Source: a virus. From it: DNA of 38,418 nt. The stretch lies in the IMG/VR virus record IMGVR_UViG_3300042898_000804, positions 1 through 38,418 of that record, one strand, 5' to 3'. The notes beneath the pieces were generated by a model. The model had not been told where the DNA came from. It saw nothing but the letters and a program-made list of their open reading frames with translations, and made no database searches. A program made the position numbers and the translations under genes. Positions 1-38,418 of the stretch are shown here, in pieces (position 1 is the stretch's first letter; each line of letters begins with the position of its first letter).

Positions 1-366
1 TCCCAACCAATGTCAGCGTCAACAAAGAATAAGTGTGTTGCATCTGGCATATCTAAGAACTTAGCAGTCAATGTATTACGAGCACGTGAAATCAATGACT
101 CGTTGACCATTGTTTCTAGTGTCCAGTCAATACCAAGTTGACGGGCAGTATTAGCCCACTTGATGAATGACATGAATGTAGATTCTGTTAGCATACCGCC
201 ATAACATGGCATTGCTATGTGTACTTTAGTTGTGCGTAGGAAATCTACGTTAACTTGTACTGAACCTGGTGGAGGGGGTGCCTCTGGTTTTTGAGCAGTT
301 TGCTCTGGTGCTTGTGTAGCTTCGTTTGAAGCAGTAGCTTCAGTTGTCTTTTTTGCTTTCGCCATA
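1..366 (-). CDS. Glycosyltransferase-like protein (GT-A type), 3' end outside window
   Basis: The reading frame opens at an ATG on the minus strand (364-366), preceded by a GAGG ribosome binding site seven bases upstream, and runs open through base 1, so the C-terminal part is missing. The first 35 residues are Ala/Lys/Pro-rich and look disordered. The following domain begins with HIAMPCYGGM, continues with a SLISRARNTL segment, and reaches HLFFVDADIGW. The hydrophobic strand ending in Asp-Ala-Asp resembles the DXD nucleotide-sugar site of GT-A glycosyltransferases, and the opening strand suits a GT2/Anp1-like fold. Such genes are common in aquatic T4-like phages, but the acceptor is unknown. 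It follows the nucleotidyltransferase gene by about 50 bases and is probably co-transcribed. The family call is fairly good; the function is inferred. Confidence 0.65.
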
Positions 367-416
367 ATTACCTCTTGTTAAGATAGTAATATTTACACAG
401 CGAAAGGGGTATCGAA

Positions 417-1820
417 TTATTTTTCTTCTAAATAATCCAAGCTTTCGGACAAATTGCTTTCACTTGTCATAGCAGTAATACGCATAGGTCCGTTTTTACG
501 AATCTGATTTTCTTCTTCATATGTAGCTGGATACGGAAGACCCATGTTCTCATCTAACGATAAATCACTGTGATTAAATGCAATATAACTATCTCCGTGC
601 TCATCACCTATTCTAATGACAAATACTCCCGCATCGTCATCACCTGATTCATCTTGACCAATTTCCCAACCCATTGATTGTAATGTTTGCTGGGCTTTCT
701 TCATTTGTTGTTCTGTACCGTTCCACCATTGTGCGGCCAATTGACGTAGTATTCCTTCTTCATCTGGTTCTCTATCAGCACTACCGAGAGGAGCAAACTC
801 GTTCATCCCTTCACCGCCACCATCTCCTCCACCCTCACCAGATTCCCCACTGCCCCCATAATAGCTATAGCCCGGGAAGAAGTATCTCCCGAGGCTACGG
901 TTTTTACTTTTCTTTTTTCTTTTTCCTTCCGTCATACCTTGCTTCACACGGCTTGTTATTAATTCTGGAAGTTTTTTTACAAGAGCCTGTGCAAATACTG
1001 CCCAACTCATTCCTTTGGTGCGGCGATCATCTACTTCAGAATCACGGATCATTTGCATGATACTACGGGCTAACTCGCCGTCACCTTCTCTATTCAAATG
1101 ATTTAATAATGGTATTAACTCTTGTTTCAGATTTTGACCACCCCTAGCACCACCATTTTGTAGGTATGATTCCAGACTATTCTTTAATGCCTGAAGCACA
1201 CGAACAGACTGTGGTACTTCAGTTTCTTCCGTCAATTCATTACCCATACCCATATCTAACATCTTAACAACGTTAGTGGCTAACTTAGGGTTCTTCTGTG
1301 TTACAGGATACAAACTCATAACCATCGCTGTTTTACGACGGTCATCTAATCTAGGCCATGCATTGCGAATCTCTGTGGCACTAGTAATGCCAGGGCCGAA
1401 TTCTACTGTAGGTAGATAAGCCATGTATGAATGTTTACCAAATGGTTGTACATCTTTGCCTGTCCATGGTTGGAAGTAAGCAGGTGTACCGTCTTTCTTC
1501 ATGCCACCCGGCTTAGGACTTTCATTTCTGTCTTTCTCACTACGAACAAAGATTACTACATCTTGTTCTGGATTAAAATTGCTAGTGATTTCTTTAGGTT
1601 GAAAGGGACTTTTAACTTGTACAAAATGTCCAGGCTTAACTCCAGCAAGTTTTGCTAATTTCTCTTTAATAGCAAAAGGAAATGGTCTTGTCTTTGTATC
1701 ATTAGAGGCAGCTACAAACACTTCTGCACCGGGAAATGCTTTTATTGCACTTTGATACAATGCGGCGTGACCTGCATGAAAGGGGTGAAACCCGCCTGGC
1801 ATAATGACAATTGTACTCAT
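417..1820 (-). CDS. Cytidylyltransferase-like nucleotidyltransferase fused to a phage C-terminal module
   Basis: 467 aa. The N-terminal 160 residues form a nucleotidyltransferase domain of the HxGH superfamily (NadM, PanC and CTP-transferase type). GGFHPFHAGH lies at residues 9-18, and ITSATEIRN near residue 147 corresponds to the ISSTxxR motif. These enzymes transfer an NMP from an NTP to a phosphorylated substrate; the substrate here cannot be read. The rest is unlike the enzyme family: a helical middle, a basic stretch (GKRKKKSKNRS), a Gly/Ser/Glu linker near residue 330, and a compact C-terminal domain containing AAQWWNG and GVFVIRIGDEHGDSY. The start has no clear Shine-Dalgarno and lies one base after the preceding stop, so translational coupling is likely. 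Activity of the N-terminal domain is plausible; the role of the fused module is unknown. Confidence 0.7.
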   Translation of the reverse strand: MSTIVIMPGGFHPFHAGHAALYQSAIKAFPGAEVFVAASNDTKTRPFPFAIKEKLAKLAGVKPGHFVQVKSPFQPKEITSNFNPEQDVVIFVRSEKDRNESPKPGGMKKDGTPAYFQPWTGKDVQPFGKHSYMAYLPTVEFGPGITSATEIRNAWPRLDDRRKTAMVMSLYPVTQKNPKLATNVVKMLDMGMGNELTEETEVPQSVRVLQALKNSLESYLQNGGARGGQNLKQELIPLLNHLNREGDGELARSIMQMIRDSEVDDRRTKGMSWAVFAQALVKKLPELITSRVKQGMTEGKRKKKSKNRSLGRYFFPGYSYYGGSGESGEGGGDGGGEGMNEFAPLGSADREPDEEGILRQLAAQWWNGTEQQMKKAQQTLQSMGWEIGQDESGDDDAGVFVIRIGDEHGDSYIAFNHSDLSLDENMGLPYPATYEEENQIRKNGPMRITAMTSESNLSESLDYLEEK

Positions 1821-1821
1821 A

Positions 1822-2208
1822 TTAATAACTTAATTTTACGAAATTAATTGCACCGTGTGCAAAGTCTTCCATCTTGGCTCTCATGTAAACAAAATTACCA
1901 TCAATGTTTGTGTATGTTGACGCATTAGATGCGGCTAATGGAGCAGAGTTAGAAGGTGCATTGGCATTTGCTTCTAGCTCATAAACTTTAAACCAATCAT
2001 CTGTTCCAGGAGTAGTAGCTAGACTAGCTTCAATAATCAAATTACCAGTAGCTTCACTTAAGTTAATATTAACAGTTTGTAGGTCTTGGTTGCCTAAATA
2101 ATATGCGGCAGCAGGCTGACTGTTACCAGCTATGGTGTAGGGGGCATTGTTGGCGCCACCATTGTAAACAGTTTGAGGGAATAAGATTAATGTAGTTGTT
2201 TGGCTCAT
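1822..2208 (-). CDS. Hypothetical beta-rich phage protein, possibly structural
   Basis: 128 aa, rich in Ala, Asn, Thr and Tyr, poor in charge, without cysteine or a membrane segment. The residue pattern suggests an all-beta domain: an opening TTTLILFPQTVYN strand, WFKVYELEA in the middle and a final FVKLSY strand. Its ATG overlaps the stop of the upstream small gene as TAATG, so the two are translationally coupled. The composition resembles small virion decoration or fibre-associated proteins, but no family is recognised and the structural role is a guess from composition. Confidence 0.6.
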   Translation of the reverse strand: MSQTTTLILFPQTVYNGGANNAPYTIAGNSQPAAAYYLGNQDLQTVNINLSEATGNLIIEASLATTPGTDDWFKVYELEANANAPSNSAPLAASNASTYTNIDGNFVYMRAKMEDFAHGAINFVKLSY

Positions 2209-2372
2209 TATGCTTGCACCACTTCAACTACAACTGCATCACCGACTAGTTCTTGCGCAACTTGCTCAAGTGCTGCCTGAACGTCGGCGTTAGCGATAGA
2301 AGAACCTTCTTCGCTATCCTTAACGATTTTACTGAATTTGATGACGATTACGTCTTCGACAATCTTTGCCAT
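2208..2372 (-). CDS. Small conserved phage protein (54 aa)
   Basis: A 54-residue frame from the ATG at 2370-2372 to a TAA at 2208-2210. A GGAG ribosome binding site sits eight bases before the start, and a late-promoter octamer lies 24 bases before it. The protein begins MAKIVEDVIVIKFSKIV, has an acidic turn, and ends in an amphipathic helix plus a short hydrophobic strand (DAVVVEVVQA). The alternating pattern looks like a small alpha/beta domain. The overlap with the next gene (TAATG), the binding site and the promoter support it as a real gene. Its function is unknown. Confidence 0.75.
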   Translation of the reverse strand: MAKIVEDVIVIKFSKIVKDSEEGSSIANADVQAALEQVAQELVGDAVVVEVVQA

Positions 2373-2396
2373 GGTAAATACTCCATTTTATTAGAG

Positions 2397-2404
2397 TATT
2401 TATC
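2397..2404 (-). promoter_or_regulatory. T4-type late promoter octamer GATAAATA
   Basis: The minus strand reads GATAAATA 24 bases upstream of the 54-aa gene. It differs from the T4 late core TATAAATA only in the first base. The same octamer recurs before many genes here. It probably drives the 2372-to-1 group of genes. Confidence 0.6.
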
Positions 2405-2407
2405 ATT

Positions 2408-3124
2408 TTAGACAGGATCGGCTCGCTTTTCTAATTTGTACTTTTTACCAAGCATTTCGCCGTACAGCAGTGCTAGATAGCTCAATGTAGATTCATCATC
2501 GTAGTCAATAAAATAACTTGCGCTAGAATATCGTTGCTTCCATGCATATCTCTGTTTAGGACTAATCCATTGGATAAGAGCGTTGCTAGGATGCAAATTA
2601 GGAGTTCTTGCAAACAACTGAGATAACTCAGTGACAAATGTATCTGACACACGCTTAGATTTCAAATAAACACGAAACTTATGTTTTGGTTCATTTACAA
2701 ACTCTTTTATACCTGCATATTCTGAGGTTTGTGCTTGGGTAACATTATATTGATACTGTAAACCAATAGTAGACTTCAAATCATGCAATGCTTGTAAGTC
2801 ATTACTGAATAGTGCAACAGTGCTACTTTCTATCCTAAGACCTATATTTTTGTCTTTTCTAGATGATTGTAAATCAATAATAGCTTTTAATGCACTAACA
2901 TTGTCAACGACTGTCTTTAGGTCTTCTTTTCTAATGTTACCGTAACCTTTAAACTTACCGGCAATTTTACGATCCAAATCAACAGACTGTTTACAAGTGT
3001 ATGTGTATCGTACACAAGGGATTTTCACCCGCATACGATAATCATACTTGTTGTAAAACTCTTTATCTCGGTATTCGTAATAGTCGATACCCGGGATATC
3101 TTTAACTGACTTCAATAATGCCAT
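2408..3124 (-). CDS. Hypothetical phage protein downstream of ClpA
   Basis: 238 aa, basic and rich in Tyr, Lys and Arg, with no signal peptide or membrane segment. The start ATG lies inside the 3' end of clpA (23-base overlap) and has an AAAGG ribosome binding site about nine bases upstream, within clpA. Visible stretches are KIPCVRYTYTC near residue 34, a central helical part rich in Leu and Asp, and a C-terminal section with RYAWKQRYSSASYFIDY. No catalytic motif is recognised. The overlap implies co-expression with clpA, so a link to that chaperone (adaptor or substrate) is possible but not shown. Confidence 0.65.
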   Translation of the reverse strand: MALLKSVKDIPGIDYYEYRDKEFYNKYDYRMRVKIPCVRYTYTCKQSVDLDRKIAGKFKGYGNIRKEDLKTVVDNVSALKAIIDLQSSRKDKNIGLRIESSTVALFSNDLQALHDLKSTIGLQYQYNVTQAQTSEYAGIKEFVNEPKHKFRVYLKSKRVSDTFVTELSQLFARTPNLHPSNALIQWISPKQRYAWKQRYSSASYFIDYDDESTLSYLALLYGEMLGKKYKLEKRADPV

Positions 3125-5369
3125 TATTATTTACCTTTGCAGACATTTTTGTAACTGTGTTAAACACAATTTTCTTATCACTGTCAACAGTTACAGCAAC
3201 CGTAGCATTTTTTACTTGCTCAAACAAAATCTTCTTTGAGAGTGGTACACGAACTAACTCATCAATCTTACGAGCTAATGGTCTTGCGCCCATTTTACTA
3301 TCGTATCCAGACTCTGCCAAATACTCAATAGCTTCCTCAGTAAGAGTCAGATTGATATTGTGTTTTTCCAATAGTGACTTCTTGAGGTCTTCTGTGAACT
3401 TGATAACGATTTTCTTGATACTCAGTGTGTCAAGCTTACCGAACTTACATACTAAGTCAAGACGGTTTCTAAACTCGGGCTTGAAGAAGTCCTTCAATGC
3501 CTTATCATCTTCGCCTGTCTTTTCTTGACTACCGAAGCCAATGTTGTTGCGTTCACCTGCTTGACTACCTAAGTTACTGGTCAAGATAATGATAGTATTT
3601 TTGCAATTGACTTTCTTACCGTTAGATCCTGTGATAGTACCTTCATCAAGCATCTGTAAGAAGATGTTGAAGATATCAGGATGAGCCTTCTCAACTTCGT
3701 CAAATAACATGATAGAGTGAGGGTTCTTACTCAAATCGTTAATTAAACGACCTCCACCAACTTGACTGTCACCGAAGCCAACATAACCAGGGGGCGGACC
3801 GATCAAGCTTGATACTGAATGTTTCTCACTGTATTCACTCATATCATACTTGAGCAATGGCATGTCAAGGTTCTTACTCAACAACTTAGCCAATTCTGTT
3901 TTACCTGTACCCGTTGGGCCTAAGAACAAGAAACTTGCTAGAGGCTTAGTGTCATTACCGATACCAGCAAACGAAACATAGATGCGCTCAAGCACTTGCT
4001 CAACCGTCTCATCCTGACCATATAGTTTACCCTTGATATTAACATCAAGTGTATGAACACGACTCAGATTATCACCCTTCAACTTATCAGCAGGAACACC
4101 TGTATATTTCTCTACTTGTTCGTAGATTAGTTCCTTAGTAATGATTGCTCCCTCGTTCATTGCCACACGCTGTTTAGCACATGCGGCATCTAGCAAATCA
4201 ATACTCTTGTCGGGATTTTTACGGTCGTTGATATAGCGAGTTGCCATTTCAACACTTGCTTTGATAGCTTCGTCAGTGATGTTAACTTCGTGGAAGTCAT
4301 TCAATCGGGCTGATAGGCCGCTCAAGATGCGAATAGTTGCATCATGACTTGGTTCATCAATACCAATGCGATAGAATCGGCGCATCAATGCACGATCCTT
4401 CTCAAATGATTCGTAGTATTCTTCCCATGTTGTGCTTGCGATGACTTTCAATGTGCCTTTAGTAATCGCAGGCTTAATCATGTTTGCAAAATCAGGGCCG
4501 CCGTTGTTACTAGAACCTGCGCCTTGCATAGTGTGTGCTTCGTCAATGAACAGAATAGCTTTCTTCTTGGTGTTCAGAGCCTCAATGACTTGTTTTACTT
4601 TTTCTTCAAAGTCACCGCGATACTTAGATCCAGCAAGCAATGAACTAACTTCAAGACTGTAAAGTTCATGACCCTTCAAGAAGTCAGGTACTTCGTTGTT
4701 AATAATAGATTGTGCAAGACCATCAACGATAGCAGTCTTACCAACACCTGGGTCACCTACCATCAATACATTTGATTTGAATCGCTTTGCCAAGACATTA
4801 ATAATGTCTTCAAGTTCTTTTGTGCGACCAATGACTGGTTCAAGTTTGCCGCTTTCAGCAAGCTTGGTCATGTTAGTGGTATATTCTTCTAAGATTTCAT
4901 CAGCTTGGTTGTCAGTTAAGCCTGTACTGTAATCCTGACCTTTGTAAGATTTTTGCCAGTGTTGTACAAATTCATTTTTATTAATGCCATACTTTAGCAA
5001 AAAGTAATGTGCATGACTGTTACCTTCACTTGCAATAGACAAGTACAAGTCAATAGTAGTTACTTGCCTGCGACCAGTAAACAGTACTTGAGTCACTGAA
5101 CGATTCATTGTGCGTTCAAGACTATTGGTTCTTCGTGGAACGATGTCCGGATCTTTACCTTCAATGGCATGTAATCCATTGAGATATGCACCTACTTCTT
5201 CTTCCATAGTATCAACATCTGCACCAAAACTGGTCAGACATTTTTTAAATGGTTTGTGTGTAATCAATGCTAACAGCAAATGCTCAACTGTTACATATTG
5301 GTGTTTGCGCTCTTTAGCGTATGTGATTGATTGCTCAATAATGCTTTCAATTTCGGGTGAATTATTCAT
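3102..5369 (-). CDS. clpA: ClpA-type AAA+ unfoldase
   Basis: 755 aa, close to the 758 aa of E. coli ClpA. An N-domain (1-140, with VTVEHLLLALI) precedes two AAA+ modules. D1 has Walker A GDPGVGKT at 205-212 and Walker B ILFIDEAHT at 272-280. D2 has Walker A GPTGTGKT at 484-491, Walker B LFDEVEKAH, and the sensor-2 motif GARPLAR. An Ile-Gly-Phe tripeptide at about 610-612, followed by a charged stretch and FKPEFRNRLD, sits where ClpA carries the IGL loop that docks ClpP. There is no ClpB middle coiled coil. This makes it a ClpA able in principle to feed a ClpP peptidase. No clpP or clpS is in the window, so host ClpP is the likely partner (inference). An AAGG site precedes the start, and the gene follows dnaJ after seven bases. 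Confidence 0.93.
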   Translation of the reverse strand: MNNSPEIESIIEQSITYAKERKHQYVTVEHLLLALITHKPFKKCLTSFGADVDTMEEEVGAYLNGLHAIEGKDPDIVPRRTNSLERTMNRSVTQVLFTGRRQVTTIDLYLSIASEGNSHAHYFLLKYGINKNEFVQHWQKSYKGQDYSTGLTDNQADEILEEYTTNMTKLAESGKLEPVIGRTKELEDIINVLAKRFKSNVLMVGDPGVGKTAIVDGLAQSIINNEVPDFLKGHELYSLEVSSLLAGSKYRGDFEEKVKQVIEALNTKKKAILFIDEAHTMQGAGSSNNGGPDFANMIKPAITKGTLKVIASTTWEEYYESFEKDRALMRRFYRIGIDEPSHDATIRILSGLSARLNDFHEVNITDEAIKASVEMATRYINDRKNPDKSIDLLDAACAKQRVAMNEGAIITKELIYEQVEKYTGVPADKLKGDNLSRVHTLDVNIKGKLYGQDETVEQVLERIYVSFAGIGNDTKPLASFLFLGPTGTGKTELAKLLSKNLDMPLLKYDMSEYSEKHSVSSLIGPPPGYVGFGDSQVGGGRLINDLSKNPHSIMLFDEVEKAHPDIFNIFLQMLDEGTITGSNGKKVNCKNTIIILTSNLGSQAGERNNIGFGSQEKTGEDDKALKDFFKPEFRNRLDLVCKFGKLDTLSIKKIVIKFTEDLKKSLLEKHNINLTLTEEAIEYLAESGYDSKMGARPLARKIDELVRVPLSKKILFEQVKNATVAVTVDSDKKIVFNTVTKMSAKVNNNGIIEVS

Positions 5370-5376
5370 AATTTCC

Positions 5377-6186
5377 TTAAGTTTTAGATTTGGAACGCAA
5401 AATACTTTGAGTTATCTCATCGTCAATAATATCAGGTATATAGGGTTTAAGCAAGAGTATTTGGTCTCCGTACTGACTAGTCCCTTGAATGGGCATGCCT
5501 TGCCCTGTAATTTTTAACTGCATAAAAGGTTGTGTTTTGGGTGGCACACGAACTTCAAATTCTTTTCCGGAAATAGTAGTAAAATTAATAGTAGTACCTG
5601 TAATCAAATCAAGCACAGATATCTTTTGATTACAATACAGGTCATGATTCCTGCGATCAAATTTTAGATTGGGTAATATTCTAAACTCTACAAGTAATGT
5701 TCCGTTATCAATAATGTTGTCGTACTTAATCTGTGATTGTTCGGACAAGCCTTTAGGTACTTCAATATTGATAACCTTTTGTCCAGTTGGAGTCTGTATT
5801 TTTAGTATTTGATTAGATCCGGTATACGCATCTTCCAATGTCACTGCAACAGTAGTCCTAAACAGTTGACGATTGTTTCGTTGATTTGCAAATGGATTGC
5901 CGGATCGTTGTCCAAAAATATGAGAAAAGATATCTCTAGGATCGTAATCACCGGTGAACATGTTCGGATCAAATCCACCTGAGTGTTGTCCGAACGGACT
6001 AGGGTTATCGTACTGTTGACGCTTTTCTGGGTCACTCAAAGTACGATATGCTTCTTCAACTTTTTGAAACATGGCAGTATCGCCGCCCTTGTCAGGGTGA
6101 TGTTGACTCGCTAGTTTGCGATATGCCTTTTTGATTTCGTCAGGGGTTGCTGTTTTGACGATCCCTAGGGTAGCGTAATAATCCAT
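5377..6186 (-). CDS. dnaJ: DnaJ/CbpA-type J-domain co-chaperone
   Basis: 269 aa. The J domain (1-65) contains YRKLASQHHPDKGG with the HPD tripeptide that stimulates DnaK ATPase, followed by AYRTLSDPEKRQQYD. A Gly/Phe-rich segment follows (SPFGQHSGGFDPNMF). Two C-terminal substrate-binding beta domains come next (VAVTLEDAYTG..., then FEVRVPPKTQP...LKITGQGMP). The zinc-finger repeats of type I DnaJ are absent, so this is a type II (CbpA-like) protein. It should deliver substrates to host DnaK, as no DnaK is encoded here. It is the first gene of a dnaJ-clpA pair. The ATG lacks a Shine-Dalgarno and lies six bases after a sigma70 -10 box, suggesting a leaderless mRNA. Phage J-proteins occur but are not part of the T4 core. 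Confidence 0.93.
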   Translation of the reverse strand: MDYYATLGIVKTATPDEIKKAYRKLASQHHPDKGGDTAMFQKVEEAYRTLSDPEKRQQYDNPSPFGQHSGGFDPNMFTGDYDPRDIFSHIFGQRSGNPFANQRNNRQLFRTTVAVTLEDAYTGSNQILKIQTPTGQKVINIEVPKGLSEQSQIKYDNIIDNGTLLVEFRILPNLKFDRRNHDLYCNQKISVLDLITGTTINFTTISGKEFEVRVPPKTQPFMQLKITGQGMPIQGTSQYGDQILLLKPYIPDIIDDEITQSILRSKSKT

Positions 6187-6192
6187 AGTTAC

Positions 6193-6222
6193 AGTATAGC
6201 AGATTTAACCTGCTACTGTCAA
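6193..6222 (-). promoter_or_regulatory. Sigma70-type promoter for dnaJ-clpA, leaderless arrangement
   Basis: The minus strand has TTGACA (6217-6222), an 18-base spacer, and TATACT (6193-6198) preceded by TGC, an extended -10. The ATG of dnaJ begins seven bases after the -10, where transcription would start. The promoter also contains an inverted repeat (TAGCAG and CTGCTA arms, with ACAG/CTGT outside) spanning 6191-6219, which could be an operator or a hairpin in read-through RNA. Confidence 0.7.
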
Positions 6223-6225
6223 TAT

Positions 6226-6840
6226 TTACTTCGCCGCGCCTTCAAGTTTTTCTTTTGTACGACCGTAAGCGGCGATACCCAGAACAGCACCCATAGCAAT
6301 GTGATATAGTCCTGCACCCTGTAGAGTCAACGGTTGCCATTGACTAGTTACCGCACCCTTACTCATTGCTTGTAGCAATGACCAAAGTATCGGAAAAATA
6401 ACAAAGTCAAATGTACATGTTATCATGTATAGCCAACCCATTGCAGGGCGCCATTTCTTATTGATCCAATCAGTATTGTCGTTCGCTACTAGTACATCTG
6501 CCCCGCTAGCGGCATTTGTTGGTGCGGCTCCTGTAAGTACAGGTTGATTTCCGGTTGACTGATTAATGTTTTGTGTGCTTCCAAAACTTGGAGTTGACTG
6601 TTGATTAAAGTTTGGGCTTGAAAACGATCCTGGTGCACCAAAACCACCGGGTGAACCGAAGCCTCCTGTTGAAGGTGAGCCAAATGTTGAAGACCCGCCA
6701 AATGATGAGTTGGTTGTGCCATATGTGCTACCTTGCGGGAATTCTTGTATTGATGGGTCTGCGGCCAACAATTGATAGTGGTCGTCATCCAACGCTGTTG
6801 GCTGCATTTGACCTGCTTTTCTTGGTAGAATAGTTTGCAT
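6226..6840 (-). CDS. Holin candidate with disordered Gly/Ser/Phe-rich N-terminus
   Basis: 204 aa. Residues 35-110 are a low-complexity Gly/Ser/Phe/Asn tract with repeats such as FGSPGGFGAPG and no charge. The C-terminal 80 residues contain DWINKKWRPAMGWLYM, a long hydrophobic helix (about 138-158), a short polar stretch and a second hydrophobic helix (LYHIAMGAVLGIAAYG), then a basic tail. The WRP-x-x-GW entry into the first helix resembles the 3TM holin family first defined in gene transfer agents. Such proteins permeabilise the inner membrane to release endolysin. The GH19 endolysin is far away at 17835-18458, so the lysis genes are not adjacent. A GGAG site precedes the start. The holin role is likely but not certain. 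Confidence 0.6.
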   Translation of the reverse strand: MQTILPRKAGQMQPTALDDDHYQLLAADPSIQEFPQGSTYGTTNSSFGGSSTFGSPSTGGFGSPGGFGAPGSFSSPNFNQQSTPSFGSTQNINQSTGNQPVLTGAAPTNAASGADVLVANDNTDWINKKWRPAMGWLYMITCTFDFVIFPILWSLLQAMSKGAVTSQWQPLTLQGAGLYHIAMGAVLGIAAYGRTKEKLEGAAK

Positions 6841-6860
6841 TAGTTACTCCGTTATTATTA

Positions 6861-7403
6861 TTATAAACCTGCTTTAGCAATGAAGTCTTTTAATTCTTTA
6901 TCTTTTGTATCATACAAAGGTTTTATAGCTAACCCTGCGGCTTCACGCATTTCATTCAATTCGTCTTCTTTTTCCATCTTGTATTCATTAGGGTTGCAGA
7001 TGATTACCTGTCTAATTATTTGTTCTTCAGGTTCATAATCTTCATCTTCAACTTGTATGGTCCATTCAGATACTTTAAGATTTGTAAGTGTTTTTAAGTC
7101 TTTGATAAGTTCCATTATTCTATCAGGTACGGTTGATCGTCTATTCATTTCTACAAATACTAACCAGCGATTTGGTTCTATTTCACCTTCGCTTAAACTA
7201 GCATCTAAAACCCAGTCATAGCCTCGTTCGAACCAATCAACTAAATCATTGCCGGCAGCTTCTGATTTTACAATAAATGATAGTGTGACTATATCACTGT
7301 TTTTTCCCATTTTAGCCGCATACTCATCTACTGTTACTAATGGTATTACTTGACCTTCCATAGCATGAAAGTCAAGTCCTTCTGTTATATATTTCTTTTC
7401 CAT
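6861..7403 (-). CDS. Conserved T4-like phage protein of unknown function
   Basis: 180 aa from the ATG at 7401-7403. An in-frame upstream ATG would add 20 residues overlapping the previous gene. The 7403 start is preferred because a GGGAGC site lies about nine bases before it and the previous stop codon lies just upstream. The protein begins MEKKYITEGLDF. It has a central WFERGYDWVLDASLS segment, then NRWLVFVEMNRRSTVPDR, and an acidic C-terminus. No catalytic motif or membrane segment is seen. It is paired with the next upstream gene and probably co-expressed from the late promoters at 8024-8087. Its function is not known. Confidence 0.7.
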   Translation of the reverse strand: MEKKYITEGLDFHAMEGQVIPLVTVDEYAAKMGKNSDIVTLSFIVKSEAAGNDLVDWFERGYDWVLDASLSEGEIEPNRWLVFVEMNRRSTVPDRIMELIKDLKTLTNLKVSEWTIQVEDEDYEPEEQIIRQVIICNPNEYKMEKEDELNEMREAAGLAIKPLYDTKDKELKDFIAKAGL

Positions 7404-7404
7404 A

Positions 7405-8019
7405 TTATATAGCTCCCATTGCTCCGTTTTGACCCGGTGTAGGTGCCATACCTCCCATTGCATCGTCTTCTTGACCTTCTGCGCTTGGATCTTGCTGAGT
7501 ATTCTCTTTATCTAGATCGTCTTCATATGCAGTTTCAATATCATCCAAATCGATTGTTTGGTCAGCAAGATCAATTGATCCTTCTTTGATTTCGTTCATT
7601 AATTCTTTAGGTACTTCAATGCAGATAAGCCAAACTTTCTTTTCAACACCCTTAGGATATTTTGTACCTTGAACAAAGTCATCATAGTTCTTTATTTCAA
7701 TAGGTACCTTGATTTTGCTTTTCTTGAATGATACATTGCACCCAATAGCAGCTAAACGCTTTGCACCACTTGGGTCGGGCATTAATTTGTATGGCCACAT
7801 GAACACACATGATACTGAATATCTTCCAGAATCAGGGCCTTGTACCAATTCACCTAGCTCCCAGTTCTGGTATGCATATAGGTCTGCTTCGTCCAACACA
7901 CGCTCGAAATCTAAGAGGGTGGACATAGTACCGTCACTGGTCATGATACCTTTGACATTGTTTACAATGCTAACAAAGTCAATATCATCAAAAAAGTTGT
8001 CTGCGGATTTATGTTTCAT
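7405..8019 (-). CDS. Conserved T4-like phage protein with Gly/Met-rich tail
   Basis: 204 aa. The N-terminal part (KSADNFFDDIDF, then MSTLLDFERVLDEADLYAY) is helical. The middle contains WELGELVQGPDSGRYSV and a beta-rich stretch. The last 50 residues are acidic and end in a Gly/Met/Pro-rich flexible tail (GGMAPTPGQNGAMG). There is no signal peptide and no enzyme motif. There is no ribosome binding site directly before the ATG; a late-promoter octamer ends four bases before it and a second lies 60 bases upstream. It is the first gene of the minus-strand run that diverges from phoH. The late promoter fits a virion or assembly role, which is inference only. Confidence 0.7.
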   Translation of the reverse strand: MKHKSADNFFDDIDFVSIVNNVKGIMTSDGTMSTLLDFERVLDEADLYAYQNWELGELVQGPDSGRYSVSCVFMWPYKLMPDPSGAKRLAAIGCNVSFKKSKIKVPIEIKNYDDFVQGTKYPKGVEKKVWLICIEVPKELMNEIKEGSIDLADQTIDLDDIETAYEDDLDKENTQQDPSAEGQEDDAMGGMAPTPGQNGAMGAI

Positions 8020-8023
8020 AAAG

Positions 8024-8031
8024 TATTTATC
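8024..8031 (-). promoter_or_regulatory. Late promoter octamer GATAAATA abutting a start codon
   Basis: GATAAATA on the minus strand is followed by CTTT and then the ATG of the 204-aa gene. If active with T4-like geometry, transcription would begin at or just inside the start codon. It may instead be a decoy, with the octamer at 8080-8087 as the working promoter. Confidence 0.35.
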
Positions 8032-8079
8032 ACTACACAGTTTATTTGCGTAGAATCAAAAACTCACTCCTAAGCCTAA

Positions 8080-8087
8080 TATTTATC
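8080..8087 (-). promoter_or_regulatory. T4-type late promoter octamer GATAAATA
   Basis: GATAAATA on the minus strand, 60 bases upstream of the 8019 start, in the intergenic region shared with the divergent phoH. It would leave a leader of roughly 50-55 bases containing an AGGAG-like segment far from the ATG. Confidence 0.55.
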
Positions 8088-8101
8088 TAAGATTTTTTGT
8101 T

Positions 8102-8130
8102 TTAACTGATAGTTATATTGCTGGTATCAA
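8102..8130 (+). promoter_or_regulatory. Possible sigma70 promoter for phoH
   Basis: The plus strand has TTAACT (8102-8107), 17 bases, then TATCAA (8125-8130) preceded by TGG, an extended -10. Each hexamer matches the consensus at four of six positions. This is the best candidate in the divergent gap but weaker than the dnaJ promoter. Confidence 0.3.
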
Positions 8131-8146
8131 CCGCCTTAAATATCTT

Positions 8147-8169
8147 TGAATGCTTCTGAAAGGCATTCA
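8147..8169 (+). promoter_or_regulatory. Inverted repeat in the phoH leader
   Basis: TGAATGC (8147-8153) and GCATTCA (8163-8169) are perfect 7-base arms around a 9-base spacer. They end 12 bases before the AGGAG ribosome binding site of phoH. It may be a leader hairpin or an operator; the sequence does not distinguish these. Confidence 0.45.
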
Positions 8170-8192
8170 TCGCTCTAACAAAGGAGAACAAC

Positions 8193-8978
8193 TTGAGCAA
8201 ACGCAAAACCAGTGCAGTACGCAGTAAAGAAAACACATCCAGATATACACAGTTCCCCTCAAATGAAGTCAAGACATTCTACATGAATCAATCAAAAACT
8301 ATCGATTTTGCCCAAGCACAGCCCAAACCGAAACCCAAAAAACCGGTTGATCTAATCCCCAAATCATTAAATCAAGAAAAATATATTGTCTCTCTCCTAG
8401 ACGATGAAACCGATGTAGTCGTAGTTTCAGGACCTGCAGGAACAGGCAAGACATATTTGGCAATGCAGGCAGCAATCAAAGCGTTACGAGCAGGTGAATG
8501 TAAGCAAATCATTTTGACTAGACCTGCGGTTAGTGTAGATGATGAAAAACATGGATTCTTGCCAGGCGATCTAAACGCTAAGATGGAACCATGGACTCGT
8601 CCTCTACTTGATGTTCTAAGAGAATATTACTCAGTTAAAGAAATACAGACAATGCTAGAAGAACAAATCATTGAGATAGCACCACTAGCATTTTGCAGAG
8701 GAAGAAACTTCAAACATAGCTGGATAGTCTTAGATGAATCTCAAAACGCTACGCCGAGTCAACTTAAAATGATTATGACTCGCATTGGTCAGGGAAGTAA
8801 ACTTGTTATTACAGGAGATATAGAACAAGCTGATAGAAAAAGTGCTCAAAATGGACTCATGGACCTTATAGACAAATTAACACGATACAAAGTCCCCGGA
8901 CTTAGTGTGTGTAAATTTGATGTTAAGGACGTACAACGACATAGAATCATTGAACATGTTCTAAAATTGTACAGTTAA
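8193..8978 (+). CDS. phoH: PhoH-like ATPase
   Basis: 261 aa, from a TTG start with AGGAG at 8182-8186; no ATG fits better. After a basic, Pro/Lys-rich 50-residue N-terminus, the P-loop ATPase domain has Walker A SGPAGTGKT near residue 80, the PhoH segment LTRPAVSVDDEKHGFLPGD, and Walker B IVLDESQNATPSQ followed by KLVITGDIEQAD. The family is widespread in marine phages and lies in the phosphate regulon of some bacteria. Its phage role is unsettled; RNA-related ATPase functions have been proposed. It stands alone on the plus strand between two minus-strand operons, with its own leader and a strong terminator overlapping its stop codon. Confidence 0.92.
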   Translation: MSKRKTSAVRSKENTSRYTQFPSNEVKTFYMNQSKTIDFAQAQPKPKPKKPVDLIPKSLNQEKYIVSLLDDETDVVVVSGPAGTGKTYLAMQAAIKALRAGECKQIILTRPAVSVDDEKHGFLPGDLNAKMEPWTRPLLDVLREYYSVKEIQTMLEEQIIEIAPLAFCRGRNFKHSWIVLDESQNATPSQLKMIMTRIGQGSKLVITGDIEQADRKSAQNGLMDLIDKLTRYKVPGLSVCKFDVKDVQRHRIIEHVLKLYS

Positions 8979-9005
8979 TAAATGGGGCTTATGCCCCATT
9001 TATTA
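8976..9005. terminator. Bidirectional hairpin terminator between phoH and the convergent gene
   Basis: A perfect 13-base-pair stem (arms 8976-8988 and 8993-9005) closes on a TTAT loop. The core is GGGGC/GCCCC and the outer part is A/T-rich, giving U-rich flanks in both directions. The left arm starts with the phoH stop codon, and the loop holds the stop of the convergent gene, so the stop codons of both genes lie within the hairpin. Confidence 0.85.
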
Positions 9006-9903
9006 TTTCCCAATCTAAAACTCTAGTCTTTGTTATTTTAGATCGTATGTACACGATATCTTTCATTGTGAAGGGGGAAGTCATTTCACTACTACCTATT
9101 GTTACTTTTTCTAAGGTCCCTATTTGACAATATCCAAATCCAATCTTAGGGTCATTAATATCATATTCAAAAAACTCCTTTCCTCCCCGAGCAAGATAAA
9201 AAGAATTCCATTTCTTATCTAAGCTTTCTCTGAACAATTTATGATCCAAAGTACTGTCATAGAAATGTAACCTCACACTAGCCTTATATTCAGACTGTGG
9301 TACAAATTGTTCTTTAGGACAAACCAAATCATTTGCAAACATTAACTCCCATGCATGTCGTCCAACATGAACATAGTGCAACATCAATTGCCCAAAAGAT
9401 AAATATCCATTGAACAATGAATACGCGGATTCAGGGATAGGATGTTTCTGATATGGTTTTGATTTATTGAAATCTAGTTTGATAGAAAATTGACGACTAT
9501 CGGTTTTTTTATTATAAAAAGCAGGCAGTATTGCTTCTAACCAATGTATAATATCATTATATTCATCTAGTTCAAGTTTGATACTACTATATTCATTTCT
9601 TGTTTTGAATTCAGGAAAATGAACATGCATGGTGTTCAATGCATCGGTAAACGTGTCTTTAGAAAAAATAATCTTCTGTATTTTTTCAGACACTACTGTG
9701 TTGATAATATCCAACAAATCGTATAATCTGGATATTCTCTGTTGCACTAGATCAGGGTCATGGTATCCTGAATAATGATTTATTTTACAACAATTGGTAA
9801 TATTCTGCTCTGCAATTAAAGTAGACCAGTGACGTACCATGTCATGATCCACTAAGTTGTAATATAATGATATATCATCAGTAAAATTAACCTTGAACTG
9901 CAT
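8989..9903 (-). CDS. Hypothetical phage protein
   Basis: 304 aa, rich in Tyr, Asp, His and Phe, without a signal peptide, membrane helix or recognisable catalytic motif. The N-terminal half is helical (ISRLYDLLDIINTVVSEKIQ). The centre contains YLSFGQLMLHYVHVGRHAWELMF, here read as an amphipathic, His-rich region. The C-terminal part has short strands (GFGYCQIGTLEKVTIG). The start overlaps the end of the 85-aa gene by 17 bases, and the stop lies in the loop of the shared terminator, so it is the last gene of the replication-helper group. The function is unknown; cytoplasmic action is assumed because no export signal is seen. Confidence 0.7.
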   Translation of the reverse strand: MQFKVNFTDDISLYYNLVDHDMVRHWSTLIAEQNITNCCKINHYSGYHDPDLVQQRISRLYDLLDIINTVVSEKIQKIIFSKDTFTDALNTMHVHFPEFKTRNEYSSIKLELDEYNDIIHWLEAILPAFYNKKTDSRQFSIKLDFNKSKPYQKHPIPESAYSLFNGYLSFGQLMLHYVHVGRHAWELMFANDLVCPKEQFVPQSEYKASVRLHFYDSTLDHKLFRESLDKKWNSFYLARGGKEFFEYDINDPKIGFGYCQIGTLEKVTIGSSEMTSPFTMKDIVYIRSKITKTRVLDWEIINGA

Positions 9904-10144
9904 TATTCTTTTCTAGTTGGTCTACCAAACTAGGATAAATTTTTCGGTAGTACTCTGACATTCGTTGGAAATCTGAATCCACTACTTTACCCTCAATAAC
10001 ACATTTCTCTAATTTCTTTTTGTTGTAGTCCAATATCACATTGCACATTTGAAGGTCAGATGTTTTCAACCTCTTAGATACAGTGACTTGTTCGTCAATC
10101 TGTCCGCCTGGTTTTCTAAAAAATGTAATTAACAAATATCTCAT
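9887..10144 (-). CDS. Small conserved protein next to clamp loader
   Basis: 85 aa. It starts MRYLLITFFRKPGGQIDEQV and ends in a charged helix (MSEYYRKIYPSLVDQLEK). The ATG overlaps the gp44 stop as ATGA, which usually means translational coupling. T4 places gene 62, the small clamp-loader subunit, directly after gene 44. This protein is much shorter than T4 gp62 (about 187 aa) and shows no visible similarity to it, so calling it gp62 is not justified. The pattern of strands followed by one helix suggests a small alpha/beta domain. Function unknown. Confidence 0.7.
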   Translation of the reverse strand: MRYLLITFFRKPGGQIDEQVTVSKRLKTSDLQMCNVILDYNKKKLEKCVIEGKVVDSDFQRMSEYYRKIYPSLVDQLEKNNAVQG

Positions 10145-11064
10145 GATGTTAGCTCTACTAGTGTTGCTGCCAATGAAATTTCGGGGATACCCACTAATGG
10201 AAGATTTGCTAGACCATTGCGAATAGTAATGATCGCGGCGTCTTTCTTTTCTTGATCTTTACCCCAAAGATCAATGTTATCATACATCCACTTGTATGTA
10301 TCTTCAATCCTAGTGGGATACATGGCAATGTATTGCATCAATTGTTGACGGCCTTCAAGAATCTTGCCCTTCTTGAACAGTGTAGTTGTTTCAATCAATA
10401 ATTCATGTTCGCTAGAACCTTGTACTTGTGCAGGCGATAGCTTACCACCATTGCTGTTAACTTGTAGTTGATTCAAACATTTACGCAAATCAGGATATGT
10501 TCCTCGAACATATGTATCTAATGTGTCTAAGTCAAACTCTACAGCCTCACTCACCAAGACAGTAGCTGCTCGTGCCGTAAATTCTGTCATATCTGGCTTA
10601 GCGATATGAAACTCATGACAACGACTTTTCAATGCCGGGATAATCTTATACTGATAGTTACAAGTTAGAATGTAACGCACTGTTTGATGATATGCTTCCA
10701 TATCATTACGCAATGCTGCCTGTGCAGGTTGAGTTAGATAATCAGCCTCGTCTAGTAACACAATCTTGAAACTACCAAATGGCATTGTTTGCACAAATCC
10801 ATTGATCTTTTCACGCAAGTTATCAATGCCGTTTTCACGACTTGCGTTGATTTCCATTACATCGTATTCTTCTACACCTAGCTCTTTAATTAGAACTTTT
10901 GCTAGTGTAGTCTTACCTGTGCCGGCATCACCACTGAACAATAGATGCGGGATAGATTGATCTTTGATCCATTGCTTAACTTGTTCTTTTTGTCGTTCGT
11001 CAACAAAGACATAATCATTGACTGATGAGGGGCGATATTTTTCTACCCAGAGTGCGTGTTTCAT
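10141..11064 (-). CDS. 44: Sliding-clamp loader large subunit (gp44/RFC-like AAA+ ATPase)
   Basis: 307 aa, near the 319 aa of T4 gp44. It opens with LWVEKYRPSSVNDYV, the usual start of RFC small subunits. Walker A is GDAGTGKTTLAK at about 45-56, Walker B is VLLDEADYLTQPAQAALR, sensor 1 is ILTCNY, and the SRC box with the arginine finger is LKSRCHEF. A C-terminal helical collar follows. Using ATP, it should load the gp45 clamp onto primer-template DNA; neither gp45 nor the polymerase is in the window. The upstream and downstream neighbours overlap by ATGA. In T4-like phages the late promoters also depend on the clamp, so this gene links replication to late transcription. Confidence 0.93.
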   Translation of the reverse strand: MKHALWVEKYRPSSVNDYVFVDERQKEQVKQWIKDQSIPHLLFSGDAGTGKTTLAKVLIKELGVEEYDVMEINASRENGIDNLREKINGFVQTMPFGSFKIVLLDEADYLTQPAQAALRNDMEAYHQTVRYILTCNYQYKIIPALKSRCHEFHIAKPDMTEFTARAATVLVSEAVEFDLDTLDTYVRGTYPDLRKCLNQLQVNSNGGKLSPAQVQGSSEHELLIETTTLFKKGKILEGRQQLMQYIAMYPTRIEDTYKWMYDNIDLWGKDQEKKDAAIITIRNGLANLPLVGIPEISLAATLVELTS

Positions 11065-11384
11065 CGTTTTAGTGCTTCCATAGTGATGATTTGTGAAATG
11101 TGTTTACCAAGTTCTTCTTCGTTATTGACAACGTAAAGTGAAGTATCTACTCTATCATTTTTGTTATCATATTGTCTAAATTCAATTGCCCATCCACCGG
11201 TTGCTTTAAACATCTTGAATGTAATTGCTTCTGATGACAAATCATCACTTTCTCTGACTGCTGAGATTCTGCGAGACTTGGGTCTTCCTGAAGAAATTAG
11301 ATTCACGCCCATTCCTTCATCAGGTTCTGAATACTTGGTATCGTCAATCTTTGACGATAACCATTTATAAAACCATTTCATCAT
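11061..11384 (-). CDS. Small conserved phage protein upstream of gp44
   Basis: 107 aa, beginning MMKWFYKWLSSKIDD. A polar basic linker with GRPKSRRISAVRESDD is followed by a compact domain, TFKMFKATGGWAIEFRQYD, and a C-terminal helix. The ATG overlaps the upstream stop (TAATG) and the stop overlaps the gp44 start (ATGA), so the gene sits inside a coupled run. The TGGW-x-IEFR pattern looks like a beta sheet. No function is recognised. Confidence 0.7.
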   Translation of the reverse strand: MMKWFYKWLSSKIDDTKYSEPDEGMGVNLISSGRPKSRRISAVRESDDLSSEAITFKMFKATGGWAIEFRQYDNKNDRVDTSLYVVNNEEELGKHISQIITMEALKR

Positions 11385-11884
11385 TATTTTTCACTTCCTT
11401 CAGGAGGTGTTGAGAACGGCCATTCAGCTTTTGGTTCTAGCTTCATGGCTTCAGTTGAAGCTTCTTTACTAGCACTTACGATTTCTCCTGTAGGATTACC
11501 TTCATCATCTAGTCGCTCAATGATTAAGTCGCAATCGATAATCATTTCACATTCATCTTGTGACCAACCGTGTTCCTCGAGGTCAAGCCAACTATTGCCT
11601 TCCTCAAAGAATTCTTCTATCCAGGCTGTGGTTTCATCATCACAATCATCAGTGTCGATTTCTTCCCAGCAACCATCACTAGTTTCAACTAATTCGGATT
11701 CGTATCCACAATCATAAATGTTTACTCCGGCAGCAATATCAGGTGGATTGTCATCTTCTGTTTCAACAGTAAACTCACCCCAACGCCAACCCGTTTCAAC
11801 TACAACAGTGTTACCATCTTTGGTGAGATGGTTACGTTCGATAATTGACTTCTTCCATTCAGGTTTAACACTCCATGTAGCCAT
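11384..11884 (-). CDS. Acidic conserved phage protein
   Basis: 166 aa from the ATG at 11882-11884. A GTG six codons upstream is in frame, but the ATG has an AAGG site about ten bases away and begins one base after the groES stop. The protein starts MATWSVKPEWKKSIIERN and contains VVVETGWRWGEFTVETEDD. The middle is strongly acidic with clustered Trp, Asp and Glu (DGCWEEIDTDDCDDETTAW), and the tail is flexible. The composition could suit a nucleic-acid mimic or an interaction partner of a basic protein, but that is speculation. No catalytic motif is seen. Confidence 0.7.
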   Translation of the reverse strand: MATWSVKPEWKKSIIERNHLTKDGNTVVVETGWRWGEFTVETEDDNPPDIAAGVNIYDCGYESELVETSDGCWEEIDTDDCDDETTAWIEEFFEEGNSWLDLEEHGWSQDECEMIIDCDLIIERLDDEGNPTGEIVSASKEASTEAMKLEPKAEWPFSTPPEGSEK

Positions 11885-11885
11885 T

Positions 11886-12263
11886 TTAATATACCTTATC
11901 ACTCATTGTTTCGTCATCCATCGGCTCATCCGATATCAGTAGTATATCATTAGGATCAACTTTACGCAACGTCTGTTTACCCGCAGGTGTTTCAACTGTG
12001 ATGCCACGAGTCCAACGACCGTGACTGATAAGAATATACTTACCTATTTGTAGTTCAGGATCTTTTACATCAGGACCTAGACCATAAATCTTTGCCCAGC
12101 GAGGACGGATACCAGAACTTTTCTTATCATCATCGAGTAATACAATACCACCCTTACTGATACGTTCATCAAAATGCATATCCGAAACGATGATATGGTC
12201 GTGAAAGAACTTTAGATTATCTACTTTAGTAGGACTAAAAGCTGGTTTACTATATTCGGTCAT
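11886..12263 (-). CDS. GroES-like co-chaperonin (gp31 analogue)
   Basis: 125 aa, slightly longer than bacterial GroES (about 97) and close to T4 gp31 (111). It contains DHIIVSDMHFDERISKGG followed by IVLLDDD: the Gly-Gly-Ile-Val-Leu stretch is the mobile-loop motif with which GroES binds GroEL. The fold continues with WAKIYGLGPD, GKYILISHGRWTRG and PNDILLISDE, matching the GroES strand order. It should cap host GroEL and help fold phage proteins; in T4, gp31 replaces GroES for the major capsid protein. No GroEL is encoded here. The start overlaps the upstream gene by ATGA. The last dozen residues are an acidic extension. Confidence 0.9.
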   Translation of the reverse strand: MTEYSKPAFSPTKVDNLKFFHDHIIVSDMHFDERISKGGIVLLDDDKKSSGIRPRWAKIYGLGPDVKDPELQIGKYILISHGRWTRGITVETPAGKQTLRKVDPNDILLISDEPMDDETMSDKVY

Positions 12264-12649
12264 TTCTTTTCCTGTGCTTTGATTTTCTCAACTACCAGAT
12301 CGTTATCCAAATCTTCTTCTAGTTCCATTTCGGATGCCGTTAAAGGTTCAGGTATCTGTTGATTAACGCCGCCGCTTCGAACTGGTTGCGGTTTTGGGGC
12401 TGGAGTTCTAGATGTTTGATCTCCTGCTCTAGGAGCTTTTCTAACAGGTTGAGCCGCTCTATTACCTACTGTTTTACTATATGCCTCATTAACTTTGTTA
12501 GTTGCAGGCTTTATAATGTTACCACTTGCATCAATGGTGTCACCACGAGCATTAACTCTCATGTTGCCTACTGCCCTAGTCTTTTCATTCTTAGCGGACA
12601 AGATGCTCATGTCAACTACTTTACCTAACGCTGTGCGATATTTTGCCAT
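12260..12649 (-). CDS. Small disordered conserved phage protein
   Basis: 129 aa. The N-terminal half is conserved-looking (KYRTALGKVVDMSILSAKNE, then NARGDTIDASGNI). The second half is Pro/Arg/Gln-rich and likely unstructured, ending in an acidic helix (ASEMELEEDLDNDL) and a Lys tail. An AAGGAG site lies eight bases before the ATG. A perfect TATAAATA octamer lies 51 bases upstream, inside the previous gene. Its position directly before groES suggests co-expression. Function unknown. Confidence 0.7.
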   Translation of the reverse strand: MAKYRTALGKVVDMSILSAKNEKTRAVGNMRVNARGDTIDASGNIIKPATNKVNEAYSKTVGNRAAQPVRKAPRAGDQTSRTPAPKPQPVRSGGVNQQIPEPLTASEMELEEDLDNDLVVEKIKAQEKK

Positions 12650-12659
12650 TTCTTTCTCC

Positions 12660-13166
12660 TTATTTCAAAAACTCATCTATAGATAAATCAAAATATAAAC
12701 TATTTATACGGTGAATACCTATCAAAAACAATACAAAGCTTGACACACTACTGCCCCTGCCGACTCCCCATACTATGTTGTTCTCTCGCATGGTATCAAC
12801 AAGATACTTTAGATATCTCAATAATGAGAACATATCTCGTTCTTGAAATAACAAAAGTTCTTGTCCTACTCGTTGAAGTTCTTCATCCGATTGACACAGT
12901 TCTAATACATATTTGGCAATGTCAAACTCTTTATAAGAGGTAGGCATCGACCAGTTTGATTGTAACTTATTATCAAATTCAGGAACGGATAATTCTAGAG
13001 TAGTATAGAGTATAAATTGGGGAATAGAGGTTGTGTCAATTATGTCCGATATCTTTATCGGATTGTCTACAACTATTGCTTTGATCGGTCTCTCTGGATC
13101 GACCAAATATAAATTACAGATATCCGTTTCGCTATATATCTGTTGACCATACTTGTCTATCTTCAT
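12660..13166 (-). CDS. DnaE-like fragment: DNA polymerase III alpha GRGS region without the catalytic aspartates
   Basis: 168 aa from the ATG at 13164-13166 (MKIDKYGQQIYSETD). An in-frame ATG at 13181 would add five residues but overlaps the -10 box. The C-terminal third matches bacterial Pol III alpha: YLKYLVDTMRENN, then WGVGRGSSVSSFVLFLIG, then the conserved helix ending in FDLSIDEFLK. In DnaE this stretch leads directly into the PDxD palm motif. Here the protein stops at that point, so the polymerase aspartates and the rest of the enzyme are absent. It is therefore unlikely to synthesise DNA. Clamp, primer or dNTP binding, or interference with host replication, are possible roles (inference). 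It is probably a conserved stand-alone module, since it is intact and has its own sigma70 promoter. Confidence 0.75.
   Translation of the reverse strand: MKIDKYGQQIYSETDICNLYLVDPERPIKAIVVDNPIKISDIIDTTSIPQFILYTTLELSVPEFDNKLQSNWSMPTSYKEFDIAKYVLELCQSDEELQRVGQELLLFQERDMFSLLRYLKYLVDTMRENNIVWGVGRGSSVSSFVLFLIGIHRINSLYFDLSIDEFLK
12701..12708 (-). promoter_or_regulatory. Perfect T4 late octamer TATAAATA inside a coding region
   Basis: TATAAATA on the minus strand lies within the 3' end of the DnaE-like gene, 51 bases before the next gene (12649) and ahead of groES. It could give late expression of that gene and groES in addition to early read-through. Confidence 0.45.
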
Positions 13167-13172
13167 AGATGC

Positions 13173-13201
13173 ATGATACACTATAATCTGTCACTTGTCA
13201 A
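13173..13201 (-). promoter_or_regulatory. Sigma70-type promoter for the DnaE-like gene, leaderless arrangement
   Basis: TTGACA (13196-13201), exactly 17 bases, then TATCAT (13173-13178) on the minus strand. Six bases separate the -10 from the ATG at 13166, with no Shine-Dalgarno, the same layout as before dnaJ. The -35 overlaps the end of the upstream coding region. Confidence 0.7.
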
Positions 13202-13790
13202 CCGGAATGAATACTATTTCACCCTTATCAGTTTTGCATGATTTAGGTACTTCCCATCCCAAACCCACAGAGTTCCAATCTTTAGGATCTTTGTGTAGTT
13301 GAACTACTTTTTCTTTCTTGAACTTTTTAATCATATTAATGCTTGGGCTGTTCTCAGTCCACCATACATTTTTTAGATTTTGAAAATCAGCTTCTTCATC
13401 GTAACTTACATAAAAACAAACATCGTCACATATTTTAGAAATGATCGAGACCTCGTTCAAAAACAAATGATTCTCAGTAATGACGTTAATTTTACTAATC
13501 AAAACAGCCGCAATAATTTGATCATAGGGTTCATCCGGGAGTGGACATACTTTCATGTTTGCTTTACTGTAGTTGTCAATTGCCTTAGCGTCTTTAATAT
13601 CAACAAATACACAACTATCAAGGCAAATATCAAACAAATATTTGATTCTATCCATAGCAATGTTTTGGTAGTCTATATTTTCGGTAGTTACATCTAATGA
13701 CAGAGTTAAGTCGTAACGATTGACAACAAAAGAGTCGTCATGATGTATAGATGCCAAAAACTCAAAATCTCTAGAAACTCTGGTATTCAT
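13191..13790 (-). CDS. Hypothetical phage protein
   Basis: 199 aa. It starts MNTRVSRDFEFLASIHHDDS and alternates strands and helices, with several Asp/Tyr-rich patches (IDYQNIAMDRIKYLFDICLD, DDVCFYVSYDEEADF). The C-terminus is basic (MIKKFKKEKVVQLHKDPKDW) and ends in a short beta stretch. There is no signal peptide, membrane helix or clear catalytic motif. A GAGAAAG-like site precedes the ATG, which overlaps the upstream stop (ATGA). The 3' end carries the -35 of the next gene's promoter. Function unknown. Confidence 0.7.
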   Translation of the reverse strand: MNTRVSRDFEFLASIHHDDSFVVNRYDLTLSLDVTTENIDYQNIAMDRIKYLFDICLDSCVFVDIKDAKAIDNYSKANMKVCPLPDEPYDQIIAAVLISKINVITENHLFLNEVSIISKICDDVCFYVSYDEEADFQNLKNVWWTENSPSINMIKKFKKEKVVQLHKDPKDWNSVGLGWEVPKSCKTDKGEIVFIPVDK

Positions 13791-14023
13791 TTAGAATCTT
13801 TCTCTATATTGACTTTTGTTTTAATTTTTTGCTTACCCATAAGTTCATCCATCTTCTTGCTATATTCACTTTTGTAAGTATCTATTGCCATTTGAAGTTG
13901 GTGAATTAAGGGAGCGTTGCCCGTGCGATAGGCAAAAGTTAGCTTGCCCATTAGAGTAGAAATTGTTGCTTGCAATTCTTCTAACGACTTATCGGATAAA
14001 TCTGCTATAAAAGGATGTCTCAT
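13787..14023 (-). CDS. Small helical phage protein
   Basis: 78 aa, predicted almost entirely helical: a helix with SLEELQATISTLMGKLTFAY, a short turn (RTGNAP), a second helix with HQLQMAIDTYKSEYSKKMDE, and a basic tail. This looks like a helical hairpin that could dimerise. The ATG has only AGG directly adjacent, and a late octamer lies six bases upstream, so it may be translated from a very short leader. Its stop overlaps the next start by ATGA. Function unknown. Confidence 0.65.
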   Translation of the reverse strand: MRHPFIADLSDKSLEELQATISTLMGKLTFAYRTGNAPLIHQLQMAIDTYKSEYSKKMDELMGKQKIKTKVNIEKDSK

Positions 14024-14029
14024 CCTATA

Positions 14030-14037
14030 TATTTATT
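14030..14037 (-). promoter_or_regulatory. Late promoter octamer AATAAATA
   Basis: AATAAATA on the minus strand, six bases from the ATG of the 78-aa gene and overlapping the stop of the upstream fibre gene. The close spacing would give almost no leader. Confidence 0.4.
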
Positions 14038-15298
14038 ACCAATTGGTGAGTTGAATTCTTTTCCAAATGTCCGAACCAACATTTATCGTTGCAGTGCATG
14101 TATCTGAAGCCGTAGTTAACACAACAGTAGAGTCTGCAACACCATTAGTCCTAGAACGGCTTAATGTGACAGTAGTACCAGATGCTACAGCCTTAATGTA
14201 ATAAATTACACCTGCAGTTATTCCACCAAATGTTGTTCCACTGAATATTATAGGATCGTTTGGATTCAAACTTGTAGTAGAGTTTAACGTGACTAAATTA
14301 CCAGTAGCATTTGTATTAGTTACTGTTCTAGTATATTGGGTAGAATTATAATCTTGCACGGCAATATACATGTACTGAACTGGATTGACTTCCATTGCAC
14401 CAGAGGCCGCTGACAAGTTAACGTTTGCACCACCTGGAGTAGTTGCTATAGTAAAATTAGTAGCTGAAGGAATGTTGTTAACATAATATGTTGTTCCTGC
14501 AGTCACCCCACCAAAAACAATACCAGTGAAAACAACCGGAATGTCAACATACAAGCTACTTGTACTTGTAGTTAATATTTGATCGTTAGCATATGTGTTA
14601 GTAACAGTTATTTGAGTTGTTCCTGGGTCAACACAAGTAGTACCTACTACATCACCTTGATATCCTCTAGGAGTTGGAGTGCGTTGCTGAATCTGTGTAG
14701 TTTGTCTAGGTCTATTATATGGCTCTATTGTGATTGTATTTCCACAATCTCTAGTGCTCAATCTATAATCTACTTCACTAAGACCGTATGGAATACTAAC
14801 ACTTGTTGTTCCGTCGTAATTCTCTAAAGTCGTTAAGCCAAAGTTATTATTTGAACTTACTACTTCTGAGGGGAATGTTATGAACGCATTAGCATTGCTG
14901 ACATTTAATTGCAGTTCTACGTTGCTTTGAGTACCACTTGGTCCCCAACTTGCAAAATCTAACGTGACATTACCTGCTACAGTACCGTACTGAACATCAC
15001 CTATTGAGCAATCGACAACTACTGTACCTGACAGGGCATTACCTAAATTATAAGTAGTTGCTCTGAAACTGCGTGTAGCGCAATTGCTGATAAGTGTGTT
15101 GGCCATGTCATTGTTGACAATAGTATTATCTAGTGCTGCTTTGACAACTGCTTTGTTTTGTAAGTCTGATATTTCGGTGCCGGCAGTATCAAGATTGTTC
15201 TTGATACTTGCAAAGTTGTTTCTAAAACCTTGTGAACTATTGTTCTGTCCTGGAACAGGATAGTTTACATCAAGTCCGTTAGTGTTAATTGTGCTCAT
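14036..15298 (-). CDS. Fibre-like structural protein with repeated beta modules
   Basis: 420 aa. The N-terminus (PGQNNSSQGFRNNFASIKNN) resembles the region near the start of the collagen-like fibre protein in this window, suggesting a common attachment segment. The remainder is Thr/Asn/Val-rich beta sequence. Two copies of a module built around FxGxxFGG(V/I)TAG and YY(V/I) are visible (about residues 258-300 and 350-395), and a related module occurs in the neighbouring 836-aa protein. Its last strands include DIWKRIQLTNW. No enzyme motif is present. A late octamer lies 18 bases upstream. A tail-fibre or virion surface role is inferred from composition and neighbours. Confidence 0.65.
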   Translation of the reverse strand: MSTINTNGLDVNYPVPGQNNSSQGFRNNFASIKNNLDTAGTEISDLQNKAVVKAALDNTIVNNDMANTLISNCATRSFRATTYNLGNALSGTVVVDCSIGDVQYGTVAGNVTLDFASWGPSGTQSNVELQLNVSNANAFITFPSEVVSSNNNFGLTTLENYDGTTSVSIPYGLSEVDYRLSTRDCGNTITIEPYNRPRQTTQIQQRTPTPRGYQGDVVGTTCVDPGTTQITVTNTYANDQILTTSTSSLYVDIPVVFTGIVFGGVTAGTTYYVNNIPSATNFTIATTPGGANVNLSAASGAMEVNPVQYMYIAVQDYNSTQYTRTVTNTNATGNLVTLNSTTSLNPNDPIIFSGTTFGGITAGVIYYIKAVASGTTVTLSRSRTNGVADSTVVLTTASDTCTATINVGSDIWKRIQLTNW

Positions 15299-15316
15299 AT
15301 ATTAAATTCCGTATAG

Positions 15317-15324
15317 TATTTATT
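15317..15324 (-). promoter_or_regulatory. Late promoter octamer AATAAATA
   Basis: AATAAATA on the minus strand, 18 bases upstream of the 420-aa fibre gene and overlapping the stop of the preceding gene. Confidence 0.5.
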
Positions 15325-17833
15325 ATTCCGCAGTGTCGGGTAAAATTGTTTGACGAGGGAACAATACATAAAAGTCCTTACTATCCAGCGGATTCGGTAC
15401 TGGCGTTGCGCTAGGTAACCCAGTCCATGCAGGAGGACTTGTGTTCTTGTCGTAATTATATGTAATGCTCTTGTCAACACTGAATCGGTCGATCCTGAAA
15501 TTAATCATATTTAACTTGTAGGGCAATCCGTCAGGTTGAACCCAGAAAAGATTAATGTTATTTTTTATAATTTCTGCATATCCAGGCTTAGTGTAACAGA
15601 CAACCCAAGCTTGTGTATAGCCTAATGTGCTACCATTCTCTTGTTGACTTGTCATCCACTGTGGTAACAAACTACTATCGAATTCTTGTCCTAGCACTTG
15701 TCCTACTCTAGTACGCATGTTGAACAAACTGTTTGGGTATAGAGTTCTTGCATAGCCCGGTGACAAACTAGTATAGTATAACTGATCCATAATATCTGCA
15801 TAACTAGTGAAAACATTAGTGACACTGGTATACCACGGGCCTAACCCTAAGTCGATTGGTCTAGGCCAATAAATTGATTCAGAGACACTAACCCCACTTG
15901 GGTTAACTAGATTATCAACTACTTGGCTATATACTACTTCATAGATGACATTACCGTTTTGATCTCTTGCTTGTGCAGTCTTCAATTCACCTAATGTGAT
16001 ATTTCTCCAGTAGTGATTTCTAGTCACTGCTGCAAGGTATTCATCAATATCACTTGCATAGATACCATAAGCATGTTCATAAACAACATTGGTTGCTTTG
16101 CCAAAATATATGTCATTTGGTCTATACAAATACTCAGATGGTATTAGCGTTTCGCTATTCAATAGGGTATCAATAATTTGTCTATCAGCGATACTAGGAG
16201 CAGCCTTAATGTACAAGATATCAGTAGGCTGATTGTATTCTTGCACGACCGTTAATGTAAAGTTTCTAGAATTTTTGATGACGGGATATTGTGGGCTGTA
16301 TGCTTCTATAGTAACAGTAAATTGAGTTTCTTCATATTGGTTTAATAACTCAGTGGTTGGTTGATTAGCAACATAGCCTGTAATTTCACCGTTATCTAGT
16401 AGTGTTAAGTTAGGTGGTAATGACCCTGAAACTATGCGGTATTGTAGCGGAGTATCAGATACTGCTAGTACGCTCTTAGTACTAATAGTACCATTGAATA
16501 TTGATCCCAAACTACTAGGAGTAATCCAAGTAATATCACCATTAATTTCATTAGATAAGTTAAACGAGAAGTTGAAGAAGGGTGATTGTATAGCAGGGTT
16601 CGCTTTTTTGTATACCGCTACACTGAAACTATATTGATTCAAACCCTCTGAAGAAATACCAGGTGTGCCTGTTATCCAACCTGTCGTTGAATTTCCAACT
16701 AATCCTAAAGGTAAGCCAGAGTAAATATATAATATCTCATTGTTGTCAAAATCTTTGCCTATGATTTTAAACGCAAAAAAGTTATCACTCTTTATAGTGC
16801 CAATAAATGCAGGGGTATTAGTTGGATAAGTATCGTAACTACTTCCTGCAGGTGGCAATACATAATAACCATAGTAATCATTATCAGGTATGTTATATGT
16901 TTCAGGTCTAGTGTTCAATATAACAGGTGATCGAGTATTGACTGGGTAGCCAGGTCCACCTTGACTTATAGGTGTATTCTGGTTGATTACAGTAATAGAA
17001 TATGCATTTATGTCATTGCCTAATGGACTTTCTAACCTAAGTGTAAAGTTATATGTTCTAATCGTAGGTTGACCCACAGATATAGCAGCCAATGTTACCG
17101 TCATAAATCCAGTACCACTAGTCAAGCTTAATGTTGGACCGTTTGGTGTAGTAGATATAGTGAACCCGGTACTACTGATAATAGACTTAACATAGTATGT
17201 TGTACCTTCTGAAACACCGCCGAATATAGCAGTACCAGTAAATGTTATTGGTCTACCTAATGTAAATCCAGTAGTGCTTAAACATGTAATAATGTTTGTT
17301 GTTTCAGTGATAGTGGCGGCTGTCGTAACACTAGGTACAGTTACATTAACAGTAGGTGCGTCTGCATATCCCCTGATAAGACCGTCAGTATTTATTTCTA
17401 ATCCAGGTGGCAGTATACCTTCAAGCAAATTAATAGTTATAGGATTAGTAGGGTCTGGATTACTATATTCTATAGGTAACTCTAACCATATACTGTCATT
17501 CGTACTTAAAAGATTACCTGCGGGTGTAATCAATGATGGAATAGCTGAACCAGTAACAGTTATACTAAATGTTCTATCACGAATGTTACTGTAATTATCA
17601 GTAACTCTAACTCCAAAAGTAGATACTGTTTCTGTTGTTAACAGTGACGGTATGCCTGAAATAATACCGTCTTCAGAAAGGCTAAATCCTGCAGGTAAAC
17701 TACCACTTAATAATGAATAAGTGATTGTTACTGCAGGTAATACTGCCGACGCAGACAGAGTGTATACAGACGCTATGCCTGCAGGATATGTCCCTAAAGA
17801 GCCTGCAGGTGTATTCCATACCGGTTGTGCCAT
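15323..17833 (-). CDS. Large Ig-like (He_PIG-type) virion or fibre protein
   Basis: 836 aa. It contains several putative Ig-like domains with the pattern (G)xLPxGxxLxxxGxIxG, for example SGSLPAGFSLSEDGIISGIP near residue 45, EGILPPGLEINTDGLIRG near 137, and SGSLPPNLTLLDNGEITG near 470. This is the signature of He_PIG/cadherin-like adhesion domains. Between the second and third lies one TFTGTAIFGGVSEGTTYYV module shared with the 420-aa protein. The C-terminal 280 residues are different, Tyr/Trp-rich with mixed secondary structure. There is no signal peptide or membrane segment. It begins one base after the endolysin stop. A host-surface-binding fibre is the likely role. Confidence 0.7.
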   Translation of the reverse strand: MAQPVWNTPAGSLGTYPAGIASVYTLSASAVLPAVTITYSLLSGSLPAGFSLSEDGIISGIPSLLTTETVSTFGVRVTDNYSNIRDRTFSITVTGSAIPSLITPAGNLLSTNDSIWLELPIEYSNPDPTNPITINLLEGILPPGLEINTDGLIRGYADAPTVNVTVPSVTTAATITETTNIITCLSTTGFTLGRPITFTGTAIFGGVSEGTTYYVKSIISSTGFTISTTPNGPTLSLTSGTGFMTVTLAAISVGQPTIRTYNFTLRLESPLGNDINAYSITVINQNTPISQGGPGYPVNTRSPVILNTRPETYNIPDNDYYGYYVLPPAGSSYDTYPTNTPAFIGTIKSDNFFAFKIIGKDFDNNEILYIYSGLPLGLVGNSTTGWITGTPGISSEGLNQYSFSVAVYKKANPAIQSPFFNFSFNLSNEINGDITWITPSSLGSIFNGTISTKSVLAVSDTPLQYRIVSGSLPPNLTLLDNGEITGYVANQPTTELLNQYEETQFTVTIEAYSPQYPVIKNSRNFTLTVVQEYNQPTDILYIKAAPSIADRQIIDTLLNSETLIPSEYLYRPNDIYFGKATNVVYEHAYGIYASDIDEYLAAVTRNHYWRNITLGELKTAQARDQNGNVIYEVVYSQVVDNLVNPSGVSVSESIYWPRPIDLGLGPWYTSVTNVFTSYADIMDQLYYTSLSPGYARTLYPNSLFNMRTRVGQVLGQEFDSSLLPQWMTSQQENGSTLGYTQAWVVCYTKPGYAEIIKNNINLFWVQPDGLPYKLNMINFRIDRFSVDKSITYNYDKNTSPPAWTGLPSATPVPNPLDSKDFYVLFPRQTILPDTAE

Positions 17834-17834
17834 A

Positions 17835-18458
17835 TTAATGTGCGCCCAAATGTTGTAATGCTAAGTGATAGTGATGTTGTCTGTCAGCTAAACCAATGGT
17901 ACCGCCATTAATTCGTTTAGTTAATCCAATAAAGTCATCACGGTCGCAAAATTGATTTAATTTGTTGTTATCCCAAAACCAACCTGCGCTTGCAACAGCA
18001 CCGTTGGGTGTTTCTAAATAAGCAACTGTATCTTCTATGCTCATATCCAATGCTTCTGCAAAGCGAGTATAGTTATCTCGTCCAGTCAATTGAATCAATC
18101 CACGACCTCTGAATCTGAATCCATCACCGCTGTTCTCATCACCGTTCTTCATACGATTAGCATACACACGATTAGCAATCTTTTGAGGTTGACGCTCATA
18201 TTGCTTTGCTAAATCTTCTGAAGGGAAATACTTTTTAAATGTGCCCATCAATCCCTTAGCACTGTAGTTCAAATTCTCAACAACAGCATTGAAGCCACCT
18301 GATTCGTGTGCAATCTGCGCTAAGAATCCTGCGACTCGCTTTGGATTGTCAAACATCTCGTAGTATTCTGCTACAGTGTTTAATGGTTCTATATAACCTT
18401 CTAATGTTGTTCTTTTTGTCTTTGGGCACATTGCCTGTAATAATTCTAATGTTATCAT
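17835..18458 (-). CDS. GH19 chitinase-like endolysin
   Basis: 207 aa, a single GH19 domain. QIAHESGGF holds the putative catalytic Glu52, and Glu61 in the following VENLNYSA is the likely second acid. FRGRGLIQLTGRDNY and WFWDNNKLNQFCD are further family motifs. In phages these domains cleave peptidoglycan glycan strands at lysis. There is no signal peptide, so release would need a holin; the candidate is at 6226-6840. An AAAGGTG site precedes the ATG. The gene lies between two fibre genes, so a virion-associated role is an alternative, but the lack of extra domains favours a soluble endolysin. Confidence 0.88.
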   Translation of the reverse strand: MITLELLQAMCPKTKRTTLEGYIEPLNTVAEYYEMFDNPKRVAGFLAQIAHESGGFNAVVENLNYSAKGLMGTFKKYFPSEDLAKQYERQPQKIANRVYANRMKNGDENSGDGFRFRGRGLIQLTGRDNYTRFAEALDMSIEDTVAYLETPNGAVASAGWFWDNNKLNQFCDRDDFIGLTKRINGGTIGLADRQHHYHLALQHLGAH

Positions 18459-18467
18459 GATTCACCT

Positions 18468-20972
18468 TTATGAGTATGTTGCACCTACTGTATACCATTG
18501 ACTAGTACTAGGTGCTATATAGAATAATGTTGCTCCCGAATTTTGAATGTATACAGTATTGGCTGCGCCTGAGTTAATAGCAGCGTTTGCCGGAGGATAT
18601 ACATTAAGAGCGTTAGCTGTGTTGTTTGTAATAAAAATTGTCATTCCCGGATCAATGTTAGGTAACCTAACTGAGTTGGCACCATTGACAATTGAAGTTA
18701 TCACATTTATAGTATTGCCCAATACTTTAGCGTTGGCTTGCACAGTTCCTGCTGCTGATATACTAGTTTCTACTGACGTAACAAAATATGTAGATGACAA
18801 TGCTCCTAAGCTAGCATCAAACTCTAATTTCGAAGAGCCTTTGGCAGTTTGGTTAGATCCAGTAGCGCCCACCATAACAGGGAACAATGATGAAGTAACA
18901 GAGTCGGCTGTTGCGTTAATTGTATTACTTGGCCCGGGTATACCACTAAATCCTGATCTACCTGATGTGCCAGATGTACCAGTGAATCCACTTACACCTG
19001 TAGTGCCACTAGTTCCGCTTATGCCTGATGTTCCACTAAATCCACTTACACCTGTTGTACCACTTGTACCAGTAAATCCACTTATACCTGAGCCGCTAAA
19101 ACCTGATCTTCCTGATGTGCCTGATGTGCCTGATGTGCCACTGAATCCACTGACACCTGATATACCAGACGTTCCACTAATACCACTAGTTCCGCTTATG
19201 CCTGATGTTCCACTAAATCCACTTACACCTGTTGTGCCCGAATATCCACTTAATCCAGAAGGACCCCGTAATGGTCCTATATCTGTCCAAGTGTTATCAC
19301 CGTTTGACAATGCTCCATCACCCGCATCATATCCCCCGCCTGAATTTAATATCAAATACAATGTTCCTAGGGAAGTTCCACTAGGTAACAACGTAGAGTT
19401 AGCAACCGATCCTGATAGTAATACCGATTGTCCAGACGCTCCACTGATACCTGATGTACCTGATGTTCCGCTTGTACCCGATGTACCACTGACACCTGTT
19501 GTACCACTGACACCTGTTGTACCGGACCATCCACTAGTACCGCTGAATCCTGATATACCACTTGTGCCACTCCAACCACTTATACCACTAGTACCAGACC
19601 ATCCACTAGTGCCACTGAAGCCGGATATACCACTAATACCGGTGGTGCCTGAAATTCCACTAGTACCCGAAGTACCACTGATACCTGACCAACCTGATGT
19701 TCCTGAATAACCACTAGTGCCAGATGTTCCGCTAACACCTGACCAACCACTAACACCAGTGTACCCTGATGTACCAGATGTTCCACTAACACCTGTCGTA
19801 CCTGATATACCTGAGAAACCACTTATACCTGAAGTACCTGAAGTACCGCTATATCCACTTATACCACTAGTTCCCGAAGCTCCTGACCAACCACTAGTAC
19901 CTGACCAACCTGATGTTCCGCTAACACCAGTAGTGCCACTTGCTCCACTTACACCTGTTGTACCTGATGTTCCACTGAATCCCGATGTACCACTAATACC
20001 TGACGTACCACTAATACCTGTTGTGCCACTAATACCTGTTGTGCCACTAGCACCTGAAGTACCTGAATAGCCACTGACACCTGTTGTGCCACTAATACCA
20101 GTTGTGCCACTAAAGCCGCTTACACCAGTTACACCGGACCATCCGCTAATACCAGTTGTACCAGACCATCCGCTTGTGCCACTAAATCCCGATCTACCTG
20201 AAGTACCGGTAAATCCACTGACACCCGTTGTACCCGACCAACCACTTACGCCTGTAGTGCCTGAGAAACCTGATCTACCTGATGTGCCTGAAAAACCTGA
20301 AGTAGCACTACCCCATGATAGCACTCCGGCGCCATCTGTGATTAAAACTTGTCCTGAACTACCACCTGTAATACGTAGATTACCTACTGCACCCAATGAA
20401 ACGTTTGCGCCGGTAAACGAAACATTACCTGTACCTAATAGATTACCTGTGGATACTAAGTTTCCGCTTACATTAGCATGAGTTAAAAAACTTGTACCAT
20501 CTACGTCAAGATTTGCAGTTACATTTAAGTTTCCTGTTACGTTTGCTGTACTAGAAACTACTAGGTTAGCTAACGTTGATAGTCCATTGACGTTTAATGC
20601 TCCTGCAATATTTGCATATCCGTTTAATATTATGTTATCTACGTTGGCAATAGTTGCTGGTAAATCAATCCAAAGAGTCTGAGAGCTTGAAGTAATTGAA
20701 GTATCTTGCAGGCCGTTTGCATCACGACCAATACTTAATGTGCTAGTGTGTACTTGAACACACGCAATATTTGCAGTAATAATAACATTACCGGTTGGAG
20801 AACTAACTGTAATACCAGCGCCGGGTGTTCTGTTAACGGAAACGACGGAACCACCCGCAAAGCCGTTGTAAATTTCTGTAAAGTTTTGCTGTACCTTCGA
20901 AAACGCCGTGCGTATCGCATCCGCGTCCGGATCGTCTGGAAATGTACCAAAATCGATATTCTGTTGAGCCAT
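18468..20972 (-). CDS. Collagen-like tail fibre protein
   Basis: 834 aa. The N-terminal 75 residues ([20 protein letters not shown]) resemble attachment segments of other phage fibre proteins. A beta-rich part with repeats of the type [14 protein letters not shown] follows. From about residue 222 to 680 the chain is Gly-X-Y triplets with Ser or Thr at Y ([13 protein letters not shown] and variants). They are interrupted once by about 55 non-repeat residues containing [18 protein letters not shown]. The C-terminal 150 residues form a non-repetitive beta domain ending [10 protein letters not shown], likely the trimerising or receptor-binding head. Triple-helical trimer assembly is inferred from the triplets. 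It has AAGGTG before the start and a late octamer 20 bases upstream. An early-terminating structure is not seen; the frame is intact. Confidence 0.85.
18935..20307 (-). repeat. Tandem Gly-X-Ser/Thr coding repeat
   Basis: Imperfect 9-base periodic repeat encoding the collagen-like triplets, split by a non-repeat segment at about 19262-19425. Codons vary at third positions, which limits exact repeats. The opposite strand carries long open frames of Val-Pro-Leu type that are only shadows of this repeat. Confidence 0.85.
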
Positions 20973-20992
20973 ATCTATGTCACCTTATCTAG

Positions 20993-21000
20993 TATTTATC
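20993..21000 (-). promoter_or_regulatory. T4-type late promoter octamer GATAAATA
   Basis: GATAAATA on the minus strand, 20 bases upstream of the collagen-like fibre gene and just after the terminator of the upstream unit. This is the cleanest promoter-after-terminator layout in the window. Confidence 0.65.
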
Positions 21001-21024
21001 GTTTGTAGTTCAAACAGTCTTGCC

Positions 21025-21055
21025 AAAAAAATACCCGACCTAAGCCGGGTATTTT
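21025..21055 (-). terminator. Intrinsic terminator after the 742-aa gene
   Basis: A 10-base-pair stem (arms 21028-21037 and 21046-21055, core CCCG/CGGG) with an 8-base loop. On the minus strand it is followed by a run of seven U. It lies 14 bases after the stop at 21069 and separates that unit from the fibre-lysis unit. Confidence 0.85.
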
Positions 21056-21068
21056 GAGTAGCGTAATA

Positions 21069-23297
21069 TTATTTAATACCGCTTAATTTCTTCCAATCAT
21101 GCAACAAATCAACTGATTCTTGCATTGGATTTCCTAAACGACTTATCTGAGTTGACACTACAGGAACTGTAGATTGACCAGTAGCTTTTTCTTTGTTCAA
21201 TCCGCCTGAAATAACTTTAGTCATAAAGTCCATATCAGTTTTGAAAGATTCATCATCAAAGTCTCTAGCCTTCTCACCTGCGTCATTTGCCCACTCGTTC
21301 ATTTCTGTAGTTTCTTCGCTTGCTTCACCACCGTCGCCACCTTCAGACATAGCAGTAGCTAATGCTTGGTCTTCTGCGGCTTCTGCATTTTCGTCAGCGG
21401 TAGTTTCGGCTGCACCTGAATCAGGAGGATTATCTTCTGCAACTTGTTCTTCCTCTTGGTCGTAGCTTTCAACTTCGTCTACTTCTTGCTCTTGACCTTG
21501 TTCTTCATCAGAACCTTCTTCATCAGAACCTTGTTCACCAGAACCTGCTTCGTCTTCATAGTCATTGCCGCCTTCATCACCACCGAAGCCTTGTGTTGGT
21601 GGAGCTGGCATCTCACCGGTTATTTTTCTAATTAGATCCATCATTCCGTCATGATCATCAACTACATCAATTCCCATTTCTCCGCCTTCTGGTCGACCAT
21701 CAGCTGGTTGAAGAGACATTGCACTTGATTGACCTTGCTGACCATCATCTCCGCCAAATAAACCTAAACCAGCTTGCTTGATAGCTTGTAGAAGTTGATC
21801 GGCTTCACCATCTTGTGCTGTTACTGATACTGAATCAGGAGATCCTTGCTGACCTTTACTGATAGATACAGTCATACCTTCGTCAACCTTACCTTCTAGC
21901 AAAGCGTTTAATTGACTCTCTAAACTTTCAAATGCTCGTGAGTCATAGCTTGTTCTATCTGTAAATGTCTTTCCACCTACAGAGAATTTGTCACCCTTAG
22001 GAGTTCTTGCTAGGGCCGCTGTGAACGCATTGCCTTCACCAACCGCAGCATCTGCCATACCGCCTACTGTGGCCGGTGGCATTTCGAATATGTCTGCTTC
22101 ACCTACAACTGCAGGGCCCATTTGACCATAGCACTCATCTAGGCCTTCTTTATAGCCTTCATGGTACATGCGAGCTTCTTCCATGTCTTCATAGTTTTTA
22201 CCACAGTGACTATGTCCTTTTAATCCATGTGACTTACCAGCTAGTCTTGCGGCTTGTAAGCTTTGTTCCATGCCTTCTTTAACTTTCTTTTTCTGATCCT
22301 TTTTAGCGAATGGATTTACACCTTTCTTAGGTGCTGCACCTTTCTTCTTGCCTTCGTTGTCATCCTTACCCGGCTTTTTGTCAGCCCAATTAGGAACTCC
22401 ATCATTGTCATCATCTGGCTTTTTATTTTTAGCAGCGACAGGCTTTTTCTTAGCATCTTTCTTAGCAAAAGGATTAACACCCTTCTTAGCTTCTAATACG
22501 CCTTGATTGCGACCGGCACCTAAGTTAGCACCAACATCATTTTGATCTGTCGGGATGTCAGCTTCATTAGTCTTACTGCGTAGCTTAGCCAATACTGCAC
22601 CTGCAATACGCTGGCCCTTTTCGCCACCGCCGGCAGACTTTTCAATCTTAGCAAAATTCTTACCTGGCTTACCAATGTCTTTACCTGCACGTGCTGCTGT
22701 AGCACTGTAGCCTGCTTCATCCATTTGTCCATCAGGCATCAGAGTCATCTCGCCCTTACCAATAGATTGTTTAATCTGATTAGCAAGTTGCGGGTTGTTA
22801 ACTGTACCCAAAGTTTTGTTACCTTGCGCAATAACTTGTGTATTCTGTGCAGGTTGACCGGCAACTTGTTGTTGTTGACCTGGCATTGATGTTTGGCCTG
22901 GCTTCTTAGGCATTTGAGCAGCTGGTTTGATTTGAATCTGTTCAGCTTCATACATCTTTTCTCTACTAGCATCGATTTGGTCAAAATACTCTTTAATACT
23001 ATGCTTAGTAGTTTTCTTCTTGTCATGTGCTGGTAACTTAATATCTTTACCATGCTTTACGCCAAACGCACTGAAGTCATACTTTTTAACTTCGCCTGAA
23101 CTATCGGCATCTTTCTTAGGACGACCGCGACCCTTTTTAGGAGCATCAGCTTTTACCTTGTTGCCTTCGTCATCTTCATCGTCTTTGCGACCATAACCAC
23201 CTGGCTCAGCAGTGTGGATCTTGCCCTTACCTGTATCTTTAACAGCTTCAGACAACTGGCTCATTTTGCTTAACATATCTTTGAAATTCATTTTCAT
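21069..23297 (-). CDS. Large low-complexity acidic/basic phage protein with possible capsid-targeting N-terminus
   Basis: 742 aa. It begins MKMNFKDMLSKMSQLSEAVK; the Leu-Ser-Glu before Ala at 15-18 fits the (L/I)xE cleavage rule of the T4 prohead protease gp21. Basic Lys/Pro-rich stretches follow, with a duplicated KGVNPFAKKD(A/Q)KKK (about 275 and 324) flanking DDDNDGVPNWADKKPG, which resembles a thrombospondin-type calcium loop. The C-terminal third is very acidic (GSDEEGSDEEQGQEQEVDE), ending in a short helical domain. Most of it is probably disordered. An AAAGGAAAT site supports the first ATG. It is last in its transcription unit. A role inside the head or as an assembly factor is inferred from the N-terminus and composition only. 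Confidence 0.65.
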   Translation of the reverse strand: MKMNFKDMLSKMSQLSEAVKDTGKGKIHTAEPGGYGRKDDEDDEGNKVKADAPKKGRGRPKKDADSSGEVKKYDFSAFGVKHGKDIKLPAHDKKKTTKHSIKEYFDQIDASREKMYEAEQIQIKPAAQMPKKPGQTSMPGQQQQVAGQPAQNTQVIAQGNKTLGTVNNPQLANQIKQSIGKGEMTLMPDGQMDEAGYSATAARAGKDIGKPGKNFAKIEKSAGGGEKGQRIAGAVLAKLRSKTNEADIPTDQNDVGANLGAGRNQGVLEAKKGVNPFAKKDAKKKPVAAKNKKPDDDNDGVPNWADKKPGKDDNEGKKKGAAPKKGVNPFAKKDQKKKVKEGMEQSLQAARLAGKSHGLKGHSHCGKNYEDMEEARMYHEGYKEGLDECYGQMGPAVVGEADIFEMPPATVGGMADAAVGEGNAFTAALARTPKGDKFSVGGKTFTDRTSYDSRAFESLESQLNALLEGKVDEGMTVSISKGQQGSPDSVSVTAQDGEADQLLQAIKQAGLGLFGGDDGQQGQSSAMSLQPADGRPEGGEMGIDVVDDHDGMMDLIRKITGEMPAPPTQGFGGDEGGNDYEDEAGSGEQGSDEEGSDEEQGQEQEVDEVESYDQEEEQVAEDNPPDSGAAETTADENAEAAEDQALATAMSEGGDGGEASEETTEMNEWANDAGEKARDFDDESFKTDMDFMTKVISGGLNKEKATGQSTVPVVSTQISRLGNPMQESVDLLHDWKKLSGIK

Positions 23298-23309
23298 ATT
23301 TCCTTTGAA

Positions 23310-23933
23310 TTATTTTCTTGCGCCAGTTTGTGGCTTTGCTGGACGAGTAATCTTACTCATTGGGCTACTTGCACCTTGCTTGTCTTGTGGAATAGCTTTG
23401 AACGGATCAAATGCATCAGGTGTTTCTTTACCAGAATATTGCATTTGAATCTGATTGCCCTTCATTTGCTCTTTGACGCTAGATAGATATGAGTCACCGT
23501 ATGCCTTATTTGCGTCTTTTGCACCAGGCATTTCTTCTAATTCAGTATGATTTAGTAGAGGACTGTGACCTTCTTCATTCTCATAAGCTTGTGTTTCGCT
23601 ATTGATGCTATCATTATAGTTTGTCTGTATAGCACGAACCATATTGATATTATAACCTAACAGTTGAGCAACTTGTTGAATCATTGGTTCTGTTGCTGGA
23701 TATCTAAAATTAGCTTTGATAATAGTGACAGATTGATTGCGCAAGTCAGGAAATCCATATGGATCCTTCTGTATAGGGGTGGTAGATGGCTTACTGATGT
23801 CAACTGCATCGAACTTCTCTTTTAGATTGTGTGAAAACAAATCTAAGAAATTCTTGTCAACATCGCCGGCGATCTTAATTGTATAATCGTAAAGCTTGAC
23901 GCTTTCGGTGATATATTGTTTTAGGCTTCTCAT
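23310..23933 (-). CDS. Conserved phage protein with possible capsid-targeting N-terminus
   Basis: 207 aa. The first eleven residues, MRSLKQYITES, strongly resemble the short capsid-targeting peptides of T4 internal proteins, and Ile-Thr-Glu before Ser fits gp21 cleavage. The next 90 residues are a compact alpha/beta domain (YDYTIKIAGDVDKNFLDLF, then KDPYGFPDLRNQSVTIIKANF and EPMIQQVAQLLGYNINMV). The remaining half is polar and probably flexible. An AGGA site and a late octamer lie upstream. It is probably a late protein packaged in or cleaved during head assembly, but no homologous function is recognised. Confidence 0.65.
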   Translation of the reverse strand: MRSLKQYITESVKLYDYTIKIAGDVDKNFLDLFSHNLKEKFDAVDISKPSTTPIQKDPYGFPDLRNQSVTIIKANFRYPATEPMIQQVAQLLGYNINMVRAIQTNYNDSINSETQAYENEEGHSPLLNHTELEEMPGAKDANKAYGDSYLSSVKEQMKGNQIQMQYSGKETPDAFDPFKAIPQDKQGASSPMSKITRPAKPQTGARK

Positions 23934-23952
23934 TGCATATTCCTGTATATAT

Positions 23953-23960
23953 TATTTATC
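23953..23960 (-). promoter_or_regulatory. T4-type late promoter octamer GATAAATA
   Basis: GATAAATA on the minus strand, 19 bases upstream of the 207-aa gene, overlapping the end of the preceding coding region. Confidence 0.6.
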
Positions 23961-24447
23961 ATTGTTTATCTTTTTTACCAGACAGAATCTTTAGTAGTTC
24001 ATTCCTATCAAAAGATTGACCATCACCCAATGGCGTAGCTTCAATTTCTTCGGCCTTTACTGCTTGTTTCTGATCCAATGCAGCTTTTTTAAGCTGTAAT
24101 TCAATCATTTTAAGCTTCTTTGTCATCTTAGCAGTTTTAGCAGTGATAGCATGATTCAACATTGTACCAGCACTATTAAAGATTTCTGCACTGAATCTGC
24201 TGTCAACTTGCATACCCAAATCCATCAAGTCTTTATAGCTGTTCTTAGCCAAGTCAGCAAGTTCATCCATTTCAATATCAGAGGATTCAAGTCCACGTAC
24301 TTGAGGAAGGGCCTGCTCTATCTTTTCTAAGTTGGATAAAGCTTCTTGGGTAGAAATTTCTATACTTGCTTTTTCAATATTAGATTGATTAGCATCTTTT
24401 TCTACTTCGGCTGGAAGCTCAAACAGTTCTTCTAGTTTTTTTGTCAT
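23959..24447 (-). CDS. Possible small terminase subunit (gp16-like)
   Basis: 162 aa, mostly helical and charged. The central part (SSDIEMDELADLAKNSYKDL, then DSRFSAEIFNSAGTMLNHAI) and the following Lys-rich coiled-coil-like helix (KMTKKLKMIELQLKKAALDQ) resemble the helical core of T4-type small terminases, which form rings that regulate gp17. The length is close to T4 gp16 (164 aa). However, no gp17 large terminase follows and the adjacent genes are not packaging genes, so context gives no support. An unrelated coiled-coil assembly protein is the alternative. A late octamer lies eight bases before the ATG. Confidence 0.45.
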   Translation of the reverse strand: MTKKLEELFELPAEVEKDANQSNIEKASIEISTQEALSNLEKIEQALPQVRGLESSDIEMDELADLAKNSYKDLMDLGMQVDSRFSAEIFNSAGTMLNHAITAKTAKMTKKLKMIELQLKKAALDQKQAVKAEEIEATPLGDGQSFDRNELLKILSGKKDKQ

Positions 24448-24455
24448 AATATCAG

Positions 24456-24463
24456 TATTTATT
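24456..24463 (-). promoter_or_regulatory. Late promoter octamer AATAAATA
   Basis: AATAAATA on the minus strand, eight bases from the ATG of the 162-aa gene and overlapping the stop of the upstream glycosyltransferase-like gene. The leader would be very short. Confidence 0.4.
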
Positions 24464-25679
24464 GTATTTTTGGAACACTGCTACTTTTAATAAGATCCAA
24501 ATCATAGAAGATTGAATAATCAGACGACTGCATACCTAAGTGCAAGAACCTCCGAAAATTGTATTTTGTTATCTTATCTAGATTCTCAATTTCTCTAAAG
24601 TACTCTGCGTCGGTGAGTGTACTCAGTTTTTTCATTTGACCTATAACTAGATTTTGCTTTTCGTCTAAATCATCAGTAGTGTCATAACTTTCATCAATAA
24701 GTGAATCAAATGTTTTAAACCCTTCTTTCTTTAATAACGCTAAACTTCCAGAAGGGGCTAGCATCATAAAAGGTTTTTTTGATAATATAGCCTTAAAGGT
24801 TTTTTCAGTAATCATTATATCTTGTCTTTCAGGATCATTATAATGTCCTACGGTAGTTTCATGTGCTATATTAAGTCCGGACGTAGCATATCTTTTGTAT
24901 ATTTCTAAAGGAAAAGATTGTCTCAAATCATTCGTATCTAAACAATAAGGTAATCCATCGATCCAGTTATTAATTGTAAATTTTTTACTAGGGTATAGTT
25001 TTACGAATGAATCATTTTTAAGTTCTTCCTTAGTGATCCAAGGATCAGGATATGCTCTAATTTCAGGACTAAAGTTGGTAAAAGTATAATCACACTGTTG
25101 TAGCAAATCTGAATCAATCAATTTTAAGAAAAAAGAAAGCCTATCAGGATGATATCTTCTAGTAAAAATACTAAATCTATGCTGTACTATACTGGTAGAC
25201 ATACTATCAATTAAAGATTTATGTTGAATATATTGGGCATATATTTGTTCTAGATAGCAATTATGAATTCTAATATTTACACCATGTATTCCATTAGCAT
25301 GTAGTATCTTTTCTAGTTCGTTTTTTTCATGATTCCATGCGATTCTAAACCATAATTTATTAGGACTAAACTTATAAATTTTAACCAAATCTATAATATG
25401 GTTTGCAGTTTCTTCTATAGGAAGAGTAAAATCTTCTATAAAAAGAAGATGACCGTCGGATAGATTAGCAAATTGATTCAACTGATTATCAGTAATATAT
25501 TGAGATAAATAATTTAGACAAAATCTTTCAATCATGTATACAGAATTATTTTCTATTATAGGATGATCTTCAATTAATAAAGGTGAATCAGTTTTTAGTT
25601 CTCCGTATCTGATTGTCAATGGATATCTTATCATGACTGCAGGATCGTTAAATTTTGTATTGATATATATTTTTTTCAT
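24459..25679 (-). CDS. Glycosyltransferase-like protein, paralogue A
   Basis: 406 aa, AT-rich coding, no membrane segment. The C-terminal half has MITEKTFKAILSKKPFMMLA followed by SGSLALLKKEGFKTF and DESYD. This arrangement (E-K-x-x-K-x-[hydrophobic]-x-x-x-K-P-F) resembles the nucleotide-sugar end of GT-B fucosyltransferase-like enzymes. It is a clear paralogue of the next gene upstream (shared FDYTFTN-type segment, PYP, WIDGLPY, ITEKTFK, GFKTF, LTDAE.F), and more distantly of the gene at 34289-35545. The start overlaps the upstream stop by ATGA. Substrate and acceptor (virion protein, host glycan or DNA) cannot be read. The enzyme class is inferred from one motif region. Confidence 0.55.
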   Translation of the reverse strand: MKKIYINTKFNDPAVMIRYPLTIRYGELKTDSPLLIEDHPIIENNSVYMIERFCLNYLSQYITDNQLNQFANLSDGHLLFIEDFTLPIEETANHIIDLVKIYKFSPNKLWFRIAWNHEKNELEKILHANGIHGVNIRIHNCYLEQIYAQYIQHKSLIDSMSTSIVQHRFSIFTRRYHPDRLSFFLKLIDSDLLQQCDYTFTNFSPEIRAYPDPWITKEELKNDSFVKLYPSKKFTINNWIDGLPYCLDTNDLRQSFPLEIYKRYATSGLNIAHETTVGHYNDPERQDIMITEKTFKAILSKKPFMMLAPSGSLALLKKEGFKTFDSLIDESYDTTDDLDEKQNLVIGQMKKLSTLTDAEYFREIENLDKITKYNFRRFLHLGMQSSDYSIFYDLDLIKSSSVPKIQ

Positions 25680-26890
25680 AAAGCTGTTCTATATGGACCT
25701 ATATTTATACCAACCAATTCAATATACACCTGTCTAGCAGTGGTATAGTTACTATTTGCTATTTTTATAAAATGCTTAAAATTAAACTTAGTTATGTTTT
25801 TGATTGATTTAGAGTTCATAGTATTGAAAAACTCAGCATCTGTTAGTTCAGATAATCTTTTTACTTCTTTCACTATCGATTTTCTTTTGTGTTTTGGTGA
25901 ATCGACTGCCAAATCATATGATTCATCAATGTATGGCTGAAATGTCTTAAACCCTTCTTTCCTCAATATTTCCAAGATACCTGAGGGACCGTATATCATA
26001 AAAGGCTTACCCATCATTATAGGTTTGAATGTTTTTTCGGTAATAATCAAATTGTGTTTGCCACGGTTATCCGCTCTTGTTTCTATAACTATGTTTACTG
26101 CACCTTTAAGGAATCTTAGACTCAATGAGTTTGAAAAGGGATCAAGAAGTATACCGTCATGATAGGGTAATCCATCAATCCATTGGTGCATAGTTCCTAG
26201 TTTTGTTACAAACCCGGGTATGTGTTTATCTTTTAACTCATCTTTAGTAATGCAAACATGTGGATAAGGAATAGCTTCAGGGTGTAAATTTGTAAAAGTG
26301 TAATCAAAATTATTTAATAGGTTGTGATTTATTAAATCACACATTAATTCAAAACGCCACATATCAAATCTTCTGACAAAAAGAGTAAACTTTTTAGGGT
26401 TGTCTACTACTGTTTTTTTGATAGCATCTATTTCATTTTTATGTTTAACATATTGGTCATATGCCATATCTAAGTATCCGTTATAGCAAAAAATCTTTGG
26501 GATAGGAAGATCCATATCAGTTAACAAACTAATGATCTCTGTTTTCTCATAGTTAAAAGAAACTTGTATCCAAATTTTGCTTATATCGAAACCCGAACTA
26601 TGGAGATTTTTTATTGCTGGGGCATATGCTTCAACATTTGTAGAAAAATCGTTCATGACATATATATGGTTGTCATCGAATTCTTGGTATAGCATCTGAA
26701 TATTTTTTGAAAAATATTTTTCTATTTCGAAAAATTGTGTAGAATCTAAGACATAGATAGAATGATTTTCTAAAGGATCTTCTTCGATTGTTTTATATCT
26801 ATTGGTATTATATAGATTAGTAAATATGCCACGCAGGTTTCCACCATGCATGGGGTCAGCTAGATTTTTATTCACATATACTGTTTTCAT
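25676..26890 (-). CDS. Glycosyltransferase-like protein, paralogue B
   Basis: 404 aa, AT-rich. It shares with paralogue A the segments FTLFVRRFD, FDYTFTNLHPEAIPYPHV, WIDGLPY, LIITEKTFKPIMMGKPFMIY, GPSGILEILRKEGFKTF and LTDAEFF, in the same order and spacing, so the pair arose by tandem duplication. The N-terminal 130 residues have diverged more than the C-terminal part, as expected if acceptor specificity changed while donor binding stayed. The start (MKTVYVNKNL) overlaps the gp4 stop by ATGA, with GGACG upstream. The GT-B assignment is inferential. Insertion between gp4 and the small terminase candidate, plus the AT-rich composition, suggests a later gain. Confidence 0.55.
   Translation of the reverse strand: MKTVYVNKNLADPMHGGNLRGIFTNLYNTNRYKTIEEDPLENHSIYVLDSTQFFEIEKYFSKNIQMLYQEFDDNHIYVMNDFSTNVEAYAPAIKNLHSSGFDISKIWIQVSFNYEKTEIISLLTDMDLPIPKIFCYNGYLDMAYDQYVKHKNEIDAIKKTVVDNPKKFTLFVRRFDMWRFELMCDLINHNLLNNFDYTFTNLHPEAIPYPHVCITKDELKDKHIPGFVTKLGTMHQWIDGLPYHDGILLDPFSNSLSLRFLKGAVNIVIETRADNRGKHNLIITEKTFKPIMMGKPFMIYGPSGILEILRKEGFKTFQPYIDESYDLAVDSPKHKRKSIVKEVKRLSELTDAEFFNTMNSKSIKNITKFNFKHFIKIANSNYTTARQVYIELVGINIGPYRTAL
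25702..25709 (-). promoter_or_regulatory. Perfect T4 late octamer TATAAATA inside paralogue B
   Basis: TATAAATA on the minus strand, 22 bases before the ATG of paralogue A, within the last codons of paralogue B. Spacing is typical of the other late octamers here, so independent late expression of paralogue A is plausible. Confidence 0.5.
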
Positions 26891-27324
26891 TTATTTCGTC
26901 CGTTGTAAAACAAATCGTCTTCAGTTATAACTCTGAAGGTGTACCCTTGTGCTTTGCAGTAGCCCATGGCTGATGCCCACTTAGCATGATTAATGGCTAC
27001 TACTATTCTATCTTTAGCATTTGAAACTTTGCTTTCAATAATGCTTTGCTTTTTAGGTTTGATCTCAACTACTTCCGCTATCTTCTGACCATGCTTATTT
27101 TGATACACTACGAAAAAATCAGGGATGTATATAGTAGGCTTTCCGGTCAGTGGATGTTTATAGGGAATTCTTAACGCTTCACTAGCCCAATATAATACAT
27201 TTTTGTTTGTGTCACAGAATGTCATAAAGGTTAGTTCCCAACCTGAACGGTATTTAGGTTGATGATTGCCTATATATTTTTCAGGGTGCTTTGGCGTATA
27301 TATGCCTTGCGCATACTTTGCCAT
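26887..27324 (-). CDS. 4: Head completion protein gp4-like (PD-(D/E)XK fold)
   Basis: 145 aa, close to T4 gp4 (150 aa). The order of motifs is that of the family: YTPKHPEKYIG, then RSGWELTFMTFCDTNKNVL, YWASEALRIPYKHP, YIPDFFVVY, EVVEIKPKKQSI, and a final YCKAQGYTFRVITEDDLF. The Pro-Asp-Phe followed by Glu-Ile-Lys is a nuclease-type active-site layout. In T4, gp4 acts after packaging to complete the head before tail joining. The gene overlaps both neighbours closely (stop over the next ATG; start at the last base of the previous stop). Identification is good; nuclease activity is inferred from the motif. Confidence 0.82.
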   Translation of the reverse strand: MAKYAQGIYTPKHPEKYIGNHQPKYRSGWELTFMTFCDTNKNVLYWASEALRIPYKHPLTGKPTIYIPDFFVVYQNKHGQKIAEVVEIKPKKQSIIESKVSNAKDRIVVAINHAKWASAMGYCKAQGYTFRVITEDDLFYNGRNK

Positions 27325-27686
27325 TATAGTACCACGTTTCTAGCAACTGGTACTACTGGTTGAGGTATTACACTTACCCCATACAGTGATGTTTTTGATT
27401 TAAGACTATTTAACCAATAGCAAATCTGCTTGTTCATTGACAGCGCATTTGGTTGACCCTTCAACTCATCTAATAATTGAAGTACGGGTACGCCTGTCTG
27501 TGTTGATATTCTAAACAACACTGTTGTGAAATTATCTGCTATGTTTTTTGTTTCACAAACACTGGTAAAATAACCATTGACGATATCATACTCGCTGGCA
27601 TTTATTCGTAAATCAGTTTGATAGAATGCATCAAAGATTCTAACTGTTCTGTCTAATGTTGTTTTGTCATCTATAATTCTAGGCAT
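27324..27686 (-). CDS. Small virion-region protein upstream of gp4
   Basis: 120 aa. It begins MPRIIDDKTTLDRTVRIFDA, has a central helical part (ADNFTTVLFRISTQTGVPVL) and ends in a Pro/Val-rich strand-like tail. There is no Shine-Dalgarno before the ATG, which lies five bases after the previous stop, so coupling is likely. Its place between the tube-like protein and gp4 suggests a baseplate or tail-completion part. T4 keeps gp53 next to gp4, but gp53 is larger (196 aa) and no similarity is visible, so no name is given. Confidence 0.6.
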   Translation of the reverse strand: MPRIIDDKTTLDRTVRIFDAFYQTDLRINASEYDIVNGYFTSVCETKNIADNFTTVLFRISTQTGVPVLQLLDELKGQPNALSMNKQICYWLNSLKSKTSLYGVSVIPQPVVPVARNVVL

Positions 27687-27691
27687 GTAAT

Positions 27692-27958
27692 TTACAGGTT
27701 TGTCTGTCTACCTGCATAAGTTACATCACCTGATGTTTGTATTGAACTTCTAGCAAGTAGAGTAGGTGACCCCGCTCCATAGTTAGGTGTAGTCAAATTA
27801 CTTGGAAATAAAAAGGCTACATTTCTATTTAGATTAGGATTATCCCGTAATGAAATTGCCAATCCTGCTTGAGATTGCAGTTTATTTGATGTTACTAATC
27901 CAGGAACTTTTTGATAATTATATGCTACGTTAGCATTGTTCGTTGTGATGGTTCCCAT
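27692..27958 (-). CDS. Small hypothetical protein in the tail cluster
   Basis: 88 aa, rich in Asn, Thr, Leu and Ala, with no cysteine and few charges. It starts MGTITTNNANVAYNYQKVPG and contains VAFLFPSNLTTPNYGAGSP. The start lies two bases after the upstream stop without a clear ribosome binding site. The uncharged composition fits a virion component that packs against a beta-rich partner. No family recognised. Confidence 0.55.
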   Translation of the reverse strand: MGTITTNNANVAYNYQKVPGLVTSNKLQSQAGLAISLRDNPNLNRNVAFLFPSNLTTPNYGAGSPTLLARSSIQTSGDVTYAGRQTNL

Positions 27959-27960
27959 GA

Positions 27961-28872
27961 TTAATCCTTTAGTGATTTAATAAATCCGCCTTCTGCATCT
28001 TCGTATCCGCTGGGTCCTGATACCTGCCCGTTATTTCCTGCAGGAGTTATTGGACTTAATCTCCTATCATAGAATGCATCTAACCCAAACCCTTGTACAA
28101 TGTTATCAGGAGTTCTTCCATCCATGCCGCCTTCATTGTATACTACGGTTTCATATGCAATATCCATTTTCAATTCCATTGTGCCGGCAGCCTCTGCATA
28201 TGCATAAGTGTCGTGATCAAACTTAGTGATCATTGGATTGATTAGAGTGTAAGCTGTAAAGTTATGGGTATTGAAACCAAAGACAGTAATGTTTCTAAAG
28301 AAAGGTTGTTTAACTTGTTGACTAGAACCTGCAAATGATTCACCTATATAACCCCAATTGTTATTACCAGTTAAGCTAGCATCATAAATGTTTCTTACAT
28401 TATAGTTTTGATTGGCTGCGCCAGCGCCCGGCTGACTAGGCACTATTTCAGCACCAGTAGCACCTTTGAATACTCTTAGATTAGTGCTGTCTTTGTAATA
28501 GTAAGAATAATATGCATCCCACATTTTTGTCACAACATTCAATGAATCGTCATGAAAAGTTATGTTAATAGGATCATAGTTTATTTTAGTTTGTACAATT
28601 CTTTTTCTGTTGTACTGATTCAAATCATGTGTTTTTATATTGAATGATGGCAACTTTATTGATTTAACTAATACGCCAAAATTATCCCCGGAGCCTATGT
28701 TTCTATCATAGACAGCGGGGTTAATATCAAAAAAGGTATGAAATAAAAACTTGAATTTAGGTGCAAGAGCATACCCAGCTGGTCGAAAAATTTTCGATGC
28801 ATGGGTAAAATCTCTAAGAATAGTGCTACCAAAAGCTCTACTCCGCTGTAAATCCTGGCCCCAATATGACAT
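27961..28872 (-). CDS. Tail-tube-like structural protein (baseplate or tube-initiator candidate)
   Basis: 303 aa. It follows the tail tube gene and shares its general pattern: a hydrophobic opening (ALAPKFKFLFHTFFDI), a VKSIKLPSFNIKTHDLNQYN segment, INITFHDDSLNVVTKMWDAY, and a late FFRNITVFGF strand. This matches the gp19-type fold found in tube, tube-initiator (gp54) and related proteins. It is about 90 residues longer than the tube protein, with an inserted loop around 135-175 and a flexible C-terminal tail. The gp54 equivalence is not certain. No clear ribosome binding site precedes the ATG, ten bases after the tube stop. Confidence 0.65.
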   Translation of the reverse strand: MSYWGQDLQRSRAFGSTILRDFTHASKIFRPAGYALAPKFKFLFHTFFDINPAVYDRNIGSGDNFGVLVKSIKLPSFNIKTHDLNQYNRKRIVQTKINYDPINITFHDDSLNVVTKMWDAYYSYYYKDSTNLRVFKGATGAEIVPSQPGAGAANQNYNVRNIYDASLTGNNNWGYIGESFAGSSQQVKQPFFRNITVFGFNTHNFTAYTLINPMITKFDHDTYAYAEAAGTMELKMDIAYETVVYNEGGMDGRTPDNIVQGFGLDAFYDRRLSPITPAGNNGQVSGPSGYEDAEGGFIKSLKD

Positions 28873-28882
28873 ACGTTAAGTA

Positions 28883-29533
28883 TTAAGCGTTTGTACCAAC
28901 TGAAGTACTGACACCGTCAAAAGTACGAGCTTGTAGACCAGCAGCGCCGACACCTGTTGGGTCGTTCTCTACACCAGGAGTAGACGCTTGAACCGCGTTG
29001 TCGAACTGAATCGTCAATGCAATTTTAATGTCTTCTGATTGACCATAGTTCAATGCGTTATAGTTAACACTTTCAACATAGCAACCGTATAGTTCCCAAC
29101 GTTCTAGTACTACTGGCGCAATTCCACCGTTGCCACCGTCAAGAATGTCGATTTGCATACTGAATTTGTAGTCACTTGCAGAAGCAGCACTAGATTGTTC
29201 TATGAAGTCTAATTGTTTTTGTAGTTGTTCACCAACTGCTCTAGAAACGAAACCGGATGCATCATCACGAATGTTGACGTTCAACGGTTGCCATGTGTGC
29301 TTACCTGCCATATACACTGTTGAGTTGTATACTGGAAGAGTAATTTTAGCAAATTGAACGTTAGGACGTGCGCAATCTACAACTTGGCGTGTTAACTCTA
29401 GTGCATCACTAGCACCAAAAGATAAGAATGATACCCTAAATCTGTATTGCAGTTTGGGCATCAATAGGGTTTGATTTCCATTGTTCATGTCGCTAGCGGA
29501 CATATTAATCAATGATTGAGAGGCTATTGCCAT
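28883..29533 (-). CDS. 19: Tail tube protein gp19
   Basis: 216 aa; T4 gp19 is 163 aa, so this version is longer, mainly at the C-terminus. Typical segments are LMPKLQYRFRVSFLSFG, DCARPNVQFAKITLPVYNST, WQPLNVNIRDDASGFVSR, and VLERWELYGCYVESVNYNAL. Hexameric rings stack to form the inner tube through which DNA passes. The gene follows the sheath gene, as in T4. AGGAG lies nine bases before the ATG, and a late octamer lies 22 bases upstream, behind an intercistronic hairpin. High expression late in infection is expected. Confidence 0.85.
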   Translation of the reverse strand: MAIASQSLINMSASDMNNGNQTLLMPKLQYRFRVSFLSFGASDALELTRQVVDCARPNVQFAKITLPVYNSTVYMAGKHTWQPLNVNIRDDASGFVSRAVGEQLQKQLDFIEQSSAASASDYKFSMQIDILDGGNGGIAPVVLERWELYGCYVESVNYNALNYGQSEDIKIALTIQFDNAVQASTPGVENDPTGVGAAGLQARTFDGVSTSVGTNA

Positions 29534-29555
29534 TTTGTGTTTCTCCTGTTAATAA

Positions 29556-29563
29556 TATTTATC
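29556..29563 (-). promoter_or_regulatory. T4-type late promoter octamer GATAAATA
   Basis: GATAAATA on the minus strand, 22 bases upstream of the tail tube gene and directly after the intercistronic hairpin, allowing tube expression independent of the long sheath gene. Confidence 0.65.
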
Positions 29564-29571
29564 TTTTTATC

Positions 29572-29599
29572 AGTGAGCGCCCCCGAAGGGCGCTTCACT
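29572..29599 (-). terminator. Stable intercistronic hairpin after the sheath gene
   Basis: Arms 29572-29582 and 29588-29599 form 11 base pairs with one bulged base and a GC-rich core. The minus-strand loop is UUCGG, giving a UUCG-type cap. No U-run follows on the minus strand, so it may stabilise the 3' end of sheath mRNA or be a weak terminator rather than a classic one. Confidence 0.65.
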
Positions 29600-29606
29600 T
29601 AATAAA

Positions 29607-32600
29607 TTAAGCTCCTGATAACTCACCTGTATTCAATATACGTACTGGTATGTAAATGAATTCAGCTGCCTTAACAGGTTCAATCGCAACATCAACCCAT
29701 AATTCGTTTCTATCGATACGAGCTGGTGTGTTATTGCTTTCATCGCAAACTACTAGATAGTCATAGATACCGCGTTTTGCAACTAGGTCTAAGCATAATG
29801 ACTCAATAGTGTTAGCAATTTGTCCTCTTGTAAATGCATCGTTAGGTTCGAACACATACGGACGACCTGCTAATGTTAATTGTCTACGCATGTAAGCAAT
29901 TAAACGAGCAACGTTAGTTCTGTCTAATGCAGAGCTAGAGTTGAAGCTTGTCTTATTACCATAGTTCAATAAACCTTGACCAGTAAAGAACACTAGTGGG
30001 TTAATGAAGTTAACGTATAGAACATCACGAACACCTAAACGTGTCTTGATTACTTGGAATTCACCAGTATCTCTGTTAACATAACCAATGTTAGCTGCGT
30101 TATCAATGATACCGCGGCGTGTACCTGCTGCTGCTAACCAAGGATAAGCAATAGTGTCGTTACGTAAGAATGTTCTCAACATCATGTGTGATGGGGGAAC
30201 AGCAACTAAGTTACCACTCAAATCACTTGTGATGCCGCTTGGATAGAATAGACCCAAGTATGTATTACGAGTTACACAACCTTCTTCACCTGTGCTTGTA
30301 GCACCTGCGGCATTAGTAGCCCATGCTTGAATGTCAGTCGCACTATCAGATAGACCCATTGGGGTGTCACCTAAGATGTAACCTGTCTCACCGCGATCAG
30401 CATTCAATACAACCATGTTAGGTTGTAGTTCTGGATAGTTAGGAGTAGCCATCAAGTTAAAGAAGTTATCTTCGTCACGTAAATCAGTGTTAGTGTCGAT
30501 TCCCGCACGTAATGCTTCAACAACCATAGCACGTTGTGCCTTACGACCCATGTACGGAGATCCATTGGATTGTAAACCACTTACTGATACCCATGCATCT
30601 CTTTCTGTTGGTAGAGATTCGCCTGGGAAGTTAGCGTTGCTAAAATAGTTTTCTTTGAATTGTTTAACGTTGTAACCTGAACGGCGTGTGTTGAATAACA
30701 ACATACCTGTTGGATACAATGCTGCGTCAGGAGCATCAATATCTAGATAGTTACTTGTTAACAAACTAGTGATTGTAGGGATAAGATCCTCAGTTACTGA
30801 TGTTGTGCCGTTAGTTGCCCAACGACCGTCAGCAAACAATACACCTTCAGGATTTGTTTGGTCTGAGTTATCTAACAACACCCACTGACTCTCACCACTA
30901 ACAGACTGCCAACGATAAATCACTGGGTAATTTTCTAGATCGGCTGTGCTAATCCACAGATCACCAAAGACTAATGCAGTACCGTCGCTTTGGGTTGTTG
31001 GCTCAGTAGCACTTACAATAGGACCTGCAGGATCAGTAGCATTTGCACCTGTTGGTGTTGGGAAACCGTTCAAGTCATAGTTTTGATTCTTATAACCTTT
31101 CCAGTTACCGTTGTAGTTAATCATGATATCAACTTGGTCTACTACACTGTAGAACCAATTACGGTTGTTTGGTGGGTTAGCTACTGGAGCACCTTCGTTA
31201 GCAGTATATTCAAATTCTACCCAATTAGATAATAATACGCCGTATGTTGGTTGTGAAGTTCCTGAAATATATGTTATACTAGTGACTTCACCGCTAATGT
31301 TCACTGATGTGACTTCAATTACTAGGTTATTAGTACCGGTGTCGCCACCTAAATCAGTACCGTCAAATGTCACTATTTCACCAACTACATATCCAGATCC
31401 TGCATTTGTAAATGTTGTCAGATTAGGCACATAAATACCATACAGAGTAAAAACGCTTATTTCTAATCCGGTTCCTGAACCTGAAGTAGCTGATTGCGGT
31501 ACACCAGTAAAATTATATCCTGGGTCTGTGGAATATTTCACACCATCAGTAGTTCCTGCAATGAGTCCGGCTTCTACTAAAACGCCACTAGATTTACCTT
31601 GATCTGCACCAGATGTATACGCATCGTTAATTGAAACGGCTCCACCTTCACTGTGCGTTATTTGAATTGCTCCTGAAGTTGCAACTGTTGCTGTTGCATA
31701 AGGAATACCTGCATCGGCCCAAGCAATTACAAAGTCTGATGCATCCGAGCCTTCACCAATTGTTACTGTATATACTGAAGACATCAAGGTTTCGTTAGGA
31801 GAAGACACTGTTACGTTAAGTGTATAAGGTCCTGTACCAGCTGGTCCTAAACTTGAAAAGTCAGGTGCTGTATTTGTTCCTGTCACAACTGTTGGTCCAG
31901 TAGCTATGCGCTTCCATAAGTAAACAGGGCATACTTTAGATGAGTTATTAAAGTTATACTGGGCATATACTGTTCCGGCTGGAATTGTTTGACCACCAGT
32001 TGGATCTAGTGCAGCATTTACTGTCGCATCACTTATTGCTAGAGGAACAGTTTTAACTGCCCAATCTTCAGTGATGTTGCTCCATTCTTTAACAACTGGA
32101 TTTAAACCAGTTCCGCCGGCTTTCATCCATACGGATCCTGTTGGACGAGGGTTTGCTTGTCCAGCTTGCCATAGTGGTTGTTGTGCACCAGTTCCCCATA
32201 ACAGTAGAGGTTGATAATATGTACCGGTATCGATACCTAGATCATCTAAGACTGTGCCAGAACCAGCAGTAATAGTAATAAAACGAGCCGGAGGTCCTTC
32301 ACCTTCTGAATAGTTTTCAAATATACATAATTTACCATTACGTACAGATGCAGTTAGATAAGTCCAACCTAAACCACTAATTGCTGCTGCAACGCCCGCA
32401 ACGTTACCAACACCGCCGCCTGCATCAGGTACAGTTATTGCTACAGTAACGTCACCGTCTAGGTTTAAGTTAAATGTGTCGCCGGCATCTAATACCGGGT
32501 TAGATTCAGTACCTTCTATAGTAGGCCAATCTAATTTCCAATTGCTTCCACCTAGTACTGCCCAAACATTAGAAGTAGTCTTATAGAAAAATTGAAAAAC

Positions 32601-33197
32601 TGTTACTGGGGGTGATGATTCTTGACCTGGAGCATAAACAGCATAGTCACCAATACTTCCTAATGTTTGTACTGGTGCGCCACCTATCATATCACTAGCT
32701 TCAGTAATAACGATAGGAGTTTGCAATACAAAACTACTTGTTGTAGCATTGAATTCATAGATGCCCCATGTTGAGGTCGTTGTGTCTAACCAATAAGTTC
32801 CGTTTTCTGGATTACCTACTGGACGACCTGTAGTTCCGACTAGACTTGCTAAGTCAATGTCTGCTCTTAATACGTAGCAACGATTAGTAACTCCGAGTAA
32901 AGAGTAAGCAGCCAATAGACCGTACTCATTAAGCTCATAACCCTGTAGTGGTGTGCCATTACTACTTGTATAGAATGTTGGGTTACCATAAAGAGTAACG
33001 AGGTCACGCTGACTTGTAACTTGATATAGTTTATTTGCGTTTGCCGCCGTTGTAGCTGCTGCGACACTAACACCGTTAGGGTCAACTTTGTCTTGTGCAG
33101 TTGCTAGCAATACGAACGGAACGGATCCTGGTGCGGCTGGAAGATACTGACTTTGGTCAATTACTTGTACTTCTACGCCTGGTGATGTTAATGCCAT
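29607..33197 (-). CDS. 18: Tail sheath protein gp18, greatly enlarged
   Basis: 1196 aa; T4 gp18 is 659 aa. The first 125 residues (SPGVEVQVIDQSQYLPAAPG, GVTNRCYVLRADIDL) and the last 370 (NRDTGEFQVIKTRLGVRDVL, RRQLTLAGRPYVFEPND, WVDVAIEPVKAAEFIYIPVR) are sheath-like; they form the handshake and core domains that contract. Between them lies about 700 residues of Thr/Gly/Ser-rich beta sequence, with repeated insert-like units such as NPENGTYWLDTTTSTWGIYE, ARPTGSVWMKAGGTG-type and DLWISTADLENYPVIYRW. These are probably domains projecting from the tail surface. AAAGGAAA precedes the ATG. The identity is strong; the function of the insertion is unknown. Confidence 0.9.
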   Translation of the reverse strand: MALTSPGVEVQVIDQSQYLPAAPGSVPFVLLATAQDKVDPNGVSVAAATTAANANKLYQVTSQRDLVTLYGNPTFYTSSNGTPLQGYELNEYGLLAAYSLLGVTNRCYVLRADIDLASLVGTTGRPVGNPENGTYWLDTTTSTWGIYEFNATTSSFVLQTPIVITEASDMIGGAPVQTLGSIGDYAVYAPGQESSPPVTVFQFFYKTTSNVWAVLGGSNWKLDWPTIEGTESNPVLDAGDTFNLNLDGDVTVAITVPDAGGGVGNVAGVAAAISGLGWTYLTASVRNGKLCIFENYSEGEGPPARFITITAGSGTVLDDLGIDTGTYYQPLLLWGTGAQQPLWQAGQANPRPTGSVWMKAGGTGLNPVVKEWSNITEDWAVKTVPLAISDATVNAALDPTGGQTIPAGTVYAQYNFNNSSKVCPVYLWKRIATGPTVVTGTNTAPDFSSLGPAGTGPYTLNVTVSSPNETLMSSVYTVTIGEGSDASDFVIAWADAGIPYATATVATSGAIQITHSEGGAVSINDAYTSGADQGKSSGVLVEAGLIAGTTDGVKYSTDPGYNFTGVPQSATSGSGTGLEISVFTLYGIYVPNLTTFTNAGSGYVVGEIVTFDGTDLGGDTGTNNLVIEVTSVNISGEVTSITYISGTSQPTYGVLLSNWVEFEYTANEGAPVANPPNNRNWFYSVVDQVDIMINYNGNWKGYKNQNYDLNGFPTPTGANATDPAGPIVSATEPTTQSDGTALVFGDLWISTADLENYPVIYRWQSVSGESQWVLLDNSDQTNPEGVLFADGRWATNGTTSVTEDLIPTITSLLTSNYLDIDAPDAALYPTGMLLFNTRRSGYNVKQFKENYFSNANFPGESLPTERDAWVSVSGLQSNGSPYMGRKAQRAMVVEALRAGIDTNTDLRDEDNFFNLMATPNYPELQPNMVVLNADRGETGYILGDTPMGLSDSATDIQAWATNAAGATSTGEEGCVTRNTYLGLFYPSGITSDLSGNLVAVPPSHMMLRTFLRNDTIAYPWLAAAGTRRGIIDNAANIGYVNRDTGEFQVIKTRLGVRDVLYVNFINPLVFFTGQGLLNYGNKTSFNSSSALDRTNVARLIAYMRRQLTLAGRPYVFEPNDAFTRGQIANTIESLCLDLVAKRGIYDYLVVCDESNNTPARIDRNELWVDVAIEPVKAAEFIYIPVRILNTGELSGA

Positions 33198-33221
33198 TTT
33201 CTTTTTCCTTTATGTAAAATT

Positions 33222-33250
33222 TTGAGGCTTACGGCCTAAATGCATATTAT
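33222..33250 (+). promoter_or_regulatory. Candidate sigma70 promoter for the HNH-type gene
   Basis: TTGAGG (33222-33227), exactly 17 bases, then TATTAT (33245-33250) on the plus strand, about 35 bases before the GTG start. The -35 matches four of six and the -10 five of six consensus positions. It would run divergently from the sheath gene. Confidence 0.45.
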
Positions 33251-33257
33251 TATTTAG
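33251..33257 (-). promoter_or_regulatory. Possible late promoter variant CTAAATA for the sheath gene
   Basis: CTAAATA on the minus strand, 53 bases upstream of the sheath ATG. It is the closest thing to the late octamer in the sheath leader. The match is weaker than elsewhere. Confidence 0.3.
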
Positions 33258-33285
33258 TAAAAAAATCAAAAAAGGGTGGTTTAGC

Positions 33286-33672
33286 GTGCCTTCGAAGGTT
33301 AATTTTCATAAATACAATATGAGTGTACTTCGACCTATCTGCGACAAGTGTAATAAAAATTACAGAGCCATTAACTATGTCCGTGACGGGGTAACTCACT
33401 ATCGTGGTATATGTGACGAATGCGGTAGAAAGAAGAAAAAGCTTAAACCCCGACGATCCTTATGGGCTAAGGGAGGATATAAGAAAAAAGCCACATGTGA
33501 TTTATGTGGCTTTCGTAGTGTGTTACCTAATCAAATAACAGTATTTCACATTGACGGCAATTTGGAAAATATAAACCCAAGTAATCTAAGGTCTATATGT
33601 CTTAATTGTATTGAGGTTGTTAAAAAGACAGAAGTTACATGGCGCCGAGGTGACTTACAAGTTGATTATTGA
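33286..33672 (+). CDS. HNH/zinc-finger type small protein, putative endonuclease
   Basis: 128 aa from a GTG start (MPSKVNFHKYNMS), with a GGGTGG site about eight bases upstream. The first zinc site is CDKC...CDEC. A very basic linker (RKKKKLKPRRSLWAKGGYKK) follows. The second half has CDLC, then FHIDGNLENINPSNLRSICL ending in CLNC. The His-Ile-Asp-Gly-Asn...Asn-Leu...Cys-x-x-Cys order is that of zinc-bound HNH endonucleases, though a DNA-binding protein without cleavage is possible. It is one of only two plus-strand genes, inserted between dNMP kinase and sheath. Its last 18 bases overlap the convergent kinase gene. Confidence 0.75.
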   Translation: MPSKVNFHKYNMSVLRPICDKCNKNYRAINYVRDGVTHYRGICDECGRKKKKLKPRRSLWAKGGYKKKATCDLCGFRSVLPNQITVFHIDGNLENINPSNLRSICLNCIEVVKKTEVTWRRGDLQVDY

Positions 33673-34287
33673 TTCGACTCGCTTGTGCAAGTCGTCAATG
33701 GTACTGTTGTTGTCAATATAATGATCGTAGGATAAGCCTACACTTGAGTATTCGCTAGCATGAACACCTAGTTTATCTAAACTAAACTTGCTCAACGACC
33801 AATTCATGTTTCCAAATTCACCCTTGTTATATGATACTGCTGCATCATACCAGTCAGGTTTATCTCCCCGCTCAACCCTAGCAGTGATTCCTCCTGCTCG
33901 TTTAATAGCATCAACTTCATTAGCGAAGCGGCAATCAGTGATGACAATGTTGTCAGTGCTTTGACGTAATTTGTTCTCTACACTCGCAACCCATATGTCA
34001 GTATGAAAGTGATTACGTAGTACCTCGGTTCCCCAATATTGCAAAACCCATCTAGGGGTAATGTTCGTTTTCAAGCGAGTACTCCACCAAATATCAGTCT
34101 GCTCTCGCCATTCTCGGCTAGTTTTAGTAGAACCCTCTAGTAATTCTCTATCCCAACCAAACACACTTGATACTGCATCTTTTAATGAGGCTGCAAAACT
34201 CACACGCTTGAATCCGTGAAAAGTGCAAAGATAGTCTGCTACTGTGTCTTTGCCACTGCCTATTAAGCCGGTTACTCCTAAAATCAT
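33655..34287 (-). CDS. 1: Deoxynucleoside monophosphate kinase (gp1-like)
   Basis: 210 aa from the ATG at 34285-34287. A longer frame would add 21 residues overlapping the upstream gene, but the P-loop protein properly starts MILGVTGLIGSGKDTVADYL, and an AAAGGG site precedes this ATG. The P-loop GLIGSGKD is at 6-13. DCRFANEVDAIKRAGG is the likely base-recognition and lid-proximal segment, and WVLQYWGTEVLR lies between. T4 gp1 phosphorylates dTMP, dGMP and hydroxymethyl-dCMP; the nucleotide preference here is unknown. It supplies dNTP precursors. It begins one base after the preceding stop. The gene ends inside the convergent HNH-type gene. Confidence 0.87.
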   Translation of the reverse strand: MILGVTGLIGSGKDTVADYLCTFHGFKRVSFAASLKDAVSSVFGWDRELLEGSTKTSREWREQTDIWWSTRLKTNITPRWVLQYWGTEVLRNHFHTDIWVASVENKLRQSTDNIVITDCRFANEVDAIKRAGGITARVERGDKPDWYDAAVSYNKGEFGNMNWSLSKFSLDKLGVHASEYSSVGLSYDHYIDNNSTIDDLHKRVESIINL

Positions 34288-34288
34288 A

Positions 34289-35545
34289 TTACCCTTTTTC
34301 AAACCAGTTTCCAAACATATTAAACGACGGTACGTGATTAAAAATCTCACAAAATTCTTCTTTGGTCATTTTCCTAGCAACAGGGCATTTTGTGTATAGC
34401 TCTTCCCAAGATTCATAACTTAATTTTTCCCAAAGTTTAATATTATGCACCACATCCTCTTTAATCTCTTGACGATACAACTCACAGTTGTCTATAAAAC
34501 TAAGAGTTCTAGAATAACATATTTCTAGGTATTTGTGTAAAGATTTGGTAAAATCAATAAAATCACCGTGTTTAGGAATATTAGCCTTATCAGAAATATT
34601 GGTATATTTCGTGAAAGTTCTAAACCCCATGGATTCTAATTGTGTATCTATTAGATCATATGCGCTTAAAGAAATAAAAGGTTTACCTGACATAAGAGGC
34701 TTCCATACTTTTTCAGAAAAGAAAAACTCTGGTTGACCGTTATTTACTAAACGCCCTACATGCTCTTTAAGTGGATAGAATTTACTTTCTAATAATATGT
34801 TAACAGTAGCCTCATGCCAAGCCGGCGGAAAATTATGCGTGTATCTACTTAATCCAGTCTGTGCTGCAGGATTAATGAATCCATCGTCATTGTCAAATGT
34901 TTTTCTTAGTTTATCATATAGCTGCTCAAATGATTTTATGTCATAGGTTTCATTAAAGCCGTAATTGAGTATTTTTATAACTAGATTCTGATGGTTACCA
35001 CAAAAATAGTCGTCATCGTAATGATTGTTTAATAGTGAATAGTCTAATTTACTTAGACTTCCATTCTTATAAAAATAATAAATTAACGGAAATTTATGAA
35101 CTCTATTTCTAATATCACCTATCAAACAAATAGCCCTTTTGTTACCTACATCCCAATCAGTAAATTGAGTTTCATTTGGTAGCGCACTTCTCATCAAAAA
35201 ATACGGCAAATGAATACATGTTATGTTTGCATTTGCATTTAGTAAATTTTCTTGAAAATATACATTTGTATAGAACAGATATATATTTTTTAGATTAGGA
35301 AATAATTTTTCACAGTTGTGTATTGTTTGTTGTAGATAACTAGTATGGTCTCCAACAGTATTTAATTCATTTACACCAGTTCCCATGACCAGATCAGTCA
35401 CTGAGTTAAAGTTGTACTCTGCTGGGTCAAAACAGTTAGAAAATTCGTCTGAAAAAACTTTTTCAGTATTTGGATCGGCTAATTGATTAATCGATAGTAC
35501 CCAAATATGTTTGTTATACGGAAAACTATGTATCTGCCCTGTCAT
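34289..35545 (-). CDS. Glycosyltransferase-like protein, distant paralogue C
   Basis: 418 aa from the ATG at 35543-35545, which overlaps the gp13 stop as TAATG; an ATG five codons upstream is in frame but has no better ribosome site. The C-terminal half has FFFSEKVWKPLMSGKPFISL, then DTQLESMGFRTF, the same arrangement as in the two paralogues at 24459-26890. FPPAWHEATVNILLESK precedes it, comparable to the acceptor-side part of GT-B enzymes. The N-terminal half is divergent. No membrane segment. Placement between gp13 and dNMP kinase, both core genes, suggests insertion. Enzyme class inferred. Confidence 0.5.
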   Translation of the reverse strand: MTGQIHSFPYNKHIWVLSINQLADPNTEKVFSDEFSNCFDPAEYNFNSVTDLVMGTGVNELNTVGDHTSYLQQTIHNCEKLFPNLKNIYLFYTNVYFQENLLNANANITCIHLPYFLMRSALPNETQFTDWDVGNKRAICLIGDIRNRVHKFPLIYYFYKNGSLSKLDYSLLNNHYDDDYFCGNHQNLVIKILNYGFNETYDIKSFEQLYDKLRKTFDNDDGFINPAAQTGLSRYTHNFPPAWHEATVNILLESKFYPLKEHVGRLVNNGQPEFFFSEKVWKPLMSGKPFISLSAYDLIDTQLESMGFRTFTKYTNISDKANIPKHGDFIDFTKSLHKYLEICYSRTLSFIDNCELYRQEIKEDVVHNIKLWEKLSYESWEELYTKCPVARKMTKEEFCEIFNHVPSFNMFGNWFEKG

Positions 35546-36330
35546 TACCCTTGAATCCATGTCAGTGGTTGTGAGTAATCTACATAACGCTTTAACTCAT
35601 CAAGTAAATTTAACTGTAATTCTTTTGCTTCGGCTTTCATGGCTGCACCGTTTAAGCTAGTACCGCCGCCAGGGCCTGCTATGCTTGCAAATTTTTCACG
35701 GGCTTCACCTATGATGCCTTTTAACACGGCTAAGGTAAAGTCACCAATCCATACACCTGCACCCGGGTCTTGTAGTAATACCTCGACGGATCTCTGAACA
35801 TCAGCCCATATAAGAACCTTCTCGCCTGTGCCCTTGAAGTCACGAACGATACGCATAACCTTAGTTACAGGATCAAATGTGTAGTTTAAATAACCACCAA
35901 ACATACGTGCGGTTAATTCAACATAACCAGCATAAAAGTCATATGTTGCTAATCCGCCGGCTACGTTATAGTTTAATAGATAGGTATTAAGAATAGCACT
36001 AGAGAACGGATCAAAACTAGTAGATCCGGGTCCTGTTTCTAAGCCAACTGTTCTACGGTACAAACATCTTACATTAATAAATTCACTAGGTAATGTATAG
36101 GTATCAACATTTTTAATAACAGTGAATAATGTATATGTCTCCGCAGTTGCATTTTGTGCTCTTTGGCGGTATATCTTTATGGCGTAATTAAACGCGGCTT
36201 CATAATGTTGCGGGTCTAATTCCAAGTCAATGATATCACCACCTAAGCGCAATCGGATGTTATTAAAGAGGGCTTCTTTTAATTCATCTAGTGTTAAATT
36301 AGTGGGTGTTGTTAGTATACTGGCTACCAT
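35545..36330 (-). CDS. 13: Neck protein gp13-like
   Basis: 261 aa; T4 gp13 is 309 aa. It begins MVASILTTPTNLTLDELKEA. RLGGDIIDLELDPQHYEAAF, YRQRAQNATAET, PSEFINVRCLYRR, YVELTARMFGGYLNYTFDPV and AREKFASIAGPGGG follow in the order seen in T4-like neck proteins. With gp14 it seals the head after packaging and receives the tail. gp14 is not next to it here. AGGAAC and a late octamer lie upstream. The ribosome may re-initiate on the next gene through the TAATG overlap. Confidence 0.8.
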   Translation of the reverse strand: MVASILTTPTNLTLDELKEALFNNIRLRLGGDIIDLELDPQHYEAAFNYAIKIYRQRAQNATAETYTLFTVIKNVDTYTLPSEFINVRCLYRRTVGLETGPGSTSFDPFSSAILNTYLLNYNVAGGLATYDFYAGYVELTARMFGGYLNYTFDPVTKVMRIVRDFKGTGEKVLIWADVQRSVEVLLQDPGAGVWIGDFTLAVLKGIIGEAREKFASIAGPGGGTSLNGAAMKAEAKELQLNLLDELKRYVDYSQPLTWIQG

Positions 36331-36349
36331 ATATGTTCCTATTATCTTA

Positions 36350-36357
36350 TATTTATC
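36350..36357 (-). promoter_or_regulatory. T4-type late promoter octamer GATAAATA
   Basis: GATAAATA on the minus strand, 19 bases upstream of the gp13 gene. It separates gp13 expression from the structured RNA region upstream. Confidence 0.6.
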
Positions 36358-36388
36358 TGGTTACATATGATTGATATTCTTAGGCAAT

Positions 36389-36415
36389 GGCGAGTAGATA
36401 TAAAATCTACAAGCC
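36389..36415 (-). other. Hairpin between the structured RNA and gp13
   Basis: GUAGAU and AUCUAC (36405-36410 and 36394-36399) pair around a UUUAU loop, extended by GGC/GCC (36413-36415 and 36389-36391) across a small internal loop. On the minus strand a six-U run lies before, not after, the stem, so it is not a normal minus-strand terminator. It may mark a processing site. Confidence 0.45.
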
Positions 36416-36471
36416 AAAAAACATTCTTGAGGAACTATAGGCGATGATGAATTAAAAGATTATGATGGAGG

Positions 36472-36756
36472 ATTGTCTATGTCACACCGACCCCGTGAAG
36501 GGACTTTTCCGCATTCGCTGTTAAAGTGTAGGTATATTCATCAGGATTCTACACACAGCCCAGGCCCTCTATCGCAATTACTATGACCTGGCAACTATCA
36601 ACTGTTAAGATATGGGAAACGTTACTCAGCAAAGGTGAGGCGTTTAAAGCATCCAAGGGTAGTCCCATAAATTTGTGTTGGTCACACGTCTACCGTCACT
36701 GCACGATGAGGACGGAATTTCGCCGCATTTCCAGGTAGCGGAACCCATAGACCAAT
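36472..36756 (-). ncRNA. Candidate structured non-coding RNA of unknown class (about 285 nt)
   Basis: This gap (36331-36765) holds no convincing gene. On the minus strand it folds by eye into a branched structure closed by a long-range helix, 36746-36756 with 36472-36481 (10 pairs, one bulge). Nested inside, without crossing, are: 36738-36741/36723-36726; 36711-36715/36693-36697; 36684-36687/36675-36678 with loop GACCA; 36663-36669/36611-36617 enclosing a hairpin at 36618-36644; 36585-36591/36560-36566; 36549-36559/36517-36531 (11 pairs, UUUA bulge); 36500-36504/36490-36494. G-U pairs in two helices exist only on the minus strand, which fixes the orientation. No tRNA, tmRNA, RNase P or group I intron core motifs were recognised. 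It starts nine bases after the nuclease stop codon. Confidence 0.6.
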
Positions 36757-36765
36757 GATTGCTAT

Positions 36766-37353
36766 TTAAACAAATTGAAATAAATCGTTGAAAGTCGATT
36801 TAGCCATAACTTTCATTTTCTTCATTCCAGAGTCTGGGATACGATGAGCATATGTATTACCAGACTTCCATTCAAACACTCCGTACTGACCACCAACGAT
36901 TGTTCCTGGGCCGGGCCCACCTTGCTGCCTCAAAATACTCCTAGCATTTTCATATGAGTCTTTTAACCGTTTTTGAATATCGGGATCTCGAAAATCGTAC
37001 ACTGACTCATTCGTAACAACATTAAATGTGTTATCATATTCTACACGATTTTGTTGTTGTAGTTTTTGGCATATAGTTGATTGTTCGTACGGGGTGTTGA
37101 TAATATTGTCATATGTCATTGTCCCAACAGTATGGAATGCCCTGCTATCTCGATTTCTAGTTTTATTTTCTATATTTAAACCTGGAATATCTACTCCTTG
37201 CCCGGCATTCATGGAAAATCCCATATCAGCAAGATGCTTTTCGTAAAATTTACCAACATTACCCTCGTTACCCTTACTTTGTTTCGGCAAAACTAGCGTG
37301 TCAGAACCAGTATTTAATTTCTTTATTTTAATGCGCTTATCAATCTGTGCCAT
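36766..37353 (-). CDS. Putative PD-(D/E)XK endonuclease (MutH/Sau3AI-like)
   Basis: 195 aa. GNVGKFYEKHLADMGF is followed by AGQGVDIPGLNIENKTRN: Asp in VDIPG and Glu-x-Lys in IENKT give the D...ExK layout seen in MutH and Sau3AI (D-x-P-x-L-x-[IV]-E-x-K). SRAFHTVGTMTYDNIINTPY and an YDFRDPDIQKRLKDSYENAR helix follow. A C-terminal GQYGVFEWKSGNTYAHRIPD part may bind DNA. It would cut DNA, possibly at specific sites, in host degradation, recombination or defence. It starts directly after the MazG stop with AAGGAG upstream, and is followed by the structured RNA. Nuclease activity and specificity are inferred. Confidence 0.6.
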   Translation of the reverse strand: MAQIDKRIKIKKLNTGSDTLVLPKQSKGNEGNVGKFYEKHLADMGFSMNAGQGVDIPGLNIENKTRNRDSRAFHTVGTMTYDNIINTPYEQSTICQKLQQQNRVEYDNTFNVVTNESVYDFRDPDIQKRLKDSYENARSILRQQGGPGPGTIVGGQYGVFEWKSGNTYAHRIPDSGMKKMKVMAKSTFNDLFQFV

Positions 37354-37794
37354 TTAGATATCTCCTTCTTTGCGATTTTCTGAGTAGCTTGCATCAAAGC
37401 TGCCACCCGGGTACCGTGCTTCTAGTTTCCTTACGTTCTCAGCAATAACATCATTGGGGTCAAGATTCAATGCACGACATGCATTGATCCAGTACCAAAT
37501 AACGTCACCTAGCTCACGTTTCATGTGAAAAACGTTTTCTTCGTTTAATGGCTTACCCTGAAAGAACATCTTCTTAGGAATCTCACAGAATTCACCTGTC
37601 TCTGCCGCAAGACCAAGGGCCGCAGTCAATAATAAAGGAACATTGATATCAGGACCATGAGTGCATACTGTAGCATCAAAGTTGGCATCTAGCTCATCTA
37701 AACGGTTCATAAATGTAGTCAAGTCGTTGCTAGGTTTGCTAGTTACAGCCTCAACGAATTGTTGGTATTTGTTTAAATCAATGTTTTGTGTCAT
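37354..37794 (-). CDS. mazG: MazG-like nucleotide pyrophosphohydrolase
   Basis: 146 aa, one MazG-type helical domain. LLLTAALGLAAETGEFCEIP carries the first acidic motif (E-x-x-E/GE), and VFHMKRELGDVIWYWINACR carries the second (E-L-G-D), which together bind magnesium. ENVRKLEARYPGG closes the domain. Such enzymes hydrolyse NTPs to NMPs and pyrophosphate. In cyanophages, proposed substrates include dGTP/dCTP and (p)ppGpp, though the latter has been questioned. An AAGGAAA site precedes the ATG. The N-terminal 45 residues are an extension with an unclear role. Confidence 0.88.
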   Translation of the reverse strand: MTQNIDLNKYQQFVEAVTSKPSNDLTTFMNRLDELDANFDATVCTHGPDINVPLLLTAALGLAAETGEFCEIPKKMFFQGKPLNEENVFHMKRELGDVIWYWINACRALNLDPNDVIAENVRKLEARYPGGSFDASYSENRKEGDI

Positions 37795-37803
37795 GTTATT
37801 TCC

Positions 37804-38418
37804 TTATTTGTAAGTAGTGTGTAGATTGTTTTTAATGATGTAATCGTACAAGTGATCCGCATATAATCTATGCGGAACTTCATCGTGGTGATAGTATTGC
37901 GCTTTTGCGTTTTTGTAACCTAAGTTGGCATATTTGGGATAGAAAGATTCTCTATTGTCATAGAAATTTAAAAAACATGTGCTGTCAATTTGATTCTTAT
38001 ACCAATCTGTTGTTTCTACGTTCTGTGAATCAAACATGGTTTGAGTATTGACAAACAGATACTTGATATTTTGCATTTTTAAAAAATATTGCAATTGCAT
38101 GACCTGATTTGCACTGATGATTTCTAAATACAATGAATTGTTAACCATAAATTTATGGTATCTTTCTATAAATTCTTTTTGTTTTTTAGTGATACCTGTC
38201 CAGCCAACAATGATTCGAACATAATCGTCATGGGTATTGCTATAGTAATCTACATAATTATCCCAACGCTCTTTGTACATTGTTTTTTGATAGAATGGAA
38301 TTTCCATTCTATTACTGTCTGTCCATCCTACTAAAACAAATAACTCTGTATCAGAAACGTATTCATTATTAATCCAGTCAATCACGCTACGCACTATCCC
38401 AGAGTTCGTGGATCCGGC
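37804..38418 (-). CDS. SGNH-like conserved phage protein, 5' end outside window
   Basis: The frame is open up to base 38418, so the start lies beyond the window. The in-frame GTG at 38394 is probably internal, because the eight codons before it (AGSTNSGI) continue a motif, GSTNSGIVRSVIDWI, typical of block II of SGNH-like phage proteins. LFVLVGWTDSNRMEIP and VRIIVGWTGITKKQ follow. The C-terminus has DEVPHRLYADHLYDYI, where an Asp/His near the end could be part of a catalytic dyad. SGNH enzymes are esterases or lipases that often modify glycans; activity here is inferred. Genes of this type are frequent beside glycosyltransferases in aquatic phages. Confidence 0.55.
   Translation of the reverse strand, partial: AGSTNSGIVRSVIDWINNEYVSDTELFVLVGWTDSNRMEIPFYQKTMYKERWDNYVDYYSNTHDDYVRIIVGWTGITKKQKEFIERYHKFMVNNSLYLEIISANQVMQLQYFLKMQNIKYLFVNTQTMFDSQNVETTDWYKNQIDSTCFLNFYDNRESFYPKYANLGYKNAKAQYYHHDEVPHRLYADHLYDYIIKNNLHTTYK

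What the first reader, a model, noticed from the sequence alone, without database searches (positions are those of the whole stretch)
36472..36756. Unclassified branched RNA between the nuclease and gp13 genes
The largest gene-free stretch of an otherwise packed genome folds, on the minus strand, into at least eight nested helices closed by a 10-pair long-range helix 275 nt apart. The 11-pair stem at 36517-36559 and the 7-pair stem at 36585-36591/36560-36566 abut and could stack. G-U pairs present only on the minus strand fix the direction. No known phage RNA class was recognised by eye; the large lake/phage RNAs (GOLLD, ROOL) are candidates that cannot be excluded.
Basis: seen in the sequence. 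Interest (0 to 1): 0.85.

Follow-up and report, generated by a model that had tools for sequence, protein, structure and literature searches.

The report
Unreported pseudoknotted RNA of jumbo phages
Between two genes of an uncultured giant phage lies a roughly 385-letter RNA that about 70 different phage sequences share, whose shape is shown by matching mutations, which belongs to no catalogued RNA family, and whose tail can apparently pair in two competing ways.

Summary
On the minus strand, 36373-36756 (384 nt, about 100 nt longer at the 3' end than stated) encodes a structured RNA. The window's sequence alone folds no better than shuffles (z +0.58). Homologues settle it: about 70 distinct relatives in IMG/VR phage contigs of up to 364 kb show tree-aware covariation. 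All 18 top-scoring of 84,255 column pairs are canonical pairs in one model. No Rfam match; none found in the bacterial loci returned or in named phages. It is accessory: absent from three relatives of 249-352 kb. No protein co-occurs in a small sample. Two features are unusual: the P6 loop and the 3' terminal strand each have two mutually exclusive, covarying partners; and two ~9-nt direct repeats near the 3' end change together between phages, with no complementary partner found. Best reading: a new family of free-standing phage RNA with a bistable or oligomerising 3' domain, analogous to but not a member of GOLLD/ROOL. Function is inferred, not shown.

The parts
36373..36756 (-). the whole conserved RNA (384 nt; 5' end at 36756)
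   Evidence: homologues in about 70 distinct viral sequences, loss of conservation on both sides
36750..36755 (-). H1 5' strand UUGGUC, pairs with GACCAA 36678-36683
   Evidence: 6 of 6 pairs with double changes, 2 significant; high covariation
36678..36683 (-). H1 3' strand GACCAA, flanked by GUG/CAC (P4, crosses H1) that changes together in relatives
36723..36746 (-). 5' pseudoknot: P2 (36738-36741/36723-36726) with H2 (36743-36746 GGGU / 36733-36736 ACCU in the P2 loop)
   Evidence: P2 3 of 4 pairs significant; H2 3 of 4 pairs with double changes (GGGC/GCCC, GAGU/ACUC in relatives)
36693..36715 (-). P3 hairpin CCGUC/GACGG
   Evidence: 97% canonical
36611..36669 (-). P5/P5a/P5b composite hairpin
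   Evidence: P5 4 of 7 pairs significant; P5b changes CUCA/UGAG to CUAC/GUAG and CUGU/ACAG in relatives
36560..36591 (-). P6 hairpin; 17-nt near-invariant loop 36568-36584 AUAGUAAUUGCGAUAGA is the proposed hub
   Evidence: 6 of 7 stem pairs significant; loop nearly invariant
36517..36559 (-). P7 hairpin, abuts P6; loop holds PK1 5' strand GAUGAAU 36536-36542
   Evidence: 6 of 11 pairs significant
36454..36508 (-). P8 domain with inner hairpins P8b and P8c (nearly invariant GACAUAGACAAUCCUCC)
   Evidence: P8 3 of 5 pairs significant; P8c covariation
36446..36452 (-). PK1 3' strand AUUCAUC, pairs with P7 loop
   Evidence: 7 of 7 pairs with double changes, 97% canonical; cognate-swap z -10.6, 0/300
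36440..36445 (-). site 1 AUCGCC, pairs with GCGAU of the P6 loop
   Evidence: 98% canonical, 4 of 5 pairs with double changes; swap z -2.9, 1/300
36422..36432 (-). direct repeat copy 1, CCUCAAGAAUG
   Evidence: changes together with copy 2 between phages, 0/2000 swaps reach it
36386..36415 (-). terminal hairpin P9; its 3' strand 36386-36399 AUCUACUCGCCAUU is also the PK2/site 2 strand for the P6 loop (mutually exclusive)
   Evidence: P9 swap z -8.6, PK2 swap z -5.8, both 0/300; PK2 92% canonical, 2 significant pairs
36374..36385 (-). direct repeat copy 2, GCCUAAGAAUAU, at the 3' boundary of the RNA
36350..36357 (-). T4-like late promoter match GATAAATA between the RNA and the gp13 gene
   Evidence: ATAAATA invariant in 14 aligned loci; same motif elsewhere in the window
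35545..36330 (-). downstream neighbour: head-tail adaptor Ad2 / gp13-like
   Evidence: PHROG 211, E 2.6e-21
   Evidence: no PHROG or Pfam match; clear relatives adjacent to the RNA only in the window, L002 and L243

Best explanation
It is a free-standing, trans-acting phage noncoding RNA of about 385 nt, the type of a new family. SHOWN by comparative sequence: a compact multi-pseudoknot core (P2/H2, H1, P5, P6, P7, P8, PK1) on the minus strand; and an unusual 3' domain in which the P6 loop GCGAU(AGA) pairs either with site 1 (AUCGC, directly after PK1) or with the 3' terminal strand UCUACUCGCC (PK2), while that terminal strand alternatively closes the local hairpin P9. These pairings cannot all coexist in one molecule, yet all covary. 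INFERRED: the P6 loop is a hub. State 1 has the P6 loop on site 1 with P9 closed; state 2 has P9 open and the P6 loop on the terminal strand, either within one molecule (a bistable switch or assembly checkpoint) or between molecules (a strand-swapped homo-oligomer, as GOLLD and ROOL proved to be). Also inferred: it is transcribed with or from the MazG side, upstream of the late promoter of gp13, and works without a dedicated phage protein. What it acts on is not known.
For: About 70 distinct homologues. Tree-aware null: 9 pairs at E<0.05 among all 84,255 pairs, and all 18 pairs with E<1 are canonical pairs of the model; more are significant when only model pairs are tested. Cognate-versus-swapped duplex tests support PK1, PK2, P9 and site 1 while control pairings are flat. 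Distant relatives show whole-strand replacement: PK2 GUGA/UCAC (L261), GCAA/UUGC (L253), GGGUAGA/UCUACCC (L296); PK1 AAUGUU/AACAUU (L178), CGUGGUGG/CCGCCACG (L291), CUAAC/GUUAG (L268). No protein present in 4/4 RNA-bearing and 0/3 RNA-less large records. A late-promoter match separates it from gp13, and the downstream gene differs in other phages, arguing against a gp13-specific leader. Precedent: covariation-detected long-range contacts in GOLLD and ROOL turned out intermolecular (PMC12286853).
Against: No expression data. Site 1 support is the weakest (z -2.9). Covariation cannot tell intra- from intermolecular pairing. The direct repeats are not explained by this model: neither copy pairs detectably with the tract between them nor with anything else in the RNA. 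The protein co-occurrence test used only seven records.
Confidence: 0.5

Rival explanations
1. A cis-acting leader or attenuator: the bistable 3' domain controls readthrough or processing of the MazG-to-gp13 transcript.
For: Conserved position before gp13 in 48 distinct loci; mutually exclusive 3' helices look like an expression platform.
Against: A late-promoter match lies between RNA and gp13; no terminator-like site in this part of the window; other phages carry it before unrelated genes; many relatives keep MazG-gp13 without it.
Confidence: 0.15
2. An RNA-guided element that reads its own 3' end as DNA: the P6 loop is complementary to one strand (TCTACTCGCC) and copy 1 is identical to copy 2, so it would pair with the opposite strand, like the split guides of IS110 bridge RNAs.
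For: P6 loop/3' strand complementarity and copy1/copy2 identity both covary; G in copy 1 against A in copy 2 is the commonest mismatch, 16 cases; presence/absence in the same interval; nuclease-like ORFs, judged by eye, next to it in a few loci.
Against: No recombinase or other protein co-occurs; repeats also change together among RNAs at the same locus, without a new insertion; copy 2 not seen in empty sites; single copy in nearly all records.
Confidence: 0.1
3. A ribozyme (self-splicing or self-cleaving) whose guide loop docks two equivalent sites, site1-copy1 and site2-copy2, and removes the ~50 nt between.
For: The two sites occupy equivalent positions relative to the P6 loop and carry the same adjoining sequence; multi-pseudoknot core with nearly invariant unpaired segments.
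Against: No Rfam intron or ribozyme match, even at E up to 10 in the window; it lies between genes, so splicing would restore nothing.
Confidence: 0.1
4. A divergent member of GOLLD or ROOL.
For: Phage-borne, large, ornate RNA.
Against: No Rfam match; ~385 nt; no tRNA genes near.
Confidence: 0.03
5. Conserved only as DNA or by chance; no RNA function.
For: Single-sequence folding energy is ordinary.
Against: Tree-aware covariation and G-U bias on one strand.
Confidence: 0.01

Closest known systems
ROOL RNA
   Same: large structured RNA of phages and prophages, unknown function, long-range contacts supported by covariation
   Different: no Rfam match; shorter; no tRNA neighbours; found here only in viral contigs of jumbo-phage type
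GOLLD RNA
   Same: large structured phage and prophage RNA of unknown function
   Different: GOLLD members often exceed 800 nt and lie near tRNA genes (PMC12286853); neither applies here
Kayvirus lnc001/lnc002 (phage K)
   Same: long noncoding RNAs of a lytic myovirus, seen by RNA-seq (PMC9241854)
   Different: about 600-1150 nt, next to tRNA genes, host Staphylococcus; the blastn scans of the phage collection with this RNA found no phage K match
IS110 bridge RNA (from own knowledge)
   Same: two internal guides that read opposite strands of one DNA site, the formal pattern of P6 loop plus copy 1
   Different: no recombinase gene, larger, target recognition untested

Membership tests
GOLLD | match to the Rfam covariance model | tested here: not met
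GOLLD | length often above 800 nt, near tRNA genes | tested here: not met
   384 nt; no tRNA in the window or in 20-kb pieces around the RNA of G005, G006, G010, G007
GOLLD | homo-oligomeric nanocage | not testable with these tools
   needs cryo-EM or native mass
ROOL | match to the Rfam covariance model | tested here: not met
ROOL | homo-octamer | not testable with these tools
   needs cryo-EM or native mass
group I / group II intron | catalytic core matching Rfam intron models | tested here: not met
   no intron match at E up to 10 in 36300-36800; none at gathering score in eight distant loci
tmRNA / tRNA | ARAGORN tRNA-like domain and tag reading frame | tested here: not met
RNA-guided mobile element (bridge RNA, HEARO-like) | constant association with a recombinase or nuclease gene | tested here: not met
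   upstream ORF is variable; no protein in 4/4 RNA-bearing and 0/3 RNA-less records
RNA-guided mobile element (bridge RNA, HEARO-like) | guide matches DNA flanking the insertion, visible in empty sites | tested here: inconclusive
   copy 1 resembles copy 2, but empty sites are too diverged to show the target
cis-regulatory leader of gp13 | same downstream gene and same transcript | tested here: inconclusive
   gp13 in 48 distinct loci, other genes elsewhere; late-promoter match in between

The most novel reading that the evidence does not exclude
The RNA recognises DNA at the 3' end of its own gene on both strands, the P6 loop pairing with the coding strand TCTACTCGCC and copy 1 with the template strand of copy 2, and so directs recombination, homing or priming there: a protein-poor, RNA-guided locus in jumbo phages.
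Probability: 0.07. Interest if true: 0.95.

Novelty: new variant of a known kind. Interest (0 to 1): 0.72.

Why it matters
Large ornate phage RNAs such as GOLLD and ROOL are structurally striking but functionally dark. This adds an unrelated family, widespread in environmental jumbo phages, small enough (about 385 nt) for chemistry and cryo-EM, with a fold already resolved to pseudoknot level by covariation. Its competing, covarying pairings and its co-changing direct repeats make concrete predictions (switching, oligomerisation or nucleic-acid targeting) that a few in-vitro experiments can separate. It also shows that a minimum-free-energy screen would have discarded a real RNA.

Tried and rejected
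(1) Thermodynamic z-score as evidence: uninformative. (3) Explaining the direct repeats by alternate pairing with the U-rich tract between them: single cases look good (L013, L079) but swap tests are flat (z 0.8 and -0.5; z -1.3 and 0). (4) A third, complementary site for the repeats in the RNA or within 3 kb of flank: none. (5) A co-occurring protein: none. (6) An origin-of-replication role: the RNA is not at GC-skew extremes in four large records; not excluded. (8) Named phages: blastn found only an E 0.4 hit in Erwinia phage pEp_SNUABM_52 that lies antisense inside a coding gene and short hits in the flank of L436; six whole named jumbo phages are negative with the covariance model. (9) Literature searches found no description of this RNA (open-access papers only).

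Full report
What the window is. The window is a 38,418-bp IMG/VR virus record. Its genes are those of a T4-like structural module: tail sheath, head-tail adaptor Ad2 (gp13-like), MazG, deoxynucleotide monophosphate kinase, a TnsA-like (gp4-type) protein, clamp-loader-like and ClpB-like ATPases. The nearest named sheath proteins are 46-48% identical and belong to jumbo phages Phosso, Atu_ph07 and the PA5oct group. No named phage is close.

Checking the observation. The interval 36331-36765 holds no gene on the operon's strand. The minus strand of 36472-36756 folds no better than dinucleotide shuffles (z +0.58), nor does the plus strand (z -0.21). On energy alone the finding would fail. There is no Rfam match at gathering score, and only chance-level snoRNA matches at E up to 10.

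Homologues. Fetching loci around relatives of the neighbouring gp13-like protein and scanning IMG/VR with conserved motifs gave 69 distinct homologues by profile search, plus L556 and a second copy in one 277-kb record. Pairwise identity among the first 14 falls to 65%; later ones are more divergent. Named phages are negative by blastn, and six whole named jumbo phages are negative with the covariance model.

Covariation. RNAalifold on 14 sequences already gave 27 pairs with double changes. On 69 sequences I used a null that redistributes each column's parsimony changes over the RNA tree. Nine pairs reach E<0.05 in the search over all 84,255 pairs, and every one of the 18 pairs with E<1 is a canonical pair of one structure. 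Testing only model pairs, P2, P5, P6, P7 and P8 have several significant pairs each, and PK1, PK2 and H1 one or two. P4, P5b and P8b score poorly there, probably because the alignment is gapped at those places, and the P8c pairs in that script were mis-assigned; the counts are the better guide for these. G-U cells outnumber A-C about 3 to 1 in supported helices, which fixes the strand.

Architecture. The P7 loop GAUGAAU pairs with AUUCAUC (36446-36452) as PK1. The conserved RNA does not stop at 36472 but runs to about 36373.

The unusual 3' domain. The near-invariant P6 loop (AUAGUAAUUGCGAUAGA) is complementary to site 1 (AUCGC, right after PK1) and, by up to 11 pairs with two bulged C, to the 3' strand UCUACUCGCCAUU. 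That same 3' strand closes the local hairpin P9. Duplex energies of cognate strands beat those of strands swapped between phages for PK1 (z -10.6), P9 (z -8.6), PK2 (z -5.8) and, more weakly, site 1 (z -2.9), while control pairings are flat. Swapping does not remove shared ancestry, so these z-scores are supporting evidence beside the tree-aware test. Divergent members replace whole strands: GUGA/UCAC, GCAA/UUGC, GGGUAGA/UCUACCC. These pairings exclude each other in one molecule, so at least two states, or pairing between molecules, appear to be selected.

The direct repeats. CCUCAAGAAUG (36422-36432) and GCCUAAGAAUAU (36374-36385) change together. The best nine-base identity averages 7.56 for cognate copies and 6.55 for swapped ones (0 of 2000 swaps reach it). 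Here too shared ancestry contributes, so the clearest evidence is the set of divergent phages whose repeats differ from one another yet match internally: L296 AGUGACARU, L278 AGCGACAAU, L268 GUAUGRUU, L556 AGGUAAURUUG, L185 AAAAGAUAGU, and the two paralogues of one phage, AAGAAURUG and UGCAUGUG. In that hand-made table 12 of 17 members without AAGAAU are identical over the first six bases. Pairing with the U-rich tract between the copies is not supported; no complementary site was found in the RNA or within 3 kb. This stays unexplained.

Distribution and partners. The RNA is accessory. It is present in 15 of the 80 loci nearest by gp13, single-copy in ten large records, double in one, and absent from relatives of 249, 352 and 333 kb (records may be incomplete). 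In RNA-less phages MazG runs into gp13 across a short spacer with a GATAAATA late-promoter match. gp13 is the downstream gene in 48 distinct loci; other phages have other genes there. Comparing four RNA-bearing with three RNA-less large records, no protein was in all of the former and none of the latter; the sample is small and diverse.

Interpretation. That this is a real, conserved, minus-strand structured RNA of about 385 nt is close to certain. That it matches no Rfam family is tested. That it is a free-standing RNA rather than a leader is likely, from the late-promoter match in between and the changing neighbours. That it toggles or oligomerises through the P6 loop is an inference from mutually exclusive covarying helices; the precedent is that long-range covarying contacts in GOLLD and ROOL turned out intermolecular (PMC12286853). 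What it does for the phage is not known.

Limits. The alignments are sequence-based; E-values rest on 20 null replicates; contigs are often fragments; no expression data exist here; metagenome contigs could not be scanned; the paper library is open-access only.

Noticed in passing
L245, L195, L244, L236, L185, L193, L223, L178: about 20-100 nt downstream of the RNA: A second recurring two-hairpin element, e.g. GACCGAACUUAGCUUGCUAAGUGAAGGUAGAUGACUUCGGUCAUCU, lies between the RNA and the next gene in several relatives but not in the window.
   Followed up: no
window 36357-36350, 29563-29556, 25709-25702, 23960-23953, 21000-20993, 12708-12701, minus strand: T4-like late-promoter matches (G/TATAAATA), several of them upstream of structural genes; no TATAAATA on the plus strand.
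   Followed up: partly
L255, L260, L273, L293, L251 against L243, L165: The P6 stem exists in two sequence types (GNGUC...GGGCNC and AAAAGAU...AUACUUUU) combined with otherwise similar RNAs, suggesting module exchange by recombination.
   Followed up: no
L004, L007, L092, L188, L190: immediately upstream of the RNA: A terminator-like hairpin with a U-tract (e.g. CGGGCCACAACGCCCGUUUUU) ends a few bases before the RNA 5' end, so how the RNA is transcribed is unclear.
   Followed up: no
L435 and L436 (277-kb record G007): One phage carries two divergent copies of the RNA with different direct repeats.
   Followed up: partly
L293 and L196, ORFs directly upstream of the RNA: A GIY-YIG-like ORF (L293) and a putative homing-endonuclease-like ORF (L196), judged by eye, sit just upstream of the RNA in the interval that gains and loses genes.
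   Followed up: no
L419 14624-16288 (Phosso): A Ro-like RNA-binding protein is annotated near the tail sheath gene of the nearest named relative, which lacks this RNA.
   Followed up: no
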